50,666 nucleotides of DNA from Actinomycetota bacterium (GTDB lineage: Bacteria > Actinomycetota > Thermoleophilia > Gaiellales > Gaiellaceae), in contig VAXO01000090.1 of NCBI GenBank assembly GCA_005888435.1, positions 1-50,666 on the forward strand, read 5' to 3'. Under the pieces are notes generated by a model. That model saw nothing but the letters and a program-made list of their open reading frames with translations, had not been told where the DNA came from and searched no databases. A program made the translations under genes and the position numbers. Positions 1 through 50,666 of this stretch are shown in pieces. Each line of letters begins with the position of its first letter. The stretch's first letter is position 1.

Positions 1-422
1 GTCACCTGCTGCTCCTGCATGCACTCGAGCAGCGCCGCCTGCGTCTTCGGTGAGGCCCGGTTGATCTCGTCGACGAGCAAGAGGTTCGCGAACACTGGGC
101 CGGGCTTGAACTCGAACTCGTTGGAGCGCTGGTCGAAGACGTTCACGCCGGTCACGTCTGAAGGCAGTAGGTCCGGCGTGAACTGCATGCGTGAGAAGGA
201 GGCGTCGAGGGAGCGAGCGATTGCCTTCGCCAGCATCGTCTTGCCCACACCGGGGAAGTCCTCGAGGATGAGGTGGCCTTCGCTGATGAGGCAGAGCACA
301 CAGAGCCGCAGCGTCTCCGGCGGAGCGTGCAGCACGCGCCCGAGGTTGTCCACGAGGGCCTGGACGGTCTCGGTGGAGGCCGGCGCCTCGGCCCGTTCGC
401 TCTGCGGCTCAGCTTCGCTCAC
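1..422 (-). CDS. MoxR-family AAA+ ATPase, 3' part outside window
   Basis: This is the N-terminal ~140 residues of a MoxR-type AAA+ ATPase; the gene runs off the left edge. MoxR proteins are cytoplasmic chaperone-like ATPases, usually encoded beside DUF58/VWA-domain proteins and transglutaminase-like membrane proteins. The Walker A motif reads GVGKT, preceded by LILEDFPG. The Walker B motif reads LLLVDEINRASPKTQAALLE, and QFTPDLLPSDVTG lies between them, as is standard for MoxR. The start is taken as GTG at 422, overlapping the coaBC stop by 14 bp. No neighbour that would identify the substrate is visible here. Confidence 0.85.
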   Translation of the reverse strand, partial: MSEAEPQSERAEAPASTETVQALVDNLGRVLHAPPETLRLCVLCLISEGHLILEDFPGVGKTMLAKAIARSLDASFSRMQFTPDLLPSDVTGVNVFDQRSNEFEFKPGPVFANLLLVDEINRASPKTQAALLECMQEQQV

Positions 423-1569
423 GCAACAGCTCCTCGGCCGTATCTACGATCGTCGCGGCGATTCGGTCTTTCGGCGCTTTGCCGACCCGGCGCTCCCCGG
501 ACGCCGTGACCAGCACTACCTCGTTGTCGCCGGAGTCGAAGCCGATGTCGTCGCGCGCCACGTCGTTGTAGACGACGAGGTCGACTCGTTTGCGGTTCAG
601 TTTCTCGCGCGCGCGCGCGAGGCCTTCGGGCCCGGTCTCCGCCGCAAAGCCGACGAGCACCTGGCCGTTGGTGCGTCCCTCGCCGAGCGAGTGCAGCACG
701 TCGGCTGTCGGCTCGAGCTCGATGCGCCAGCTCCGGTCGTCCTTCGGGCGCTTGGCATCGACGTGCTCGGTCGGGCGGTAGTCGGCGACCGCGGCAGCCA
801 TCAGCACGAGGTCGGCGTCCCGGCGGGCGAGCGCCGCCTCGAGCATCGCCTGGGCGGTCGGAGTCTCGACGACCTCGACGCCGGGCGGCAGCGGGACGGC
901 CAGGTTCGCGGCGAGGAGCGTCACGTTCGCGCCACGCTTCCGGCTGACTTCGGCGAGGGCGACGCCCATCCGTCCGGACGAGCGGTTGCCGAGGAAGCGC
1001 ACCGCGTCGAGCGGCTCGCGCGTCCCGCCGGCGCTGACGAGCACACGCCGTCCGGCAAGCGTGTCGCTTTCACCGAGCAGCTCGCGACAGCGGGCGTAGA
1101 TCTGCTCGGGCTCCGCCATGCGTCCGAGGCCCCACTCCCCCTCGGCGGCCTCCCCCTCGTCCGGACCGACGATCGTCGCACCGCGCGTGCGGACCGTCTC
1201 GAGGTTTGCCTGCGTTGCGGGATGCCCCCACATCCGCGGGTTCATCGCCGGCGCGAGCAGGACGGGGCCGCGATGCGCGAGCGCCGCCTCAGCGACGAGG
1301 TTGTCGGCCTCGCCGTGGGCCAGCTTCGCGAGCGTGTTGGCGGTCAGCGGCGCCACGACGAGCAGGTCAGCCCGCGTTAGGTGGACATAGAGGTCGTCGG
1401 CCGGCGAACGACGCGCGAGCGCGAAGAAGGTCTCGGTCCTGACAAACCGCTCGGCGCCCGGCGTGACGAGCGGCACCACCTCATGGCCCCCCTTGACCAG
1501 CAGCCGCACGAGCTCGCACGCCTTGTAGGCCGCAATCCCGCCCGTGACGCCCACAAGAACCCGAGCCAT
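409..1569 (-). CDS. coaBC: Bifunctional phosphopantothenoylcysteine decarboxylase / phosphopantothenate-cysteine ligase
   Basis: CoaBC carries out two consecutive coenzyme A steps: joining 4'-phosphopantothenate to cysteine (CTP-dependent CoaB half) and FMN-dependent decarboxylation to 4'-phosphopantetheine (CoaC half). The 386 residues match full length. The CoaC half (about 1-180) shows GVTGGIAAYKACELVR, the active-site His in DLYVHLTRADL, and PAMNPRMW. The CoaB half (about 190-386) shows GGTREPLDAVRFLGNRSSG and GFAAETG. The flap that holds a catalytic Cys in E. coli Dfp (ACGxxGxGRM) reads AEGEWGLGRM here, so that Cys is absent. It follows rpoZ after a 216-bp gap holding a hairpin repeat. 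A CAGAAT box (1577-1582) seven bases before the ATG suggests its own leaderless promoter. Confidence 0.95.
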   Translation of the reverse strand: MARVLVGVTGGIAAYKACELVRLLVKGGHEVVPLVTPGAERFVRTETFFALARRSPADDLYVHLTRADLLVVAPLTANTLAKLAHGEADNLVAEAALAHRGPVLLAPAMNPRMWGHPATQANLETVRTRGATIVGPDEGEAAEGEWGLGRMAEPEQIYARCRELLGESDTLAGRRVLVSAGGTREPLDAVRFLGNRSSGRMGVALAEVSRKRGANVTLLAANLAVPLPPGVEVVETPTAQAMLEAALARRDADLVLMAAAVADYRPTEHVDAKRPKDDRSWRIELEPTADVLHSLGEGRTNGQVLVGFAAETGPEGLARAREKLNRKRVDLVVYNDVARDDIGFDSGDNEVVLVTASGERRVGKAPKDRIAATIVDTAEELLRERS

Positions 1570-1614
1570 GCAGCCAATTCTGCCTGGAAACGCTTGAACT
1601 GCCAGGATCCCCCC

Positions 1615-1667
1615 AGGCCGGAGGCTAAGGCACGCGAAGCGGCCTTAACCGTAGGCGAACCGATGCG
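1615..1667. repeat. Dispersed 53-nt hairpin repeat, copy 1
   Basis: This segment in the rpoZ-coaBC gap aligns without gaps to 11573-11625 (about 43 of 53 identical). Its core folds as TAAGGC, bulged A, CGC, loop GAA, GCG, GCCTTA, with an outer GG/CC. Compared with copy 2, two base pairs have swapped sides (G-C to C-G and C-G to G-C), so all four core differences preserve pairing. Short shared blocks follow at 1692-1704 (AGCCGCACGGAAG) and 1761-1771 (AAGCGCCGTAC). The function is unknown. Confidence 0.7.
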
Positions 1668-1785
1668 AGTCGGCCACGCGAAGCAGGGCCGAGCCGCACG
1701 GAAGAGAACCATCGCCGACCGACAAAGAGTGCGCGAGCTCTGCTCGCAGGTTCCGCGCGAAAGCGCCGTACTCTCGAAGAGCTAC

Positions 1786-2019
1786 CTACTTGGGGTACTT
1801 GTACTTCATCTTGCCCTCGGAGACTTCCTCGAGGGCCATGGTGAGGTAGTTCTTCGAACGAGATTCGACGAGAGGCGGCGGAGCCGCCTCGAAGCCAATC
1901 CCTTCCCCGAGCTGGTGGTGGTAGTCGTTGATCTGGCGGGCCCGCTTGGCGGCGACGATCACGAGCGCGTAGCGCGAGTCGACGTTCTCGAGAAGCTCAT
2001 CGATGCGTGGATGGATCAT
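1786..2019 (-). CDS. rpoZ: RNA polymerase omega subunit
   Basis: The omega subunit helps assemble and stabilise RNA polymerase by binding beta-prime. The 77-residue protein shows the family pattern: IDELLENVDSRYALVIVAAKRARQ near the N terminus (RY-LV-AAKRARQ core) and LTMALEEVSEGKMKY at the C terminus, with a variable linker between. It overlaps the gmk stop region by 4 bp (ATGA), indicating translational coupling. The order mihF-gmk-rpoZ-coaBC is the usual actinobacterial arrangement. Confidence 0.95.
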   Translation of the reverse strand: MIHPRIDELLENVDSRYALVIVAAKRARQINDYHHQLGEGIGFEAAPPPLVESRSKNYLTMALEEVSEGKMKYKYPK

Positions 2020-2600
2020 GGGCGGCTCATGGTACCTGCTGTCTGCAACTCCTTCTCGACGATCGCCTGCAGCTCGTCGGCCGCGCGGTCGACGTTGTCG
2101 TTGACGATCACGTAGTCGAAGCGGTCTCGCTGCTCTTGCTGCTTCCGCGCCAGGTCGAGCCGCACCTGGATCTCACCGGAGCTCTCCGTCGCCCGCGCGC
2201 GGAGCCTGCGCTCGAGCTCGTCGAACGAGGGAGCATCGACGAAGATGGTCACAGCGCCGGGAATCGTCTGCTTGACGCGGACTGCGCCGTCGGTCTCGAG
2301 GTCGAGCAACGGCACCTTCCCGTTCGCCTGGATGCGGTCGATCTCGGAGCGCAGCGTCCCCGAGCGCGCACCCCACGGGAGGTCCACGTACTCGAGGAAC
2401 TCGTCCTCCTGGACGCGCTGCTCGAACACGCTCTCGCTCACGAAGTAGTACTCGCGGCCCTCCTGCTCCGATGGGCGACGCTCGCGCGTCGTCGCGGAGA
2501 CCGCGAGCTCGAACAGGGTCGGCATGCGCTGGAGCAGGATCTTCTCGAGCGTTCCCTTGCCCGCACCCGACGTGCCGGTGATGACGACGACCAGCGCCAT
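2016..2600 (-). CDS. gmk: Guanylate kinase
   Basis: Gmk phosphorylates GMP to GDP with ATP in the cytosol. The 194 residues fit the family. The P-loop is GTSGAGKGT (about 9-17). The GMP-binding region shows SATTRERRPSEQEGREYYF, with the conserved Ser, Arg and Tyr positions. The LID region contains RLRARATES. The chosen ATG is 25 bp downstream of the mihF stop; that gap is almost filled by a 6-bp hairpin. The gene overlaps rpoZ by 4 bp. Confidence 0.95.
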   Translation of the reverse strand: MALVVVITGTSGAGKGTLEKILLQRMPTLFELAVSATTRERRPSEQEGREYYFVSESVFEQRVQEDEFLEYVDLPWGARSGTLRSEIDRIQANGKVPLLDLETDGAVRVKQTIPGAVTIFVDAPSFDELERRLRARATESSGEIQVRLDLARKQQEQRDRFDYVIVNDNVDRAADELQAIVEKELQTAGTMSRP

Positions 2601-2608
2601 CAGGCAGC

Positions 2609-2625
2609 GGCACGCAAAACGTGCC
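2609..2625 (-). other. Intercistronic hairpin between mihF and gmk
   Basis: GGCACG and CGTGCC pair perfectly around a 5-nt A/T-rich loop. The hairpin starts at the base after the mihF stop codon and ends 9 bases before the gmk start. No U-run follows. It could be a partial terminator, an RNA processing site or an mRNA-stabilising hairpin that separates expression of the abundant nucleoid protein from gmk. Confidence 0.45.
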
Positions 2626-2955
2626 TCAGCGGTTGAAGAGGCCGATCAGTTCAGTGCGCTGGCGGTCGGAGAGCCCTCCCACCGTCTTCGACTGACTGAT
2701 CCGGCACATGTTCAGGAAGCGCGCCGCCTTGACCCGCCCGAACTTCGGCACCGCCATCAACATGTCGAAGACCTTTGCAGTCGACACGTACTCAGGAGGA
2801 TTGCTGAGGATCTGCTCGATCTGGACGCGGCCGTCCTTCAGGTCCTTTTTCAACTTGGCTCTGCGGACGCGGATGTCGTTCGCGCGCTTGAGCGCTTCCA
2901 TCCGTTGGTCGAGCGAGCGGATCGGTGCCTCGGCCTGGATCTTGGGGGACACCAT
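2626..2955 (-). CDS. mihF: Integration host factor, actinobacterial type (mIHF)
   Basis: mIHF is a small nucleoid-associated DNA-binding protein, essential in mycobacteria and unrelated in fold to proteobacterial IHF. The 109 residues show the diagnostic C-terminal half: YVSTAKVFDMLMAVPKFGRV, followed by KAARFLNMCRISQSKTVGGL, a helix-two turns-helix-like DNA-binding unit. The N-terminal half is a charged helix rich in Arg/Lys/Asp. It lies between the pyrimidine operon and gmk, as in other actinobacteria. A near-consensus promoter sits directly upstream, so it is probably transcribed independently of the pyr genes. Confidence 0.93.
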   Translation of the reverse strand: MVSPKIQAEAPIRSLDQRMEALKRANDIRVRRAKLKKDLKDGRVQIEQILSNPPEYVSTAKVFDMLMAVPKFGRVKAARFLNMCRISQSKTVGGLSDRQRTELIGLFNR

Positions 2956-2964
2956 GAGCGCCGG

Positions 2965-2992
2965 AGTCTAACAACCGACACTCGCGGGTCAA
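2965..2992 (-). promoter_or_regulatory. mihF promoter, leaderless type
   Basis: The -35 box TTGACC (2987-2992) and -10 box TAGACT (2965-2970) are separated by 16 bp. Only nine bases separate the -10 from the mihF ATG, so transcription should start at or next to the start codon. There is no Shine-Dalgarno sequence. Confidence 0.7.
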
Positions 2993-3031
2993 GCGTCTAG
3001 GTTTTATGGTTCTGAGCAGGTCTTTTGAGAG

Positions 3032-3892
3032 TTACGTTGTCCTCAGAGACAACGAGTCCTCATGTGCTGCCGCATATGCATCTTCGTATGCATCCCAGCC
3101 ACGTTCCTGCGCAGCTGCGTGCAACTCCATGCGAATGCGCGCAGGTGCATCGGGGTCCGAGAACAACGTCGTCCCGATCGCGACGTGACGCGCGCCGACC
3201 GCGATGAACTCGAGCGCGTCGAGTCCGGTGCGGATGCCGCCCATGCCGACAATCGGCATGTCGGTCGCGCGGTAGCACGTTGCGACCGCGGCGAGCGCGA
3301 TCGGCTTCAGCGCCGGGCCTGAAAGGCCCCCTTGGCCCGGGCCGAGCGCGGGGCGCAGCGTCCGTGCTTCGAGCTTCAGCCCGCGAATCGTGTTGATCAG
3401 CGAGAGGCCGTCGGCGCCGGCCGCCTGCGCGGCTTTCGCGACCTCGCCGATGTCCGGGACGGCGGGCGCGAGCTTCGCCCACAAAGGCTTGCGGGTGGCG
3501 AGCCGTGCCGCCGCGACGATCTGCGCCGCGCTCTCGACCGGCGCCTCGACGTTCGGGCATGACACGTTGAGCTCGATCGCGCTGACGCTCGCGTAGTCGT
3601 CGAGCCGTGAGCAGAGGTCGGCGTAGTGATCGGTCTCGAACCCGCCGACCGAGACCCAGAGCGGCACGCCGAGCTGCTCGAGCCGGGGCAATGCGCGCGT
3701 CAGGAAACGGTCGATGCCGGGGTTCGCGAGCCCGATCGAGTTGAGCATCCCGACATCCGTCTCGGCGATGCGCACCGGCGTGTTGCCGTCGCGCGGCAGC
3801 GGCGTCACCGTCTTGGTGACGAACGCGTCCAACCCGCGTGCGACATCGGGCGCGACGAGGGCATCGAGGCAGCCTGAGGCGTTAAGCAGCAC
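3032..3892 (-). CDS. pyrD: Dihydroorotate dehydrogenase B catalytic subunit (class 1B)
   Basis: PyrD oxidises dihydroorotate to orotate with FMN; with PyrK it passes electrons to NAD. The 286-residue barrel shows the family's NASG near the start, KTVTPLPRDGN, GMLNSIGLANPG, the catalytic Cys in IELNVSCPNVE, KLAPAVPDI, SLINTIRG and MGGIRTG. The protein begins at GTG with MLLNASGC, so it lacks the ~20 residues (beta-hairpin and 'LKNPV' strand) that normally precede NASG. An in-frame TGA lies 33 bp upstream and there is no earlier ATG/GTG/TTG. It overlaps pyrK by 11 bp. A CGTTGTC/GACAACG hairpin lies in the last codons, and the mihF promoter follows. Confidence 0.93.
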   Translation of the reverse strand: MLLNASGCLDALVAPDVARGLDAFVTKTVTPLPRDGNTPVRIAETDVGMLNSIGLANPGIDRFLTRALPRLEQLGVPLWVSVGGFETDHYADLCSRLDDYASVSAIELNVSCPNVEAPVESAAQIVAAARLATRKPLWAKLAPAVPDIGEVAKAAQAAGADGLSLINTIRGLKLEARTLRPALGPGQGGLSGPALKPIALAAVATCYRATDMPIVGMGGIRTGLDALEFIAVGARHVAIGTTLFSDPDAPARIRMELHAAAQERGWDAYEDAYAAAHEDSLSLRTT

Positions 3893-4541
3893 AGAGAACC
3901 GGTCCTTCGACGCAGAGTCGCTTCAATACCCCGTCGATCTCCACTGCGCACCCGTAGCACGCGCCGTAGCCGCACGCCATCGGGGCCTCCCAGGCGACCT
4001 GCGCGTTCGGTGCGATCGCGCGAACGGCCTCGAGCATCGGCTCAGGCCCGCAGGCGAGCACGTCGAGGCCGGCCGGAATCAGCTCGGTTACGAGCGTCGG
4101 CTCGATGCAGATCTGGGCGTTCGGGACGAGCGCTGCGGCGACGGCGTGTCGGTCGGAGCGGAAACCCAGCACCGCAGGCGGGCTCCCGAGCCGCTCGGAC
4201 AGGTACGGGAGCGGCGCGATCCCGATCCCGCCGCCCACCAGCAACGGACACTCCAGCTCGAGCTCGAAGCCGTTGCCGAGCGGGCCGAGGACGTGCAGAT
4301 CCTCCCCGGCCGTGAGCGCGCAGAGCGCCAACGTGCCGGGCCCGATCGGGTCGATCAGGAACGCAAGCTCGCGCGGCGGCGCCAGACAGAGGCTCATCGG
4401 ACGTGGCAACAGGCGTCCCGGCGCCTCGAGCATGAAGAACTGGCCGGGCACGCCCGGGTCGATGCCACCTCGGCGTACCCGCAGCAGCGTGTACGGCCCG
4501 ACCTGCTCGTTCGCGACGACGCTAAGCCGCTCGCGTTTCAT
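3882..4541 (-). CDS. pyrK: Dihydroorotate dehydrogenase electron transfer subunit
   Basis: PyrK is the FAD and 2Fe-2S subunit that links PyrD to NAD. The ATG at 4541 gives 219 residues starting [17 protein letters not shown]; the longer open frame upstream lies within carB. The FAD-binding region shows [10 protein letters not shown] and LGPLGNGF. The NAD-binding region shows [15 protein letters not shown] and [10 protein letters not shown]. The cluster ligands are CGYGACYGC and the later Cys in RLCVEGP, giving C-x4-C-x2-C-x12-C. It overlaps carB by 20 bp and pyrD by 11 bp, consistent with equimolar production of the complex. Confidence 0.94.
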
Positions 4542-7500
4542 CGATCCGTTCCTGGAGCGACATCGACTCTTCGTGCCGCGCGTTCGCGATTGCGTGCACG
4601 GCTGCCGCCGCACCGGACAGCGTCGTGATGCACGGAACTCGCGCGACGAGCGCCGCCTCGCGGATCAGGTAGCCGTCCGTGCGCGCGCCCGACCCGTGCG
4701 GCGTGTTGATCACGAGGTTGCAGCGGCCGCGGCGGATCAGGTCGACGACGGTTGCACCGCTTCCCTGCTCGGTGACCTTGCGCACCCGTTCGACAGCGAT
4801 GCCGGCCGCGGTCAGGGTGTCCGATGTGCCGGACGTGGCGAGCAGCTTGAAGCCGAGGCCGGCGAGCGACTCCGCGACCGGGACGACCGCGTGCTTGTCG
4901 GCGTCGCGAACCGAGAGGAACGCCGTCCCCTTCGTCGGCAGCGGACGGCCGGCGGCGCGTTCCGCCTTCGCGAACGCCGTCGGCAGATCGGCGGCCGTCG
5001 CCATCACCTCGCCGGTCGCGCGCATCTCGGGGCCGAGAATCGGGTCGGCACCGGGGAAGCGCGCGAATGGCAGCACCGCCGCCTTGACAGAAACATGTCC
5101 CAGGGACTGTGCCTCAGACATGCCCAGCTCCGTCAGCTTTGTTCCAGCCATGACCCGGCACGCCGCCTGGACGAGGTTGACGCCGGTCGCTTTCGACGCG
5201 AACGGGACCGTGCGCGATGCGCGCGGGTTCGCCTCGAGGACGTACAGCGTTCCGTCCGCGAGCGCGAGCTGAACGTTGATCAGGCCGACGACGCCGAGCG
5301 CCGGCGCGAGCGTGCGCACCACCTCGCGGATCTCCGCGTCTTCGGCCGCGCTGAGCGACGGGGCAGGCAGGACGCACGCGGAATCGCCCGAGTGCACACC
5401 GGCCTCCTCGACGTGCTGCATAACCGCGCCGATGTATGTGTCCATCCCGTCGGAAACCGCATCGACGTCGATCTCGATCGCGCTTTCGAGAAAGCGGTCG
5501 ATCAGCACCGGCCGGTCGATGTCACCGAGGTCGTCGCACGAGTAGCAGACGCGCATCGCGCGGCCGCCGAGGACGTACGACGGACGGATCAGCACGGGGA
5601 AGCCGATCCGCTCCGCCACCTCGCGCGCTTCCTCGCTGCTCCGGGCGATGCCCCACTGCGGGCAGCGGATTCCGAGCCGAGCGAGCAGCGCCCCGAAGCG
5701 TTCGCGGTCCTCGGCGAGGTCGACGGCGTCGAAGGGCGTGCCCATGATCGGGAAGCCGGCGGCCTCGAGGCCGCGCGCGAGCTTCAGCGGCGTCTGCCCG
5801 CCGAACTGGATCGCCACGCCGTCGGGCCGCTCGCGCTCGCACACGGCAAGCACTTCCTCGAGCCGCAGCGGCTCGAAATAGAGCCGGTCGGACGTGTCGT
5901 AGTCCGTCGACACCGTCTCAGGGTTGCAGTTGACCATCACCGCCTCGTAGCCGAGGGCGCGGAAGCTCTGCGCAGCATGGACGCAGCAGTAGTCGAACTC
6001 GATCCCCTGGCCGATCCGGTTCGGCCCGGAGCCGAGGATGACGACGCGCGGGTTCGTCCCTGTCGGCGGGGCCTCGTCGGCCTCCCCGTACGTGGAGTAG
6101 TAGTACGTCGACGCCGCTTCGACCTCGCCGGCGCAAGAGTCGACTCGCCGGTATGAGGGCCGCACGCCCGAGCTGCGCCGCTTCGCTCGCACGACGAGCT
6201 CGGGCCCGATGTCCCCGTCGGCAAGCCCGGCGCGCTTGTAGCGCAGAAAGTCGTCGGCAACCGCGGCGTCGAGGTCCAGCCAGCCCGGCTCCCGGGCCAG
6301 CTCCTCGTGGAACCATGGATGCGCGCTCGCCGGCAGTTCCCAGCGCTCCTCGTTTTCGAGCTCGCGTGAGCGCTCGGCCTTGCGGTACGCCTCGACGAAC
6401 GTGCGCCCGATCCCCATCGCCTCCCCCACGGATTTCATCTGCGTGCCGAGCGTCGTGTCGGCGCCCGGGAACTTCTCGAAAGCGAAGCGCGGGAACTTGA
6501 CGACGACGTAGTCGAGCGTCGGCTCGAAGCTCGCAGGTGTCGTGCCGGTCAGGTCGTTCGGGATCTCGTCGAGCGTGTAGCCGACCGCGAGCTTTGCGGC
6601 GACCTTCGCGATCGGGTAGCCCGTCGCCTTGGAGGCGAGCGCCGACGATCGCGACACGCGCGGGTTCATCTCGATCACGCGGAGCTCGCCCGTGTCCCGT
6701 TCCCGCGCGAACTGGATGTTCGAGCCGCCGCACTCGACGCCGACCGCACGGATCACGGCGATCGCGGCGTCCCGCAGCTCCTGGTACGCCTGATCCGAGA
6801 GCGTCATCTGCGGCGCGACGGTGACCGAATCGCCCGTGTGCACGCCCATCGGGTCGATGTTCTCGATCGAGCAGACGATGACGACGTTGTCCTTGCGGTC
6901 GCGCACGACCTCGAGCTCGAACTCGTCCCAGCCGCGCACCGACTCCTCGACGAGCACCTGGCCGATCGGGCTCTCGGCTAGGCCGCGCTCGACCTGACGG
7001 CGCAGCGCGTCGAGTGTCTCGACGAAGCCGCCGCCGTGTCCGCCGAGAGTGAAGGCCGGACGGATCACCGCCGGCAGCGAGATTCCCCCGAGCTCCTCGA
7101 CGCTCGTAACGATGCGCGAGCTCGGCACCTTCAGCCCGACGCTGCGGACCGCCTCGCGGAACTCCTCCCGGTCCTCCGCGCGCGCGATCACGTCGAGCGG
7201 GGCACCGATCAACTCGACACCGAGCTCGTCGAGCACGCCGGCGGTCGCCAGCTCGCGCGCGAGGTTCAGCGCCGTCTGCCCGCCCATCGTCGACAGCAGT
7301 GCGTCCGGACGCTCACGCGCGAGGACGTCGGCGACTCCCTCGAGGTCGAGCGGCTCGAGATACGTGCGGTCGGCGAACCCGGGGTCGGTCATGATCGTCG
7401 CCGGGTTCGAGTTGACGACGATCGTCCGGAAGCCGTCTTCACGCAGGACCTTCAGCGCCTGACAGCCGGCATAGTCGAACTCGCACGCCTGCCCGATCAC

Positions 7501-7554
7501 GATCGGCCCGGAGCCGATCAGGCAGATCGACTCGAGGTCATGCCGCCTCGGCAT
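4522..7554 (-). CDS. carB: Carbamoyl phosphate synthase large subunit
   Basis: CarB makes carbamoyl phosphate from bicarbonate, ammonia delivered by CarA, and two ATP. The start is ATG at 7554 ([20 protein letters not shown]), overlapping carA by 17 bp, giving 1010 residues. Both ATP-grasp halves are complete: the first with [25 protein letters not shown] and [13 protein letters not shown]; the second with [30 protein letters not shown] and [11 protein letters not shown]. The C-terminal MGS domain (about 870-1000) has [11 protein letters not shown] and LVINTPHG. The oligomerisation segment between AIGRT-type and IDRWF-type motifs is shorter than in E. coli by roughly 40 residues. Confidence 0.97.
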
Positions 7555-8581
7555 ATGCCACCTCCTCGACCCAGCTTTCGATAAGCGGCCACGCGTCGTG
7601 CGGGCCCGGACCTGCCTCGGGATGGAACTGCACCGAGCGCGCGTGCTCGAGCGGGAAGTCGAGCCCTTCGACGGTCCCGTCGTACAGCGACTGGTGTGTC
7701 GCCTCGCGCGCGTCGGACGGCGCGACAGCGAAGCCGTGATTCTGGCTCGTGACGAGCACGCGCCCGGTGGCACGTTCCACGACGGGATGGTTCGCGCCGC
7801 GATGCCCGAAGGGGAGCTTGTACGTCTCGTGCCCGGCCGACAGCGCGAGCAGCTGGTGGCCGAGGCAGATTCCGAGAATCGGCGCCCGTCCGAGCAGCTC
7901 GCGGATGACGGCCACCTCGTCGACGAGCGGCTCCGGATCGCCGGGGCCGTTCGAGAGGAGCACCCCGTCGAAGCGCGCCAGCTCGTCGCTCGTCGCGTCG
8001 TGCGGGAAGACCGTGACCGCGGCGCCGGCACCTGCGAGCCGCCGCAGGATCGACCGCTTGCAGCCGTAGTCGACGACGGCGATGCGTGCGCGGCCGACGT
8101 CGGAGTACACGTAGGGCCGGGAGGTCGAAACCCCGCCTGCGAGCGCACGCCCTGCCATCGGCTCCTGCGCGCGTGCGACGGCGACGGCCTGCTCGGTCGA
8201 GCCCTCGCCCGCGACGACGACCGCGCGCATCGCCCCTGCGGCTCGGAGTTTCAACACCAGCGAGCGCGTATCGATGCCGCTCAGCGCCACGAGCCCGCGC
8301 TCGTGCAGCCAATCCGTCCAAGCAGGACCGCGCGCCTCGCGCATCAGCACTGCGCGGGCGTGCGGGCGCGGCGACTCGGAGCGCCCTTCGGCGACGCCGT
8401 AGTTGCCGACCATCGGCGCCGTGAAGCAGATCAGTTGCTCGGCGAAGCTCGGGTCGGTGACGATCTCCTGGTAGCCGGTCATGGCCGTTGTGAAGACGGC
8501 CTCGCCCACGGCGAAGCCGTCGGCCGCGACCGACTCCCCGCGGAACACCGTCCCGTCTTCGAGGGCGAGGAAGCCGCTCAT
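7538..8581 (-). CDS. carA: Carbamoyl phosphate synthase small subunit (glutaminase)
   Basis: CarA hydrolyses glutamine and channels ammonia to CarB. The 347 residues start [17 protein letters not shown]. The N-terminal half has [18 protein letters not shown] and GNYGV. The class I glutamine amidotransferase half has [10 protein letters not shown], the nucleophile Cys in [13 protein letters not shown], and the catalytic His and Glu in [11 protein letters not shown]. The ATG overlaps the pyrC stop by 4 bp and the gene overlaps carB by 17 bp, so both subunits should be translated together. Confidence 0.97.
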
Positions 8582-9882
8582 GCCGCGAACACCATCCGTC
8601 CCGCCGCGATCGTCATCCGTACTCCGCCCTTGACCGTCTGGCCGAGGAGCCACGAGTTGACCGAGCGCGAGCGGAACGATTCCTCGCCGATGCGATAGCT
8701 CGCCTTCAGGTCGAGCAGGACGAGATTCGCCGGGCTGCCGACCGCGATGCGCGGCTCGTCGAGCCCGTATGCGCGGGCCGGCCCGGCCGACATCCGCTCG
8801 AGGATCGTCTCCAGCGGGACGGCCCCGGGCTCGACCAGGTGCGTGTAGAGCGCGGCGAACGCCGTCTCGAGCCCGGTGACGCCGAACGGCGCGGCCTCGA
8901 ACGGCACGTCCTTTTCGTGGCGAGCGTGCGGCGCGTGGTCTGTCGCGACCGCGGTGATCGTGCCGTCCTTCAGTCCCTCGACGAGGGCGGTCCGGTCGGA
9001 CGCGGCGCGGAGCGGCGGGTTCATCTTCACGTTCGGATCGAGCGAGCGCACGGCCTCGTCGGTGAGGCACAGGTGATGAGGCGTGACCTCCGCCGTCGCC
9101 GCGACGCCGTCGGCCCGCGCGCGGCGGAGCGCCTGCACCGACTCCCATGCCGAAAGGTGCAGGAGGTGCAGCGGCTGCCGCTCGTACGCGGCAAGCGCAA
9201 GGTCGCGCTCGACCATCAGGCTCTCCGCCACCGAGGGGTAGCCGGTGAACCCGAGCTCGGCCGAGACCGCGCCCTCGTGCATCTGCCCTTCCCGCGAAAG
9301 CGTCGCCTCCTCGCAGTGCAGGGCGATCCGCCGGCCCGTGACGGCGCCGTACTGGAGCGCACGGCGCATCAGCCCGGCCGACGCGACGGGAACACCGTCG
9401 TCGCTGAACCCGGCGGCACCCGTGTCGGCGAGCTCCGCCATCTCCGTCAGCTCGGTGCCGCCCTGTTCCTTTGTGATCGCGGCGAGGAACCCGACGGGGA
9501 CCTCGGCCTCGGCGCGAGCAGTCTCGATCAGCGCACCGAGCGTCGCCGCCGAGTCGACGATCGGCTTGGTATTCGGCATTGCGAGGATTGCGCAATAGCC
9601 GCCGGCTGCCGCGGCAGCCGTCCCGCTCGCGATCGTCTCTTCGTCCTCGCGTCCGGGCGTGCGCAGGTGCACGTGCGGGTCGACGAACGCCGGTGCGAGC
9701 ACGAGCCCATGGCCCTCGAGCACGCGGTGCGCATTGGTGTCGAGCTCGGTTCCGAGCGCCGCGATGACGCCGTCGTCGACGCGCACGTCGAGCACCGCGT
9801 CCACCCCCGCGGCCGGGTCGATGACCCTCGCGCCGCGGACGACAAGGTTTTCCTTCGGTGCGGACTTGGCGAAGAGCATCAC
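8578..9882 (-). CDS. pyrC: Dihydroorotase
   Basis: PyrC cyclises carbamoyl aspartate to dihydroorotate. The 434 residues are of the class I amidohydrolase type. Metal ligands are visible in FVDPHVHLRTPG (HxH) and the catalytic Asp in VATDHAPH. Substrate-contact motifs include AMPNTKP and DDGVPVASA, and a metal His sits in LLHLSAWES. The start is GTG at 9882 (or the adjacent ATG at 9879), overlapping the pyrB stop by 4 bp. Confidence 0.96.
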   Translation of the reverse strand: MMLFAKSAPKENLVVRGARVIDPAAGVDAVLDVRVDDGVIAALGTELDTNAHRVLEGHGLVLAPAFVDPHVHLRTPGREDEETIASGTAAAAAGGYCAILAMPNTKPIVDSAATLGALIETARAEAEVPVGFLAAITKEQGGTELTEMAELADTGAAGFSDDGVPVASAGLMRRALQYGAVTGRRIALHCEEATLSREGQMHEGAVSAELGFTGYPSVAESLMVERDLALAAYERQPLHLLHLSAWESVQALRRARADGVAATAEVTPHHLCLTDEAVRSLDPNVKMNPPLRAASDRTALVEGLKDGTITAVATDHAPHARHEKDVPFEAAPFGVTGLETAFAALYTHLVEPGAVPLETILERMSAGPARAYGLDEPRIAVGSPANLVLLDLKASYRIGEESFRSRSVNSWLLGQTVKGGVRMTIAAGRMVFAA

Positions 9883-10866
9883 GCCACCTCCAACGCGGAC
9901 TCGGTCTTCACGCCGACCGGTCCGCTCGTCAGCAGGTCGTAGAGGACGGCCATGCGAGTCACGAGGCCTGCGCGCACCTGCGTCTCGATCAGCGCGTCGG
10001 CGTGATCGGCGACGCGCGGGTCGATCTCGACGCCGCGGTTCATCGGGCCGGGATGCATCACCTTCTGTCCCGGCCGCACCCGCTCCGGCGTCACGCCCCA
10101 GCGCGCGGCGTACTCGCGCAGCGACGGGACGTAGTTGGCGCCCTCCTGCATGCGCTCTTGCTGCATCCGCAGGACGTACACGACGTCCGCCCCGGCGATC
10201 GCGCCGATATCGGTCGCCGTCTCGCAGCCCATCGCCTCGATGCCGCGAGGAAGGAGCGCGGGCGGCGCGACCAGCGTGACGTGCGCGCCCATCAGCGCCA
10301 GCCCCTGGATCAGCGAGCGGGCGACGCGCGAGTGCAGGACGTCGCCGACGATCGCGACGTGCAGTCCTTCGATGCGCCCGAACGCCTCGCGCATTGTGTA
10401 GAGGTCGAGGAGCGCCTGCGTCGGATGCTGGTGCTTCCCGTCGCCCGCATTGACGACGTGCGCCTCGGTCACCCGCGCGACGAGGTGCGGCGCGCCGATC
10501 TGCGGGTGGCGGATCACGATCACGTCCGGGTCGTACGCGCCGAGCGTGATCGCGGTGTCCTTGAGCGACTCTCCCTTGTCCACCGACGAGCCGCTCGACT
10601 TGATCGACATCGTGTCGGCCGAGAGCCGCTTCCCCGCGAGCTCGAAGCTCGACGACGTGCGCGTCGACGACTCGTAGAACACGTTGATCACGAGCCGTCC
10701 CTTGAGCGTCGGCAGCTTCTTGACCTCGCGCTCCAGGCTGCGCTCGAACGTGCGCGCGGTCGCAAGCAGCCGTTCGACGTCGTCGCTCGTGACGTCCTTG
10801 ATCGAGATGAAGTGTCGCTTGGGCGGCGGCGCTGGCGGACGCAGGTCCTCGCGCATGACGCGGATC

Positions 10867-10874
<8 letters not shown>
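9879..10874 (-). CDS. pyrB: Aspartate carbamoyltransferase catalytic subunit
   Basis: PyrB condenses carbamoyl phosphate with aspartate, the first committed pyrimidine step. Carbamoyl-phosphate contacts are in FYESSTRTSSSFE and HPTQALLDLYT; the C-terminal domain has MHPGPMNRGVEI. GTG at 10874 gives 331 residues and is preceded nine bases upstream by a strong GGAGGAGG; ATG at 10856 is an alternative with a weaker site. It overlaps pyrR by 8 bp. No pyrI gene lies nearby, so regulation is probably through PyrR rather than a regulatory chain. Confidence 0.96.
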
Positions 10875-11463
<589 letters not shown>

Positions 11464-11474
11464 TCGACTCCTTT

Positions 11475-11492
11475 CCGGCCTCTCCGGACCGG
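11475..11492 (-). promoter_or_regulatory. PyrR-binding loop next to the pyrR ribosome binding site
   Basis: The transcript reads CCGG-UCCGGAGAGG-CCGG: a 4-bp stem closing a loop that matches the core UCCNGNGAGG of PyrR binding loops in Bacillus leaders exactly. The hairpin ends at 11475 and AAAGGAG begins at 11474, with no space between. I see no terminator plus antiterminator pair. PyrR stabilising this hairpin would most simply block ribosome access and reduce translation of the whole overlapping operon. Confidence 0.75.
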
Positions 11493-11572
11493 GTTAAAGG
11501 GGTTCGGTCGCGCGGGACTCTAGAGCCTCCGTCGGACGGCCGCCTGACGAGCGCCGCCGATAACTGACACCA

Positions 11573-11625
11573 AGGCCGGAGGCTAAGCCAGGCGAAGCCG
11601 GCTTAACCGCCAGAGGACTGATGCG
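11573..11625. repeat. Dispersed 53-nt hairpin repeat, copy 2
   Basis: This is the second copy of the repeat at 1615-1667, here in the gap between the DUF2007 gene and pyrR. The core is TAAGCC, bulged A, GGC, loop GAA, GCC, GGCTTA. AAGCGCCGTAC follows at 11639-11649. CTTCCGTGCGGCT (11656-11668) is the exact reverse complement of the 13-nt block beside copy 1. Both copies sit upstream of a minus-strand gene in the same orientation. Confidence 0.7.
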
Positions 11626-11666
11626 CCCTTCACGCAAGAAGCGCCGTACATGGAGCTTCCGTGCGG

Positions 11667-11876
11667 CTAAGGCTCGCCGACGATGTCGTCGGGTTCGGTC
11701 ATGGCTTCGATCGCATCTTTCGCCTGCTCGACCGATGATTCAGGAACCGACACGGTGACCGAGTCGTCCTCGCCGTCGGCGAGCTCCGCGTCGATTCCGG
11801 CCGACCGAAGGATCTCCTGGATCTCCTCGGCCTCCGTCACGTCGCCGGCTACCGCGACTCGAACCATCTCGTTCAT
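11667..11876 (-). CDS. DUF2007-like putative signal-transducing protein
   Basis: A 69-residue acidic protein. MVRVAVAGDVTEAEEIQEIL, then SAGIDAELADGEDD, a short VTVSVPESSVEQAKDAIEAM stretch and DDIVGEP form the beta-alpha-beta-beta-alpha pattern of DUF2007 (PF09413), a PII-like small fold named as putative signal transducing. The exact role is unknown. The ATG overlaps the RNase Z stop by 4 bp, so the two are co-translated; the long upstream extension of this frame lies inside rnz and is not real. Confidence 0.75.
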   Translation of the reverse strand: MNEMVRVAVAGDVTEAEEIQEILRSAGIDAELADGEDDSVTVSVPESSVEQAKDAIEAMTEPDDIVGEP

Positions 11877-12859
11877 TGCGGCGCCGATGATACGACCTCT
11901 TGCTCGCGACGGCGAGACGCCCCGCCCTTGACCAGGTGCGGTGTCCCCCGCTCTGCATACGGAACCTCCACGACGTCGAAGTCGCGCGGCACGATCGTCT
12001 CCGGGAAGATGGCTCGTGCTTCCTCCGCGATCTCCGGCCCGAAGTAGCGGTTGGAGAGGTGCGTCAGGACCAGCAGCCCCACGTTGGCGCGTTGCGCGAC
12101 CTCGGCCGCCTGCGTCGCCGTCTGATGGTTCGTCTCCTCCGCGCGGTCGCGCTCCTCTTCGGCGAACGTGGCCTCGGTGACGAGCACGTCGGCCCCCCAA
12201 GCCGCCTCGACGATCTCTACGGAGGGCGCCGTGTCGCCCGTGATCACGAGCTTGCGGCCGGGCCGCGGCGGACCGAGGACGTCTTCCGGCTTCACCGTGC
12301 GGCCGTCGGGAAGCACCACATGCTCGCCGCGCTGCAGCGCGCCGCGTTCCGGCCCGCTCGGCACGCCGAGCGTGTCGGCGGCAGCGACGTCGAAGCGGCC
12401 GGGGCGCGTGGCCTCGATCAGCGACCAGCCGAGCGCCGAGACCCCGTGCGCAACGCCGAAGGTCGCGAGTCGGTAGCCGTCGCGATCGAGCACGTCCCCC
12501 GGCTCGACCTCGACGAGCTGGAGGTCGTAGGTGAGCTTGCCCACCACGCGCTTCAGCGAGCCGAGCAGGTCGACGAGCCCGCGTGGGCCGTAGACGCGCA
12601 GGGGCAGCTCGCGGCCGCGGAGCGCGAACGTCTTGAACATTCCCGGCAAGCCGAGGACGTGGTCGGCGTGAAAGTGCGTCACGAAGACCTCTTCGAGCTC
12701 GAGCAGCCCGACGGAGGAGCGCAGCAGCTGCCGCTGCGTCCCCTCGGCGCAGTCGAAGAGCAGCTTGTCGCCCCCACGTCGCACGAGCAGCGCTGCGGGG
12801 GCCCGCTGCGCCGTCGGCATGGAGCCTGCGGTACCGAGGAAGACGACGTCAAGATCCAC
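11873..12859 (-). CDS. rnz: Ribonuclease Z
   Basis: RNase Z trims tRNA 3' trailers when CCA is not encoded, which fits the two tRNA genes here, both lacking an encoded CCA. The 328 residues are a metallo-beta-lactamase fold: FLGTAGSMPTAQRAPAA, FDCAEGTQRQL, the metal motif THFHADHVLGLPG (HxHxDH), the exosite region, GDTAPSVEIVEAA, and a C-terminal LTHLSNRY His. GTG at 12859 has TAGAAT only 6 bp upstream, so translation is probably leaderless. It is divergent from the hydrolase gene. Confidence 0.94.
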   Translation of the reverse strand: MDLDVVFLGTAGSMPTAQRAPAALLVRRGGDKLLFDCAEGTQRQLLRSSVGLLELEEVFVTHFHADHVLGLPGMFKTFALRGRELPLRVYGPRGLVDLLGSLKRVVGKLTYDLQLVEVEPGDVLDRDGYRLATFGVAHGVSALGWSLIEATRPGRFDVAAADTLGVPSGPERGALQRGEHVVLPDGRTVKPEDVLGPPRPGRKLVITGDTAPSVEIVEAAWGADVLVTEATFAEEERDRAEETNHQTATQAAEVAQRANVGLLVLTHLSNRYFGPEIAEEARAIFPETIVPRDFDVVEVPYAERGTPHLVKGGASRRREQEVVSSAPQ

Positions 12860-12865
12860 GGTGCG

Positions 12866-12871
12866 ATTCTA
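12866..12871 (-). promoter_or_regulatory. rnz -10 box, leaderless type
   Basis: TAGAAT (one mismatch to TATAAT) ends six bases before the GTG of rnz. Transcription would begin at the start codon, and no Shine-Dalgarno sequence is present. No clear -35 box is visible. Confidence 0.55.
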
Positions 12872-12912
12872 GGTTGGGCGTCTGCGGCCGACCTCTGCGT
12901 AAGCTGCCTTTC

Positions 12913-13683
12913 GTGGCGACGGCAAGCGGCGTCCACGTGACGGTGTGGGGCGACGGCGAGCCGGCGGTCCTCGTGCACGGCAGCTTCGGGTGGGGTGAGG
13001 AGACGTGGCGCGAGCAACGGCCGCTCGCGGACGACTACAAGCTCCTCCTTCTCGACCGCCGCGGATTCGGCGCTTCACCGGCGAACGGGCGTGTCGACTT
13101 CGAGCGTGACGCGGACGACGTCACCGGGCTGCTCGGCGAAGGCGCTCACCTCGTCGGCCACTCCTACGGAGGCGTCGTAGCGCTGCTTGCCGCAGCGCGT
13201 CGTCCCGACGCGGTGCGCTCGCTGGTGCTGATCGAGCCGCCGGCGTTCGGTCTCGCACGCGGCCACGCGGCGGTCGAAGCGTTGATCGGCAACATCAACG
13301 CCGCGGCAGCGACCACCCAGGATCCGAGTGAGTACCGCGCCGCGTTCCTGCGCGGCTTCGGGTTTCCGGCGCAGCCGACACCGCTCCAAGACGAGAGCCT
13401 GGCCGCCGCCGGGGCGTCCATGACCGAGCGGCCGCCGTGGGAGGCCGACATCCCGCTCAACGAGCTCGACCGCGCCGGCCTGCGCGTGCTGCTCGTGCAG
13501 GGCGACTGGTGTCCGGCGCCGAGCTCGGCCCGCGCGCTGGCCGGCGAGGCGTTTCGCGCCGTCTGCGACGTTCTGCACGACCGGCTCGACGCGGAGCGTG
13601 CGTTCTTTCCCGCCGCGCACAACCCGCAGAAGCTCGGCGCGGTGTTCAATGACCGCGTGCGCGCGTTCTGGGAAGCGGCTTGA
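12913..13683 (+). CDS. Alpha/beta hydrolase
   Basis: A 256-residue alpha/beta-fold hydrolase of unknown substrate. LVHGSFGWGEETW forms the oxyanion-hole region, LLDRRGFGASP follows strand 4, and the nucleophile elbow is GHSYGG. The acid is probably the Asp of LVQGDWCPAP and the base the His of PAAHNPQ. GTG at 12913 is preferred to the earlier frame opening at 12874 because TAAGCT (12900-12905) lies seven bases upstream, the leaderless pattern seen repeatedly here. Its stop overlaps the next gene's TTG start. Confidence 0.8.
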   Translation: MATASGVHVTVWGDGEPAVLVHGSFGWGEETWREQRPLADDYKLLLLDRRGFGASPANGRVDFERDADDVTGLLGEGAHLVGHSYGGVVALLAAARRPDAVRSLVLIEPPAFGLARGHAAVEALIGNINAAAATTQDPSEYRAAFLRGFGFPAQPTPLQDESLAAAGASMTERPPWEADIPLNELDRAGLRVLLVQGDWCPAPSSARALAGEAFRAVCDVLHDRLDAERAFFPAAHNPQKLGAVFNDRVRAFWEAA

Positions 13684-14129
13684 TCGACGTCCGCGAGGCG
13701 ATCCGGCTCGAGCCGTCGGCGGCCGAGCACGAGGAGATCCGCGAGCTCTGGAAGAAGCACTCGATCGCGGAGGATGAGCGCGACCTGCCGGGACTGATCT
13801 CGACGCTGACCGACGACTGCGTCTACGAGCTGGTCCAGACGGGCCACCGCTGGGAGGGCCACGAGGGCGCGGCCCGCTTCTACATGGAGCTGCTCGGCGC
13901 GTTCCCGGACATCCACTTCGACCTGACGCACATCGTCATCGGCCCGCAGGGCGTCTGCGAGGAAGCGGACGTCAATGGCACCCACGAGGCGGCCTGGCTC
14001 GGCTTCCCGCCTTCAAGCGAGCGGCTGAGCTGGAAGGTCGTGATCTTCTTTCCGTGGGACCCGGACAGGCGACTCTTCCGCGGGGAGCGGGTCTACGTCG
14101 CGGGCCTGCCGCTGATCCACGGCCAGTAG
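13680..14129 (+). CDS. SnoaL-like (NTF2-fold) protein
   Basis: A 149-residue protein with the cone-shaped NTF2/SnoaL pattern: an N-terminal helix, IAEDERDLPGLISTLTDDCV, GHEGAARFYMELLGAFPDI, and then long strands. Relatives include polyketide cyclases and small ester cyclases, but many have no known activity. It starts with TTG inside the hydrolase stop (TTGA, 4-bp overlap), so the two are translationally coupled and may act in one catabolic step. Its stop codon is directly adjacent to the stop of the convergent LysM gene. Confidence 0.65.
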   Translation: MIDVREAIRLEPSAAEHEEIRELWKKHSIAEDERDLPGLISTLTDDCVYELVQTGHRWEGHEGAARFYMELLGAFPDIHFDLTHIVIGPQGVCEEADVNGTHEAAWLGFPPSSERLSWKVVIFFPWDPDRRLFRGERVYVAGLPLIHGQ

Positions 14130-14369
14130 CTACGGGAGCACGAGGCGCTGCCCCGGCACGAGCGTGGTGTCCGTGAGGTGGTTACGTTTCTGAAGCTCCC
14201 AGATCCCCTCACGCGGGTCGCCCGGATAGTGCTTCGCGGCGATCGACCACAGCGTGTCGGTCGGCTGAACGACGTAGCGAACGGGCTTGCCTGCGCTCCC
14301 TGAGGGGCGAGCTGCAAGGCCCACCGCGAGCGCAGCGGCCAGGACGAGGATGGCGAGTCGGACGAACAT
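14130..14369 (-). CDS. LysM membrane protein, candidate SOS-induced cell-division suppressor
   Basis: A 79-residue protein: hydrophobic signal/anchor segment at about 4-20 (LAILVLAAALAVGLAA), then one LysM domain at about 30-78 with VVQPTDTLWSIAAKHYPGDP and LVPGQRLVLP. LysM binds peptidoglycan, so it should sit outside the membrane. Size, layout and two perfect LexA boxes in its promoter match the role of Bacillus YneA, Corynebacterium DivS and Mycobacterium ChiZ (Rv2719c): small membrane proteins, LysM-bearing in YneA and ChiZ, that delay division after DNA damage. Sequence homology beyond LysM is not established here. It lies downstream of, and codirectional with, the phosphoesterase gene. 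Confidence 0.8.
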   Translation of the reverse strand: MFVRLAILVLAAALAVGLAARPSGSAGKPVRYVVQPTDTLWSIAAKHYPGDPREGIWELQKRNHLTDTTLVPGQRLVLP

Positions 14370-14376
14370 GCGTTCG
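14363..14376 (-). promoter_or_regulatory. LexA (SOS) box 2, overlapping the start codon
   Basis: CGAACGCATGTTCG matches the Gram-positive LexA box core CGAAC-RNRY-GTTCG exactly on the minus strand. The ATG of the LysM gene lies inside it. Its centre is 22 bp (about two helical turns) from the centre of box 1. Confidence 0.75.
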
Positions 14377-14377
14377 C

Positions 14378-14407
14378 ATGCTACCGAACACCTGTTCGCC
14401 CTGTCAA
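14378..14407 (-). promoter_or_regulatory. SOS promoter of the LysM gene with LexA box 1
   Basis: Consensus -35 TTGACA (14402-14407) and -10 TAGCAT (14378-14383) are separated by 18 bp. CGAACAGGTGTTCG (14385-14398), a perfect LexA box, fills the spacer, so LexA would exclude RNA polymerase. The -10 is 8 bp from the ATG, predicting a leaderless transcript. Confidence 0.8.
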
Positions 14408-14411
14408 GTCC

Positions 14412-14900
14412 TTAGAGCGTCACGAGCTCCGGGGTGATGCGGGCACCGCGGATCCGGAGCACGAGCATTGTGTGTGCCGGCTGGCGGCGCCGTTCGGTCG
14501 GCGAGCCGGGGTTCAGGACCCAGAGTCGCTGGAACTGCTCGACCTGCGGGACGTGGGTGTGCCCGTAGACGACCGCGGCGCAGTCCTCGAAGCGCGCCGC
14601 CAGTCGCGCCTCGCGACCGGCCCGCGGCCCTGCGTCATGGACCATCCCGATCCGCACCGCCCCCACCTCCACGACTCGCTGCTTCGGGAGCGACGCCTTC
14701 AGCGCCGGCTCGTCCATGTTCCCGCAGATGCCCTCGACCGGCGGCCCGATCGCCTGCAGCTCTCCGAGGAACGCCACGGACACGAAGTCTCCGCCGTGCA
14801 GCACGAGGTCGGCCCCGCGCAGCAGCTTGACGCACGCGTCCGGCAGCGTCCGCGAGCCGCGCGGCAGGTGCGTGTCCGAGATGAGTGCGACGCGGCTCAG
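14412..14900 (-). CDS. YfcE/MJ0936-type metallophosphoesterase
   Basis: A 162-residue calcineurin-like phosphoesterase. Metal-binding motifs are ALISDTHLP (D-x-H), LVLHGGDFV (GD), GICGNMDEP (GN-D), MVHDAG and VVYGHTHVPQ (GHTH), then LNPGSPTERR near the C terminus, as in YfcE. There is no ATG, GTG or TTG between the M29 gene and the first catalytic motif. The only plausible start is CTG at 14900, which overlaps the aminopeptidase stop as CTGA. Later GTG codons would delete the DTH motif. The substrate is unknown. Confidence 0.82.
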   Translation of the reverse strand: MSRVALISDTHLPRGSRTLPDACVKLLRGADLVLHGGDFVSVAFLGELQAIGPPVEGICGNMDEPALKASLPKQRVVEVGAVRIGMVHDAGPRAGREARLAARFEDCAAVVYGHTHVPQVEQFQRLWVLNPGSPTERRRQPAHTMLVLRIRGARITPELVTL

Positions 14901-16030
14901 GAAGCCGCCGCGACCAGCCCGGGCTCGTGGAGGAAGCGACCGGCCTTCCAGACGAGCTCGCCGTCCGCGTAGACCTCGCCGTCCTCGCGCAGGTCGCAGA
15001 TCATGTCCCAGTGGAGGCCTGATTCGTTCTCGCCGCCGAGCTTCTTGAAGCTCGATCCGAGCGCGAGGTGCAGCGTCCCGCCGATCTTCTCGTCGAACAG
15101 GATGTCGCGCGTGAAGCGGTCGATCTCGTAGTTCAGCCCGAACGCGAGCTCGCCGAGCACGCGTGCGCCGCCGTCCATGTCGAGCAGCGAGTGGAGGTAG
15201 TCGTTCGCCGTCTTGGCCTCGGCATCGATCACACGGCCGCCCTCGAAGCGCAGACGCACGTCCTCGACCGCGCGGCCGTGGAAGATCGCCGGAAACGAGA
15301 AGCGGATCTCCCCGTCGGTCTCGGTCTCGACGGGACTCGTGAAGATCTCGCCGTCCGGCATGTTGAGCTTGCCGTCGGCCGCAAGCCACCCCCGCCCATC
15401 GACGTTCAGCCGGAGATCGGTGTCGGGCCCGACGATCCGCAGCTCGCGGAACGACTCGAGCTCGCGCGCCCGCGCGTTCAGCTCGGTGGAGACCTGGCGC
15501 CAGTGTCCGACCGGATCCTCGTTCTCGCGCACGTGGCACGCCGCGTACACGAAGTCCTCGTACTCGGGGAGGGACATCTCGGCGTCCTGCGCATGCGCCT
15601 CGGTCGGGAAGCGCGTTCCGACCCACCTCGCCTCACCCGCGTCGATGCGTTCCCAGAAGCGCTTCGTCAGCTCACGCCGTGAGGCGATGCGACGGCTGAC
15701 CCGGTCCGGATCCGCCTGTGTCAGCGCGCGCGTGTTCCGATCCGCCCAGATCGTCATCACTGCGGTGATCTGCTCGACCTCGAAACGATCGATCTCCGAC
15801 ACGAACACGAGCTGGTCGTCGCTGGACTCCCCCACCGCGATCACGTCGAGGCCCTCGACCTCGATGCGTGTGCGCGGGTTGGCGCCGGCGCGCACGGCCG
15901 AGCGGTACGCCTCCGTGACCAGCGGGACCGCGACCGTTCCGGCATCGATCCGCAGCGTCTGTCCCGGCCCGAGCTCCAGGGAGTAGTTCACGAGCAGATC
16001 GCCCAGCTTCGCGACGCGAGGGTCGGACAT
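14897..16030 (-). CDS. M29-family aminopeptidase (AmpS/PepS-like)
   Basis: A 377-residue cytosolic metallo-aminopeptidase that removes N-terminal residues from peptides. Family landmarks include LVNYSLELGPGQTLRID at the N terminus, NMPDGEIFTSPVE (a metal Glu), GELAFGLN, a second Glu/His region around HLALGSSF, and GLHWDMICDLR with the His-x-Asp ligand pair. The ATG at 16030 is preceded by TATAAG seven bases upstream. The stop overlaps the CTG start of the phosphoesterase, so they form a short operon. Confidence 0.9.
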   Translation of the reverse strand: MSDPRVAKLGDLLVNYSLELGPGQTLRIDAGTVAVPLVTEAYRSAVRAGANPRTRIEVEGLDVIAVGESSDDQLVFVSEIDRFEVEQITAVMTIWADRNTRALTQADPDRVSRRIASRRELTKRFWERIDAGEARWVGTRFPTEAHAQDAEMSLPEYEDFVYAACHVRENEDPVGHWRQVSTELNARARELESFRELRIVGPDTDLRLNVDGRGWLAADGKLNMPDGEIFTSPVETETDGEIRFSFPAIFHGRAVEDVRLRFEGGRVIDAEAKTANDYLHSLLDMDGGARVLGELAFGLNYEIDRFTRDILFDEKIGGTLHLALGSSFKKLGGENESGLHWDMICDLREDGEVYADGELVWKAGRFLHEPGLVAAAS

Positions 16031-16037
16031 GTCGATT

Positions 16038-16043
16038 CTTATA
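16038..16043 (-). promoter_or_regulatory. -10 box of the M29 aminopeptidase gene, leaderless type
   Basis: TATAAG ends seven bases before the ATG, and TTGATG lies 15 bp upstream as a possible -35. No Shine-Dalgarno sequence is present. Confidence 0.5.
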
Positions 16044-16067
16044 TCGCAAACGCGGACGCATCAAAGC

Positions 16068-16080
16068 GGCCGAAACGGCC
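16068..16080 (-). terminator. Weak hairpin after the secreted GH-A-like gene
   Basis: GGCCG and CGGCC pair around a 3-nt loop, 10 bp downstream of the stop at 16090. There is no U-run, so efficient termination is uncertain. Confidence 0.3.
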
Positions 16081-16089
16081 CTGTCCGAT

Positions 16090-17523
16090 TTACCCGTTGA
16101 AGGTGTGGGAGAAGATCGAAGCGCGGGACGGGTTCGTCTCCGCGCGAAGGATGATCCTCACTGTGTAGCGGCCCTTGGCGAGCTTCGGGAGCTTGAAGAG
16201 GACGTCACGCGCCGCTTCGCCCGCACCGTCCGCACCGGTGAGTCGGCGCGTGCTCGACGGCCGGGTGATCTTCACCTCGTACGTGAATCCTTCGTCCGCG
16301 CGCACAACGAACGAGCGCGGCAGCGTCTTGAACGTGGCGCGTGCGCCGGTGACGTTCTCGACGTGATGCCACTCGGCGGTCTTGCCGTGACATGACTGGT
16401 TCGCGAGGACCGCGTCCTTCACCTGTGCGAACGACGCGCGGTGCGTTCCGTCGGGAAGCACCATGCCGCTCTGCCACGCCGCCAGGTTCGTCTCGTCGAC
16501 GGCATGGAAGAAATTCAGCAGCGCGACGTCGGGATCGCAAGCCATCATCGCGATCAGCTGTGCGTAGTACCGGCCCTGAGTCGCGTCGTCGATGAGCGGG
16601 ACGTTCTCGGAGCCGGTGTACAGCAACGCCTTGTCCGGCGAGACCTTCGCCTGATAGCCGACCTCGTCGACGAAGATGCGCACGTGCGGCCCGCCGCCCG
16701 GGTCGCCCGCCTCGCGGAAGAGCGGTTGTGCGGTGCCGTGGAACGCGTCCCACCACGCCTGCTTCAGGCGGTCGAGGTTGACGCAGCCCATCTTCGGCCA
16801 GAGGTAGCCGACGGATGGTGCGTCGGTGTTCACGTTCGGATAGCAATGGACGGAGAGGTCGTCCGCGATCGGCTTCGTGCGTCCGCTCTGCCGGTACGCG
16901 TCGCCGACCTCCTTCAGGAAGCGGATCGGGGAGTGCGAGACGTTGCTCGGCGCGTCGAAGTCGTCGTTGCCGCGCGGTGACAGGCCGAAGGCGATCACGT
17001 CGATGCCCGGGTCGACGTCCTTGAGCGCGTCGTAGCAGGCGGCCATCGCCTGCTCCTGCACGTAGCCCGAGATGCCGTTTCCCTGATCGTCGAACTGCGG
17101 CTGCTGGAAGCGCGGCTGGTTGCCCTCGTTGAGGCAGATGATCTTGCGCACGTACGGATAGCGCTCGGCGACCTTGGCGGCGTACTGCGCGAAGAGCTGG
17201 ATCCCGTTCGGCGTCTCGGCAAGAGCCTTCGCCTTCAACGGGTAGATCGCGAACATGACGTCGATGCCGCGGCGCTGCGCCTCGGGGACGGCGCGGTCGA
17301 GAAACGCCTGGTCGACGATCGTGCTCGGCTGCGAGGGATCCCAGAACACCGCCATGCGGTTCTCGGTCATCCCGAGCTGCGTCAGCATCGTGAAGAAGCC
17401 GGCGCCGCCGTCCTCGGCATACTTGCCGGCGTCGTCGGCGACGCCGAAGGTCGTGCTCGACGCCGCCCCGGCGAGGGCCAGCGCCAGGCACGCGGATGCC
17501 AGGACCGCAGTGATCCGCCACAT
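16090..17523 (-). CDS. Secreted TIM-barrel protein, clan GH-A glycosidase-like
   Basis: A 477-residue protein with a cleavable signal peptide (about 1-22, ending GAASS). The fold resembles a clan GH-A barrel: TENRMAVFWDPSQ near strand 2, the putative acid/base Glu in IICLNEGNQPRF, DLSVHCYPN, and the putative nucleophile Glu in IFVDEVGYQ. A C-terminal domain of about 90 residues (from ENVTGARATF) looks like a beta-sandwich. The family cannot be named with certainty and it may be a non-catalytic relative. ATG at 17523 has GGAGG nearby. It is codirectional with the dgcN-like gene 19 bp upstream. Confidence 0.65.
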   Translation of the reverse strand: MWRITAVLASACLALALAGAASSTTFGVADDAGKYAEDGGAGFFTMLTQLGMTENRMAVFWDPSQPSTIVDQAFLDRAVPEAQRRGIDVMFAIYPLKAKALAETPNGIQLFAQYAAKVAERYPYVRKIICLNEGNQPRFQQPQFDDQGNGISGYVQEQAMAACYDALKDVDPGIDVIAFGLSPRGNDDFDAPSNVSHSPIRFLKEVGDAYRQSGRTKPIADDLSVHCYPNVNTDAPSVGYLWPKMGCVNLDRLKQAWWDAFHGTAQPLFREAGDPGGGPHVRIFVDEVGYQAKVSPDKALLYTGSENVPLIDDATQGRYYAQLIAMMACDPDVALLNFFHAVDETNLAAWQSGMVLPDGTHRASFAQVKDAVLANQSCHGKTAEWHHVENVTGARATFKTLPRSFVVRADEGFTYEVKITRPSSTRRLTGADGAGEAARDVLFKLPKLAKGRYTVRIILRAETNPSRASIFSHTFNG

Positions 17524-17541
17524 GCCTCCGTTGTCGGCAGA

Positions 17542-18567
17542 TCAGGACTGCGCGTTGAGCACTGCTTCGAGGAGTTTCCCGGCGCCGAAGCGGACGGGGT
17601 CGTCCGCCGGCAGGCCGGTCTCGTCCTCGGCGGCGGCGACGGCGGCGCGCGCTTCGTCCTCGGAGACGGTCGACGTGTTGAGCGAGATCGCGACGACCTT
17701 CGCCGGGCGCCGTTTGAGCGACATGCGCTCGTGGAGCTGGATCAGCTCCGGCAGGCTCGGTAGCGGCGATTCCGTTGGATCGCCCTCCGTGATCGTTCGA
17801 CCCACCTCGTGGCAGAGCACGTACAGGTGTGGCGCGCTGCCGTGGATGAGCCCGACCGTCACGCCGGAGTAGACCGGGTGCAGGATCGCGCCCTGTCCCT
17901 CGACCCACAGGAGGTCACCGCGCTTCGCGCCCTCGACGACGAGGCGCTCCGCGGCGCCCGCGAGGAAGTCCGAGACCACGGCGTCCACCGCGATCCCCCA
18001 GCCGGCGATCGCGATGCCGGTCTGGCCCGTCGGCACGAAGACGGAGCGCAACCCGCGCTTGCGCGCCTCGAGGTCGAGCTCGCACGTCGCCGTCATCTTC
18101 CCGATCGCGCAGTCGGAGCCAACCGTCAGCACGATCGTCCCGTCGACCTCGAGGTTCGCGCCCGTCGCCGTGCTCAGGTCGCGCGGCGGCTCGCGCAGGT
18201 CGCGCAGCTCGACGCCGTGCTCGCGTGCGAGCTCGGGCAGTCCCGGGATGTCGTGCAGGCGCACGTGCAGGCCGTTCTCCAGGTCGAGCCCGTGCGTGAC
18301 GCAGCTCTTGAGCAGCTCCTGCCAGTCGCCGGGGAAGCGCCCGCCTTGCGTGACGACGCCGACCAGCGCCGCGCTCGGGCCGTGCTGCATGCCCTCGTCC
18401 ACGGTCGCGACGATCGGGACACCGTCGTCGGACTCGCCTGCGCGCTGCGTGTCGAGGATTGCGACCACCGACTCGCGGCGGTAGCGCATGACGCCTCGCA
18501 GCGTCTTGCCATAGTGGACGTCGTCCGAAAACCCCTCAGCGAGGATCAGGTACTTCTTCTCTGACAC
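17542..18567 (-). CDS. DUF1611 P-loop protein, DgcN-like
   Basis: A 341-residue DUF1611 protein. The N-terminal Rossmann-like part starts EKKYLILAEGFSDD. The C-terminal P-loop part has a Walker A-like VGSDCAIGKMTAT, then VPTGQTGIAIAGWGIAVDA and VEGQGAILHP. In marine bacteria a member named DgcN works with the neighbouring racemase DgcA in D-glutamate catabolism through N-acetyl-D-glutamate. The same pairing is present here. GTG at 18567 overlaps the upstream gene by 32 bp, and no later start keeps the conserved N terminus. Assignment to D-glutamate is by family and context only. Confidence 0.75.
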   Translation of the reverse strand: MSEKKYLILAEGFSDDVHYGKTLRGVMRYRRESVVAILDTQRAGESDDGVPIVATVDEGMQHGPSAALVGVVTQGGRFPGDWQELLKSCVTHGLDLENGLHVRLHDIPGLPELAREHGVELRDLREPPRDLSTATGANLEVDGTIVLTVGSDCAIGKMTATCELDLEARKRGLRSVFVPTGQTGIAIAGWGIAVDAVVSDFLAGAAERLVVEGAKRGDLLWVEGQGAILHPVYSGVTVGLIHGSAPHLYVLCHEVGRTITEGDPTESPLPSLPELIQLHERMSLKRRPAKVVAISLNTSTVSEDEARAAVAAAEDETGLPADDPVRFGAGKLLEAVLNAQS

Positions 18568-19555
18568 CGAGTCCTGGTTCGTCCGCGGGAATCTGGATGC
18601 CGTCGAGAAAGGCGATGCCGGGCCAAGGATCGTGGGCGAGCAGGAGGTTCCCGTCGAGGTCGACGTGATCGCACAGCGACGAGACCTGCGCCGCCGCCGC
18701 AATGCCGAGGCCGGACTCGATCATGCAGCCAAGCATCACGCGGAGGCCCAGCGCACGCGCGGCGTGCGCCATACGCACGGCCTCGTGGATGCCGCCCGAC
18801 TTGGCGAGCTTGATGTTGATCCCGTGCGCGCGCTCGGCACACGACACAACGTCGCTCAGCCGGTGACAGTCCTCGTCCACGTAGATCGGGAGCGGCGATT
18901 CCGCCTTCAGCCTGGCGCCTCCGGGATCGCCTGCCGGCAGCGGCTGCTCGCAGTACTCCACGCCCAGCTCGGCGAGCTGCGGCAGCGAGTCGAGCGCCTC
19001 GTCGAGCGTCCAGTACTCGTTTACGTCCACTTGCAGCGGGGCCGTGGTCACCTCGCGCACCGCGCGCACACGGTCGACGTCGCGCCCGTCATGGGCTCCG
19101 AGCTTCAGCTTCAGGCGCTTGAAGTGCCCGGCGACCTTCGCGGCGCGGTCGCCCATGTCGTCCGGCTCGCCGAGCCAGATCGTCCACGACGTCGGCGGCC
19201 CGAGCCGGCGCAGCCCGAGCAGGCGCCAGACCGCCACGCCGGCCAGCTTGCCCTGCAGATCGTGCAGCGCCCCGTCGAGCGCCGAGCGGGCCGCCCATTC
19301 CCGCGGTTCCAGGCGCTCGTCGATCTCGTCGAGCGCGAACGGGTCGTCGCCGAGGAGATCGGCGGCGTCTTCTATGTACTGCAGCGCCGAGAGCGCGCTC
19401 TCCCCGTAGCGCTCGATCGGAGCGCCCTCCCCGAACCCGGAGACGCCTTCGTGGCGGATCTCCACCTGAATGACATCGGCCGTGTCCTGGGACTCACGAG
19501 AGATCACGAACGTCTCCGCGAGCTCGAGCGTCGCGATGCGAGCCGTGACGTCCAC
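18536..19555 (-). CDS. Enolase-superfamily dipeptide epimerase / DgcA-like racemase
   Basis: A 339-residue member of the muconate lactonising subgroup. The N-terminal capping domain covers 1-115. In the barrel, the K-x-K acid/base motif is RLKLKLGAHD; metal ligands are the Asp of VDVNEYW, the Glu of EYCEQPLP and the Asp of VDEDCH; the second base is in INIKLAKSGGI. HVDLDGNLLL supplies the dipeptide-epimerase DxDG. Relatives epimerise L-Ala-D-Glu from murein or racemise N-acetyl-D-glutamate. GTG at 19555 has TAGTGT seven bases upstream. The partner DUF1611 gene overlaps its 3' end. Confidence 0.85.
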   Translation of the reverse strand: MDVTARIATLELAETFVISRESQDTADVIQVEIRHEGVSGFGEGAPIERYGESALSALQYIEDAADLLGDDPFALDEIDERLEPREWAARSALDGALHDLQGKLAGVAVWRLLGLRRLGPPTSWTIWLGEPDDMGDRAAKVAGHFKRLKLKLGAHDGRDVDRVRAVREVTTAPLQVDVNEYWTLDEALDSLPQLAELGVEYCEQPLPAGDPGGARLKAESPLPIYVDEDCHRLSDVVSCAERAHGINIKLAKSGGIHEAVRMAHAARALGLRVMLGCMIESGLGIAAAAQVSSLCDHVDLDGNLLLAHDPWPGIAFLDGIQIPADEPGLGVREEVPDPR

Positions 19556-19561
19556 GGGGGC

Positions 19562-19568
19562 TACACTA
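19562..19568. promoter_or_regulatory. Shared -10 region for the dgcA-like gene and tRNA-Arg
   Basis: TACACTA read on the plus strand gives TACACT, 10 bp before the tRNA 5' end. Read on the minus strand it gives TAGTGT, 7 bp before the GTG of the epimerase. One AT-poor spot seems to serve both directions. No convincing -35 boxes are visible. Confidence 0.4.
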
Positions 19569-19577
19569 GACGCCCTC

Positions 19578-19650
19578 GCGCCTGTAGCTCAGGGGATAGA
19601 GCGTGCGCCTCCGGAGCGCAAGGTCGCAGGTTCGATTCCTGCCAGGCGCA
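19578..19650 (+). tRNA. tRNA-Arg (anticodon CCG)
   Basis: 73 nt with a complete cloverleaf: acceptor GCGCCTG/CAGGCGC with discriminator A, D-arm AGCTCAGGGGATAGAGC, anticodon arm TGCGC-CTCCGGA-GCGCA with CCG at 34-36, and T-arm with GGTTCGATTCC. The CCA end is not encoded, so it must be added after RNase Z cleavage. Confidence 0.95.
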
Positions 19651-19744
19651 TCAGGGGTGGATGCCGGAACCGGTGGCCTCGCGGTCGGGCAACCCCCCAT
19701 TCGATCATCGACGCGCGATCCCGAAGGGGTCACACTGGGCTGAA

Positions 19745-19969
19745 GTGGCATCAGAGTTCAGTGAACGGCTGCGAGCCTTTGCCGACGAGTTCCCGGCCGT
19801 TGCGGACGACCTACTCGAAGCAATCGACCGCTACCTGGACAGCGACCCTGGCGTCGGCGACTTCTCGTTACACAAGCACGACGAGATTGAAGCTCGCATC
19901 AACCGGCTGATGTACGTGCACGAGCAGCTCGTCGCAGCGCGCGAAGCCCGCGGGTGTCACTCGCCGTGA
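19745..19969 (+). CDS. Small hypothetical helical protein
   Basis: 74 residues from GTG at 19745: MASEFSERLRAFADEFPAVA, then LLEAIDRYLDSDP and a helix around DEIEARINRLMYVHEQLVAA. It is acidic and predicted all-alpha, with no recognised domain. It sits between tRNA-Arg and a convergent cupin gene, which it overlaps by 13 bp at the stop codons. Confidence 0.5.
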   Translation: MASEFSERLRAFADEFPAVADDLLEAIDRYLDSDPGVGDFSLHKHDEIEARINRLMYVHEQLVAAREARGCHSP

Positions 19970-20427
19970 GGCAGATCGAAGCGGGCGATGATTCCTTCAT
20001 CAGCCCCCTCTGGGACAGGACGCTCTGGATGGCGCGTGGCCACCCACGCGACGCCCTGCTCCGGATAGGCGACGACGTCCGGGAACCGCTTGGTCGAGAT
20101 ACCGAGCAGTCGCACGGGCTCGTCTGTCGGGTTGGAGAACGTGTGTAGCCCGTCCGGGCCTTCGGGGAAGTAGACGACGTCTCCGGGCGTTAGCTGCTCC
20201 TCGCCCTCCGGCGTGCGGACGGTCAACGTCCCGCTGAGGACGAAGAACATCTCTTCGACGCCGTAGTGCATGTGCAAGCTGCCTCCGGCAGCTCCCGGTA
20301 AGTACTCGGTCAGAGAGGCACCGAGCATGTCCGTGTCGAACCGGTGTCCAAACCAGCGGGCGCGCATCCGCTGCTGATCGGCGACTTCGTCCCAGGGCTC
20401 GTCTTCGAGGAAGTTGAGGCGGCGCAT
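19957..20427 (-). CDS. Cupin-domain protein
   Basis: A 156-residue single cupin. Motif 1 shows GGSLHMHYGVEEMFFVLSG, with His and Glu metal ligands. Motif 2 shows GDVVYFPEGPDGLHTFSNPT, with the later His. Proteins of this size bind a divalent metal; the substrate cannot be told. ATG is preceded by GAAGGGAA. A related cupin (21387-21854) shares the tail pattern 'VxxYPxxxxVxVWAT', so the pair flanking yihY may be paralogues. Confidence 0.8.
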   Translation of the reverse strand: MRRLNFLEDEPWDEVADQQRMRARWFGHRFDTDMLGASLTEYLPGAAGGSLHMHYGVEEMFFVLSGTLTVRTPEGEEQLTPGDVVYFPEGPDGLHTFSNPTDEPVRLLGISTKRFPDVVAYPEQGVAWVATRHPERPVPEGADEGIIARFDLPHGE

Positions 20428-20535
20428 CCGTTCCCTTCGTTGTGTTTGAGTGTGCCGCCAGGATCATGCCGCAGCCTGTCAGTCGCGATCTGGGCGCGGC
20501 ATCCCTCTGTTTCGCGGTGGTGTTCTAATCAGGGC

Positions 20536-21381
20536 ATGTCCGCCCGAAGTCGAGTCGCCGGCCGTGTCGGGGCGGTGCAGCAGTGGCTTGTGCGGCGTGG
20601 CGACACGGCGCTCGGACGCCTCGCCCTTCAGTGGTTTCGAAGGTACTTCGACGCCAGCCGGAACTCCGGTTCTGCCGCAACGCTCTACATGTTCCTGTCC
20701 ATCGTCCCGCTACTGCTCGCAGCGATGGGCCTCCTGCATGCCGCCGGAACCGACACGAACGCCTTTGCGGAACGTCTGGTCGATCACAACCACCTGACCG
20801 GAGCGACAGCGAACCTCGTTCGCGAGAGTTTCGGCACCGTGTCCGACAACGCTCTCGCGGCAACAGCCACGGCCGTCGTCGGGTTCCTAATCTGGGGGAT
20901 CGGGATCGGGCAGATTTACCAGGACGTGTACGCGGGAGCGTGGCGGATCGAGGTTCGGACATTGTCCGACCAGGCGCGCTTCACGGTCTGGTTCTTCGTC
21001 TTGAGCGGTCTGCTGGGCGTCTTCATCGTCTTCGCCGGCCTCCTGACGGACGCGGGCTGGGGGGCCGTCGTCCCGGTCTGGCTCGTCGTTTCGACGGGTT
21101 TCTGGATCTGGACGCCCCGCTATCTCCTGCGAGGCCAGATCGGGGTCCGGCCGCTGCTTCCGGGCGCGATCCTCGCCTCGCTAGTCATCGGCGGCGCGAT
21201 CGCGACATCGCGGTTCTTCCTCGGGCCGGGGCTCAACTCGGGCGGCAAGCACTTTGGCTCGTTCGGTGTGGTCGTCGCATTGCTCACGTGGGCATTTATC
21301 CTGGCCACGCTCTCGATGGTGTGCGCGGTTTTCTCGCCGGTCTGGGCCGAGTGGCACACCAGCGAGAACCCCCGGCGTTGA
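20536..21381 (+). CDS. YihY/BrkB-family inner-membrane protein
   Basis: A 281-residue polytopic membrane protein. It has the family's N-terminal FRRYFDASRNSGSAATLYMFLSI (split across a helix) and then about six hydrophobic segments (about 50-68, 110-128, 140-165, 170-190, 205-225, 240-262). The conserved GIGQIYQDVYAGAW region matches YihY/UPF0761. The molecular function of the family is unsettled. ATG at 20536 has TCTAAT six bases upstream, again leaderless-like. Confidence 0.75.
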   Translation: MSARSRVAGRVGAVQQWLVRRGDTALGRLALQWFRRYFDASRNSGSAATLYMFLSIVPLLLAAMGLLHAAGTDTNAFAERLVDHNHLTGATANLVRESFGTVSDNALAATATAVVGFLIWGIGIGQIYQDVYAGAWRIEVRTLSDQARFTVWFFVLSGLLGVFIVFAGLLTDAGWGAVVPVWLVVSTGFWIWTPRYLLRGQIGVRPLLPGAILASLVIGGAIATSRFFLGPGLNSGGKHFGSFGVVVALLTWAFILATLSMVCAVFSPVWAEWHTSENPRR

Positions 21382-21386
21382 GCCGG

Positions 21387-21854
21387 TCAGTCGGCTCTGT
21401 CCCAGCTCTCCTCGCCGTGTTCCCAGGCCACCGCATTGGAACGCTCGAAGAAGAGGCCCGTGTCGTCCTCCGTCGCCCAGACCCCGACCTTGTCGCTGTC
21501 GGGATAGACGCTCACTGCGGGCGTCCCGAGCTGGGAGAACATCAGGAATCGGGCGGGCGCGTCGCTGCGGTTCATGACCTTGTGGGCTCCGTCGGGGCCA
21601 GGCGGGAAGCAGACGATCTCGCCCTGCTCAAGCGTGAGCTCGCCGTCGGGCGTACGGACGGCGACGGTCCCGTCGAGGACGAGGAGCCACTCCTCGACGT
21701 ACTCGTAGTGGTACGGACAGGCCCCGCCGCCGGGCGGAATGTCGTAGATGTACATGGCGAGCGCCATCGACCCGACGGCGCCGGCGACGTCGATCCGGCC
21801 GGTGCTTTCGGCCGTGAAGACGTTGACCCTGGCCGATGAGTTTTGTCCGCTCAA
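21387..21854 (-). CDS. Cupin-domain protein
   Basis: About 155 residues when started at TTG 21854 (MSGQNSSARVNVFTAES). The cupin core is PYHYEYVEEWLLVLDGTVAV (His, His, Glu ligands) and GEIVCFPPGPDGAHKVMNRS. The C-terminal FSQLGTPAVSVYPDSDKVGV is shared with the cupin at 19957-20427. A longer open frame continues into the divergent DUF2182 gene and is rejected. The substrate is unknown. The start is uncertain. Confidence 0.75.
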   Translation of the reverse strand: MSGQNSSARVNVFTAESTGRIDVAGAVGSMALAMYIYDIPPGGGACPYHYEYVEEWLLVLDGTVAVRTPDGELTLEQGEIVCFPPGPDGAHKVMNRSDAPARFLMFSQLGTPAVSVYPDSDKVGVWATEDDTGLFFERSNAVAWEHGEESWDRAD

Positions 21855-21879
21855 GCCGTCTAAGGCTTTCAGATACCAG

Positions 21880-22401
21880 ATGACGAGTACGAAAGCGATG
21901 GAGCTCGGCACGCCCGCCGTCTTCGCGGCGACGTGGCTGACGATGATGGCGGCGATGATGCTGCCCGGCGCGGCGCCCGCCGTCGGGCGCGCCGCCGCCG
22001 CTACGGGGCGCGTGCTCACGGTCCCGATCTTCGCGGGCACGTATCTCGCGGTCTGGTCAGCCGTCGGGCTGCTCGTCTACGCGGTGTACCTGCCGCACGG
22101 CGCGGCGGCGACCGGCATCGTGGCGATCGCGGCCGGCATCTACGAGCTGACGCCGCTCAAGCACGCGTGCCGCGAGCGCTGTCGGCACACGGTGCGGTCG
22201 GGCGCGCAATTCGGGATCTATTGCGTCGGCTCGAGCATCGGGCTGATGGCGATGCTCGTCGCTGTAGACGTCATGAGCATGGCGTGGTGTGTCGTCATCG
22301 GCGCGCTGATCACGGCGCAGAAGCTGCTGCCGCCGAGGGCGTACGTCGACGTTCCCGTCGGGCTCGGCATCGTCGGCCTAGGTCTCGGGATGCTTGCGTA
22401 G
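21880..22401 (+). CDS. DUF2182 integral membrane protein
   Basis: About 173 residues with five or so membrane segments. FAATWLTMMAAMMLPGAAPA and GIYELTPLKHACRERCR are the hallmark motifs of DUF2182, described as a predicted metal-binding membrane family; the Cys/His cluster KHACRERCR would bind metal. Its role is unknown. Members are often about 250 residues, so this is a short form. ATG 21880 is chosen; ATG 21898 is possible. It overlaps the convergent kinase gene by 24 bp. Confidence 0.75.
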   Translation: MTSTKAMELGTPAVFAATWLTMMAAMMLPGAAPAVGRAAAATGRVLTVPIFAGTYLAVWSAVGLLVYAVYLPHGAAATGIVAIAAGIYELTPLKHACRERCRHTVRSGAQFGIYCVGSSIGLMAMLVAVDVMSMAWCVVIGALITAQKLLPPRAYVDVPVGLGIVGLGLGMLA

Positions 22402-23178
22402 CTGCGCAAGTCGCCGCTCGACTGCTCCCGCAAGCTCAGGCCGCCGCGGGAGGGCAGTCATCATCGACGCGGTTATCCACGCGATGTAGACAAGGAACAT
22501 CGCCTCGACGAGCTCCGTGTCGTACTGCCCGTAGGCGTCCAGCGCGTCGCCCGGCCCCAGAGCGGCAAGGTCGTACTCGCGCGGGCCGCGGCATGCCGTC
22601 TCGAAGTCGAGCCAGAGCGGCCCGCTCCGCGAGTTGAGGCAGTTGAAGAGCTGCGCGTCGCCGTGAAGCGGTTGTCCGTCTAGCTCGGGCCGCCGCGACG
22701 CGAGCTCCCGTACCAGCTCGACGTCGTCGCTCGGCGGCAGAGCGTCGAGCATGGTCTGCGTCTCCTCGGGATGGCCGAAGGCGGGCAGCTCGCCGCTGTA
22801 GTCCTCGAGCGCTTCATGGATCGCGCAGAGCGCACGGCCGGCCGCGCGAGGATCCGGATCGTCGTACGCCTCGACGTAACGCCAGAAGGTGAGCACGTGC
22901 CCTCCCTGGCGGTACGGCACGGGCTCGACCTCGGCCGCGGGAGGGACGACCGCGCAACCCAAGGCCGCGGCGTACGACGCGATTGCAAGCTCGCGCACGA
23001 TGCCCTGGGGGTCGGGTCCCACGGGATACGGAATCGCGCTCGAAACCCGTGCGACGACCGGCGACGGCCGCAGGTGCACGAGAACGTGCCACGCGTCGCG
23101 CAGGACGACAGGGTCGTCGCAGCGCACGCCTTGCTCCCGCGCCACTGCCATCGCCGCGGCCACCGCGCTCTCGCTCAT
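22378..23178 (-). CDS. APH-fold phosphotransferase
   Basis: A 266-residue aminoglycoside phosphotransferase/choline kinase-fold protein. The catalytic loop reads LHGDAQLFNCL (H-x-D-x4-N) and the metal motif LWLDFETAC (D-F-E). The N-terminal lobe is short and lacks a clear nucleotide-binding Lys motif. Such enzymes phosphorylate small molecules; resistance cannot be inferred. ATG at 23178 has TAGAAA about six bases upstream. Confidence 0.78.
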   Translation of the reverse strand: MSESAVAAAMAVAREQGVRCDDPVVLRDAWHVLVHLRPSPVVARVSSAIPYPVGPDPQGIVRELAIASYAAALGCAVVPPAAEVEPVPYRQGGHVLTFWRYVEAYDDPDPRAAGRALCAIHEALEDYSGELPAFGHPEETQTMLDALPPSDDVELVRELASRRPELDGQPLHGDAQLFNCLNSRSGPLWLDFETACRGPREYDLAALGPGDALDAYGQYDTELVEAMFLVYIAWITASMMTALPRRPELAGAVERRLAQLRKHPET

Positions 23179-23219
23179 GCGGCGTTTCTATCCCAAGCGC
23201 TGCCGCGTAAAGGCGCCGA

Positions 23220-23225
23220 TAGGCT
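23220..23225 (+). promoter_or_regulatory. -10 box of the MFS gene, leaderless type
   Basis: TAGGCT ends six bases before the GTG start. The same hexamer occurs before the HIT gene (25768-25773) and, on the minus strand, before the YceH-like gene (32264-32269). Confidence 0.5.
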
Positions 23226-23231
23226 CGCTGC

Positions 23232-24617
23232 GTGCGGGCTTACCTTCGGAGCCTGAACCCACACCTGCCGCGCGACGTCTGGATCCTCCAGGCCGGGGGC
23301 CTCGCGAATATGTTCGGGAACGGCGTCATCGGGCCGTTCCTGATCATCTACCTGCACAACGTGCGCGGCATCTCGCTCGGGCTCGCCGGGCTGATCGTCG
23401 CGTCGAACTCCGCGGCAGCGCTGTGCTCGGGCTTCGTCGGCGGTGCCCTCTCGGATCGCGTGGGACCGCGGGCCGTGCTCACATCGGCGTTGATCGTGAT
23501 GGCGACGGCCTTCGCGCTGTTCCCGTTGATCCGGACGCCCTGGCATGCGCTGATTCTCAACGTCCTGGTCGGCGCCGGCAGCGGTTCCTTCTGGCCCAGC
23601 CAGTCGACGCTGCTGGGCTCCCTCACACCTCCCGAGCGCCGGCATTCGGCGTTCGCGCAGCAGCGCATGACGATGAACCTCGGCATCGCGCTTGGCGGTC
23701 TCGTCGCGGGAGCGATCGCCCGCACGGCACACCCAGAGACGTTCACGTTCCTCTTCCTGCTGAACGCCGTGACGTTCCTCGTCTTCGTCGGCGTGCTGCG
23801 CCTCGTCCGTGTACCGCCACGGAGCAAGACGCACCACGAGCCGGGCCGCTATGCGGACGTTCTGCGGAACCACGTCTTCCTCGCCTATGTGTTCGTGAAC
23901 GTCATCTTCATCGGGGCGGGCATCGCCGTCATGTCCGAGCTGTTGCCGCCGTTCGCGAAGAACACCGCCCACGTCAGCGAGCCGGCGATCGGCGTTCTGT
24001 GGTTCGTGTTCTCGGGCGTCGTCGCCCTCGCCCAACTGCCGGTTGTGAAGCTGGTCGAGGGGCATCGCAGGATGCGCGGCCTCGCATTGATGGGCGTGGT
24101 CTGGGCAGGCACGTTCCTCGCCGTGATGGCGGGCGGTGCATGGCTCACGGGGACCCAGGCGGCGATCGTCTTCGGCATCGCCGTCGCGGTGTTCGCGCTC
24201 GGCGAGTGCCTGCACGGCGCGATCTACGCGCCGCTGGTCGTCGACCTCGCGGAGCCGCGGCTGCTCGGGCGCTACATGGCCCTTTCTAGCTCGTCGTGGC
24301 AGATCGGCTGGCTGATCGGCCCGGCCGCGGGCGGCTTCGTCCTCCAGCACGAACCGCTCGCGCTGTGGCCGGCGGTTGCCGCGATCTGCCTGCTCGCCTC
24401 CGGTTACGCGCTCCTGCTCGAAGCGTGGATCCCGGAGCCCCTGCGCCGCACGCCGCACGTGGATTCCATCGGAGGCGTCCCGGGTACGATGCCGAACATG
24501 GCGCTGACGACCGACGACCCTCTCAGTACCGATGCCGAGCCTGCCCCGCATCCGGCGGACGAGACCTCGCGGCTTCGCAGAGGCGGTCGCACCGCGCGCC
24601 GAACCGCGCGTCGCTGA
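23232..24617 (+). CDS. MFS transporter
   Basis: A 461-residue major facilitator superfamily permease with about 12 membrane segments. The loop 2-3 signature is GGALSDRVGPRAVLTSALIV (D-R-G-R type), and GAGSGSFWPSQSTLLGSL marks helix 4-5. A central loop around RVPPRSKTHHEPGRY splits the two halves. The substrate is not deducible; the layout resembles drug/proton antiporters. The last ~70 residues are a hydrophilic low-complexity tail rich in Arg/Pro, the final 86 bp of which overlap the corA frame. Confidence 0.85.
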   Translation: MRAYLRSLNPHLPRDVWILQAGGLANMFGNGVIGPFLIIYLHNVRGISLGLAGLIVASNSAAALCSGFVGGALSDRVGPRAVLTSALIVMATAFALFPLIRTPWHALILNVLVGAGSGSFWPSQSTLLGSLTPPERRHSAFAQQRMTMNLGIALGGLVAGAIARTAHPETFTFLFLLNAVTFLVFVGVLRLVRVPPRSKTHHEPGRYADVLRNHVFLAYVFVNVIFIGAGIAVMSELLPPFAKNTAHVSEPAIGVLWFVFSGVVALAQLPVVKLVEGHRRMRGLALMGVVWAGTFLAVMAGGAWLTGTQAAIVFGIAVAVFALGECLHGAIYAPLVVDLAEPRLLGRYMALSSSSWQIGWLIGPAAGGFVLQHEPLALWPAVAAICLLASGYALLLEAWIPEPLRRTPHVDSIGGVPGTMPNMALTTDDPLSTDAEPAPHPADETSRLRRGGRTARRTARR

Positions 24618-25527
24618 GCTCAGCGCCGACGGCCTCACCTGGATTCACCTCGACCCGCCGATCGATCCGGAGACGGTGAACGCGCTGCGTGCGCGCTTTG
24701 GGTGGCACCCGCTCGACGTCGAGGACGTCCTCTCGAAGCGCCAGCGGCCAAAGGTCGACGATTATCTCGACGACGGCTACCTGTTCGGCGTCCTCCACTT
24801 CCCCGCATACGACAAGAACGTCCAGCGGCTGAACGCCGGCGAGCTCGACTTCTTCATCGGCCCGGACTACCTCGTCACGATCTCGAACGTCGAGCTGCTG
24901 CCGGTGACACGCCTGTTCTCGCGTCTGCAGGACGACGAGCGGCTACGCGACAACCTCTTCGGCAAGGGCTCCGGGCGGCTGCTGTACGAGATTCTGGACG
25001 ACCTCTACGACTACTGCTTCCCGATCCTCGACAAGATCGCGTACAAGCTCGAGTCGATCGAGGACGATATCGAGGACCTGCGTTCCGAGGAGATCGTCAC
25101 GGACATCTCCAAGGTGAAGCAGGAGATCATCTCCTATCGCAAGATCATCAAGCCCCAGCGCCCCGCGCTGCGTCTGCTCGAGCGCCACATCGAGCGCTTC
25201 CTGCCTGAGGAGCTCGAGCTCTACTTCGACGACCTGGTCGACGCCTCCGAGCGCATCTGGGACCTGCTCGACAACTACAAGGAGGTCGTCGAGGCGCTCG
25301 AGAGCACGAACGAGTCGGTCATCTCGCACCGCCAGAACGACGTGCTGCGCGTCCTGACGATCTTCAGCGTCGTCCTGCTCCCGCTGACGCTGATCTCCGG
25401 CATCTTCGGGATGAACGTCCTGTTCCCGGGTGAGCACACCCACACAGCCTTCTGGGTGATCGTCGGCCTGATGATCGCCACGATCGCCTCGATGGTCGCG
25501 TTTTTCAAATACAAGCGCTGGCTCTAA
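24532..25527 (+). CDS. corA: CorA-type magnesium/cobalt channel
   Basis: A 331-residue CorA protein. An N-terminal cytosolic alpha/beta domain (SADGLTWIHLDPP, HPLDVEDVLSKRQRPKVDDY) is followed by a long stalk helix from about 150 to 275 (LESIEDDIEDL, LEAL-like heptads). Two C-terminal membrane helices are joined by the selectivity motif ISGIFGMNV (G-M-N), and the protein ends FKYKRWL. It carries Mg2+ into the cell as a pentamer. ATG at 24532 lies 86 bp inside the MFS gene in another frame, and no later start keeps the conserved N terminus. Confidence 0.93.
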   Translation: MPSLPRIRRTRPRGFAEAVAPRAEPRVAELSADGLTWIHLDPPIDPETVNALRARFGWHPLDVEDVLSKRQRPKVDDYLDDGYLFGVLHFPAYDKNVQRLNAGELDFFIGPDYLVTISNVELLPVTRLFSRLQDDERLRDNLFGKGSGRLLYEILDDLYDYCFPILDKIAYKLESIEDDIEDLRSEEIVTDISKVKQEIISYRKIIKPQRPALRLLERHIERFLPEELELYFDDLVDASERIWDLLDNYKEVVEALESTNESVISHRQNDVLRVLTIFSVVLLPLTLISGIFGMNVLFPGEHTHTAFWVIVGLMIATIASMVAFFKYKRWL

Positions 25528-25628
25528 GGCGTCGACCGGCGACACCGCAGGGAGGTGACGCCGCGATTGAAGTTTCGTCCCGGAGGTATAGAGGAGTCGG
25601 GGTCCAACACAAGAAAAGGGCGGCAGCG

Positions 25629-25763
25629 ATGCTCCAGGCGATTCTCTTGACGTCCTCCCTACTCCTCGTCGTGGGCATGTGCGCGTCGCTGATGTGGCTC
25701 GCCGCGGTCCGCCCGATCGCCACCGAGGTCGTCGCTCCTCCGAGCCCCGAGCCCGACGCCTAG
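25629..25763 (+). CDS. Small single-pass membrane protein
   Basis: A 44-residue frame: a hydrophobic helix at about 3-27 (LLTSSLLLVVGMCASLMWLA), then a short Pro/Glu tail VVAPPSPEPDA. There is no homologue I recognise. It is preceded by a purine-rich AAAAGGGCGG. It fits exactly between corA and the HIT gene. Codon usage looks coding (G/C third positions), but evidence is modest. Confidence 0.45.
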   Translation: MLQAILLTSSLLLVVGMCASLMWLAAVRPIATEVVAPPSPEPDA

Positions 25764-25780
25764 AGCCTAGGCTCCGCCAC

Positions 25781-26263
25781 ATGGAACGCCTGTGGGCGCC
25801 GTGGCGGCTCGAGTACATCAAGTCGGCCGACGAGGACGGCGGCTGCATCTTCTGCGACGCAGCGGCGGGCGGTGACGACGCAGAGCGGCTCGTCCTGCAC
25901 CGCGGCTCGCACGCGATCGCGCTGCTGAACAAGTTCCCGTATGCCTCCGGCCACTTCATGGTCGCGCCGGTCCGGCACGTCGGCGAGTACGGCGAGCTGA
26001 CCGACGACGAAGTGCTCGAGCTGCACCGCTTCGCCTGGGCAGGAATGGGTGCTCTCGCGCACCTCTACGGCCCGCAGGGCTACAACGTCGGCTGGAACCT
26101 CGGCCGCATCGCCGGGGCGGGCGTCGTCGACCACGTCCATCTGCACGTCGTCCCCCGCTGGGCAGGCGACACGAACTTCATGCCGGTGCTCGCCGACGTG
26201 AAGGTGCTTCCTGAGCACCTGCAGGAGACGCGGGAAAAGCTCGCCACGGCCTGGCCTGTGTAG
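25781..26263 (+). CDS. HIT-family nucleotide hydrolase/phosphorylase
   Basis: A 160-residue histidine-triad protein, close to actinobacterial AP4A phosphorylase/hydrolase types. The active site is VVDHVHLHVVPRW (H-x-H-x-H). The N terminus has WAPWRLEYI and a CIFC pair that could bind zinc. NKFPYASGHFMVAP and GYNVGWNLGRIAGAG are family motifs. It probably cleaves dinucleoside polyphosphates or AMP adducts. ATG at 25781 has TAGGCT (25768-25773) seven bases upstream. A strong hairpin follows the stop. Confidence 0.87.
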   Translation: MERLWAPWRLEYIKSADEDGGCIFCDAAAGGDDAERLVLHRGSHAIALLNKFPYASGHFMVAPVRHVGEYGELTDDEVLELHRFAWAGMGALAHLYGPQGYNVGWNLGRIAGAGVVDHVHLHVVPRWAGDTNFMPVLADVKVLPEHLQETREKLATAWPV

Positions 26264-26268
26264 AAGAT

Positions 26269-26292
26269 GGGCGGGGCCGGTCGGCCCCGCCC
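26269..26292. terminator. Bidirectional terminator hairpin
   Basis: GGGCGGGGCC and GGCCCCGCCC pair perfectly over 10 bp with a GGTC loop. It lies between the convergent HIT and BNR-like genes, 5 bp after one stop and 9 bp after the other. No T-run flanks it, as is common in actinobacteria. Confidence 0.65.
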
Positions 26293-26301
26293 ATGTGCGA
26301 C

Positions 26302-27738
26302 CTACTTCACGGGGCCCTTACAGCTCAGTCCGCTGTTGGCTCCTGCGATCGCGGACTGCTGTGAGGTGTTGCAGCCGTAGGTGATGTGCGTCGGGCCGTG
26401 CAGGACGCGCCCCTGATCGGTCCACACCAGCCCCGCGCTCCCACCGCGGTCGATCGCAATAGAGATCGAGTCCGCGAGGTCCCGGTTGCCGTCGTTCGCC
26501 GTACAGAAGATCCCGTTAGTGCAGATCCCACCGACATGCATGACGCTGCTCGACGCCGACGTCTGGTTGAACTTCGGCGTCGCCGAGGTGCCGTTCGTCG
26601 TCTGCGCGAACGTCACGTACCACGGCGACTCCTCGGCGTCGCTCGGCGTGTAGTCGGGCGAGTTGAGCCAGACGAAGTCGACGCGGCCGGCGCTCCCGGC
26701 GGCGATCCACGGGAAGAAGTGCGTCCCCTTGTCGCTGTTGACCTTCACGAGCTGGGACCAGGTCGCCGCCTTGTCACTCGAGTGGCTGAACCAGATGTCG
26801 AAGTGATCCGGAGCGATGATGTTGTCCGCGAACACCGAGTAGACATTCCCGCCCCGGTCGACCGCGAGCGTGGCGAAGATGTCGTCGGTGTTTGTCTGCG
26901 GCCCGGTGTCCGCGACCAAATGCGCATCCCAGACCAGCCCGCCGGCCGGTGAGTGGGCGACCCAGACCTGATGGAAGTTTTCGAGCTGTGTGATGTTGCA
27001 GCCCTGCGTCGTGTTTGCAACCGGATCGGCGGTGATCCACTCCACGTACACCTCGCCCGTGTCGCGGTCGACCTCGATCCCGCTCGGGATCGTGTTGCAG
27101 AACGAGGTGACCTCCGCGAGGCCGTTTTGCGCGAGAACGTCGACCTGCGGCCCGAACGTCGCGCCTCCGTCGTTCGACGTCGACACCCAGATCTGGCTGA
27201 CGGTGAAGTCGTGGTACGCGATGTACACCCGATCCGAGCTCGCCGTCGTCCCGGGGTAGACCGCGAGCCAAGGCCGGTCGATGAACGACGGGTTTACCGC
27301 GGCCACGTCGTCGATCGTCCAGTGGGCGCCGCGGTCGTCGCTGTACGCCAATCGGACCTGCAGCGGGAGCGGCAGGCGTTCGAGTGACGTGACGTAGACG
27401 CGTCGCGTGCCCGGCAGGCAGCTCGCCGTCGGCGTCGCGCAGGGCGTTGGGCCGCCGACGGCGATGTCGACGTCGCCGATGTCGTTGCCGGAGACGTCGA
27501 CGATCGGGGTCTGCACGAACGAGCGGCCGCCGTCATCCGAGCGAGCGACGTGTGTACCCGACGCCTGCCACGCGACCCAGACGGTGCCGTCGGTGCGATC
27601 GATGTCGATGTACGGCTCGGTCGCGTTCGTTTCGGACTCGGGCGAGACCTCCTCCGTGAACCCGAGGATGTCGCTCGCCCCCGCTGGGACCGCGCCGACG
27701 AGTGCGATGGCGAGCAATGCAAGCAGTGTTCGTCTCAT
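26302..27738 (-). CDS. Secreted BNR/sialidase-type beta-propeller protein
   Basis: A 478-residue exported protein with signal peptide at about 1-21 (ends PAGAS). Several Asp-box repeats are visible: ARSDDGGRSF, AYSDDRGAHWT, STSNDGGATF, SHSSDKAATW. These mark a sialidase-like propeller. No catalytic Arg triad or Tyr/Glu pair can be assigned, so enzyme activity is doubtful. ATG at 27738 has GGAGG seven bases upstream; the longer frame from 27789 is rejected. It is a smaller paralogue of the next gene, with which it shares the HVGGICTNG / HLGGICTAG segment. Confidence 0.75.
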   Translation of the reverse strand: MRRTLLALLAIALVGAVPAGASDILGFTEEVSPESETNATEPYIDIDRTDGTVWVAWQASGTHVARSDDGGRSFVQTPIVDVSGNDIGDVDIAVGGPTPCATPTASCLPGTRRVYVTSLERLPLPLQVRLAYSDDRGAHWTIDDVAAVNPSFIDRPWLAVYPGTTASSDRVYIAYHDFTVSQIWVSTSNDGGATFGPQVDVLAQNGLAEVTSFCNTIPSGIEVDRDTGEVYVEWITADPVANTTQGCNITQLENFHQVWVAHSPAGGLVWDAHLVADTGPQTNTDDIFATLAVDRGGNVYSVFADNIIAPDHFDIWFSHSSDKAATWSQLVKVNSDKGTHFFPWIAAGSAGRVDFVWLNSPDYTPSDAEESPWYVTFAQTTNGTSATPKFNQTSASSSVMHVGGICTNGIFCTANDGNRDLADSISIAIDRGGSAGLVWTDQGRVLHGPTHITYGCNTSQQSAIAGANSGLSCKGPVK

Positions 27739-27761
27739 TGGGCCTCCTTCAGGCCTCCGAT

Positions 27762-27791
27762 TTGTGGGCGCCGCGCGAGCGGCGCCCACAA
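27762..27791 (-). terminator. Strong hairpin after the large BNR gene
   Basis: TTGTGGGCGCCGC pairs perfectly with GCGGCGCCCACAA over 13 bp around a 4-nt loop. It starts 12 bp after the 27803 stop and lies between two codirectional BNR genes, so it should limit read-through into the downstream one. Confidence 0.65.
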
Positions 27792-27802
27792 TCGTTTGTC
27801 TC

Positions 27803-30040
27803 TTATGGAGAGGTCGTGCCGGTGCCGTTCACGTCGAACGGCGCGGTTGCGTCGGATTGCTCGCTGTTACCGAGCTCGAGCCGGAAGGCGACCGGCGTGG
27901 TCTGGTCGCTGCCGCCGAAGAACGTCGAGAGCCCCGTGATCGAGTACATGCCGGCGCCCGACTTGATCCCGAGCCCGTTCGCGCTCGTGGTGAGCGTGAT
28001 CGTGCAGGGTCCGGCCGGCGGCGTCGCCGCGACGCACGTACCGCCTACGGTCGCCGCCTGCGTGTGGTGGTACTCGAGCGAGGTGATCGTCGGGTTCGTG
28101 TTGTCGAACCTGCCGGCTTCGCCGACCGGTGCGCCGTTAGGCGGGTTGTCCCGGTAGCCGATGAAGTAGCTCTGGCCGTAGCCCTCGGGATTGCCGTCCG
28201 AGGCGGCCCAGAACTCGACCGACCAGATGCCGCCCGTGACGACGCCCGGGGCGTTGCTGCACGCCATTGCCTTCGCCGCCGTCGGCGCCGAGTCGAGCGT
28301 GAGCGACACGGTGATCACATCTCCGCTCCGGTTGGCGCTCGCACCAAGCAGGTCCATCCCTGGACAGGCCGGGTTTGCAACCCCCAGCTCGTCGTAGGTG
28401 TCGCCCGCACGGTCGGTGACCGAGTGATCCTTGATCGGCCACGTGTTCATCAGCGAGATCGACTGGTTCTTGAACACGCTCACGCCGGAGAGCTGACGTG
28501 CGAACTTGTTCCGCGTGTCACTGCCGCGGGACGTGTTGTCGTCAGCCCACACGACGTTCGCCGCACCTAGGTGGTCGATGTCGACCGTGAAGAAGTCGAG
28601 CAGGTCACGATCGCCGGAGCACGACAGCCCGGCGGTGCAGATACCGCCCAGGTGGTTCGGGTGATCGCTGATCTGGACGCTCCTGAAGTTCGAGCCCTTG
28701 TTCAGCGCGTTGAGGGACTGCGCGAAGTAGACGTTCCAGACCATCGGATTCCCACTCGAATCGAAGCCGACGTTCGAGTTGAGGCCGCTGTTCGCCTTGT
28801 AGTAAACGAGGTCGACCCGGCCGGGGTCGCCCGCGACCATCCACGGCATCACGGCGCTGTCGTTCGACTCCTGTGTAAGCGGGATCGGCGCGGCCCAGGT
28901 CGTGCCGCGATCGGTCGAGAAGGTGTAGTAGACGTCCTGCTCGCCCGTCAGGCCGCTCGAGTCGCTCGACGGCCCTTGCGTCTGCGACCAGGTGTAGTAG
29001 AGGTTCCCGGCCTTGTCGACCGTCATCTCCGGGAAGAGGTTCTGCGGGTTGTGGTCGCCGAGGGACGCCACCTGGTTCCGCGTCCACGTCGACCCGCCGT
29101 CGGTGGACTTCGCAACCCACAGCGAGTACGGCGGCCCTCCGCTAACGCCGGGAATCACCGGCGTATTGCGAACGAACGGGATGTAGATGTTGTGCGTGTT
29201 GTAGATGTCGACGACAGGCGGCCCGGCGACCTGCAAGGCGGGGTCGAGCGGGTCGGGGCACGTCGTGCTCGTAGGCACCTGGCCGTTGAGCGTGTTGCAG
29301 ACCGAGTCCGTGACAAACGTCCCCGGGGCGCCGTCGTGCGTGCTGCGCGCCAGAGCGAGGGTCGTCGCGGCGACGTTCGTGAAGTTGATGAACGAGACGT
29401 AGACATTGCCGGTATTCCCGGCAGGCAGCGGTGCGGTCTCGTCGACGGCGTCCCACTGCCGGTCGTCGATCGCCCCGGGGCTTTGGCCGCAGCCGATGTT
29501 GTCGCCGACCCACGTTTCGCCCTGGTCAGTCGACGTGTTCATCGTGACGCACCCCGGTCCAGGAAGGTCGACGAAGAACACCTTGTGCGTCACCGGCCCG
29601 ACGACCTGGTAGCTGTCCCCACCGCCGCCGCCCGTTCCGAACGTCTGGCCGAAACTCGGAACGTGAGCCGGGATACGGAACGTCTGGCCGAGGTCCGACG
29701 ACTTGAAGAACGGGCTGTAGTGCGGGAACACGAACCCGTTCGGCCCCGAGACATACGTCACGTCGTTTCCGCCGGGAAAGCGGTCGACCGTGACCGTCGG
29801 CTCGCCACCGAAACGCTTGTAGTCGACGAACACCGAGGGCGAGAAGATGCTCGTCGACGAACTCGTCGAGCTTGTGTTGCCGCCGTTGCCACCTCCACTC
29901 GCAAAGTTGTCTGCGAGGACGGCTGTCCCCGGGACGAGGTCGTACGGGTCGGATGCACCCGCCGCGCTTGCCGCTACCACAAGGGCAAGCACGCAGAGAC
30001 TGATGACGAGACCGAATGGCCGTCGCCGACGTTTTTCCAT
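27803..30040 (-). CDS. Large secreted BNR/sialidase-type protein
   Basis: A 745-residue exported protein. The signal peptide is at about 1-29 (basic KRRRR start, hydrophobic core, ends AAGAS), followed by a Gly/Ser/Thr-rich linker (SGGGNGGNTSSTSSSTS). The propeller part (about 65-520) contains Asp boxes: KSSDLGQTF, NTSTDQGETW, AKSTDGGSTWT, TFSTDRGTTW. The C-terminal ~200 residues (from about 545) form a separate beta-rich domain. No sialidase catalytic set can be assigned. It probably binds or degrades extracellular polymer; this is inference. Confidence 0.75.
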   Translation of the reverse strand: MEKRRRRPFGLVISLCVLALVVAASAAGASDPYDLVPGTAVLADNFASGGGNGGNTSSTSSSTSIFSPSVFVDYKRFGGEPTVTVDRFPGGNDVTYVSGPNGFVFPHYSPFFKSSDLGQTFRIPAHVPSFGQTFGTGGGGGDSYQVVGPVTHKVFFVDLPGPGCVTMNTSTDQGETWVGDNIGCGQSPGAIDDRQWDAVDETAPLPAGNTGNVYVSFINFTNVAATTLALARSTHDGAPGTFVTDSVCNTLNGQVPTSTTCPDPLDPALQVAGPPVVDIYNTHNIYIPFVRNTPVIPGVSGGPPYSLWVAKSTDGGSTWTRNQVASLGDHNPQNLFPEMTVDKAGNLYYTWSQTQGPSSDSSGLTGEQDVYYTFSTDRGTTWAAPIPLTQESNDSAVMPWMVAGDPGRVDLVYYKANSGLNSNVGFDSSGNPMVWNVYFAQSLNALNKGSNFRSVQISDHPNHLGGICTAGLSCSGDRDLLDFFTVDIDHLGAANVVWADDNTSRGSDTRNKFARQLSGVSVFKNQSISLMNTWPIKDHSVTDRAGDTYDELGVANPACPGMDLLGASANRSGDVITVSLTLDSAPTAAKAMACSNAPGVVTGGIWSVEFWAASDGNPEGYGQSYFIGYRDNPPNGAPVGEAGRFDNTNPTITSLEYHHTQAATVGGTCVAATPPAGPCTITLTTSANGLGIKSGAGMYSITGLSTFFGGSDQTTPVAFRLELGNSEQSDATAPFDVNGTGTTSP

Positions 30041-30138
30041 CGTTCCCCCCTCAGGTCGAACATGCGCTCCGCTGAGCGCGCGGAGCCGAGGACAGAAACT
30101 TTTTGTTCCGTTCGCGCACGCACGAAACGCGGGCGCAG

Positions 30139-30156
30139 TGACTGACTATTCAGTCA
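30139..30156. promoter_or_regulatory. Perfect palindrome TGACTGA-N4-TCAGTCA
   Basis: TGACTGACTATTCAGTCA overlaps the stop codon of the M32 gene and lies about 100 bp upstream of the large BNR gene on the same strand. The spacing and symmetry resemble TetR-family operators, which would place the BNR gene under a repressor. A short transcription terminator for the M32 gene is the alternative. No regulator gene is adjacent. Confidence 0.4.
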
Positions 30157-31638
30157 GGCAGCGACGCCGGCGCCGTACTTCGCGCGGAGGTACGCGATGT
30201 ACGGCTTCGGGTCGATCGTCGACCCGGTCGCGCGCCGCAGCGTCTCCTGCGGCGGGAACTTCCTCCCCAGGCTGTGCACGTGCTCGCCCAGCCACGCTCG
30301 CAGCGCTGCGAAGTCGCCGCGCTCGATCTGCTCCTCCAGGTCGGGGACGTCCTCCACGATCTTCTGCCAGATCTGCACCGACATCACGGTGCCGAGGAGA
30401 TACGTCGAGAAGTAGCCGATGCTTCCCGACGCCCAGTGCGTGTCCTGCAGAACGCCCTGCGCGTCGTTCGGAACGTCGACGCCGAGGTACTCGTGCATCC
30501 GCTCGTTCCAGACCTCCGGGAGGTCGGGCACCGCGACACGGCCGTGGATGATGTCCTGCTCGAGCTCGAAGCGGAGGATGACGTGCATGCCGTACGTCAC
30601 CTCGTCGGCCTTGATGCGGATCAGCGACGGCTTGACGCGGTTGATCCCGGCCAGGAAGCCGTCGAGCTCGACGCCGCGCAACTGCTCCGGAAACGCCTCC
30701 TGCGCGCGCGGGTAGAAGAACTCCCAGAACGGCCGGCTGCGGCCGACGAGGTTCTCCCACATGCGGCTCTGCGACTCGTGGATGCCGAGCGAGCAGGGGC
30801 CGCCGATCGGCAGTCGCTCCAGGTGGCGTGGCAGCTGGTGCGAATAGAGCCCGTGACCGTATTCGTGCATCGTCGAGAAGAACGACTTCATCGTCTCCGG
30901 GTCGTAGTGCGTCGTGATTCGGATGTCGTCGACGCCGGCACCCGAGGCGAACGGGTGCTCCGTCGGGTCGAGCCGCCACGTGTCGGTCCGGAACCCGAAC
31001 AGCGCCACCACTTCCTTCGCCAGGCGCTCCTGCGCGTCGATCGGGAACGTGCCGGTGAGGAAGGAATCGTCGACCTCTTCGTCCTTCAGCTCCGCGATCA
31101 GCGGGAGCAGCTCCGCCTTCAGCTCGGCGAAGACCTCCGTCACCGACGCGGTCGTCGTATCCGGCTCGAAGTCGTCGAGCAGGATGTCGTACGGCTCCTC
31201 GATCGGGTCGAAGCAGTCGATGTACTGGCTGCGGAGGTCGTACGTCCGCTCGAGCGCGGGCCGGAAGAGCTCGAAGTTGGATTCCGCGCGCGCCTTCACC
31301 CAGATCGTCCGCGCCTCGGTCGCCGTCAGCGTCATCTCGGCGCGCAGCTCGGTCGGCACCTTGACCGCCTTCTCGTAGTCGCGCCGGGCGAGCCGGACGA
31401 ACGCACCGTCGTCCGATTCGGGATCGAGCTCGCCGACTTCGTCGAGCAGGCGTCCGATCTCGTCGGCTGTCAGCGTCTCGTGGTGGATACGCCGCACCGT
31501 GGCGAGGTGCTCGCCGCGGTGCCGCCAGCCTGCGGGCGGCATCATCGTCTGCTGGTCCCAGCTGAGGACGCGGGAGATCCGCTCGAGGTCGGTGATGCGC
31601 GCGAACCGTTCCTTCAGCTGCGTCAGCGCATCGGCCAC
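30154..31638 (-). CDS. M32 carboxypeptidase (Taq type)
   Basis: A 494-residue zinc carboxypeptidase releasing C-terminal residues in the cytosol. The zinc motif is STMHEYGHGLYSHQ (HExxH), and the third ligand Glu is in GIHESQSRMWENLVG. Other M32 landmarks are DPFA-like HPFASGAGVDDIRITT and DTHWASGSIGYFSTYLLG. The length matches the family. GTG at 31638 has TAATCT (31646-31651) seven bases upstream, again suggesting a leaderless mRNA. Confidence 0.94.
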   Translation of the reverse strand: MADALTQLKERFARITDLERISRVLSWDQQTMMPPAGWRHRGEHLATVRRIHHETLTADEIGRLLDEVGELDPESDDGAFVRLARRDYEKAVKVPTELRAEMTLTATEARTIWVKARAESNFELFRPALERTYDLRSQYIDCFDPIEEPYDILLDDFEPDTTTASVTEVFAELKAELLPLIAELKDEEVDDSFLTGTFPIDAQERLAKEVVALFGFRTDTWRLDPTEHPFASGAGVDDIRITTHYDPETMKSFFSTMHEYGHGLYSHQLPRHLERLPIGGPCSLGIHESQSRMWENLVGRSRPFWEFFYPRAQEAFPEQLRGVELDGFLAGINRVKPSLIRIKADEVTYGMHVILRFELEQDIIHGRVAVPDLPEVWNERMHEYLGVDVPNDAQGVLQDTHWASGSIGYFSTYLLGTVMSVQIWQKIVEDVPDLEEQIERGDFAALRAWLGEHVHSLGRKFPPQETLRRATGSTIDPKPYIAYLRAKYGAGVAA

Positions 31639-31652
31639 GGCGGGCAGATTAG

Positions 31653-32255
31653 CTACGCATCCAGGCGGGCGCGTAGGTCCTCGACAGCCGCTTCGAGGCG
31701 GGACAGACGCTCTTCGAAGTCGGGTGCAACTGCTGGGGTCAGACCCCTGGCGGGGTCAGACCCCTCCTCGGTTTCGCCGCCGAGCAGCTGGACGTAGCGC
31801 TCCTCTTTCTGCCCCGGCCGGCGCTCGACCTTGCGGACGAGCTCACGGTCGGCGAGCACGTCGAGCGTGTGGACCACCTCGGCGGGCGAGTCGAAGCGAT
31901 GCATCCGGTCGGTGCGCTGCTTGAGCTCGCCCGGCGTCTGCGCACCGCGCAGCATGAGCACGGCCAGCACCGAGAGCTCCGAATCCGACAGGCTCAGGGC
32001 TTCGTTCAGGAGGTGGCGGTACTTGAGTGCGCGGCTGCTGGCGCCGCTCGCGAACCGTGTCCAACCACGATTCGACATCCGGTCGAGTGCAGCCTTGATC
32101 ATGCGCTCGTCGTACTCGACGATCGGATCGCGGTTCGTCGTCTGGTTACACGCGAGCCGCAGCGAGTTCAACGACAGCGGGTACTGATCCGGCGTCGTTC
32201 GCTGCTTCTCGATCAGGCAGCCGAGCACGCGGATCTCGACGGCGTCGACTTCCAC
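31653..32255 (-). CDS. YceH-like DUF480 protein with repeat-encoded insertion
   Basis: A 200-residue DUF480 protein made of two winged-helix units. EIRVLGCLIEKQRTTPDQYP and LNSLRLACNQTTNRDPIVE are the family signature, with LRGAQTPGELKQRT in the second unit. The C terminus is a short coiled coil (FEERLSRLEAAVEDLRARLD). Between them, EEGSDPARGLTPAV is encoded by two copies of a GGGGTCAGACCCC palindrome, a linker likely inserted by a mobile repeat. The function is unknown. GTG at 32255 has TAGGCT eight bases upstream. Confidence 0.85.
   Translation of the reverse strand: MEVDAVEIRVLGCLIEKQRTTPDQYPLSLNSLRLACNQTTNRDPIVEYDERMIKAALDRMSNRGWTRFASGASSRALKYRHLLNEALSLSDSELSVLAVLMLRGAQTPGELKQRTDRMHRFDSPAEVVHTLDVLADRELVRKVERRPGQKEERYVQLLGGETEEGSDPARGLTPAVAPDFEERLSRLEAAVEDLRARLDA
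31734..31765. repeat. Tandem GGGGTCAGACCCC palindromes inside a coding region
   Basis: Two copies of GGGGTCAGACCCCT (from 31735 and 31752) are separated by a few bases and stay in frame in the YceH-like gene. The same palindrome forms the inverted repeat at 45733-45792. It belongs to a short dispersed palindromic repeat class. Confidence 0.75.
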
Positions 32256-32270
32256 GGGCGCGAAGCCTAG

Positions 32271-32921
32271 TTACTGCGCGGCGCGGAGATACGCGAGCAC
32301 CGCCAGCACGCGGCGGTGGTCGTCCGGCGCCTGGGCGAGCCGCAGCTTGTTGAAGATCGAGCTCACGTGCGTCTCCACGGTCTTCGGGCTGAGGAAGAGC
32401 TTCGAGCAGATGCCGGCGTTCGAGCGCCCTTCGGCCATCAGGCCGAGCACCTCTCGCTCGCGCGGGCTGAGCTCGTCGACCGGATCGTCCTGCCGGCGGT
32501 TGCCTACGAGCTGCGACACGATCTGCGGGTCCATCGCCGTCCCGCCACGTGCGACGCGCCTCACCGCCTCGACGAAATCCTCGATCTCGAGCACGCGGTC
32601 CTTGAGCAGGTAGCCGAATCCTTCGGGCCGCTCGCCGAACAGCCGCAAGGCCGTATGCGCCTCGACGATCTGCGAGAGCATCAGGATGCCGACGTCGGGA
32701 TGCCGCTCACGGATCGTCTCGGCGGCGCGCGCGCCCTCGTCCGTCTGCGTCGGCGGCATGCGCACGTCGACGATCGCGACGTCGGGCTTCTCCGTCGCAA
32801 CGACGCGCCGCAGCCCGTCTGCATCCCCGACGCTGGCGACGATTTCCATCCCGGCGTCGCCCAGCACGCGCGCCACGCCCTCGCGCATGAGCACGGAGTC
32901 GTCCGCGATCACGACGCGCAT
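32271..32921 (-). CDS. NarL/LuxR-type response regulator
   Basis: A 216-residue regulator. The receiver domain (1-125) has the acidic pair IADD, phospho-acceptor Asp in VAIVDVRMPP, and Lys in YLLKDRV. The C-terminal LuxR helix-turn-helix (about 150-210) shows LSPREREVLGLMAEG and KLFLSPKTVETHVSSIFNKL. It would bind DNA when phosphorylated by the histidine kinase whose gene it overlaps by 13 bp. The target genes are unknown. Confidence 0.92.
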   Translation of the reverse strand: MRVVIADDSVLMREGVARVLGDAGMEIVASVGDADGLRRVVATEKPDVAIVDVRMPPTQTDEGARAAETIRERHPDVGILMLSQIVEAHTALRLFGERPEGFGYLLKDRVLEIEDFVEAVRRVARGGTAMDPQIVSQLVGNRRQDDPVDELSPREREVLGLMAEGRSNAGICSKLFLSPKTVETHVSSIFNKLRLAQAPDDHRRVLAVLAYLRAAQ

Positions 32922-34612
32922 GGAAGCTCCCCGATCACGCGGGTGCCGGTGCCGGGCTCGCTCTCGATCCGCAGCGTGCCTCCGTGCGCCTCGACCCGGT
33001 CGACGAGCCCGCGCAGACCGGAGCCCGAGCCGTTCTCGCCCGCCCCGCCGATCCCGTCGTCCTCGACCTCGATCACGAGCGTCGCGTTGCGGCGTTGCGC
33101 CGAGACCCGGATCTGCGTCGCGTGCGCGTGCTTGACCGCGTTCGCGATCGCCTCGCACGCGACGAAGTACGCGGCCGCCTCGATCTCGCCCGGGAAACGG
33201 TCGTCGGACGCGTCGATGCGCAGCGGCACCGGCGTACGGCTCGCCAGGGAGACGAGCGCTCCGGCGAGCCCCTCCTCCGTCAGCACCGCGGGATGGACGC
33301 CGCGTGCGAGCTCGCGCAGCTCCTCGACGGCGACCTGCAGCTGCCCGACTGCGTTAGCGAGCACCAGGTCGAGCTCGGGGCTTTCCTCTCCGAACTGCCG
33401 CTGGGCGATGCGCAGCTCGAGCGCGAGCGCGACGAGCCGCTGTTGCGCGCCGTCGTGCAGGTCACGCTCGATCCGACGGCGCTGCTCATCGCCGGCCGTG
33501 ACGATGCGGCGCCGCGATTCCTGCACCTTTGCGAGCTGCGCGCTGACGTCGGCCTGGAGCCGCGCGTTGTGGAGGGCGAGCCGCGCGGCGGCGCCCGCGG
33601 TCGCGACCAGCTGCGGATCGAGCTCCGGGTCGTGGAGTATCGCTGCGATGTCGGCGAGCTTCGTCACGCCACGCCCGTCGTCGGGCAGCTCGACGGGACG
33701 GCCGGATTCGTCGACGTAGAGACGCCGCATCGGCAGCCAGTACGCGACCTGCAGCGAATCGTCGTGCAGAGCGCGCGCGAGCGCGTCTCGCACCTCGCCG
33801 GCTGCGACGTGCGAGAGCTCCACGACGAGATCGGCGACCGTCCCGCGCGCGAGCTCGGCCCGCAGCAGTCCGACGAGCAGCGCAATCGGCACCGCGATCT
33901 GGCCGAAGATCTGCCACCAGTAGAGCGCATCCGAGGTCGTCCCCGACCGGTGCATGAACGAGAGCACGGCCTCGGAGACCGCGCGCGTCGCCGCGAACAC
34001 CGCGGCCACCATCAACGGGATCAGCACCCGGCGTCCCGCTGCCGTCGCGCCGCGCACCCGACGCACGATCAGCGCGATGAAGAGGAGGCCGAGGACGCCG
34101 TAGACGCCGACGCGGTAGACCGCGTGGATCGCGTCGTACGCGTCGCGGCTCGGGTGAATCGCGAACAGGCTCTTCCGCGGTGGGTCGTCCCAGACGGTGA
34201 GCAGCACGAACGAGAAGGCGATGACCACGACGTACGAGGCACCGATGAACCAGCGCTCGAACCTCGTGCGCAGCCGCCCCTCGGGGTACGCGAGCACGGC
34301 GTGCGCGAACGCGACCGTCAACCCGAGCTCGGCGAACAGGAACCCAAACGTGAACACGGCGTCGTCGTGGCTGTACTGCAGCTTGCGCTCGAGCAGGCAG
34401 TACGCCACGAACGTCATCAGGATGCCCACGCGGCTGTGTGGACGGCGCGCCCAGGCGACGACCCCGGCGAACAGGAACGTCCAGGCGACGACGATGCTCG
34501 CCGCAGCGTTCGGCACCGACGAGTGCACGTCGTGGCGGAGCAGGTGGTAGCCGTAGAGGCCGAACAGCACGCCCGCGACGACGAGCAGTGCGCGCAACGC
34601 CTGCGCCCTCAT
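32909..34612 (-). CDS. Membrane sensor histidine kinase (HisKA_3 type)
   Basis: A 567-residue kinase. About seven to eight hydrophobic segments occupy residues 5-275. A degenerate GAF-like region follows (about 290-355), then a coiled coil. The phospho-acceptor His is in RRRIERDLHDGAQQRLVALA, with HATPase motifs NAVKHAHA (N box), DDGIGGAG and GSGLRGLVDRV. It partners the overlapping NarL-type regulator downstream. ATG at 34612 overlaps the stop of the receiver-only gene upstream by 4 bp. The signal is not known. Confidence 0.9.
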   Translation of the reverse strand: MRAQALRALLVVAGVLFGLYGYHLLRHDVHSSVPNAAASIVVAWTFLFAGVVAWARRPHSRVGILMTFVAYCLLERKLQYSHDDAVFTFGFLFAELGLTVAFAHAVLAYPEGRLRTRFERWFIGASYVVVIAFSFVLLTVWDDPPRKSLFAIHPSRDAYDAIHAVYRVGVYGVLGLLFIALIVRRVRGATAAGRRVLIPLMVAAVFAATRAVSEAVLSFMHRSGTTSDALYWWQIFGQIAVPIALLVGLLRAELARGTVADLVVELSHVAAGEVRDALARALHDDSLQVAYWLPMRRLYVDESGRPVELPDDGRGVTKLADIAAILHDPELDPQLVATAGAAARLALHNARLQADVSAQLAKVQESRRRIVTAGDEQRRRIERDLHDGAQQRLVALALELRIAQRQFGEESPELDLVLANAVGQLQVAVEELRELARGVHPAVLTEEGLAGALVSLASRTPVPLRIDASDDRFPGEIEAAAYFVACEAIANAVKHAHATQIRVSAQRRNATLVIEVEDDGIGGAGENGSGSGLRGLVDRVEAHGGTLRIESEPGTGTRVIGELPCAS

Positions 34613-34965
34613 CCGACGCTCCCGACGAGCCGGCGCAGCGTGTCCTCGGAGAGCTGGTCCTTGGCGATGAAGCCGACTGCGCCGCTCTCGCGAGCGCGTC
34701 GTCCGAGATCGGAAGGGTCGCGGCTCGAGACGAGCACGACGGTCGAGGGACTGCCGGCGAGCGCATCGGCCACGTCGAAGCCGCTCATGTCCGGAAGGGC
34801 CACATCGAGCAGGACGAGCTCGGGCTCGAGGTCCCGGACGAGCGCCAGCCCGGAGGCACCGTCCCCCGCCTCCGCGACGACGTCGTAGCCCGTCAGCTCG
34901 AGGAGGCGGCGCGCAGAGGCGCGAAATGCCGCATGGTCGTCGACGACGATTGCCCGTGCTCCCAT
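34609..34965 (-). CDS. Single-domain response regulator (receiver only)
   Basis: A 118-residue receiver domain without output. The acidic pair is VVDDH, the phospho-acceptor is in LVLLDVALPDMSG, Thr/Ser in VVLVSSRD, and Lys in FIAKDQL. It is the first gene of a three-gene unit (receiver, kinase, NarL regulator), each overlapping the next. It could act as phosphate sink or allosteric modulator of the kinase; this is inference from layout. Confidence 0.9.
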   Translation of the reverse strand: MGARAIVVDDHAAFRASARRLLELTGYDVVAEAGDGASGLALVRDLEPELVLLDVALPDMSGFDVADALAGSPSTVVLVSSRDPSDLGRRARESGAVGFIAKDQLSEDTLRRLVGSVG

Positions 34966-35124
34966 GTACCGATGGTGGCACGGGTTTCAGCTGTTGGCGA
35001 GAGGGCGGGCCACCGTCAGCCGCCCAGGGCTAGCCCGGAGGCGATTCCCCCACATTGGATGACGCGCGGCCGCCAAGACCGCCCGCATGCTTCAACGGAC
35101 AGCGAGCGAACCTAGGAGGCACGT

Positions 35125-35301
35125 ATGTGGTGGGGAATCGGAGGCGGCTTGATGATCATCTGGATCGTTCTGATGATCACCTGCGGCGTGGTGACCTTGC
35201 GAAAGGGCCATTGGGTGTTGTTCATCATCGGCATCTTCCTGCCGCTGCTCTGGATCATCGGGGCCGTGATCCCGCCGAAAGCGGCACCGGGACTCGCTTA
35301 A
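35125..35301 (+). CDS. Small two-helix membrane protein
   Basis: 58 residues beginning MWWGIGGGLMIIWIVLMITC; two hydrophobic helices at about 5-25 and 30-50 are separated by a short basic RKGH turn. No known domain. It has a strong ribosome site AGGAGG seven bases before the ATG and ends 3 bp before the next gene, so the two are co-transcribed. Confidence 0.65.
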   Translation: MWWGIGGGLMIIWIVLMITCGVVTLRKGHWVLFIIGIFLPLLWIIGAVIPPKAAPGLA

Positions 35302-35304
35302 GCG

Positions 35305-35742
35305 ATGGCAGCCAAGGCGGACTTCAGCCCGGAGGAATGGAAGCAGCTCGTCGAAGGGCCGACGATCGCAGGGATGATCGTCTTGACCTCAGCGGGTGGC
35401 GGGACGTTCCGGGAGACGTTCGCGCTGGCGCATGCGTGGGCTGACGCCCGGAAGCAGCATGGCGCGAGCCAGCTGCTCGACGAGCTCGCCGCCGAGAAGC
35501 CGGCGTTCGACCGTCACCGATACGGATCGACGCAGGCCCTGCACCAGGAGGGCCTGCAGGGGCTCGGAGAGACAGCTGGGCTCCTGCGTACCAAAGCGTC
35601 ATCCGAAGATCTCGCGGCTTACAGGGAGTTCGTAATCGGCGTTGCCACGAAGGTGGCCGCGGCGCACAAGGAAGACGGTCAAGAGGTGAGCCCGCCCGAG
35701 CAGGCCGCGCTCGACGAGATTCGCGCCCGGCTCGAGGCCTGA
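35305..35742 (+). CDS. Conserved-looking hypothetical protein
   Basis: A 145-residue soluble, mostly helical protein (FSPEEWKQLVEGPTIAGMIV, GTFRETFALAHAWADARK, EDLAAYREFVIGVATKVAAA, PEQAALDEIRARLEA). The periodic Ala/Leu/Glu content suggests a helical bundle. I do not recognise the family. It starts 3 bp after the small membrane protein gene, without its own clear ribosome site, which suggests coupling. Confidence 0.65.
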   Translation: MAAKADFSPEEWKQLVEGPTIAGMIVLTSAGGGTFRETFALAHAWADARKQHGASQLLDELAAEKPAFDRHRYGSTQALHQEGLQGLGETAGLLRTKASSEDLAAYREFVIGVATKVAAAHKEDGQEVSPPEQAALDEIRARLEA

Positions 35743-36032
35743 AAAACGGGGCCCGGCCCTCGGCGCGGCGCCGTGGCGGCGGCAGCCGCTGACCCCTCCC
35801 CGGTAGAGGGCCGACCCCATGAATACGACGACGCTCATCGCGTGGGGTCGGCTCGTTCACGGAACCTTTACGGCTCGCGAGTTGACCCGCATGGGTCAGA
35901 CAGATCGGCCTCGGGCAGTCCTAGCGTCAGGACGGGCAGTTCTCCTCCGTGATCGGCCCGCTCTCCCCGGTGGGACGCGCGGTACTGGCGTAGGGGGCTG
36001 CCCCTCGTTCTTACCAGGTGCTGAGGGAGAGA

Positions 36033-36075
36033 GCGGACGACGGGGTTCGAACCCCGCGACCCTCAGCTTGGGAAG
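36033..36075 (-). repeat. Partial tRNA-Gly(CCC) copy, distal attachment site
   Basis: 43 nt equal to the 3' half of the tRNA-Gly at 43247-43319, from the 3' end through the T-arm to the anticodon loop (CTTCCCAAG), with one extra C in the T-arm region. Downstream it reads TCTGTCGAA, resembling CCTGTCAAG after the second partial copy rather than the tRNA. It marks the outer end of the tandem island. Confidence 0.75.
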
Positions 36076-36082
36076 TCTGTCG

Positions 36083-36326
36083 AAACTCGAAACGCTGAAC
36101 CTCAACGCCGTCTATTGGCGAACGCCGGAAACGTTCGATGACGGCGCGGCGCTGTTCGAAGCTGTGTGCGAGCACGAGCTTGAGGGGATCGTCGCCAAGC
36201 GGGTCGACGGCCGCTACCGCCCCGGAGAACGAGGTTGGACCAAGACGAAGAACCACGACTACTGGCGTTATCGAGATCGAGCGTGAGTCGGCGATCAACA
36301 AGAAGCGTCAGCGCATGTTCGTCTAA
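36083..36326 (+). pseudogene. 3' remnant of an ATP-dependent DNA ligase gene (1)
   Basis: The frame reads LNLNAVYWRTPETFDDGAAL, then HELEGIVAKRVDGRYRPGER and GWTKTKNHDYWRY, the nucleotidyltransferase motif-V and C-terminal part of actinobacterial ATP-dependent DNA ligases. A +1 shift after WRY moves the end to EIERESAINKKRQRMFV and the stop at 36326. No 5' part with the catalytic Lys is present: the fragment starts right after the partial tRNA. Confidence 0.75.
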
Positions 36327-36491
36327 CAGCAACCGTCTGAGATCAGAAGCTCGGCACGCGCAAGACCTTCTGCGTCTGAATTGTGTCGGTCGTGTTTTGG
36401 CGCGATACCCGGGAGTAGTGTCGGCGGCGGCCCCCACGTCCTTCAACGAGAAAGGAGTCACCGACCTAGCAGCAACAACAAGGGAGCCACA

Positions 36492-37709
36492 ATGGCTGTA
36501 ACGACTCAAAGGCCGGAGACAGCGGTCCGACCGTTCACCATCCGGACCCCCGAGGCGGACCTCGAGGATCTGCGTGCACGCATCGCGGCTACACGCTGGC
36601 CCGACAAGGAGCCCGTCGACGATTCGTCGCAGGGCGTGCCGCTCGCAACGATGAAGGCACTCGCACGCTACTGGGAGACGGAGTACGACTGGCGCAAGTG
36701 CGAGGAGAGGCTGACCGCCCTATCGCACTTCGTCACCGAGATCGATGGCGTGGACATTCACTTCATTCACGTCCGCTCGAAGCACGAAGATGCGATGCCG
36801 CTCATCGTCACCCACGGATGGCCCGGCTCGATCATCGAGCAGCTGAAGATCATCGAGCCACTGACCAATCCGACGGCGCATGGCGCGAGCGCAGCGGACG
36901 CATTCGATCTGGTGATCCCGTCGATGCCGGGGTACGGTTTCTCAGGCAAGCCGACTACGACCGGCTGGGACCCCATCCGTATGGCGCGCGCCTACACAGA
37001 GCTGATGAAGCGCCTCGGATACACGCACTTCGTGGCGCAAGGTGGCGATTGGGGTGCGCTTATCGTCGACCAGATGGGAGCCGAAGCCCCACCGGAACTG
37101 CTCGGCATCCACACCAACCTGCCAGGTGCTGTTCCAGACGACGTTATTGCGGCGGCTGTGTCGGGCTCCCCGGCGCCATCCGGGCTCACAGACGACGAAA
37201 CACACAACGTCTACGAGAAGGTAAAGGCCTTTTGGGCGGTGGACGTAGCGTATGCACTCGAGCTGGGGACCCGCCCGCAGACGCTCTACGCAATGGCGGA
37301 TTCACCCGTCGGCCTGGCCGCTTGGCTGCTCGACCACGACTCCGTCAGCTTGGCGCTGATCGAACGCGTCTTCGACGGTCAGACCGAGGGTCTCACACGG
37401 GACGACGTGCTCGACAACATCACCCACTACTGGTTGACGAACACGGCGGTGTCCTCAGGACGTCTGTATTGGGAAATCATCACAGGCGAGAACAAGATGA
37501 CCTTCTTCGGCAAGAAGGGCGTCACCGTCCCTGTAGCCGTGAGCGTCTTCCCCAACGAGCTCTACCAGATCTCTCGGCGTTGGGCCGAGCAGGCATATCC
37601 CAACCTCATCCACTACAACAAGCTCGACAAGGGCGGACACTTTGCGGCCTGGGAGCAGCCGCAGCTCTTCTCAGAAGAGGTCCGCACGGGCCTCCGATCA
37701 CTGCGTTGA
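36492..37709 (+). CDS. Epoxide hydrolase (microsomal EH-like, EHN domain)
   Basis: A 405-residue alpha/beta hydrolase. The N-terminal EHN domain (about 10-125) shows RPFTIRTPEADLEDLRARIA and EYDWRKCEERL. The core has oxyanion motif THGWPGSI, nucleophile Asp in AQGGDWGALI, and catalytic His in KGGHFAAWEQPQ. Tyr residues in the cap could activate the epoxide. It should open epoxides to diols. ATG is preceded by AGGGAG. It is intact cargo in an otherwise decayed island, and its codons look less G/C-biased than the flanking chromosome. Confidence 0.9.
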   Translation: MAVTTQRPETAVRPFTIRTPEADLEDLRARIAATRWPDKEPVDDSSQGVPLATMKALARYWETEYDWRKCEERLTALSHFVTEIDGVDIHFIHVRSKHEDAMPLIVTHGWPGSIIEQLKIIEPLTNPTAHGASAADAFDLVIPSMPGYGFSGKPTTTGWDPIRMARAYTELMKRLGYTHFVAQGGDWGALIVDQMGAEAPPELLGIHTNLPGAVPDDVIAAAVSGSPAPSGLTDDETHNVYEKVKAFWAVDVAYALELGTRPQTLYAMADSPVGLAAWLLDHDSVSLALIERVFDGQTEGLTRDDVLDNITHYWLTNTAVSSGRLYWEIITGENKMTFFGKKGVTVPVAVSVFPNELYQISRRWAEQAYPNLIHYNKLDKGGHFAAWEQPQLFSEEVRTGLRSLR

Positions 37710-37717
37710 TTTAGGAC

Positions 37718-37754
37718 GCGCGGGCGGCACGTCGCAATGGCGCGCCGCCCGCGC
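37718..37754 (+). terminator. Hairpin after the epoxide hydrolase gene
   Basis: GCGCGGGCGGC and GCCGCCCGCGC pair over 11 bp with a 15-nt loop, starting 8 bp after the stop codon. No T-run follows. Confidence 0.5.
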
Positions 37755-37950
37755 CGCTTGACCCTCGTGAGATTTGGGCGGGCAAGCTAGCCACCTTGTC
37801 AGCCGAAGAACCGGACCAGCATCTTCTCCGCCAAGTCGTGCCGCTGGGGCGACGGTTCGATCAAGAGACTAACGCGGTGGCCCGCTGTCTAGCGCGGCGT
37901 CTTTCCGTCAAGCAACCGCGGTAGCTCCCGGACGGCATTGCACGGCGCAG

Positions 37951-38127
37951 TCACGGGTGCCACAGATGCCAAAACGGTGTACGGCACGGATCGGCGTCAG
38001 CGTGAGGGCCTGAGTAGACAACCCCGTGACAAGTACACACGTATTGGTCTTGCTCAGCTGCTTGTAGGCGTACGTAGTTAGACGGATGGAGAGGACACGT
38101 CTCGTCATGTGTCACTGCACGGCTCAT
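37951..38127 (-). CDS. Small Cys/His-rich hypothetical protein
   Basis: 58 residues: MSRAVTHDETCPLHPSNYVR, then QYVCTCHGVVYSG and DPCRTPFWHLWHP. Five Cys and several His could bind a metal. No known family is recognised, and no good ribosome site is seen. It may be a genuine small island gene or chance. Confidence 0.35.
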   Translation of the reverse strand: MSRAVTHDETCPLHPSNYVRLQAAEQDQYVCTCHGVVYSGPHADADPCRTPFWHLWHP

Positions 38128-38211
38128 GGTACGCAGGCAATCGCGGGGGCTCAAGCGCTCGGGCCGAGGATGTTCGTCCCCGTGCGCCGGCCGTAAACCG
38201 CTGTTCGGCTC

Positions 38212-38312
38212 GATGCGCCGGCCGAGGCGGGTGACCGCCCCGGCCACGCATCGCATTTCCTTACGAGCAGGCGACGTTGCCGATGAAGTCGCCGCGCTGG
38301 CCGAGCGTGTCC
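38212..38312. repeat. Remnant of the secreted-protein gene 3' end
   Basis: About 100 bp closely matching 41597-41697, the 3' end of the secreted-protein pseudogene, with a few substitutions and indels. Here it is joined at 38313 directly to the tRNA-proximal 215-bp repeat, whereas at the other site 1.4 kb separates the two. This is the scar of a deletion in an older element copy. Confidence 0.65.
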
Positions 38313-38527
38313 GCCGATCTCGAACGCCGGATCGGGCGGCAGCGATGAGGGGATGAACTCGTCGAGGAGGTTGCGCTTCCCCGCAGCGGACCAGTTCCGA
38401 TGCATCGACGCGGCGGCGAGCTTCAAGAAGCTCCCGAACCGAACCGGGAAGTTTCCGGCGGCCAGAACGTGCGGCGGCGTTGAAGCGGACGACGGGGTTC
38501 GAACCCGCGACCCTCAGCTTGGGAAGC
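38313..38527. repeat. 215-bp direct repeat, copy A (contains second partial tRNA-Gly)
   Basis: It matches 43076-43290 over 215 bp with two substitutions. The last 43 bp (38485-38527) are the 3' half of tRNA-Gly(CCC) up to the anticodon loop, after which the sequence diverges to CTGTCAAG. It therefore marks the right end of the outer element and an attachment site between two tandem insertions. Confidence 0.85.
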
Positions 38528-38866
38528 CTGTCAAGCGCCGCGTGGTTGGGCGGCAACGCAGAAGTGTAAGCGGAATCGCTACCGCTGGAAACCGCTCGAA
38601 ACCGCTGGGCGAGGGTGACGACTGGCGCGCAACTGGCGCGCGCGCCGGTCAAGCACAGTACGGCTTGCAAAGATGGGCTGTGCGGCCCATGTGCGCGGCC
38701 TAGGGCGTGCTTATACTCGGCGGTCGACGCGCGGTTGAGCATGACGGTCGCCAAGGCTTTCGGCGCCTTCCGTCTCCGGCTCTCATCCTGAACTGGCGTA
38801 ACGCGAACAGAGCACTGCGGCTCTGTCTCTGTCTGTGTTCTTACCCCAATGTCAGGAGAGGGCGAA

Positions 38867-39082
38867 ATGGCGTCTGGAATGCTTTTCAAGCTGGCCGACG
38901 ATGCACGACGCGCCGAGATGATGCGGCAGGCGCGGCAGAATCAGCTCGCACGAAACGTTGAACCAAGCCGGGAGTACAAGCGGAGATTCCCCCGGTTCAA
39001 ATGGTTCGGGCGGAAGAACAAGAGGGACGAGGCCGCGCCGCAGGCGATTCCAGAAGAGGTTCCTGTCGCGACGACGCCGTAG
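38867..39082 (+). CDS. Small basic hypothetical protein
   Basis: 71 residues: MASGMLFKLADDARRAEMMR, a charged helix, a basic stretch YKRRFPRFKWFGRKNKR and an acidic/Pro tail. There is no known domain. ATG at 38867 follows a GGAGAGGG ribosome site. TATACT upstream (near 38712) could be a -10 box. A plausible intact island gene of unknown role. Confidence 0.5.
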   Translation: MASGMLFKLADDARRAEMMRQARQNQLARNVEPSREYKRRFPRFKWFGRKNKRDEAAPQAIPEEVPVATTP

Positions 39083-39133
39083 ACCCTGCGCAGTTCTGCT
39101 CGCCTGCGCTTCCTGAGCCTATGACGGCGGTGA

Positions 39134-39349
39134 CTAGGCGCGTCGCCCGCTGGGGCGTGTCGTTGTTGCTACGCCTTTGGCGCGAGCGGCGCCAGCCTGT
39201 GCTGCGCGCCAGGTCTTGGCATAGACCTTGCGCGCTTTGGCGCTCCTCGACAACTCGAACGCGCCGACGACGCCGGCGACGAGAAGCCGTCTTCCGCGTC
39301 GGCTCTTCGCCGCCAGCAGTAGAGCTTTGATCAACCACGGCACGGCCAC
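39134..39349 (-). CDS. Small basic membrane-associated hypothetical protein
   Basis: 71 residues from GTG at 39349: WLIKALLLAAKSRRGRRLLV, a short hydrophobic stretch around LLVAGVVGAFEL, and a strongly basic C-terminal half (KARKVYAKTWRAAQAGAARA). It has no recognised family, and the start is uncertain (GTG at 39343 is also possible). It is convergent with the gene at 38867. Confidence 0.4.
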   Translation of the reverse strand: MAVPWLIKALLLAAKSRRGRRLLVAGVVGAFELSRSAKARKVYAKTWRAAQAGAARAKGVATTTRPSGRRA

Positions 39350-39488
39350 AAGGTATCGGCCGGGCACTCCCGTCCCGTTTGGCCTCGACGAGAAGACATA
39401 GCTCGTATTTAGGGCCCGGCGTAGCTTCTGCGGCGCCGCTCCCCCAGCCCATGCTCCGCTCGGCGCACTTCCGAGGCGCATGCCACGT

Positions 39489-39875
39489 TCAACGTGGAGC
39501 CCATGCGATCTCGTCGAGAATGCGGCAGATCTTTCGGGTAATGCTGTGTCGTTGACGCCCGTCCGCATTCGCAACTTCGATCGGGGGTTCGCGCGAGAGC
39601 GAAAACGCAAGCCAGCGCATGTCGGGTGACCACGTCAAACTCGTGTAGACATACGCCGGCACCGGGAAGCGCCGGGGCGGCTGGGCACGACGCGCGTTGG
39701 CGACCCAAACACCTGCGTTGTTTTCGTAGACGATTGCTCGGCCATCTGGCTCCCAACGAAATGCACCCGGCCAAACGTGCGTGATTCTCTTGACGGGGCG
39801 GAGCTCAAGTCTTGCGCGGTGACGCCGAAGATCCGCGATCGTCACGCCTGAATCGCTCGTAGCGCTCAACCTCAA
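39489..39875 (-). CDS. Fragment of a WD40-like/TolB-type beta-propeller
   Basis: The recognisable part is about 100 residues: FRWEPDGRAIVYENNAGVWV and LTWSPDMRWLAFSLSREPPI are PD40-type blades (W-x-P-D-G/M-x-x-I/L-x-F/Y). There is no signal peptide or complete propeller, so it is probably a truncated remnant. Its first ~14 codons overlap a ligase remnant on the other strand. The real start is unclear. Confidence 0.35.
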   Translation of the reverse strand: MRLSATSDSGVTIADLRRHRARLELRPVKRITHVWPGAFRWEPDGRAIVYENNAGVWVANARRAQPPRRFPVPAYVYTSLTWSPDMRWLAFSLSREPPIEVANADGRQRHSITRKICRILDEIAWAPR

Positions 39876-40096
39876 CGGTTGCTACTGGCGAACCCCCGAA
39901 GCGTTCGACGACGCTGAAGCGTTGTTCGAGGCCGTCTGCGAACGGGAGCTTGAGGGGATCGTCGCTAAACGCGTCGATAGCCCGAAACCGCCCTGGAGAT
40001 CGTGGCTGGACGAAGATCAAGATCCGGGACCACTGGCGGTACGAACTTGAGCGTGAGTCGGCTGTCAACCGGGCGCGTCAACGAATGGTCGTTTGA
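39862..40096 (+). pseudogene. 3' remnant of an ATP-dependent DNA ligase gene (2)
   Basis: The frame reads LNLNGCYWRTPEAFDDAEAL and ELEGIVAKRVDS, nearly the same segment as the remnant at 36083-36326. One extra base after the Asp-Ser codons shifts the frame; the rest reads RPGDRGWTKIKIRDHWRYEL and ERESAVNRARQRMVV to the stop at 40096. The 5' two-thirds is missing. Confidence 0.75.
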
Positions 40097-40157
40097 CGAA
40101 GCGCGTGCGTTTCGGCCACTAGGCGGAGCGTGACGAGCGCGCTACGGTCCTGCCGCC

Positions 40158-40403
40158 CTAGTGCAAGTTGTGCACCGTTCGTGGTACGCAGATGATTCGT
40201 TCGATGCGGCGAAGCTCGAACGGAGGCTCCTTCTCGATGATCACCCAGGGCCTGCCGTCGAATTCGACGACGTCGCCGATCTGCGCGTCGGGCCTGTTGC
40301 GGTAGCGCACCCCGTCCGGACGATTCGACCGCCGGAGCACCACTTCGAAAGCTGGCAAGCTCGGTCCCTTTCTGTAATCGCTAGCGGTCGGGATACGGAA
40401 CAT
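40158..40403 (-). CDS. Small hypothetical protein downstream of the zinc-ribbon gene
   Basis: 81 residues: FEVVLRRSNRPDGVRYRNRP, DAQIGDVVEFDGRPWVIIEK and RRIERIICVPR. The pattern suggests a small beta-barrel; IGDVVEFDGRPWVI resembles an SH3-like strand-turn-strand. It overlaps the zinc-ribbon gene end by 23 bp in another frame. The family is not recognised. Confidence 0.5.
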   Translation of the reverse strand: MFRIPTASDYRKGPSLPAFEVVLRRSNRPDGVRYRNRPDAQIGDVVEFDGRPWVIIEKEPPFELRRIERIICVPRTVHNLH

Positions 40404-40620
40404 TCGGAGCGCGGTCCTCGAAGCAGTCGGGACAGATCCCGTGCGTGAGGACGTGCCGCTCCGACAGCGGCATCACCTGGATCTCGAGGTCGTCCCAGAC
40501 GCCGGCGATCGACCGCCGTTCGCACCAGGCGCAGAGGGTCACCTTAAGCGGAGAGAGCTGGCGAGACGGGGCGCGGGGTCTGGGAGCGCCGGCTGCACCT
40601 TTGGAATCAGGAGCGGCCAT
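40381..40620 (-). CDS. Small zinc-ribbon-like protein
   Basis: 79 residues with two Cys pairs, LCAWCERRSIAG and HGICPDCFED, about 35 residues apart, as in a zinc ribbon. The start is Ala/Pro/Arg-rich. The pattern 'CAWC...W...HGICPDC' occurs in small proteins beside signalling genes in actinobacteria, but no function is known. Its end overlaps the next small gene, suggesting a two-gene unit. Confidence 0.6.
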   Translation of the reverse strand: MAAPDSKGAAGAPRPRAPSRQLSPLKVTLCAWCERRSIAGVWDDLEIQVMPLSERHVLTHGICPDCFEDRAPNVPYPDR

Positions 40621-40716
40621 AGCGTTCGAAGTTAGTCTCCCCCTTCAACGCGCCCCTTACTAGAGAGGTTTCAAGAGAGGTTTCGATTCGCGGCCCTCGC
40701 GGGGAGGAGCGCGACG

Positions 40717-40887
40717 ATGGACACGCGCCAGCGGTTCTCAGCGCTGCTCGAGGTCTACGACACCGCAATCAAGGAGCTGTACGTCCTCGGTGACCGTGGT
40801 TTCCTTGACCTCATCCTTCGGCTGGAGCGGCGGCGGCGTGAAGCCGCAGCGCAGCTCGCCGGGATATCCAGTTTTCACCTCGCCTAG
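40717..40887 (+). CDS. Small helical hypothetical protein
   Basis: 56 residues: MDTRQRFSALLEVYDTAIKE, LYVLGDRGFLDLILRLERRR and a short tail. It is predicted to be two helices. A good ribosome site (GGGGAGGAG) lies six bases or so before the ATG. It is followed directly by ligase remnant 3. No known family. Confidence 0.45.
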   Translation: MDTRQRFSALLEVYDTAIKELYVLGDRGFLDLILRLERRRREAAAQLAGISSFHLA

Positions 40888-40901
40888 CTGTCGATCGTGG
40901 A

Positions 40902-40993
40902 AGGGGCGTGTCGACGACTCGCTATCGGCCGGGCGAGCGCGGCTGCGTGACGATCAAGACCGCAACTACTGGCGCGAGCGCGTTCAGCGATAG
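40902..40993 (+). pseudogene. 3' remnant of an ATP-dependent DNA ligase gene (3)
   Basis: A short scrap: GRVDDS, then RYRPGERGCVTIK in one frame and RNYWRERVQR in another, ending at the stop 40993. It corresponds to the motif RYRPGERGWxKxKNxDYWR of the other two remnants, with at least two frame breaks. Confidence 0.6.
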
Positions 40994-41521
40994 GACATTT
41001 GACGTGCGAGCGGGCTGGCGGTTCCGCCGATGCGACGTGGGACAAGTCTGTGTTACAAGGGTTTGGCGCCTAGACCTTGCGCTGGGGATGTGCCGACGGG
41101 GGCTGGCTGGTTCCCCGTCATCTGGGACCAGACGCACGGGAGAACCGGCCGCGACCGTGGCGGCCCACGACTCGCGGCCGTCTCCCGGTAACGATGGTTT
41201 CGGCCTTCGATCGCCGGACCAGTCCATCGCCACAGAGGCCGGTCAAAGCGTGGTGAAGGCGGGTGTGCCGAGACCCCGCCTCCGGCCTCTCCTTGTAAGC
41301 GTTCAATGAAGAGGCGCAGGGATGACGCGCTCGCAGCGTCTATTCCACGGGGAGGCCCCCGGCAGGGGGAAAAAGCGCGGCACTGCGGCCGTGCCACGCT
41401 CTGACGAGGGCCTGCCCCGCTCACCACCTTCGCATGTCAGCGTGAGCAGGACCGTTTCCCCGAGAAGCGCCGCTTACGACGCTCTTCCGGGCTGGCCACT
41501 ACGGAGTGACTGACAAGAGCG
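40994..41521. other. No convincing gene
   Basis: 528 bp between a ligase remnant and the secreted-protein pseudogene. Open frames exist on both strands but none has a ribosome site, recognisable motif or consistent codon use. I see no RNA gene or strong terminator here. Confidence 0.5.
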
Positions 41522-42092
41522 CTACGGTTTGAGAGCCGGCCCGCTTTCGCTCAAAGTCCAGCGCAAGGTCCTTGGTGAGAGCCGGCCGGCGTGTGTGATG
41601 CGCGGCCGAGGCGGATGACCGCCCCGACCCCGCATCGCGTTTCCTTTATGAGCAGGGACGTTGCCGATGAAGTCGCCGCGCTGGCCGAGCGTGTCCACAT
41701 AGTGGATCACGACGCTCGTGCCGCACAGGCCGGAGATCGTCGCCGTCCCCACAACCTGGTTGAAGGTTGTGCCGTAGAACTCGAAGCTGACGACGCCGGT
41801 CATCGAGTAGCTGTTCTCGGTGATCGTCCCGTCGTTCAGGCTGCCGAACTTCTGAACGGTGGACCCAGTGATCTGATATTGCCCCTGCAGGATCCCCTTG
41901 CTCTTCTGCGCACTGAAGGTGATCGTGGCGAGGTTCGGAACCCCCGTTTGCGCAGATGAACTCGGTCGTCGTTCCTCTGCCGACGGCCTGATGGTTCGCG
42001 TTCGCCGATGCCGCCGGGATTGCGAGCAACGCGAACAGAACGACCGGAACGATGGCGGTGAGAAGCCGCCGACTAGGCCGTGGAGTCCCCAT
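41522..42092 (-). pseudogene. Frameshifted secreted beta-rich protein gene
   Basis: ATG at 42092 opens a signal peptide (LLTAIVPVVLFALLAIPAAS) and reads to EFICANG. There a GGGGG run is one base too long, and the sense continues in the next frame as VPNLATITFSAQKSKGILQG, FGSLNDGTITENSYSMTGVV and GTSVVIHYVDTLGQRGDFIG to a stop at 41522. Corrected, it would give about 190 residues of exported beta-rich protein of unknown role. AAAGGGG precedes the ATG. The 3' part (41597-41697) is duplicated at 38212-38312. Confidence 0.7.
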
Positions 42093-42703
42093 AACTCTGC
42101 CCCTTTCGGTTACGAGCCCGCCCCAATCGGGCTCGTTACCGCCAAGTACGCGGAAAGCGTCACGCATTTGCCGACGGATTCGCCGCTATTTCCGGAGAAA
42201 CTCTCCCCGGCAGGACTGGTTTGGCATATTTTCCGGCAAGCGCCTAGACCTTGCGCAGCCGCACGGCTCCCGTCTTTGTTCCGCGGCCGGAACCGTTCTT
42301 CTGAGTTTGGCCTCGACGTCGCCGGACGTGAGAGTGGTCGTCGAGGGCCGCGCCGTGGGGGCCGCGGCCGTAACCGGCACCACTCTCACCCGGCCCATCC
42401 TCCGCCGCACCCCACCCAAGCCTTTTCGCCGCCGAGGTCTTAACCACGGCGTAAAGAGAGCCCGAGCTGGCCGTCCTCTCCCCATGGGCGGCCGAGCGCC
42501 CGGAACAAAGCAAGCCCGGGCTCCATTGATAGAGACGCGCGGGCACGCCGAGACTTGTGCTCAAGTTAGGCGCCCAGGGCGCGACGTCTATGGCTCACGC
42601 CGCAGTCGGCCGTCACAGGGGAGAAACGCGACAGCCGAGGAGACCCTGGGCGTACTCGTTGATTCTGCGCTACCCAGGGTACTCCTACCGCTACTCGCGC
42701 CGA
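42093..42703. other. No convincing gene
   Basis: 611 bp upstream of the secreted-protein pseudogene. Only low-complexity, Arg/Pro-rich translations appear on either strand. A promoter for the pseudogene should lie near 42100-42150 but no clear boxes are visible. Confidence 0.5.
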
Positions 42704-43056
42704 TCACCGTCCACGAAGCACGTCGGCGAGGGCGCTTAGCGCGTGCGTCTTGGCGAGTCGCCGTACGGTCTCGGCTGCAACATCGCGAGTCTTGATGTCC
42801 CGAGCCCCTTCGCAGCAACCAGAGCAAGCGCGGACTCGTCGGCGCTGATCCCTTGCGCCTCGAGCACGAAACGCGCGTGCCAATGAGCGATCGCCCGGTC
42901 GAACCTCGGCGAATCGGCGTTGGCGAGCAACAGACAGAACGCGAGCGCGTCCGGTAGGGACAGTTCGCCTATCTCGCGTGCGGCCGTTGTTGCCACGCAC
43001 GTTGCACGACGTAAAAGTCCGGCCCACTGCTGCGGGGTCTTCGGTCGCTCGCTCAT
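42704..43056 (-). pseudogene. Frameshifted helical hypothetical gene
   Basis: ATG at 43056 reads MSERPKTPQQWAGLLRRATC, REIGELSLPDALAFCLLLAN and DRAIAHWHARFVLEAQG up to LVAAKG. A missing base in a G-run then shifts the frame; sense continues as ARDIKTRDVAAETVRRLAKT, HALSALADVLRGR, stop at 42704. Corrected, it is about 117 residues and helical. Similar 'EIGxLSLxDAL' proteins occur in actinobacterial accessory regions; the function is unknown. Confidence 0.6.
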
Positions 43057-43075
43057 CAGAACTGTCCAAGGTTCG

Positions 43076-43290
43076 GCCGATCTCGAACGCCGGATCGGGC
43101 GGCAGCGATGAGGGGATGAACTCGTCGAGGAGGTTGCGCTTCCCCGCAGCGGACCAGTCCCGATGCATCGACGCGGCGGCGAGCTTCAAGAAGCTGCCGA
43201 ACCGAACCGGGAAGTTTCCGGCGGCCAGAACGTGCGGCGGCGTTGAAGCGGACGACGGGGTTCGAACCCGCGACCCTCAGCTTGGGAAGC
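43076..43290. repeat. 215-bp direct repeat, copy B (runs into intact tRNA-Gly)
   Basis: It matches 38313-38527 with two substitutions. It covers 171 bp of island sequence and the 3' half of tRNA-Gly(CCC), stopping in the anticodon loop where the intact tRNA continues. This is the proximal boundary of the inner element. Confidence 0.85.
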
Positions 43291-43319
43291 TGATGCTCTA
43301 CCAACTGAGCTACGTCCGC
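43247..43319 (-). tRNA. tRNA-Gly (anticodon CCC)
   Basis: 73 nt on the minus strand: acceptor GCGGACG/CGTCCGC with discriminator T, D-arm AGCTCAGTTGGTAGAGC, anticodon arm TCAGC-TTCCCAA-GCTGA with CCC, T-arm with GGTTCGAACCC. CCA is not encoded. Two partial copies of its 3' half lie at 36033 and 38485, so it served as integration site with the crossover in the anticodon loop. Confidence 0.95.
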
Positions 43320-43320
43320 G

Positions 43321-43521
43321 CTAGGGCGATTGTAGCCCCGGTCCGGCAGACGCTCGCTCGAAAGCCGGACGCAGCGCTACGCGGGGAACGGCCACGGTCG
43401 CGACGCTTGGCCTCGGCGCCGACGTGACGACGGAGGCGGGCCGCACCTGCGACGCGTCGGAGCCGCCGCCTCCGAAGAGCGCGACGCCCACGACGACCCC
43501 GTACACGATTGCGCAACGCAT
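43321..43521 (-). CDS. Small exported hypothetical protein
   Basis: 66 residues with an N-terminal hydrophobic segment (CAIVYGVVVGVALFGGGG) then a Ser/Val/Arg/Pro tail. It has no known domain. It ends one base before the tRNA-Gly 5' end on the same strand, so the tRNA promoter would lie inside it. It may be chance. Confidence 0.4.
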   Translation of the reverse strand: MRCAIVYGVVVGVALFGGGGSDASQVRPASVVTSAPRPSVATVAVPRVALRPAFERASAGPGLQSP

Positions 43522-43561
43522 GTCCGGTCTAGAACCGGAAACGCCGCCCCTCGGATACGGC

Positions 43562-44518
43562 TCAGGCGTCGGTGATGACGACCGGCGTGCCGAGTTGTAC
43601 GTGCGTGAACATCCACTCGGCGTCCGGAATGTGCATGCGGATGCAGCCGTGCGACGCCGAGTAGCCGATCGACGCATCGTCGGGGGTCCCATGGATGCCG
43701 ACGCCGGGGGCTGACAGCCCCATCCAGCGCGTACCGAGGGGATTGCCCGGCCCGGGCGGGATCGGCTTCAGGCCCTGCGCCCACGGCGAGTCCGGCGGGC
43801 GCCACCACGGATCCCGCTGCATGTCGACAATGCTGAACATGCCCGTCGGCGTCGGATAGACGGACTGGCCGGTCGCGACGCCGAAGGTGCGCACGAGCCT
43901 CGCTCCGATGTAGTAGCGCAGCTCGTTGGCGCCCCGACGGATAACGATCACGGGGCCGAATTTCGCAACGGTCCGCGTGGGCTCGACGATCGCCGCGGCG
44001 ACACGGACACGATGGATCTGCGGCGACTGCAGGGCGCGCGTGATGCGCTGCGCCGTCAGCTGTCGCAGGACACGGATGCCGGTCTCCTCGGGCGTGAACT
44101 GCGGTTGGAGTCCTTCCAGCCCGGTGAGCTCGGCGTCCTTCGCGGGATACGAGATGCGCTTGTCGAGCGCCCGGACGAACCGACGGACGGAGGCGCCGTC
44201 GACGGTCGGCGTCAACTCGACGGCCGCGCCTGGACGTGCGTTCAGTGCAGTGGCCACCCCTTGCGCGATGCCGACCCTCGCGCCGAAGCGGGACGGGACG
44301 ATCCGCCAGGTCCGCCCGGTGAAGACGAGCTGGACGGGCCGGGCGAATGCCGGCCGCAGGGCGGCCTGGGCCTGCTCGTTCGACATGCCGCCGAGCGGCA
44401 CGCCGGCCACCGTCACGCCCTGCGGAACGAGGGCCGGAGGCGCCGCGTCGCCGCTCAGCACCGGCGCCAGAGCGGCGATGACGAAAATGGAGAGCCCCAG
44501 TCGGCGAATCACGCGCAC
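43562..44518 (-). CDS. L,D-transpeptidase (YkuD) with peptidoglycan-binding-4-like N-terminal region
   Basis: A 318-residue exported protein. The signal peptide is at about 1-25. A VanW/PG-binding-4-like region (about 30-165) has GVTVAGVPLGGMSNEQAQAA. The catalytic YkuD domain (about 185-318) ends in IGYSASHGCIRMHIPDAEW, with the His and nucleophile Cys of SHGCIR, and includes GMFSIVDMQRDPWWRPP. It would make 3-3 cross-links in peptidoglycan. GTG 44518 is given; GTG 44512 would sit 8 bp after TACGAT (44521-44526) and fits the leaderless pattern better. Confidence 0.9.
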   Translation of the reverse strand: MRVIRRLGLSIFVIAALAPVLSGDAAPPALVPQGVTVAGVPLGGMSNEQAQAALRPAFARPVQLVFTGRTWRIVPSRFGARVGIAQGVATALNARPGAAVELTPTVDGASVRRFVRALDKRISYPAKDAELTGLEGLQPQFTPEETGIRVLRQLTAQRITRALQSPQIHRVRVAAAIVEPTRTVAKFGPVIVIRRGANELRYYIGARLVRTFGVATGQSVYPTPTGMFSIVDMQRDPWWRPPDSPWAQGLKPIPPGPGNPLGTRWMGLSAPGVGIHGTPDDASIGYSASHGCIRMHIPDAEWMFTHVQLGTPVVITDA

Positions 44519-44674
44519 AGATCGTACTTACGGCGACGGCGACAGCCAAGGTTCCTCCGAGACGCAGCGCGGAAACCAGGGCATCGAACGGCGGGGCTAC
44601 CGCCGCAGCGTCGCCCCGCCTTACGTCAAGCCTAAGAGATAATCGGGCCGGAACCAAAGGGACGGAGGAGCGAG

Positions 44675-45703
44675 ATGGACGAGGAGAAGCTCAATCAGAC
44701 GGCCAAGGCAATCGTCGCCGAGGGGAAGGGCATCCTCGCCGCGGACGAGAGCGACGGCACGATCAAGAAGCGGTTCGACTCGATCGGGACCGAGTCGACG
44801 GAGGAGAAGCGGCGCGCCTACCGCGACCTCCTCTTCACCACCGAGGGCGTCGAGGAATACATCAGCGGCGTCATCCTGTTCGACGAGACGATCCGGCAGT
44901 CGTCGGCGGACGGAACGCCATTCCCGAAGCTGCTCGGGTCGAAGGGCGTCATCCCCGGGATCAAGGTCGACACGGGCGCGAAGCCGCTTGCCCTCGCCGA
45001 GGACGAGACCGTCACCGAAGGACTCGACGGGCTGCGCGCACGGCTCGAGGAGTACCGCGAGCTCGGCGCCCGCTTCACCAAGTGGCGCGGCGTCATCTCG
45101 ATCGGCAAGAACATCCCGAGCGAGTACTGCATCTGGACGAACGCGCACGCGCTCGCGCGCTACGCAGCGCTCTCACAGGAAGCCGGGCTCGTGCCGATCG
45201 TCGAGCCCGAGGTGCTGATGGACGGCGACCACTCGATCGAGCGGAGCTTCGAGGTGACGTCGCGGACGCTGCACGCGGTGTTCACGGAGCTCCGCGACCA
45301 GCGGGTGCATCCCGAGGGGATGCTGCTGAAGCCGAACATGGTGCTATCCGGCTACGACCACTCCCAGCAGGCGTCGCACGAGCAGGTCGCGGAGGAGACG
45401 ATCCGCTGCTTCAAGCGTCACGTCCCCGGCGCCGTGCCCGGGATCGTGTTCCTGTCCGGCGGACAGTCGGACGAGGACGCGACCGCGAACCTCAACGCGA
45501 TGAACGCGATGGGGCCGCATCCGTGGCAGCTGTCGTTCTCGTACGGCCGTGCGCTGCAAGCGCCGGCGCTCAAGGCATGGGGCGGCAAGGAGGAGAACGT
45601 CGAAGCGGCGCAGCGGGCGTACTACCACCGCGCGAAGATGAACAGCGCCGCGCGCACCGGTATGTACGCGCCGGAGATGGAGCGCGAAGCGGTAACCGCT
45701 TAG
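44675..45703 (+). CDS. Class I fructose-bisphosphate aldolase
   Basis: A 342-residue Schiff-base aldolase of the eukaryote-like class I, splitting or making fructose-1,6-bisphosphate. GKGILAADESDGTIKKRF is the N-terminal phosphate/substrate region, KWRGVISIG holds a conserved Lys/Arg pair, and the Schiff-base Lys is in GMLLKPNMVLSG. VPGIVFLSGGQSDEDATANL and SFSYGRALQAPAL are also typical. ATG has GGAGGAG seven bases upstream. It converges on the class II fructose-bisphosphatase gene. Confidence 0.94.
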   Translation: MDEEKLNQTAKAIVAEGKGILAADESDGTIKKRFDSIGTESTEEKRRAYRDLLFTTEGVEEYISGVILFDETIRQSSADGTPFPKLLGSKGVIPGIKVDTGAKPLALAEDETVTEGLDGLRARLEEYRELGARFTKWRGVISIGKNIPSEYCIWTNAHALARYAALSQEAGLVPIVEPEVLMDGDHSIERSFEVTSRTLHAVFTELRDQRVHPEGMLLKPNMVLSGYDHSQQASHEQVAEETIRCFKRHVPGAVPGIVFLSGGQSDEDATANLNAMNAMGPHPWQLSFSYGRALQAPALKAWGGKEENVEAAQRAYYHRAKMNSAARTGMYAPEMEREAVTA

Positions 45704-45732
45704 CGCCAGCCTTCCCGGCCACGTCCAGAACA

Positions 45733-45792
45733 GCAGGGGTCAGACCCCAGCCCGTACGGCCGGGTCCAAAAAGGCACGGGTCTGACCCCTGC
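45733..45792. terminator. Palindromic-repeat inverted repeat acting as bidirectional terminator
   Basis: GCAGGGGTCAGACCC (45733-45747) pairs perfectly with GGGTCTGACCCCTGC (45778-45792) across a 30-bp spacer. It lies between the convergent aldolase and fructose-bisphosphatase genes. The core GGGGTCAGACCCC is the same palindrome found in tandem inside the YceH-like gene, so this is a repeat element reused as terminator. Confidence 0.7.
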
Positions 45793-45806
45793 CTTTTCGT
45801 ACTGGT

Positions 45807-46796
45807 CTAACGCAACGAGGACCCGACGAGCTTCTCCAGCTTCGCGAAGGCGTGGTGTGCCTCGATGCGGCGCACCGTGCCGCTGCGTGAGCGCATGACG
45901 ATCGAGTCGGTGATCGCCCCGTCCGACGTGTACTGCACGCCGCGCAGCAGCGCGCCGCTCGTCACTCCCGTCGCGGCAACGAACACGTCATCGCCCGCAA
46001 CGAGGTCGTCGGTCGTGAGCACCCTCTCGACGTCGTAGCCGGCGTCGGCGAGCTGCCGGCGCTCGTCGTCGCTCCGCGGCCACAGTCGTCCCTGCAGCGC
46101 ACCGCCGAGACACTTGATCGCCGCCGCCGAGATGACGCCTTCCGGCGTGCCGCCGATTCCCATGAGCAGGTCCACCCCGGTCCCGCCGCGCGCCGCCGCG
46201 ATCGCAGGCGCGACGTCGCCGTCGCGGATCAGGTTCACCTTGGCGCCCGCCTCCCGCAGCTCGCGGATCAGATCGTCGTGCCGGTCGCGCTCGAGCACGA
46301 CGACGGACACGTCAGTCGGCTCGCAGCGCTTCGCCTCTGCGACGGCCCCGACGTTCTCAGCCGGCGAAGCGTTGATGTCGATCGCGTCCACGGCCTCCGG
46401 CCCGCAGGCGATCTTGTCCATGTACACCGCGGCGCCGGGGAAGAACATCGTCCCGCGCTCGGCGAGCGCGATCACCGCGATTGCGTTCGGCTGGCCGAGT
46501 GCTGTCAGCCGCGTCCCCTCCAACGGGTCGACCGCGACGTCGACCTGGGGGCCGTTGCCGCTGCCCACCTGCTCGCTGTTGAAGAGCATCGGCGCCTCGT
46601 CCTTCTCGCCCTCGCCGATCACCACCACGCCGTCCATCGAGACCGTGTCGAGCATGAGCCGCATCGCGTCGACGGCCGCCTGGTCTGCGCTCTCCTTGTC
46701 GCCGCGGCCGATCCACCGGCCCGCACCCATCGCAGCCGCCTCGGTGACCCGGACGAGCTCGAGCGCGAGGTTCCGGTCAGGCGTGACGCCGTGCAC
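45807..46796 (-). CDS. glpX: Class II fructose-1,6-bisphosphatase
   Basis: A 329-residue GlpX phosphatase hydrolysing fructose-1,6-bisphosphate in gluconeogenesis. Metal and substrate motifs are [28 protein letters not shown] (Glu cluster), [17 protein letters not shown] (D-P-L-E-G-T), and [23 protein letters not shown] at 46796 is downstream of argS across a 25-bp tandem duplication. With the convergent aldolase gene it forms an antagonistic glycolysis/gluconeogenesis pair. Confidence 0.95.
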
Positions 46797-46799
46797 GGA

Positions 46800-46849
46800 C
46801 CTGGACCCTACATCCGCTCCGGCGCCTGGACCCTACATCCGCTCCGGCG
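46800..46849. repeat. Perfect 25-bp tandem duplication at the argS 3' end
   Basis: Two identical 25-bp units (46800-46824 and 46825-46849) abut. The inner unit carries the last argS codons and stop; the outer unit is a non-coding duplicate just before the glpX GTG. A partial third unit follows inside argS. It looks like recent slippage. Confidence 0.85.
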
Positions 46850-48350
46850 CCTCGACCCCGATCAGATCGACACACCTCGCGATGACGTGCTGCGTCGCTC
46901 GGCAGAGCTCGAGGCGGAAAGCCTCCGTCTCGGACTCGACCACGCGATGCTCGTGGTAGAAGCGGTGGAAGTCGTCGGCGACGCGGATCGCGTAGATGGG
47001 AATCCCGTGCGGCGCGCGGCGCTCGGCAGCCTCGGCCGCGACGACCGGGAAGTCGGTCAGCCGCTTGATCAGATCGCGCTCCTCGCGCTCAAGCTGCGGG
47101 GGCGGATCACCGCCGATCGGGCGACCCTGCGCATTGCGCAGGATCCCCGCGATACGCGCGTGCGCGTACTGCACGTAGTAGACGGGATTCTTCTGGCTCC
47201 GCTCCGCGGCGAGGTCGACGTCGATGTCGATGGGCTGGTCAGGACCGCGCGAGACGAGGAACCAGCGCGCCGCGTCGACTCCGACCTCGTCCATGAACTC
47301 GTCGAGGAAGACGACGTCGCCGCGTCGCTTCGAGATCTTCGTCTGCTCGCCGCCCCTCGTCAGGTGCACGAGCTGGTACAGGAGCACCTCGACGCGCTGC
47401 TCGTCGTAGCCGAGCATCCGCGCGATCGAGGCGTACCAGTTCCGCGTGCCGTGGTGGTCGGCGCCGAGGACGTAGATCGCGCGGTCGAAGCCGCGGTCGA
47501 GCTTGTCGGCGAGGTAGACCACGTCCGCAGCCCGGTACGTCGGCCCGCCGCCGACTTCGGCCGAGCGGATCAGCACGCGGTCGTCGTCGTCGTCGTACGC
47601 GGATGACCGGGCCCAGATCGCGCCGTCCTTCTCGTAGGTGTCGAGTCGCGGCAAATACTCGTCGAGACGTTGCTGGAGCTCGCTCTGCAGCGCCCAGCTG
47701 TCGAAGTGGACGCGAAACCGTTCGAGCGACCGCTCGATCTGCGCGAGCATCGGCGGCACCGGGTCGCCTCGGAGGGCGGCGAGGTCGGTGATGTAGGCGC
47801 CGCGATAGCCCTCTTCGGGGGGCTCCTCGCCACGGCGCACCGCGTCGACCGACGCCCGGAAGCGCTCCATCTGCGTGCCCGAGTCGTTGTAGTAGTACTC
47901 GCGCTGGACGTCGTGGCCGGCGTACTCGAGCAGCCGCGCGACGGAGTCCCCGTACGCGCCGTTCCGCCCGTGCGCGACGTGCAGCGGTCCGGTCGGATTC
48001 GCCGAGACCATTTCGACTTGCACCCGCTCGCGCCGTTCGGCAGAGCCCGAGCCGTAGTCGGGCCCGATCTCGGCGAGCGTCTCGGCGAGCCAGGCCGTCG
48101 TCAGCCAGAGATTGAGGAATCCGGGCCCGGCGGCCTCGGCCCGGTCGACCTCGTCCAGCTCGGCCGCCCGCTCGGCGAGCTCGGCGGCGAGCTCGCGGGG
48201 CGGTCGCCGGTGCTTCGACGCACTCTGCAGCGCGACGTTCGTCGCGTAGTCGCCGTGCGACGGATCCTGCGGCCGCTCGAGCGTGACGGGCGCGTCCGCC
48301 AGCTCGGCGAGGCGCGCCGCGAGGCGCTCGACCGCGTTACCGCCGGGCAA
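46833..48350 (-). CDS. argS: Arginyl-tRNA synthetase
   Basis: A 505-residue class I synthetase charging tRNA-Arg. It has the N-terminal tRNA-binding domain (DPSHGDYATNVALQSASKHR), the HIGH-equivalent in SANPTGPLHVAHGRNGAYG, the KMSK-equivalent in GEQTKISKRRGDVVFLDE, and an anticodon-binding helical domain ending LIGVEAPERM. It is shorter than E. coli ArgS (577) but within the family range. TTG at 48350 overlaps the channel gene by 14 bp; no better start is seen. Confidence 0.95.
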   Translation of the reverse strand: MPGGNAVERLAARLAELADAPVTLERPQDPSHGDYATNVALQSASKHRRPPRELAAELAERAAELDEVDRAEAAGPGFLNLWLTTAWLAETLAEIGPDYGSGSAERRERVQVEMVSANPTGPLHVAHGRNGAYGDSVARLLEYAGHDVQREYYYNDSGTQMERFRASVDAVRRGEEPPEEGYRGAYITDLAALRGDPVPPMLAQIERSLERFRVHFDSWALQSELQQRLDEYLPRLDTYEKDGAIWARSSAYDDDDDRVLIRSAEVGGGPTYRAADVVYLADKLDRGFDRAIYVLGADHHGTRNWYASIARMLGYDEQRVEVLLYQLVHLTRGGEQTKISKRRGDVVFLDEFMDEVGVDAARWFLVSRGPDQPIDIDVDLAAERSQKNPVYYVQYAHARIAGILRNAQGRPIGGDPPPQLEREERDLIKRLTDFPVVAAEAAERRAPHGIPIYAIRVADDFHRFYHEHRVVESETEAFRLELCRATQHVIARCVDLIGVEAPERM

Positions 48351-49362
48351 CCGTCTCGCGGGGAGCGAAGATCTGCTCGAGCAGGCGCAGCTCCTCTTCG
48401 GTTCCTGCTGCGATCAAGACGTCGCCGACATCCAGCACCGCCTCGGGAGTCGGCGTCGTGTCGAAGCTGCCGTCCCGCTTGCGCAGAGCGACGATCAGCG
48501 CCCCGGTCTCCTTGCGGATGTCGAGGTCGCGGATCGATCTCCCGCCCTGGCCGGAGGCCTCGGTCACCTCGATCTCCTCGAAGCGCAGGTCGTCGCCCGA
48601 CGCCGTGGTCACAACATCGACGAATGCGGTTACCTGCGGCCGCAGGATCAGGTTTGCCATCGCGCGGCCCGCGGCCTGGTACGGCTGCACGATCCGGTCC
48701 GCGCCCGCGAGGCGAAGCTTTTTCGCAGCGTCCTCGTTCGACGCGCGAGCGACGATGAACAGGTCCTGCTTGGCCGCGCGTGCCGAGAGCGCGATGTACA
48801 GGTTGTCGGCGTCGTCGTCGGATGCGGCGACCAGACCGCGTGCGCGCTCGAGCCCTGCCTCCCGCAGGTCGTCGTCGTCGGTCCCGTTCCCTTCGAAGAA
48901 GAGCACCCCTTCATCGTCGGCGGCTTCCTTTGCCTCTGGGCTGAAATCGAGCACGACGAACGACGCTCCTTCGTGCCTGAACTCCTCGGCCACGCGGCGG
49001 CCGACGCGACCGAAGCCGCAGATGATGTAGTGGTCGCGCAGCGCCTCGATCGCCTTTCGCCTCCTCCGCTCTGCCAACGTCCCGCCGATCACTCCTCGCG
49101 CGATCACCTCGACGAGGAGCGTCCCGATGTAGGCAAAGATAGTGATCCCCGCAAGGACGAGAATGATCGTCAGGATGCGTGCCGAGTCGTTTGGAGGCAC
49201 CGTGTCGAGGCCGGTGAGCGAGCTCGAGACGACGGCCCGATAGAAGGACTGCAGCCATGACTCGCGCAGCGTCGCGTGGAACGCGATCGTTCCGAAGAGC
49301 AGCACTCCGACCATCGCGCCGAGTGCGTAGCCGAAGCGGCGGAACGAGAAGGCGCTCTCCAC
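48337..49362 (-). CDS. TrkA-type two-helix ion channel with RCK domains
   Basis: A 341-residue channel subunit. Two membrane helices at about 10-30 and 62-88 enclose a pore loop, then a Rossmann RCK-N domain (YIICGFGRVGRRVAEEF, VVLDFSPEAKEAAD) and a TrkA-C domain (about 245-335, VLDVGDVLIAAGTEEEL). The fold is that of gated K+ channels, but the selectivity filter reads SLTGLDTV instead of TVGYGD, so ion preference is uncertain. GTG at 49362. It overlaps argS by 14 bp. Confidence 0.85.
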   Translation of the reverse strand: MESAFSFRRFGYALGAMVGVLLFGTIAFHATLRESWLQSFYRAVVSSSLTGLDTVPPNDSARILTIILVLAGITIFAYIGTLLVEVIARGVIGGTLAERRRRKAIEALRDHYIICGFGRVGRRVAEEFRHEGASFVVLDFSPEAKEAADDEGVLFFEGNGTDDDDLREAGLERARGLVAASDDDADNLYIALSARAAKQDLFIVARASNEDAAKKLRLAGADRIVQPYQAAGRAMANLILRPQVTAFVDVVTTASGDDLRFEEIEVTEASGQGGRSIRDLDIRKETGALIVALRKRDGSFDTTPTPEAVLDVGDVLIAAGTEEELRLLEQIFAPRETVARR

Positions 49363-49367
49363 GCCAG

Positions 49368-49374
49368 TAGTATC
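49368..49374. promoter_or_regulatory. Shared -10 region for the channel and DUF3467 genes
   Basis: TAGTAT on the plus strand ends nine bases before the GTG of the DUF3467 gene. The overlapping GATACT on the minus strand ends six bases before the GTG of the channel gene. Only 20 bp separate the two start codons, so both transcripts are probably leaderless. Confidence 0.45.
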
Positions 49375-49382
49375 GTTGGGCA

Positions 49383-49682
49383 GTGGACGAGGAGCCCCAG
49401 GAGCGCCAGCTCAACATCCACCTCGATCCGGAGCAGATGGCGGGGGTCTACGCGAACTTCGCCAACGTCACCTTCTCCGCCTACGAGTTCACGATCACTT
49501 TCGCTCGGGTCGACCATGAGATCGAGGAGGGGGACGTCCCCGGCGTCGTCGTGTCTCGCGTGAACATGTCGCACCAGTTCTTCCAGGAGCTGCTCGCCGC
49601 GATGCAGGACTCCTACTCGAAATGGTCGACGCAGGAGGGCATCCGGAACCTGCCGGAAGCCCCACCGAGAAGCGACAACTAG
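49383..49682 (+). CDS. DUF3467 protein
   Basis: A 99-residue protein matching DUF3467: NIHLDPEQMAGVYANFANVT, FTITFARVDHE and VSRVNMSHQFFQELLAAMQD. The family is widespread in bacteria and resembles small sHsp/virion-type beta folds, but its role is unknown. GTG at 49383. Its stop shares the bases CTAG with the stop of the convergent M48 gene. Confidence 0.88.
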   Translation: MDEEPQERQLNIHLDPEQMAGVYANFANVTFSAYEFTITFARVDHEIEEGDVPGVVVSRVNMSHQFFQELLAAMQDSYSKWSTQEGIRNLPEAPPRSDN

Positions 49683-50666
49683 CGGTGTAGCCGCCTCCAG
49701 GCCTCGACCTGCTCGACTCGGGCGAGCGGGCTTGGGTGGTCCTCGAGCACGACGTTGACCCAGCCGGGCGGGTCGGGGTTCTGCAGATCCGTCCGGACGA
49801 AGTCCCGGAAGAGCGCGCGCCCCGCGTCGGGGTCGCGAGTCGCCTGCGCGGCCATCCAGTCGGCCTCCGCCTCGTAGCGCCGCGAGACGGCGTTCGCGAG
49901 CGGCATGATCACCAGGCCGGCAGCCGCGAGCGTCATGAGCGCGAGCGGGACATTCTCCGGACGGCGGAGCCCGCCCCGCCGCCCCGTCACGTACGCGACG
50001 AGCCCGAAGATCGGCAGACCGAAGAGCACGCCCCACGCGATTCCCTTCCAGATGTGCCAGCGCGCGAGATGGCCGAGCTCGTGCGCGACGACAAAGCGCA
50101 CCTCACGCGGCGAGAAGCGGCCGTCGAGCATCGTGTTCCAGATGATCACGCTGCGCGACGGCCCGATGCCGATCGAGTAGGCGTTCGCCGCGCTCGTCTC
50201 GCCCGAGACCGGCGCGACGCGCACAACCGGGCGGCCGGCGTGCTCGCGCCGTTCGAGCGTCCGGATCTGGGCCGCGAGCTGCCTCGAGCGCACCCCATGC
50301 GTGCCGAGACGCTGCAGGTACGGCACTGCGAGCTGGAGGCCGATCGCGAGAGCTAGGACGATGCCGCCCGCGGCGAGCCACCACATGCGCGGCAGTCGCC
50401 TCGCCAGCAGCAACACGACCGCGATCACGACCGTGGTCGACACCGTCGTGCGCACGAGCCCGCCGACGGGGTCGAAGGCGATCGACGGCCAGCTCTTCTG
50501 CAGGATGTCGTGCCGCCGCGACCACCACGACGCGGCGATGTCGAACGGGACGCTCACGGCCCACACGGCGAACGTGATGAACACGGCAGTGATGACTCCC
50601 GCGTTCACGGGGCCGAGACCGAGCCTGCGCGCGAGCCGCGGACCGCGGTCGAGGAACACCGCGAGC
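49679..50666 (-). CDS. M48-family membrane metalloprotease, 5' part outside window
   Basis: At least 326 residues of a membrane zinc protease (Ste24/HtpX type); the frame is open to the right edge, so the start lies outside. Four or more membrane segments are visible (about 25-45, 75-92, 95-115, 205-225, 245-262). The zinc motif is RFVVAHELGHLARWH (HExxH) with the third ligand Glu in YEAEADWMAA. It probably degrades membrane proteins; the substrate is unknown. Confidence 0.9.
   Translation of the reverse strand, partial: LAVFLDRGPRLARRLGLGPVNAGVITAVFITFAVWAVSVPFDIAASWWSRRHDILQKSWPSIAFDPVGGLVRTTVSTTVVIAVVLLLARRLPRMWWLAAGGIVLALAIGLQLAVPYLQRLGTHGVRSRQLAAQIRTLERREHAGRPVVRVAPVSGETSAANAYSIGIGPSRSVIIWNTMLDGRFSPREVRFVVAHELGHLARWHIWKGIAWGVLFGLPIFGLVAYVTGRRGGLRRPENVPLALMTLAAAGLVIMPLANAVSRRYEAEADWMAAQATRDPDAGRALFRDFVRTDLQNPDPPGWVNVVLEDHPSPLARVEQVEAWRRLHR

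Follow-up and report, generated by a model that had tools for sequence, protein, structure and literature searches.

The window analysed here is the whole stretch of 50,666 nucleotides, a contig from a member of the Gaiellaceae (Actinomycetota, Thermoleophilia). On its minus strand lies a small gene for a protein with a LysM domain, hereafter the LysM gene, preceded by a promoter in which two LexA boxes are embedded. The features of this locus are the following:

14130-14369, minus strand: open reading frame of a YneA/ChiZ-like protein of 79 aa, with a predicted N-terminal membrane helix and a C-terminal LysM domain (ORF, Pfam, NCBIfam YneA)
14133-14276, minus strand: LysM domain, residues 32-79 (Pfam PF01476, AlphaFold model, PDB matches)
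14313-14366, minus strand: predicted membrane helix, residues 2-19 (AlphaFold, block pLDDT 84-88; hydropathy)
14367-14369, minus strand: start codon ATG (ORF reading)
14363-14376, no strand assigned: proximal LexA box CGAACGCATGTTCG, containing the start codon (perfect match, in a register common to nearly all orthologues)
14378-14383, minus strand: -10 element TAGCAT, between the two LexA boxes (sequence)
14385-14398, no strand assigned: distal LexA box CGAACAGGTGTTCG, in the -35/-10 spacer (perfect match, conserved in orthologues)
14402-14407, minus strand: -35 element TTGACA (sequence)

The initial annotation had described a 79-residue protein with one membrane helix and one LysM domain, and this description is borne out by the open reading frame, by Pfam (LysM, PF01476, residues 32-79, E 1.1e-11, 45 bits for a cut-off of 20.9), by hydropathy (mean of about 2.5 over residues 1-20, indicative of an N-terminal hydrophobic helix) and by the AlphaFold model (mean pLDDT 82), in which a helix predicted at residues 2-19 is followed by a weak linker and a LysM fold made of the elements E30-33, H40-47, H52-63 and E75-78. 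LysM domains are the top PDB matches to this model (rmsd about 1.5 A, best E 1.3e-3). Almost nothing precedes the predicted helix, the N-terminus reading MFVR directly before it, and this helix may either remain uncleaved, as an anchor, or act as a cleavable signal sequence.

The promoter has the form announced in the initial annotation, with TTGACA and TAGCAT separated by 18 bp on the minus strand, and the two perfect CGAAC-N4-GTTCG boxes are also where they had been placed, one within the spacer and the other across the start codon, 22 bp apart; they are the only perfect matches in the window. A scan of the 2.45-Mb genome with the LexA motif, which had been proposed as a check, returned nine perfect sites, two of them at the LysM gene, versus four for the reversed control pattern. 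Furthermore, the tandem pattern GAAC-N4-GTTC-N6..20-GAAC-N4-GTTC is found once in this genome, at the LysM gene, and its reversed control not at all. As putative LexA boxes, the pair at the LysM gene is far beyond chance. Because the start codon, within the proximal box, comes only 8-9 nt after the -10 element, the mRNA is probably leaderless or near-leaderless, the spacing placing the transcription start some 0-3 nt ahead of the ATG. Joint transcription with the metallophosphoesterase gene upstream was considered and is not favoured, because the LysM gene has a promoter of its own and this neighbour is not found in many relatives. The start codon of dinB in the same genome (L003, 1501-1514) is likewise covered by a perfect LexA box, placed in an identical register (CGAACAT-ATG-TTCG).

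An orthologue of the LysM gene was found in 92 of the 103 genomes of the window's family (f1), which represent 33 of 34 genera. Ninety upstream regions were read, two of which (L028 and L131) are cut by contig ends, so that 88 are informative. Loss of the boxes upstream of orthologues had been named beforehand as one of the outcomes that would refute the proposal; at least two exact GAAC-N4-GTTC boxes (two or three) are present in 78 of the 88 regions, two more (L027 and L092) have one exact box and a proximal box with one mismatch, and the remaining eight keep the proximal box alone. The proximal box begins at position -6 and encloses the start codon (ATG or GTG), and residue 2 is Phe, encoded by TTC, in 88 of 89 orthologues, as a by-product of this overlap; in the single exception (L100) the box is identical and the start codon was assigned by the script 6 nt downstream. 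The promoter is likewise maintained, with a -35 element reading TTGACA in 75 and TTGACG in 4 of the 90 regions (79 together), a spacer of mostly 17-18 bp and a gap of 8-9 nt between the -10 element and the start codon in 84 of 90, while a crude string test detected a Shine-Dalgarno-like string before the start codon in 3 of 90. At the scale of the family, 86 of the 103 genomes contain the tandem pattern, in most cases a single time, versus 3 for the reversed control. The distance between both boxes varies from 21 to 26 bp, and helical phasing as a rule was rejected on this ground; two independent road-blocks are likelier than a phased LexA-LexA contact because of this variation. Upstream of their LysM gene, three genomes of genus g30 (L126, L127 and L128) bear an additional, third LexA box, at -50. 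Tandem boxes of a second kind were also encountered, namely before an imuB-like gene (named by eye) at L173 (G071:C7), with further matches in G047, G048, G055, G075, G080 and G081.

The same box marks a wider set of genes in this lineage. lexA was detected in 85 of the 103 family genomes, and exactly one exact box lies upstream of it in all 30 family loci read. In G000, G038 and G045, perfect boxes precede uvrA, a dnaQ-uvrC gene, dinB and an imuB-like gene as well as lexA, the imuB-like gene and some other LexA-box genes being named by eye from sequence. In G038, a genome in a single contig, the LysM gene owns two of the eight perfect LexA sites. Since orthologues retain both boxes in their upstream regions, and lexA and repair genes share the same box, the predicted control of the LysM gene by LexA is strongly supported. 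One could instead take the boxes for chance palindromes or for the sites of another regulator, and the gene for a constitutive wall protein, considering that GC-rich genomes yield some CGAAC-N4-GTTCG sites by chance, as the four control matches for nine sites here illustrate; this reading is hardly tenable in front of tandem boxes in 86 genomes for 3 control matches, a register fixed relative to both promoter and start codon, and an identical box before lexA and uvrA. About 113 bp separate a SigH-like sigma factor gene from a perfect LexA box that precedes it (L002, 1501-1514), and SOS control of this sigma factor is possible.

The initial annotation had further stated that the LysM gene is not next to lexA. 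This part of the description is unreadable in the window's own assembly, which is 88.75% complete and in which a TIGR00498 search found no lexA, and it holds in G038, where the single contig carries lexA at 365 kb and, 850 kb away, the LysM gene at 1215 kb. A PF01726 match in the window's genome (C43) was examined as a candidate lexA and rejected, as its 347-aa frame looks like HrcA and TIGR00498 finds none.

A profile search over 399 genomes of the class gave a match in 127, of which 92 belong to the family, 20 to the sister families f2 and f3, 14 to f6, a family outside the window's order (sister order), and one is marginal. In f2 and f3 the arrangement is that of the window, with two boxes and the start codon in the proximal one in 19 of 20 orthologues, and in one f2 genome (G248) about 308 kb of a single contig separate the LysM gene from lexA. 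The f6 orthologue has no LexA box of its own; its helix starts 331-463 bp downstream of lexA, on the same strand, in all 13 loci with lexA, and in all 13 the lexA-LysM unit is preceded by two boxes 28-29 bp apart. Among the f1, f2, f3 and f6 loci examined, the LysM gene adjoins lexA in f6 only. The putative double operator thus travels with the LysM gene, with two boxes before the f6 lexA-LysM unit, one before the f1 lexA and two before the LysM genes of f1 to f3. The f6 proteins, such as L228 and L229, have in addition an Arg-rich N-terminal tail of about 55 residues (with a start codon chosen by the analyst). The simplest history would be that of a lexA-linked ancestor, followed by relocation of the gene in the window's order together with loss of the tail, a direction that we infer. 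Genes of the yneA/chiZ type in Bacillus and Mycobacterium sit beside lexA. A search of named genomes with the window protein gave only two distant relatives. The first, from Cellulomonas phragmiteti (L042), is a 191-aa open frame divergent from lexA, 47% identical over residues 25-79, with YneA as its sole NCBIfam match (31 bits); the second (L041, 5001-5096), 53% identical over residues 25-60, comes from a record titled Succinivibrio MAG, a bin that may be mixed.

YneA is also the best NCBIfam family for the window protein (NF010723/PRK14125, E 6.1e-9), with an alignment covering profile positions 10-85 of 87, hence nearly full length. With 35.7 bits for a cut-off of 60, the window protein fails the curated YneA equivalog test. 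The model matches all 39 orthologues scanned, every score listed being below this cut-off, and it is the best family for the f2, f3 and f6 orthologues scanned, with 40-48 bits, again below 60; it gave no match to two other LysM proteins from the family's genomes. Both YneA of Bacillus subtilis, a bitopic and SOS-regulated protein, and the window protein are very small, with one N-terminal helix and one LysM domain, and with a LexA-box promoter, helix and promoter control being predicted in the present case. The window gene differs from yneA in that it is not beside lexA, has a double-operator promoter of its own with the start codon inside the operator, and belongs to a different lineage. In YneA, the helix reaches FtsW (FtsW TM7) and the LysM domain serves to stop septal synthesis. 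The Asp-Thr pair of this domain (D46 and T47) is needed for peptidoglycan/glycan binding and toxicity (PMC13396833). Its counterpart in the window protein, matched by motif, is D38-T39, which is at least 90% conserved in orthologues. The initial annotation had proposed a counterpart of the YneA/ChiZ-type inhibitors; the YneA match, the lexA linkage in the sister order and the domain layout support the kinship, and the division block is put forward by analogy.

Altogether, the LysM gene is likely to be a relocated and minimal SOS division inhibitor of the YneA kind, division arrest being the part expected from the analogy. LysM is a general peptidoglycan-binding, cell-wall module, and because it is so generic another wall-related SOS function is possible. 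Under such a reading, the gene would be a true SOS gene whose product guards or remodels the wall during repair, by holding or modulating a wall hydrolase or by slowing the separation of daughter cells, with no stop of division. LexA control is equally strong under both readings, and no partner gene points to a target, as the neighbours of the LysM gene (SnoaL, metallophosphoesterase and M29 peptidase) give no link to division. Against it, all members are matched by the YneA model, which does not recognise other LysM proteins, and both the f6 orthologue and the Cellulomonas relative are linked to lexA, as in the layout of yneA and chiZ. This leaves a role of this type rather unlikely, though worth bearing in mind.

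ChiZ offers the other point of comparison. This protein of Mycobacterium tuberculosis (Rv2719c) is a damage-induced LysM membrane protein (PMC3989709) of 165 aa, with a disordered, Arg-rich cytoplasmic tail of 64 residues and a long linker (PMC7355643), and it is reported to act by its tail and helix, the LysM domain being dispensable (PMC7355643, PMC3989709). Both ChiZ and the window protein have a single helix followed by LysM, according to the topology that we infer here. However, the latter has 79 aa instead of 165 and lacks both the 64-residue tail and the long linker; the f6 orthologues resemble ChiZ by their Arg-rich tail, seen only in that family, and by their lexA linkage. An inhibitor of the ChiZ type, acting via FtsI/FtsQ instead of FtsW with a dispensable LysM domain, could thus appeal to the ChiZ-like cytoplasmic tail of these sister-order proteins. 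Yet tail and helix suffice for ChiZ (PMC7355643), whereas in the window protein almost nothing stands before the helix and the LysM motif is the best-conserved part among orthologues, and we regard this mode of action as quite improbable. Because the window protein lacks the ChiZ tail, a YneA-like action is expected, and it probably works like YneA. DivS of Corynebacterium and SosA of Staphylococcus are also small SOS-induced division inhibitors (PMC3989709, PMC6851548), like the role proposed here; SosA is devoid of LysM domain (PMC13396833) and DivS has no significant homology to YneA (PMC3989709).

For the YneA-like inhibitor, the following course of events can be proposed. In undamaged cells, a first LexA dimer would occupy the spacer between -35 and -10 and a second would cover the start codon together with the transcription start, which would exclude RNA polymerase at two places. 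Upon damage, RecA-triggered cleavage of LexA would free both boxes and allow the induction of a leaderless or near-leaderless mRNA. The protein would be inserted through its only helix, the LysM domain facing outwards, and, by analogy with YneA, this helix may dock on the synthase of septal peptidoglycan, which is FtsW in Bacillus, and the LysM domain bind nascent glycan, so that septum synthesis would halt until repair. If this is true, the YneA-type checkpoint extends beyond the cases described so far and can do without lexA linkage as well as without a ChiZ tail, and this natural 79-residue form provides a compact tool for studying how a helix and a LysM domain stop septal synthesis. In the open-access literature searched, we found no paper joining LexA, SOS and Thermoleophilia, and those combining LexA and Gaiella are on other topics judging by their titles.

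In part of the family the promoter has another form. Seven genomes from six genera have GTCCG-N-TAnnnT in place of the distal box and TTGACA, and this PafBC-like motif is present upstream of 7 of the 10 orthologues lacking two exact boxes versus none of the 78 having them. Six of these seven genomes were included in a recA tree, where they form one clade (support 96/93). The spacing of the motif before the LysM gene equals that of the mycobacterial recA P1 consensus, tTGTCRgtg-8 nt-TAnnnT, which is PafBC dependent (PMC5656591), and the rv2719c (chiZ) operon of M. tuberculosis is itself reported as PafBC regulated (PMC8151990). Over 12 genomes (L239-L268), the pattern CCGTCCGA-N9/10-TAnnnT has 49 matches versus 2 for the reversed control, i.e., an enrichment of about 25-fold, and it precedes recJ, rmuC, lexA, recA, the gene of a B12-dependent ribonucleotide reductase, pyrR, an FtsL-like gene and the LysM gene. 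Furthermore, G000 and G038 encode a fused PafBC-like protein with two WYL and two WCX domains, its PafC helix-turn-helix scoring below the cut-off. PafBC may be what acts at this motif, and the genes that it precedes constitute a candidate second DNA-damage regulon in the lineage. The motif at recA was set aside and not counted as independent evidence, because, while present in many genomes, it is located inside the end of the upstream coding frame.

These data suggest a history of the operator for which the arguments appear to us about evenly balanced. The double operator would be that of the division inhibitor and not that of lexA: on leaving the lexA operon, the inhibitor gene would have kept or regained two boxes, one of them merged with the start codon of a leaderless mRNA, and lexA would have retained a single box. 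One clade would then have been rewired, a PafBC-like promoter replacing the distal box and the -35 element and turning double repression into activation plus repression. Such a rewiring, if true, would also testify to a second damage regulon, of the PafBC type, in the lineage. A double operator fused to a start codon, together with its PafBC-like replacement in one clade, would amount to a natural experiment, in which one could see why control must be stricter for a division inhibitor that is potentially lethal than for repair genes.

Two other occurrences of the PafBC-like motif are worth mentioning. In the window itself, the motif CCGTCCGACGGAGGCTCTAGAGT lies on the minus strand at 11517-11539, 53 bp before pyrR of the pyr operon; it may be due to chance, because it was unseen before pyrR among the matches followed in other genomes. 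In L259, L260 and L267, a small protein with no NCBIfam match (checked on L259), of about 80 aa, is encoded near the motif.
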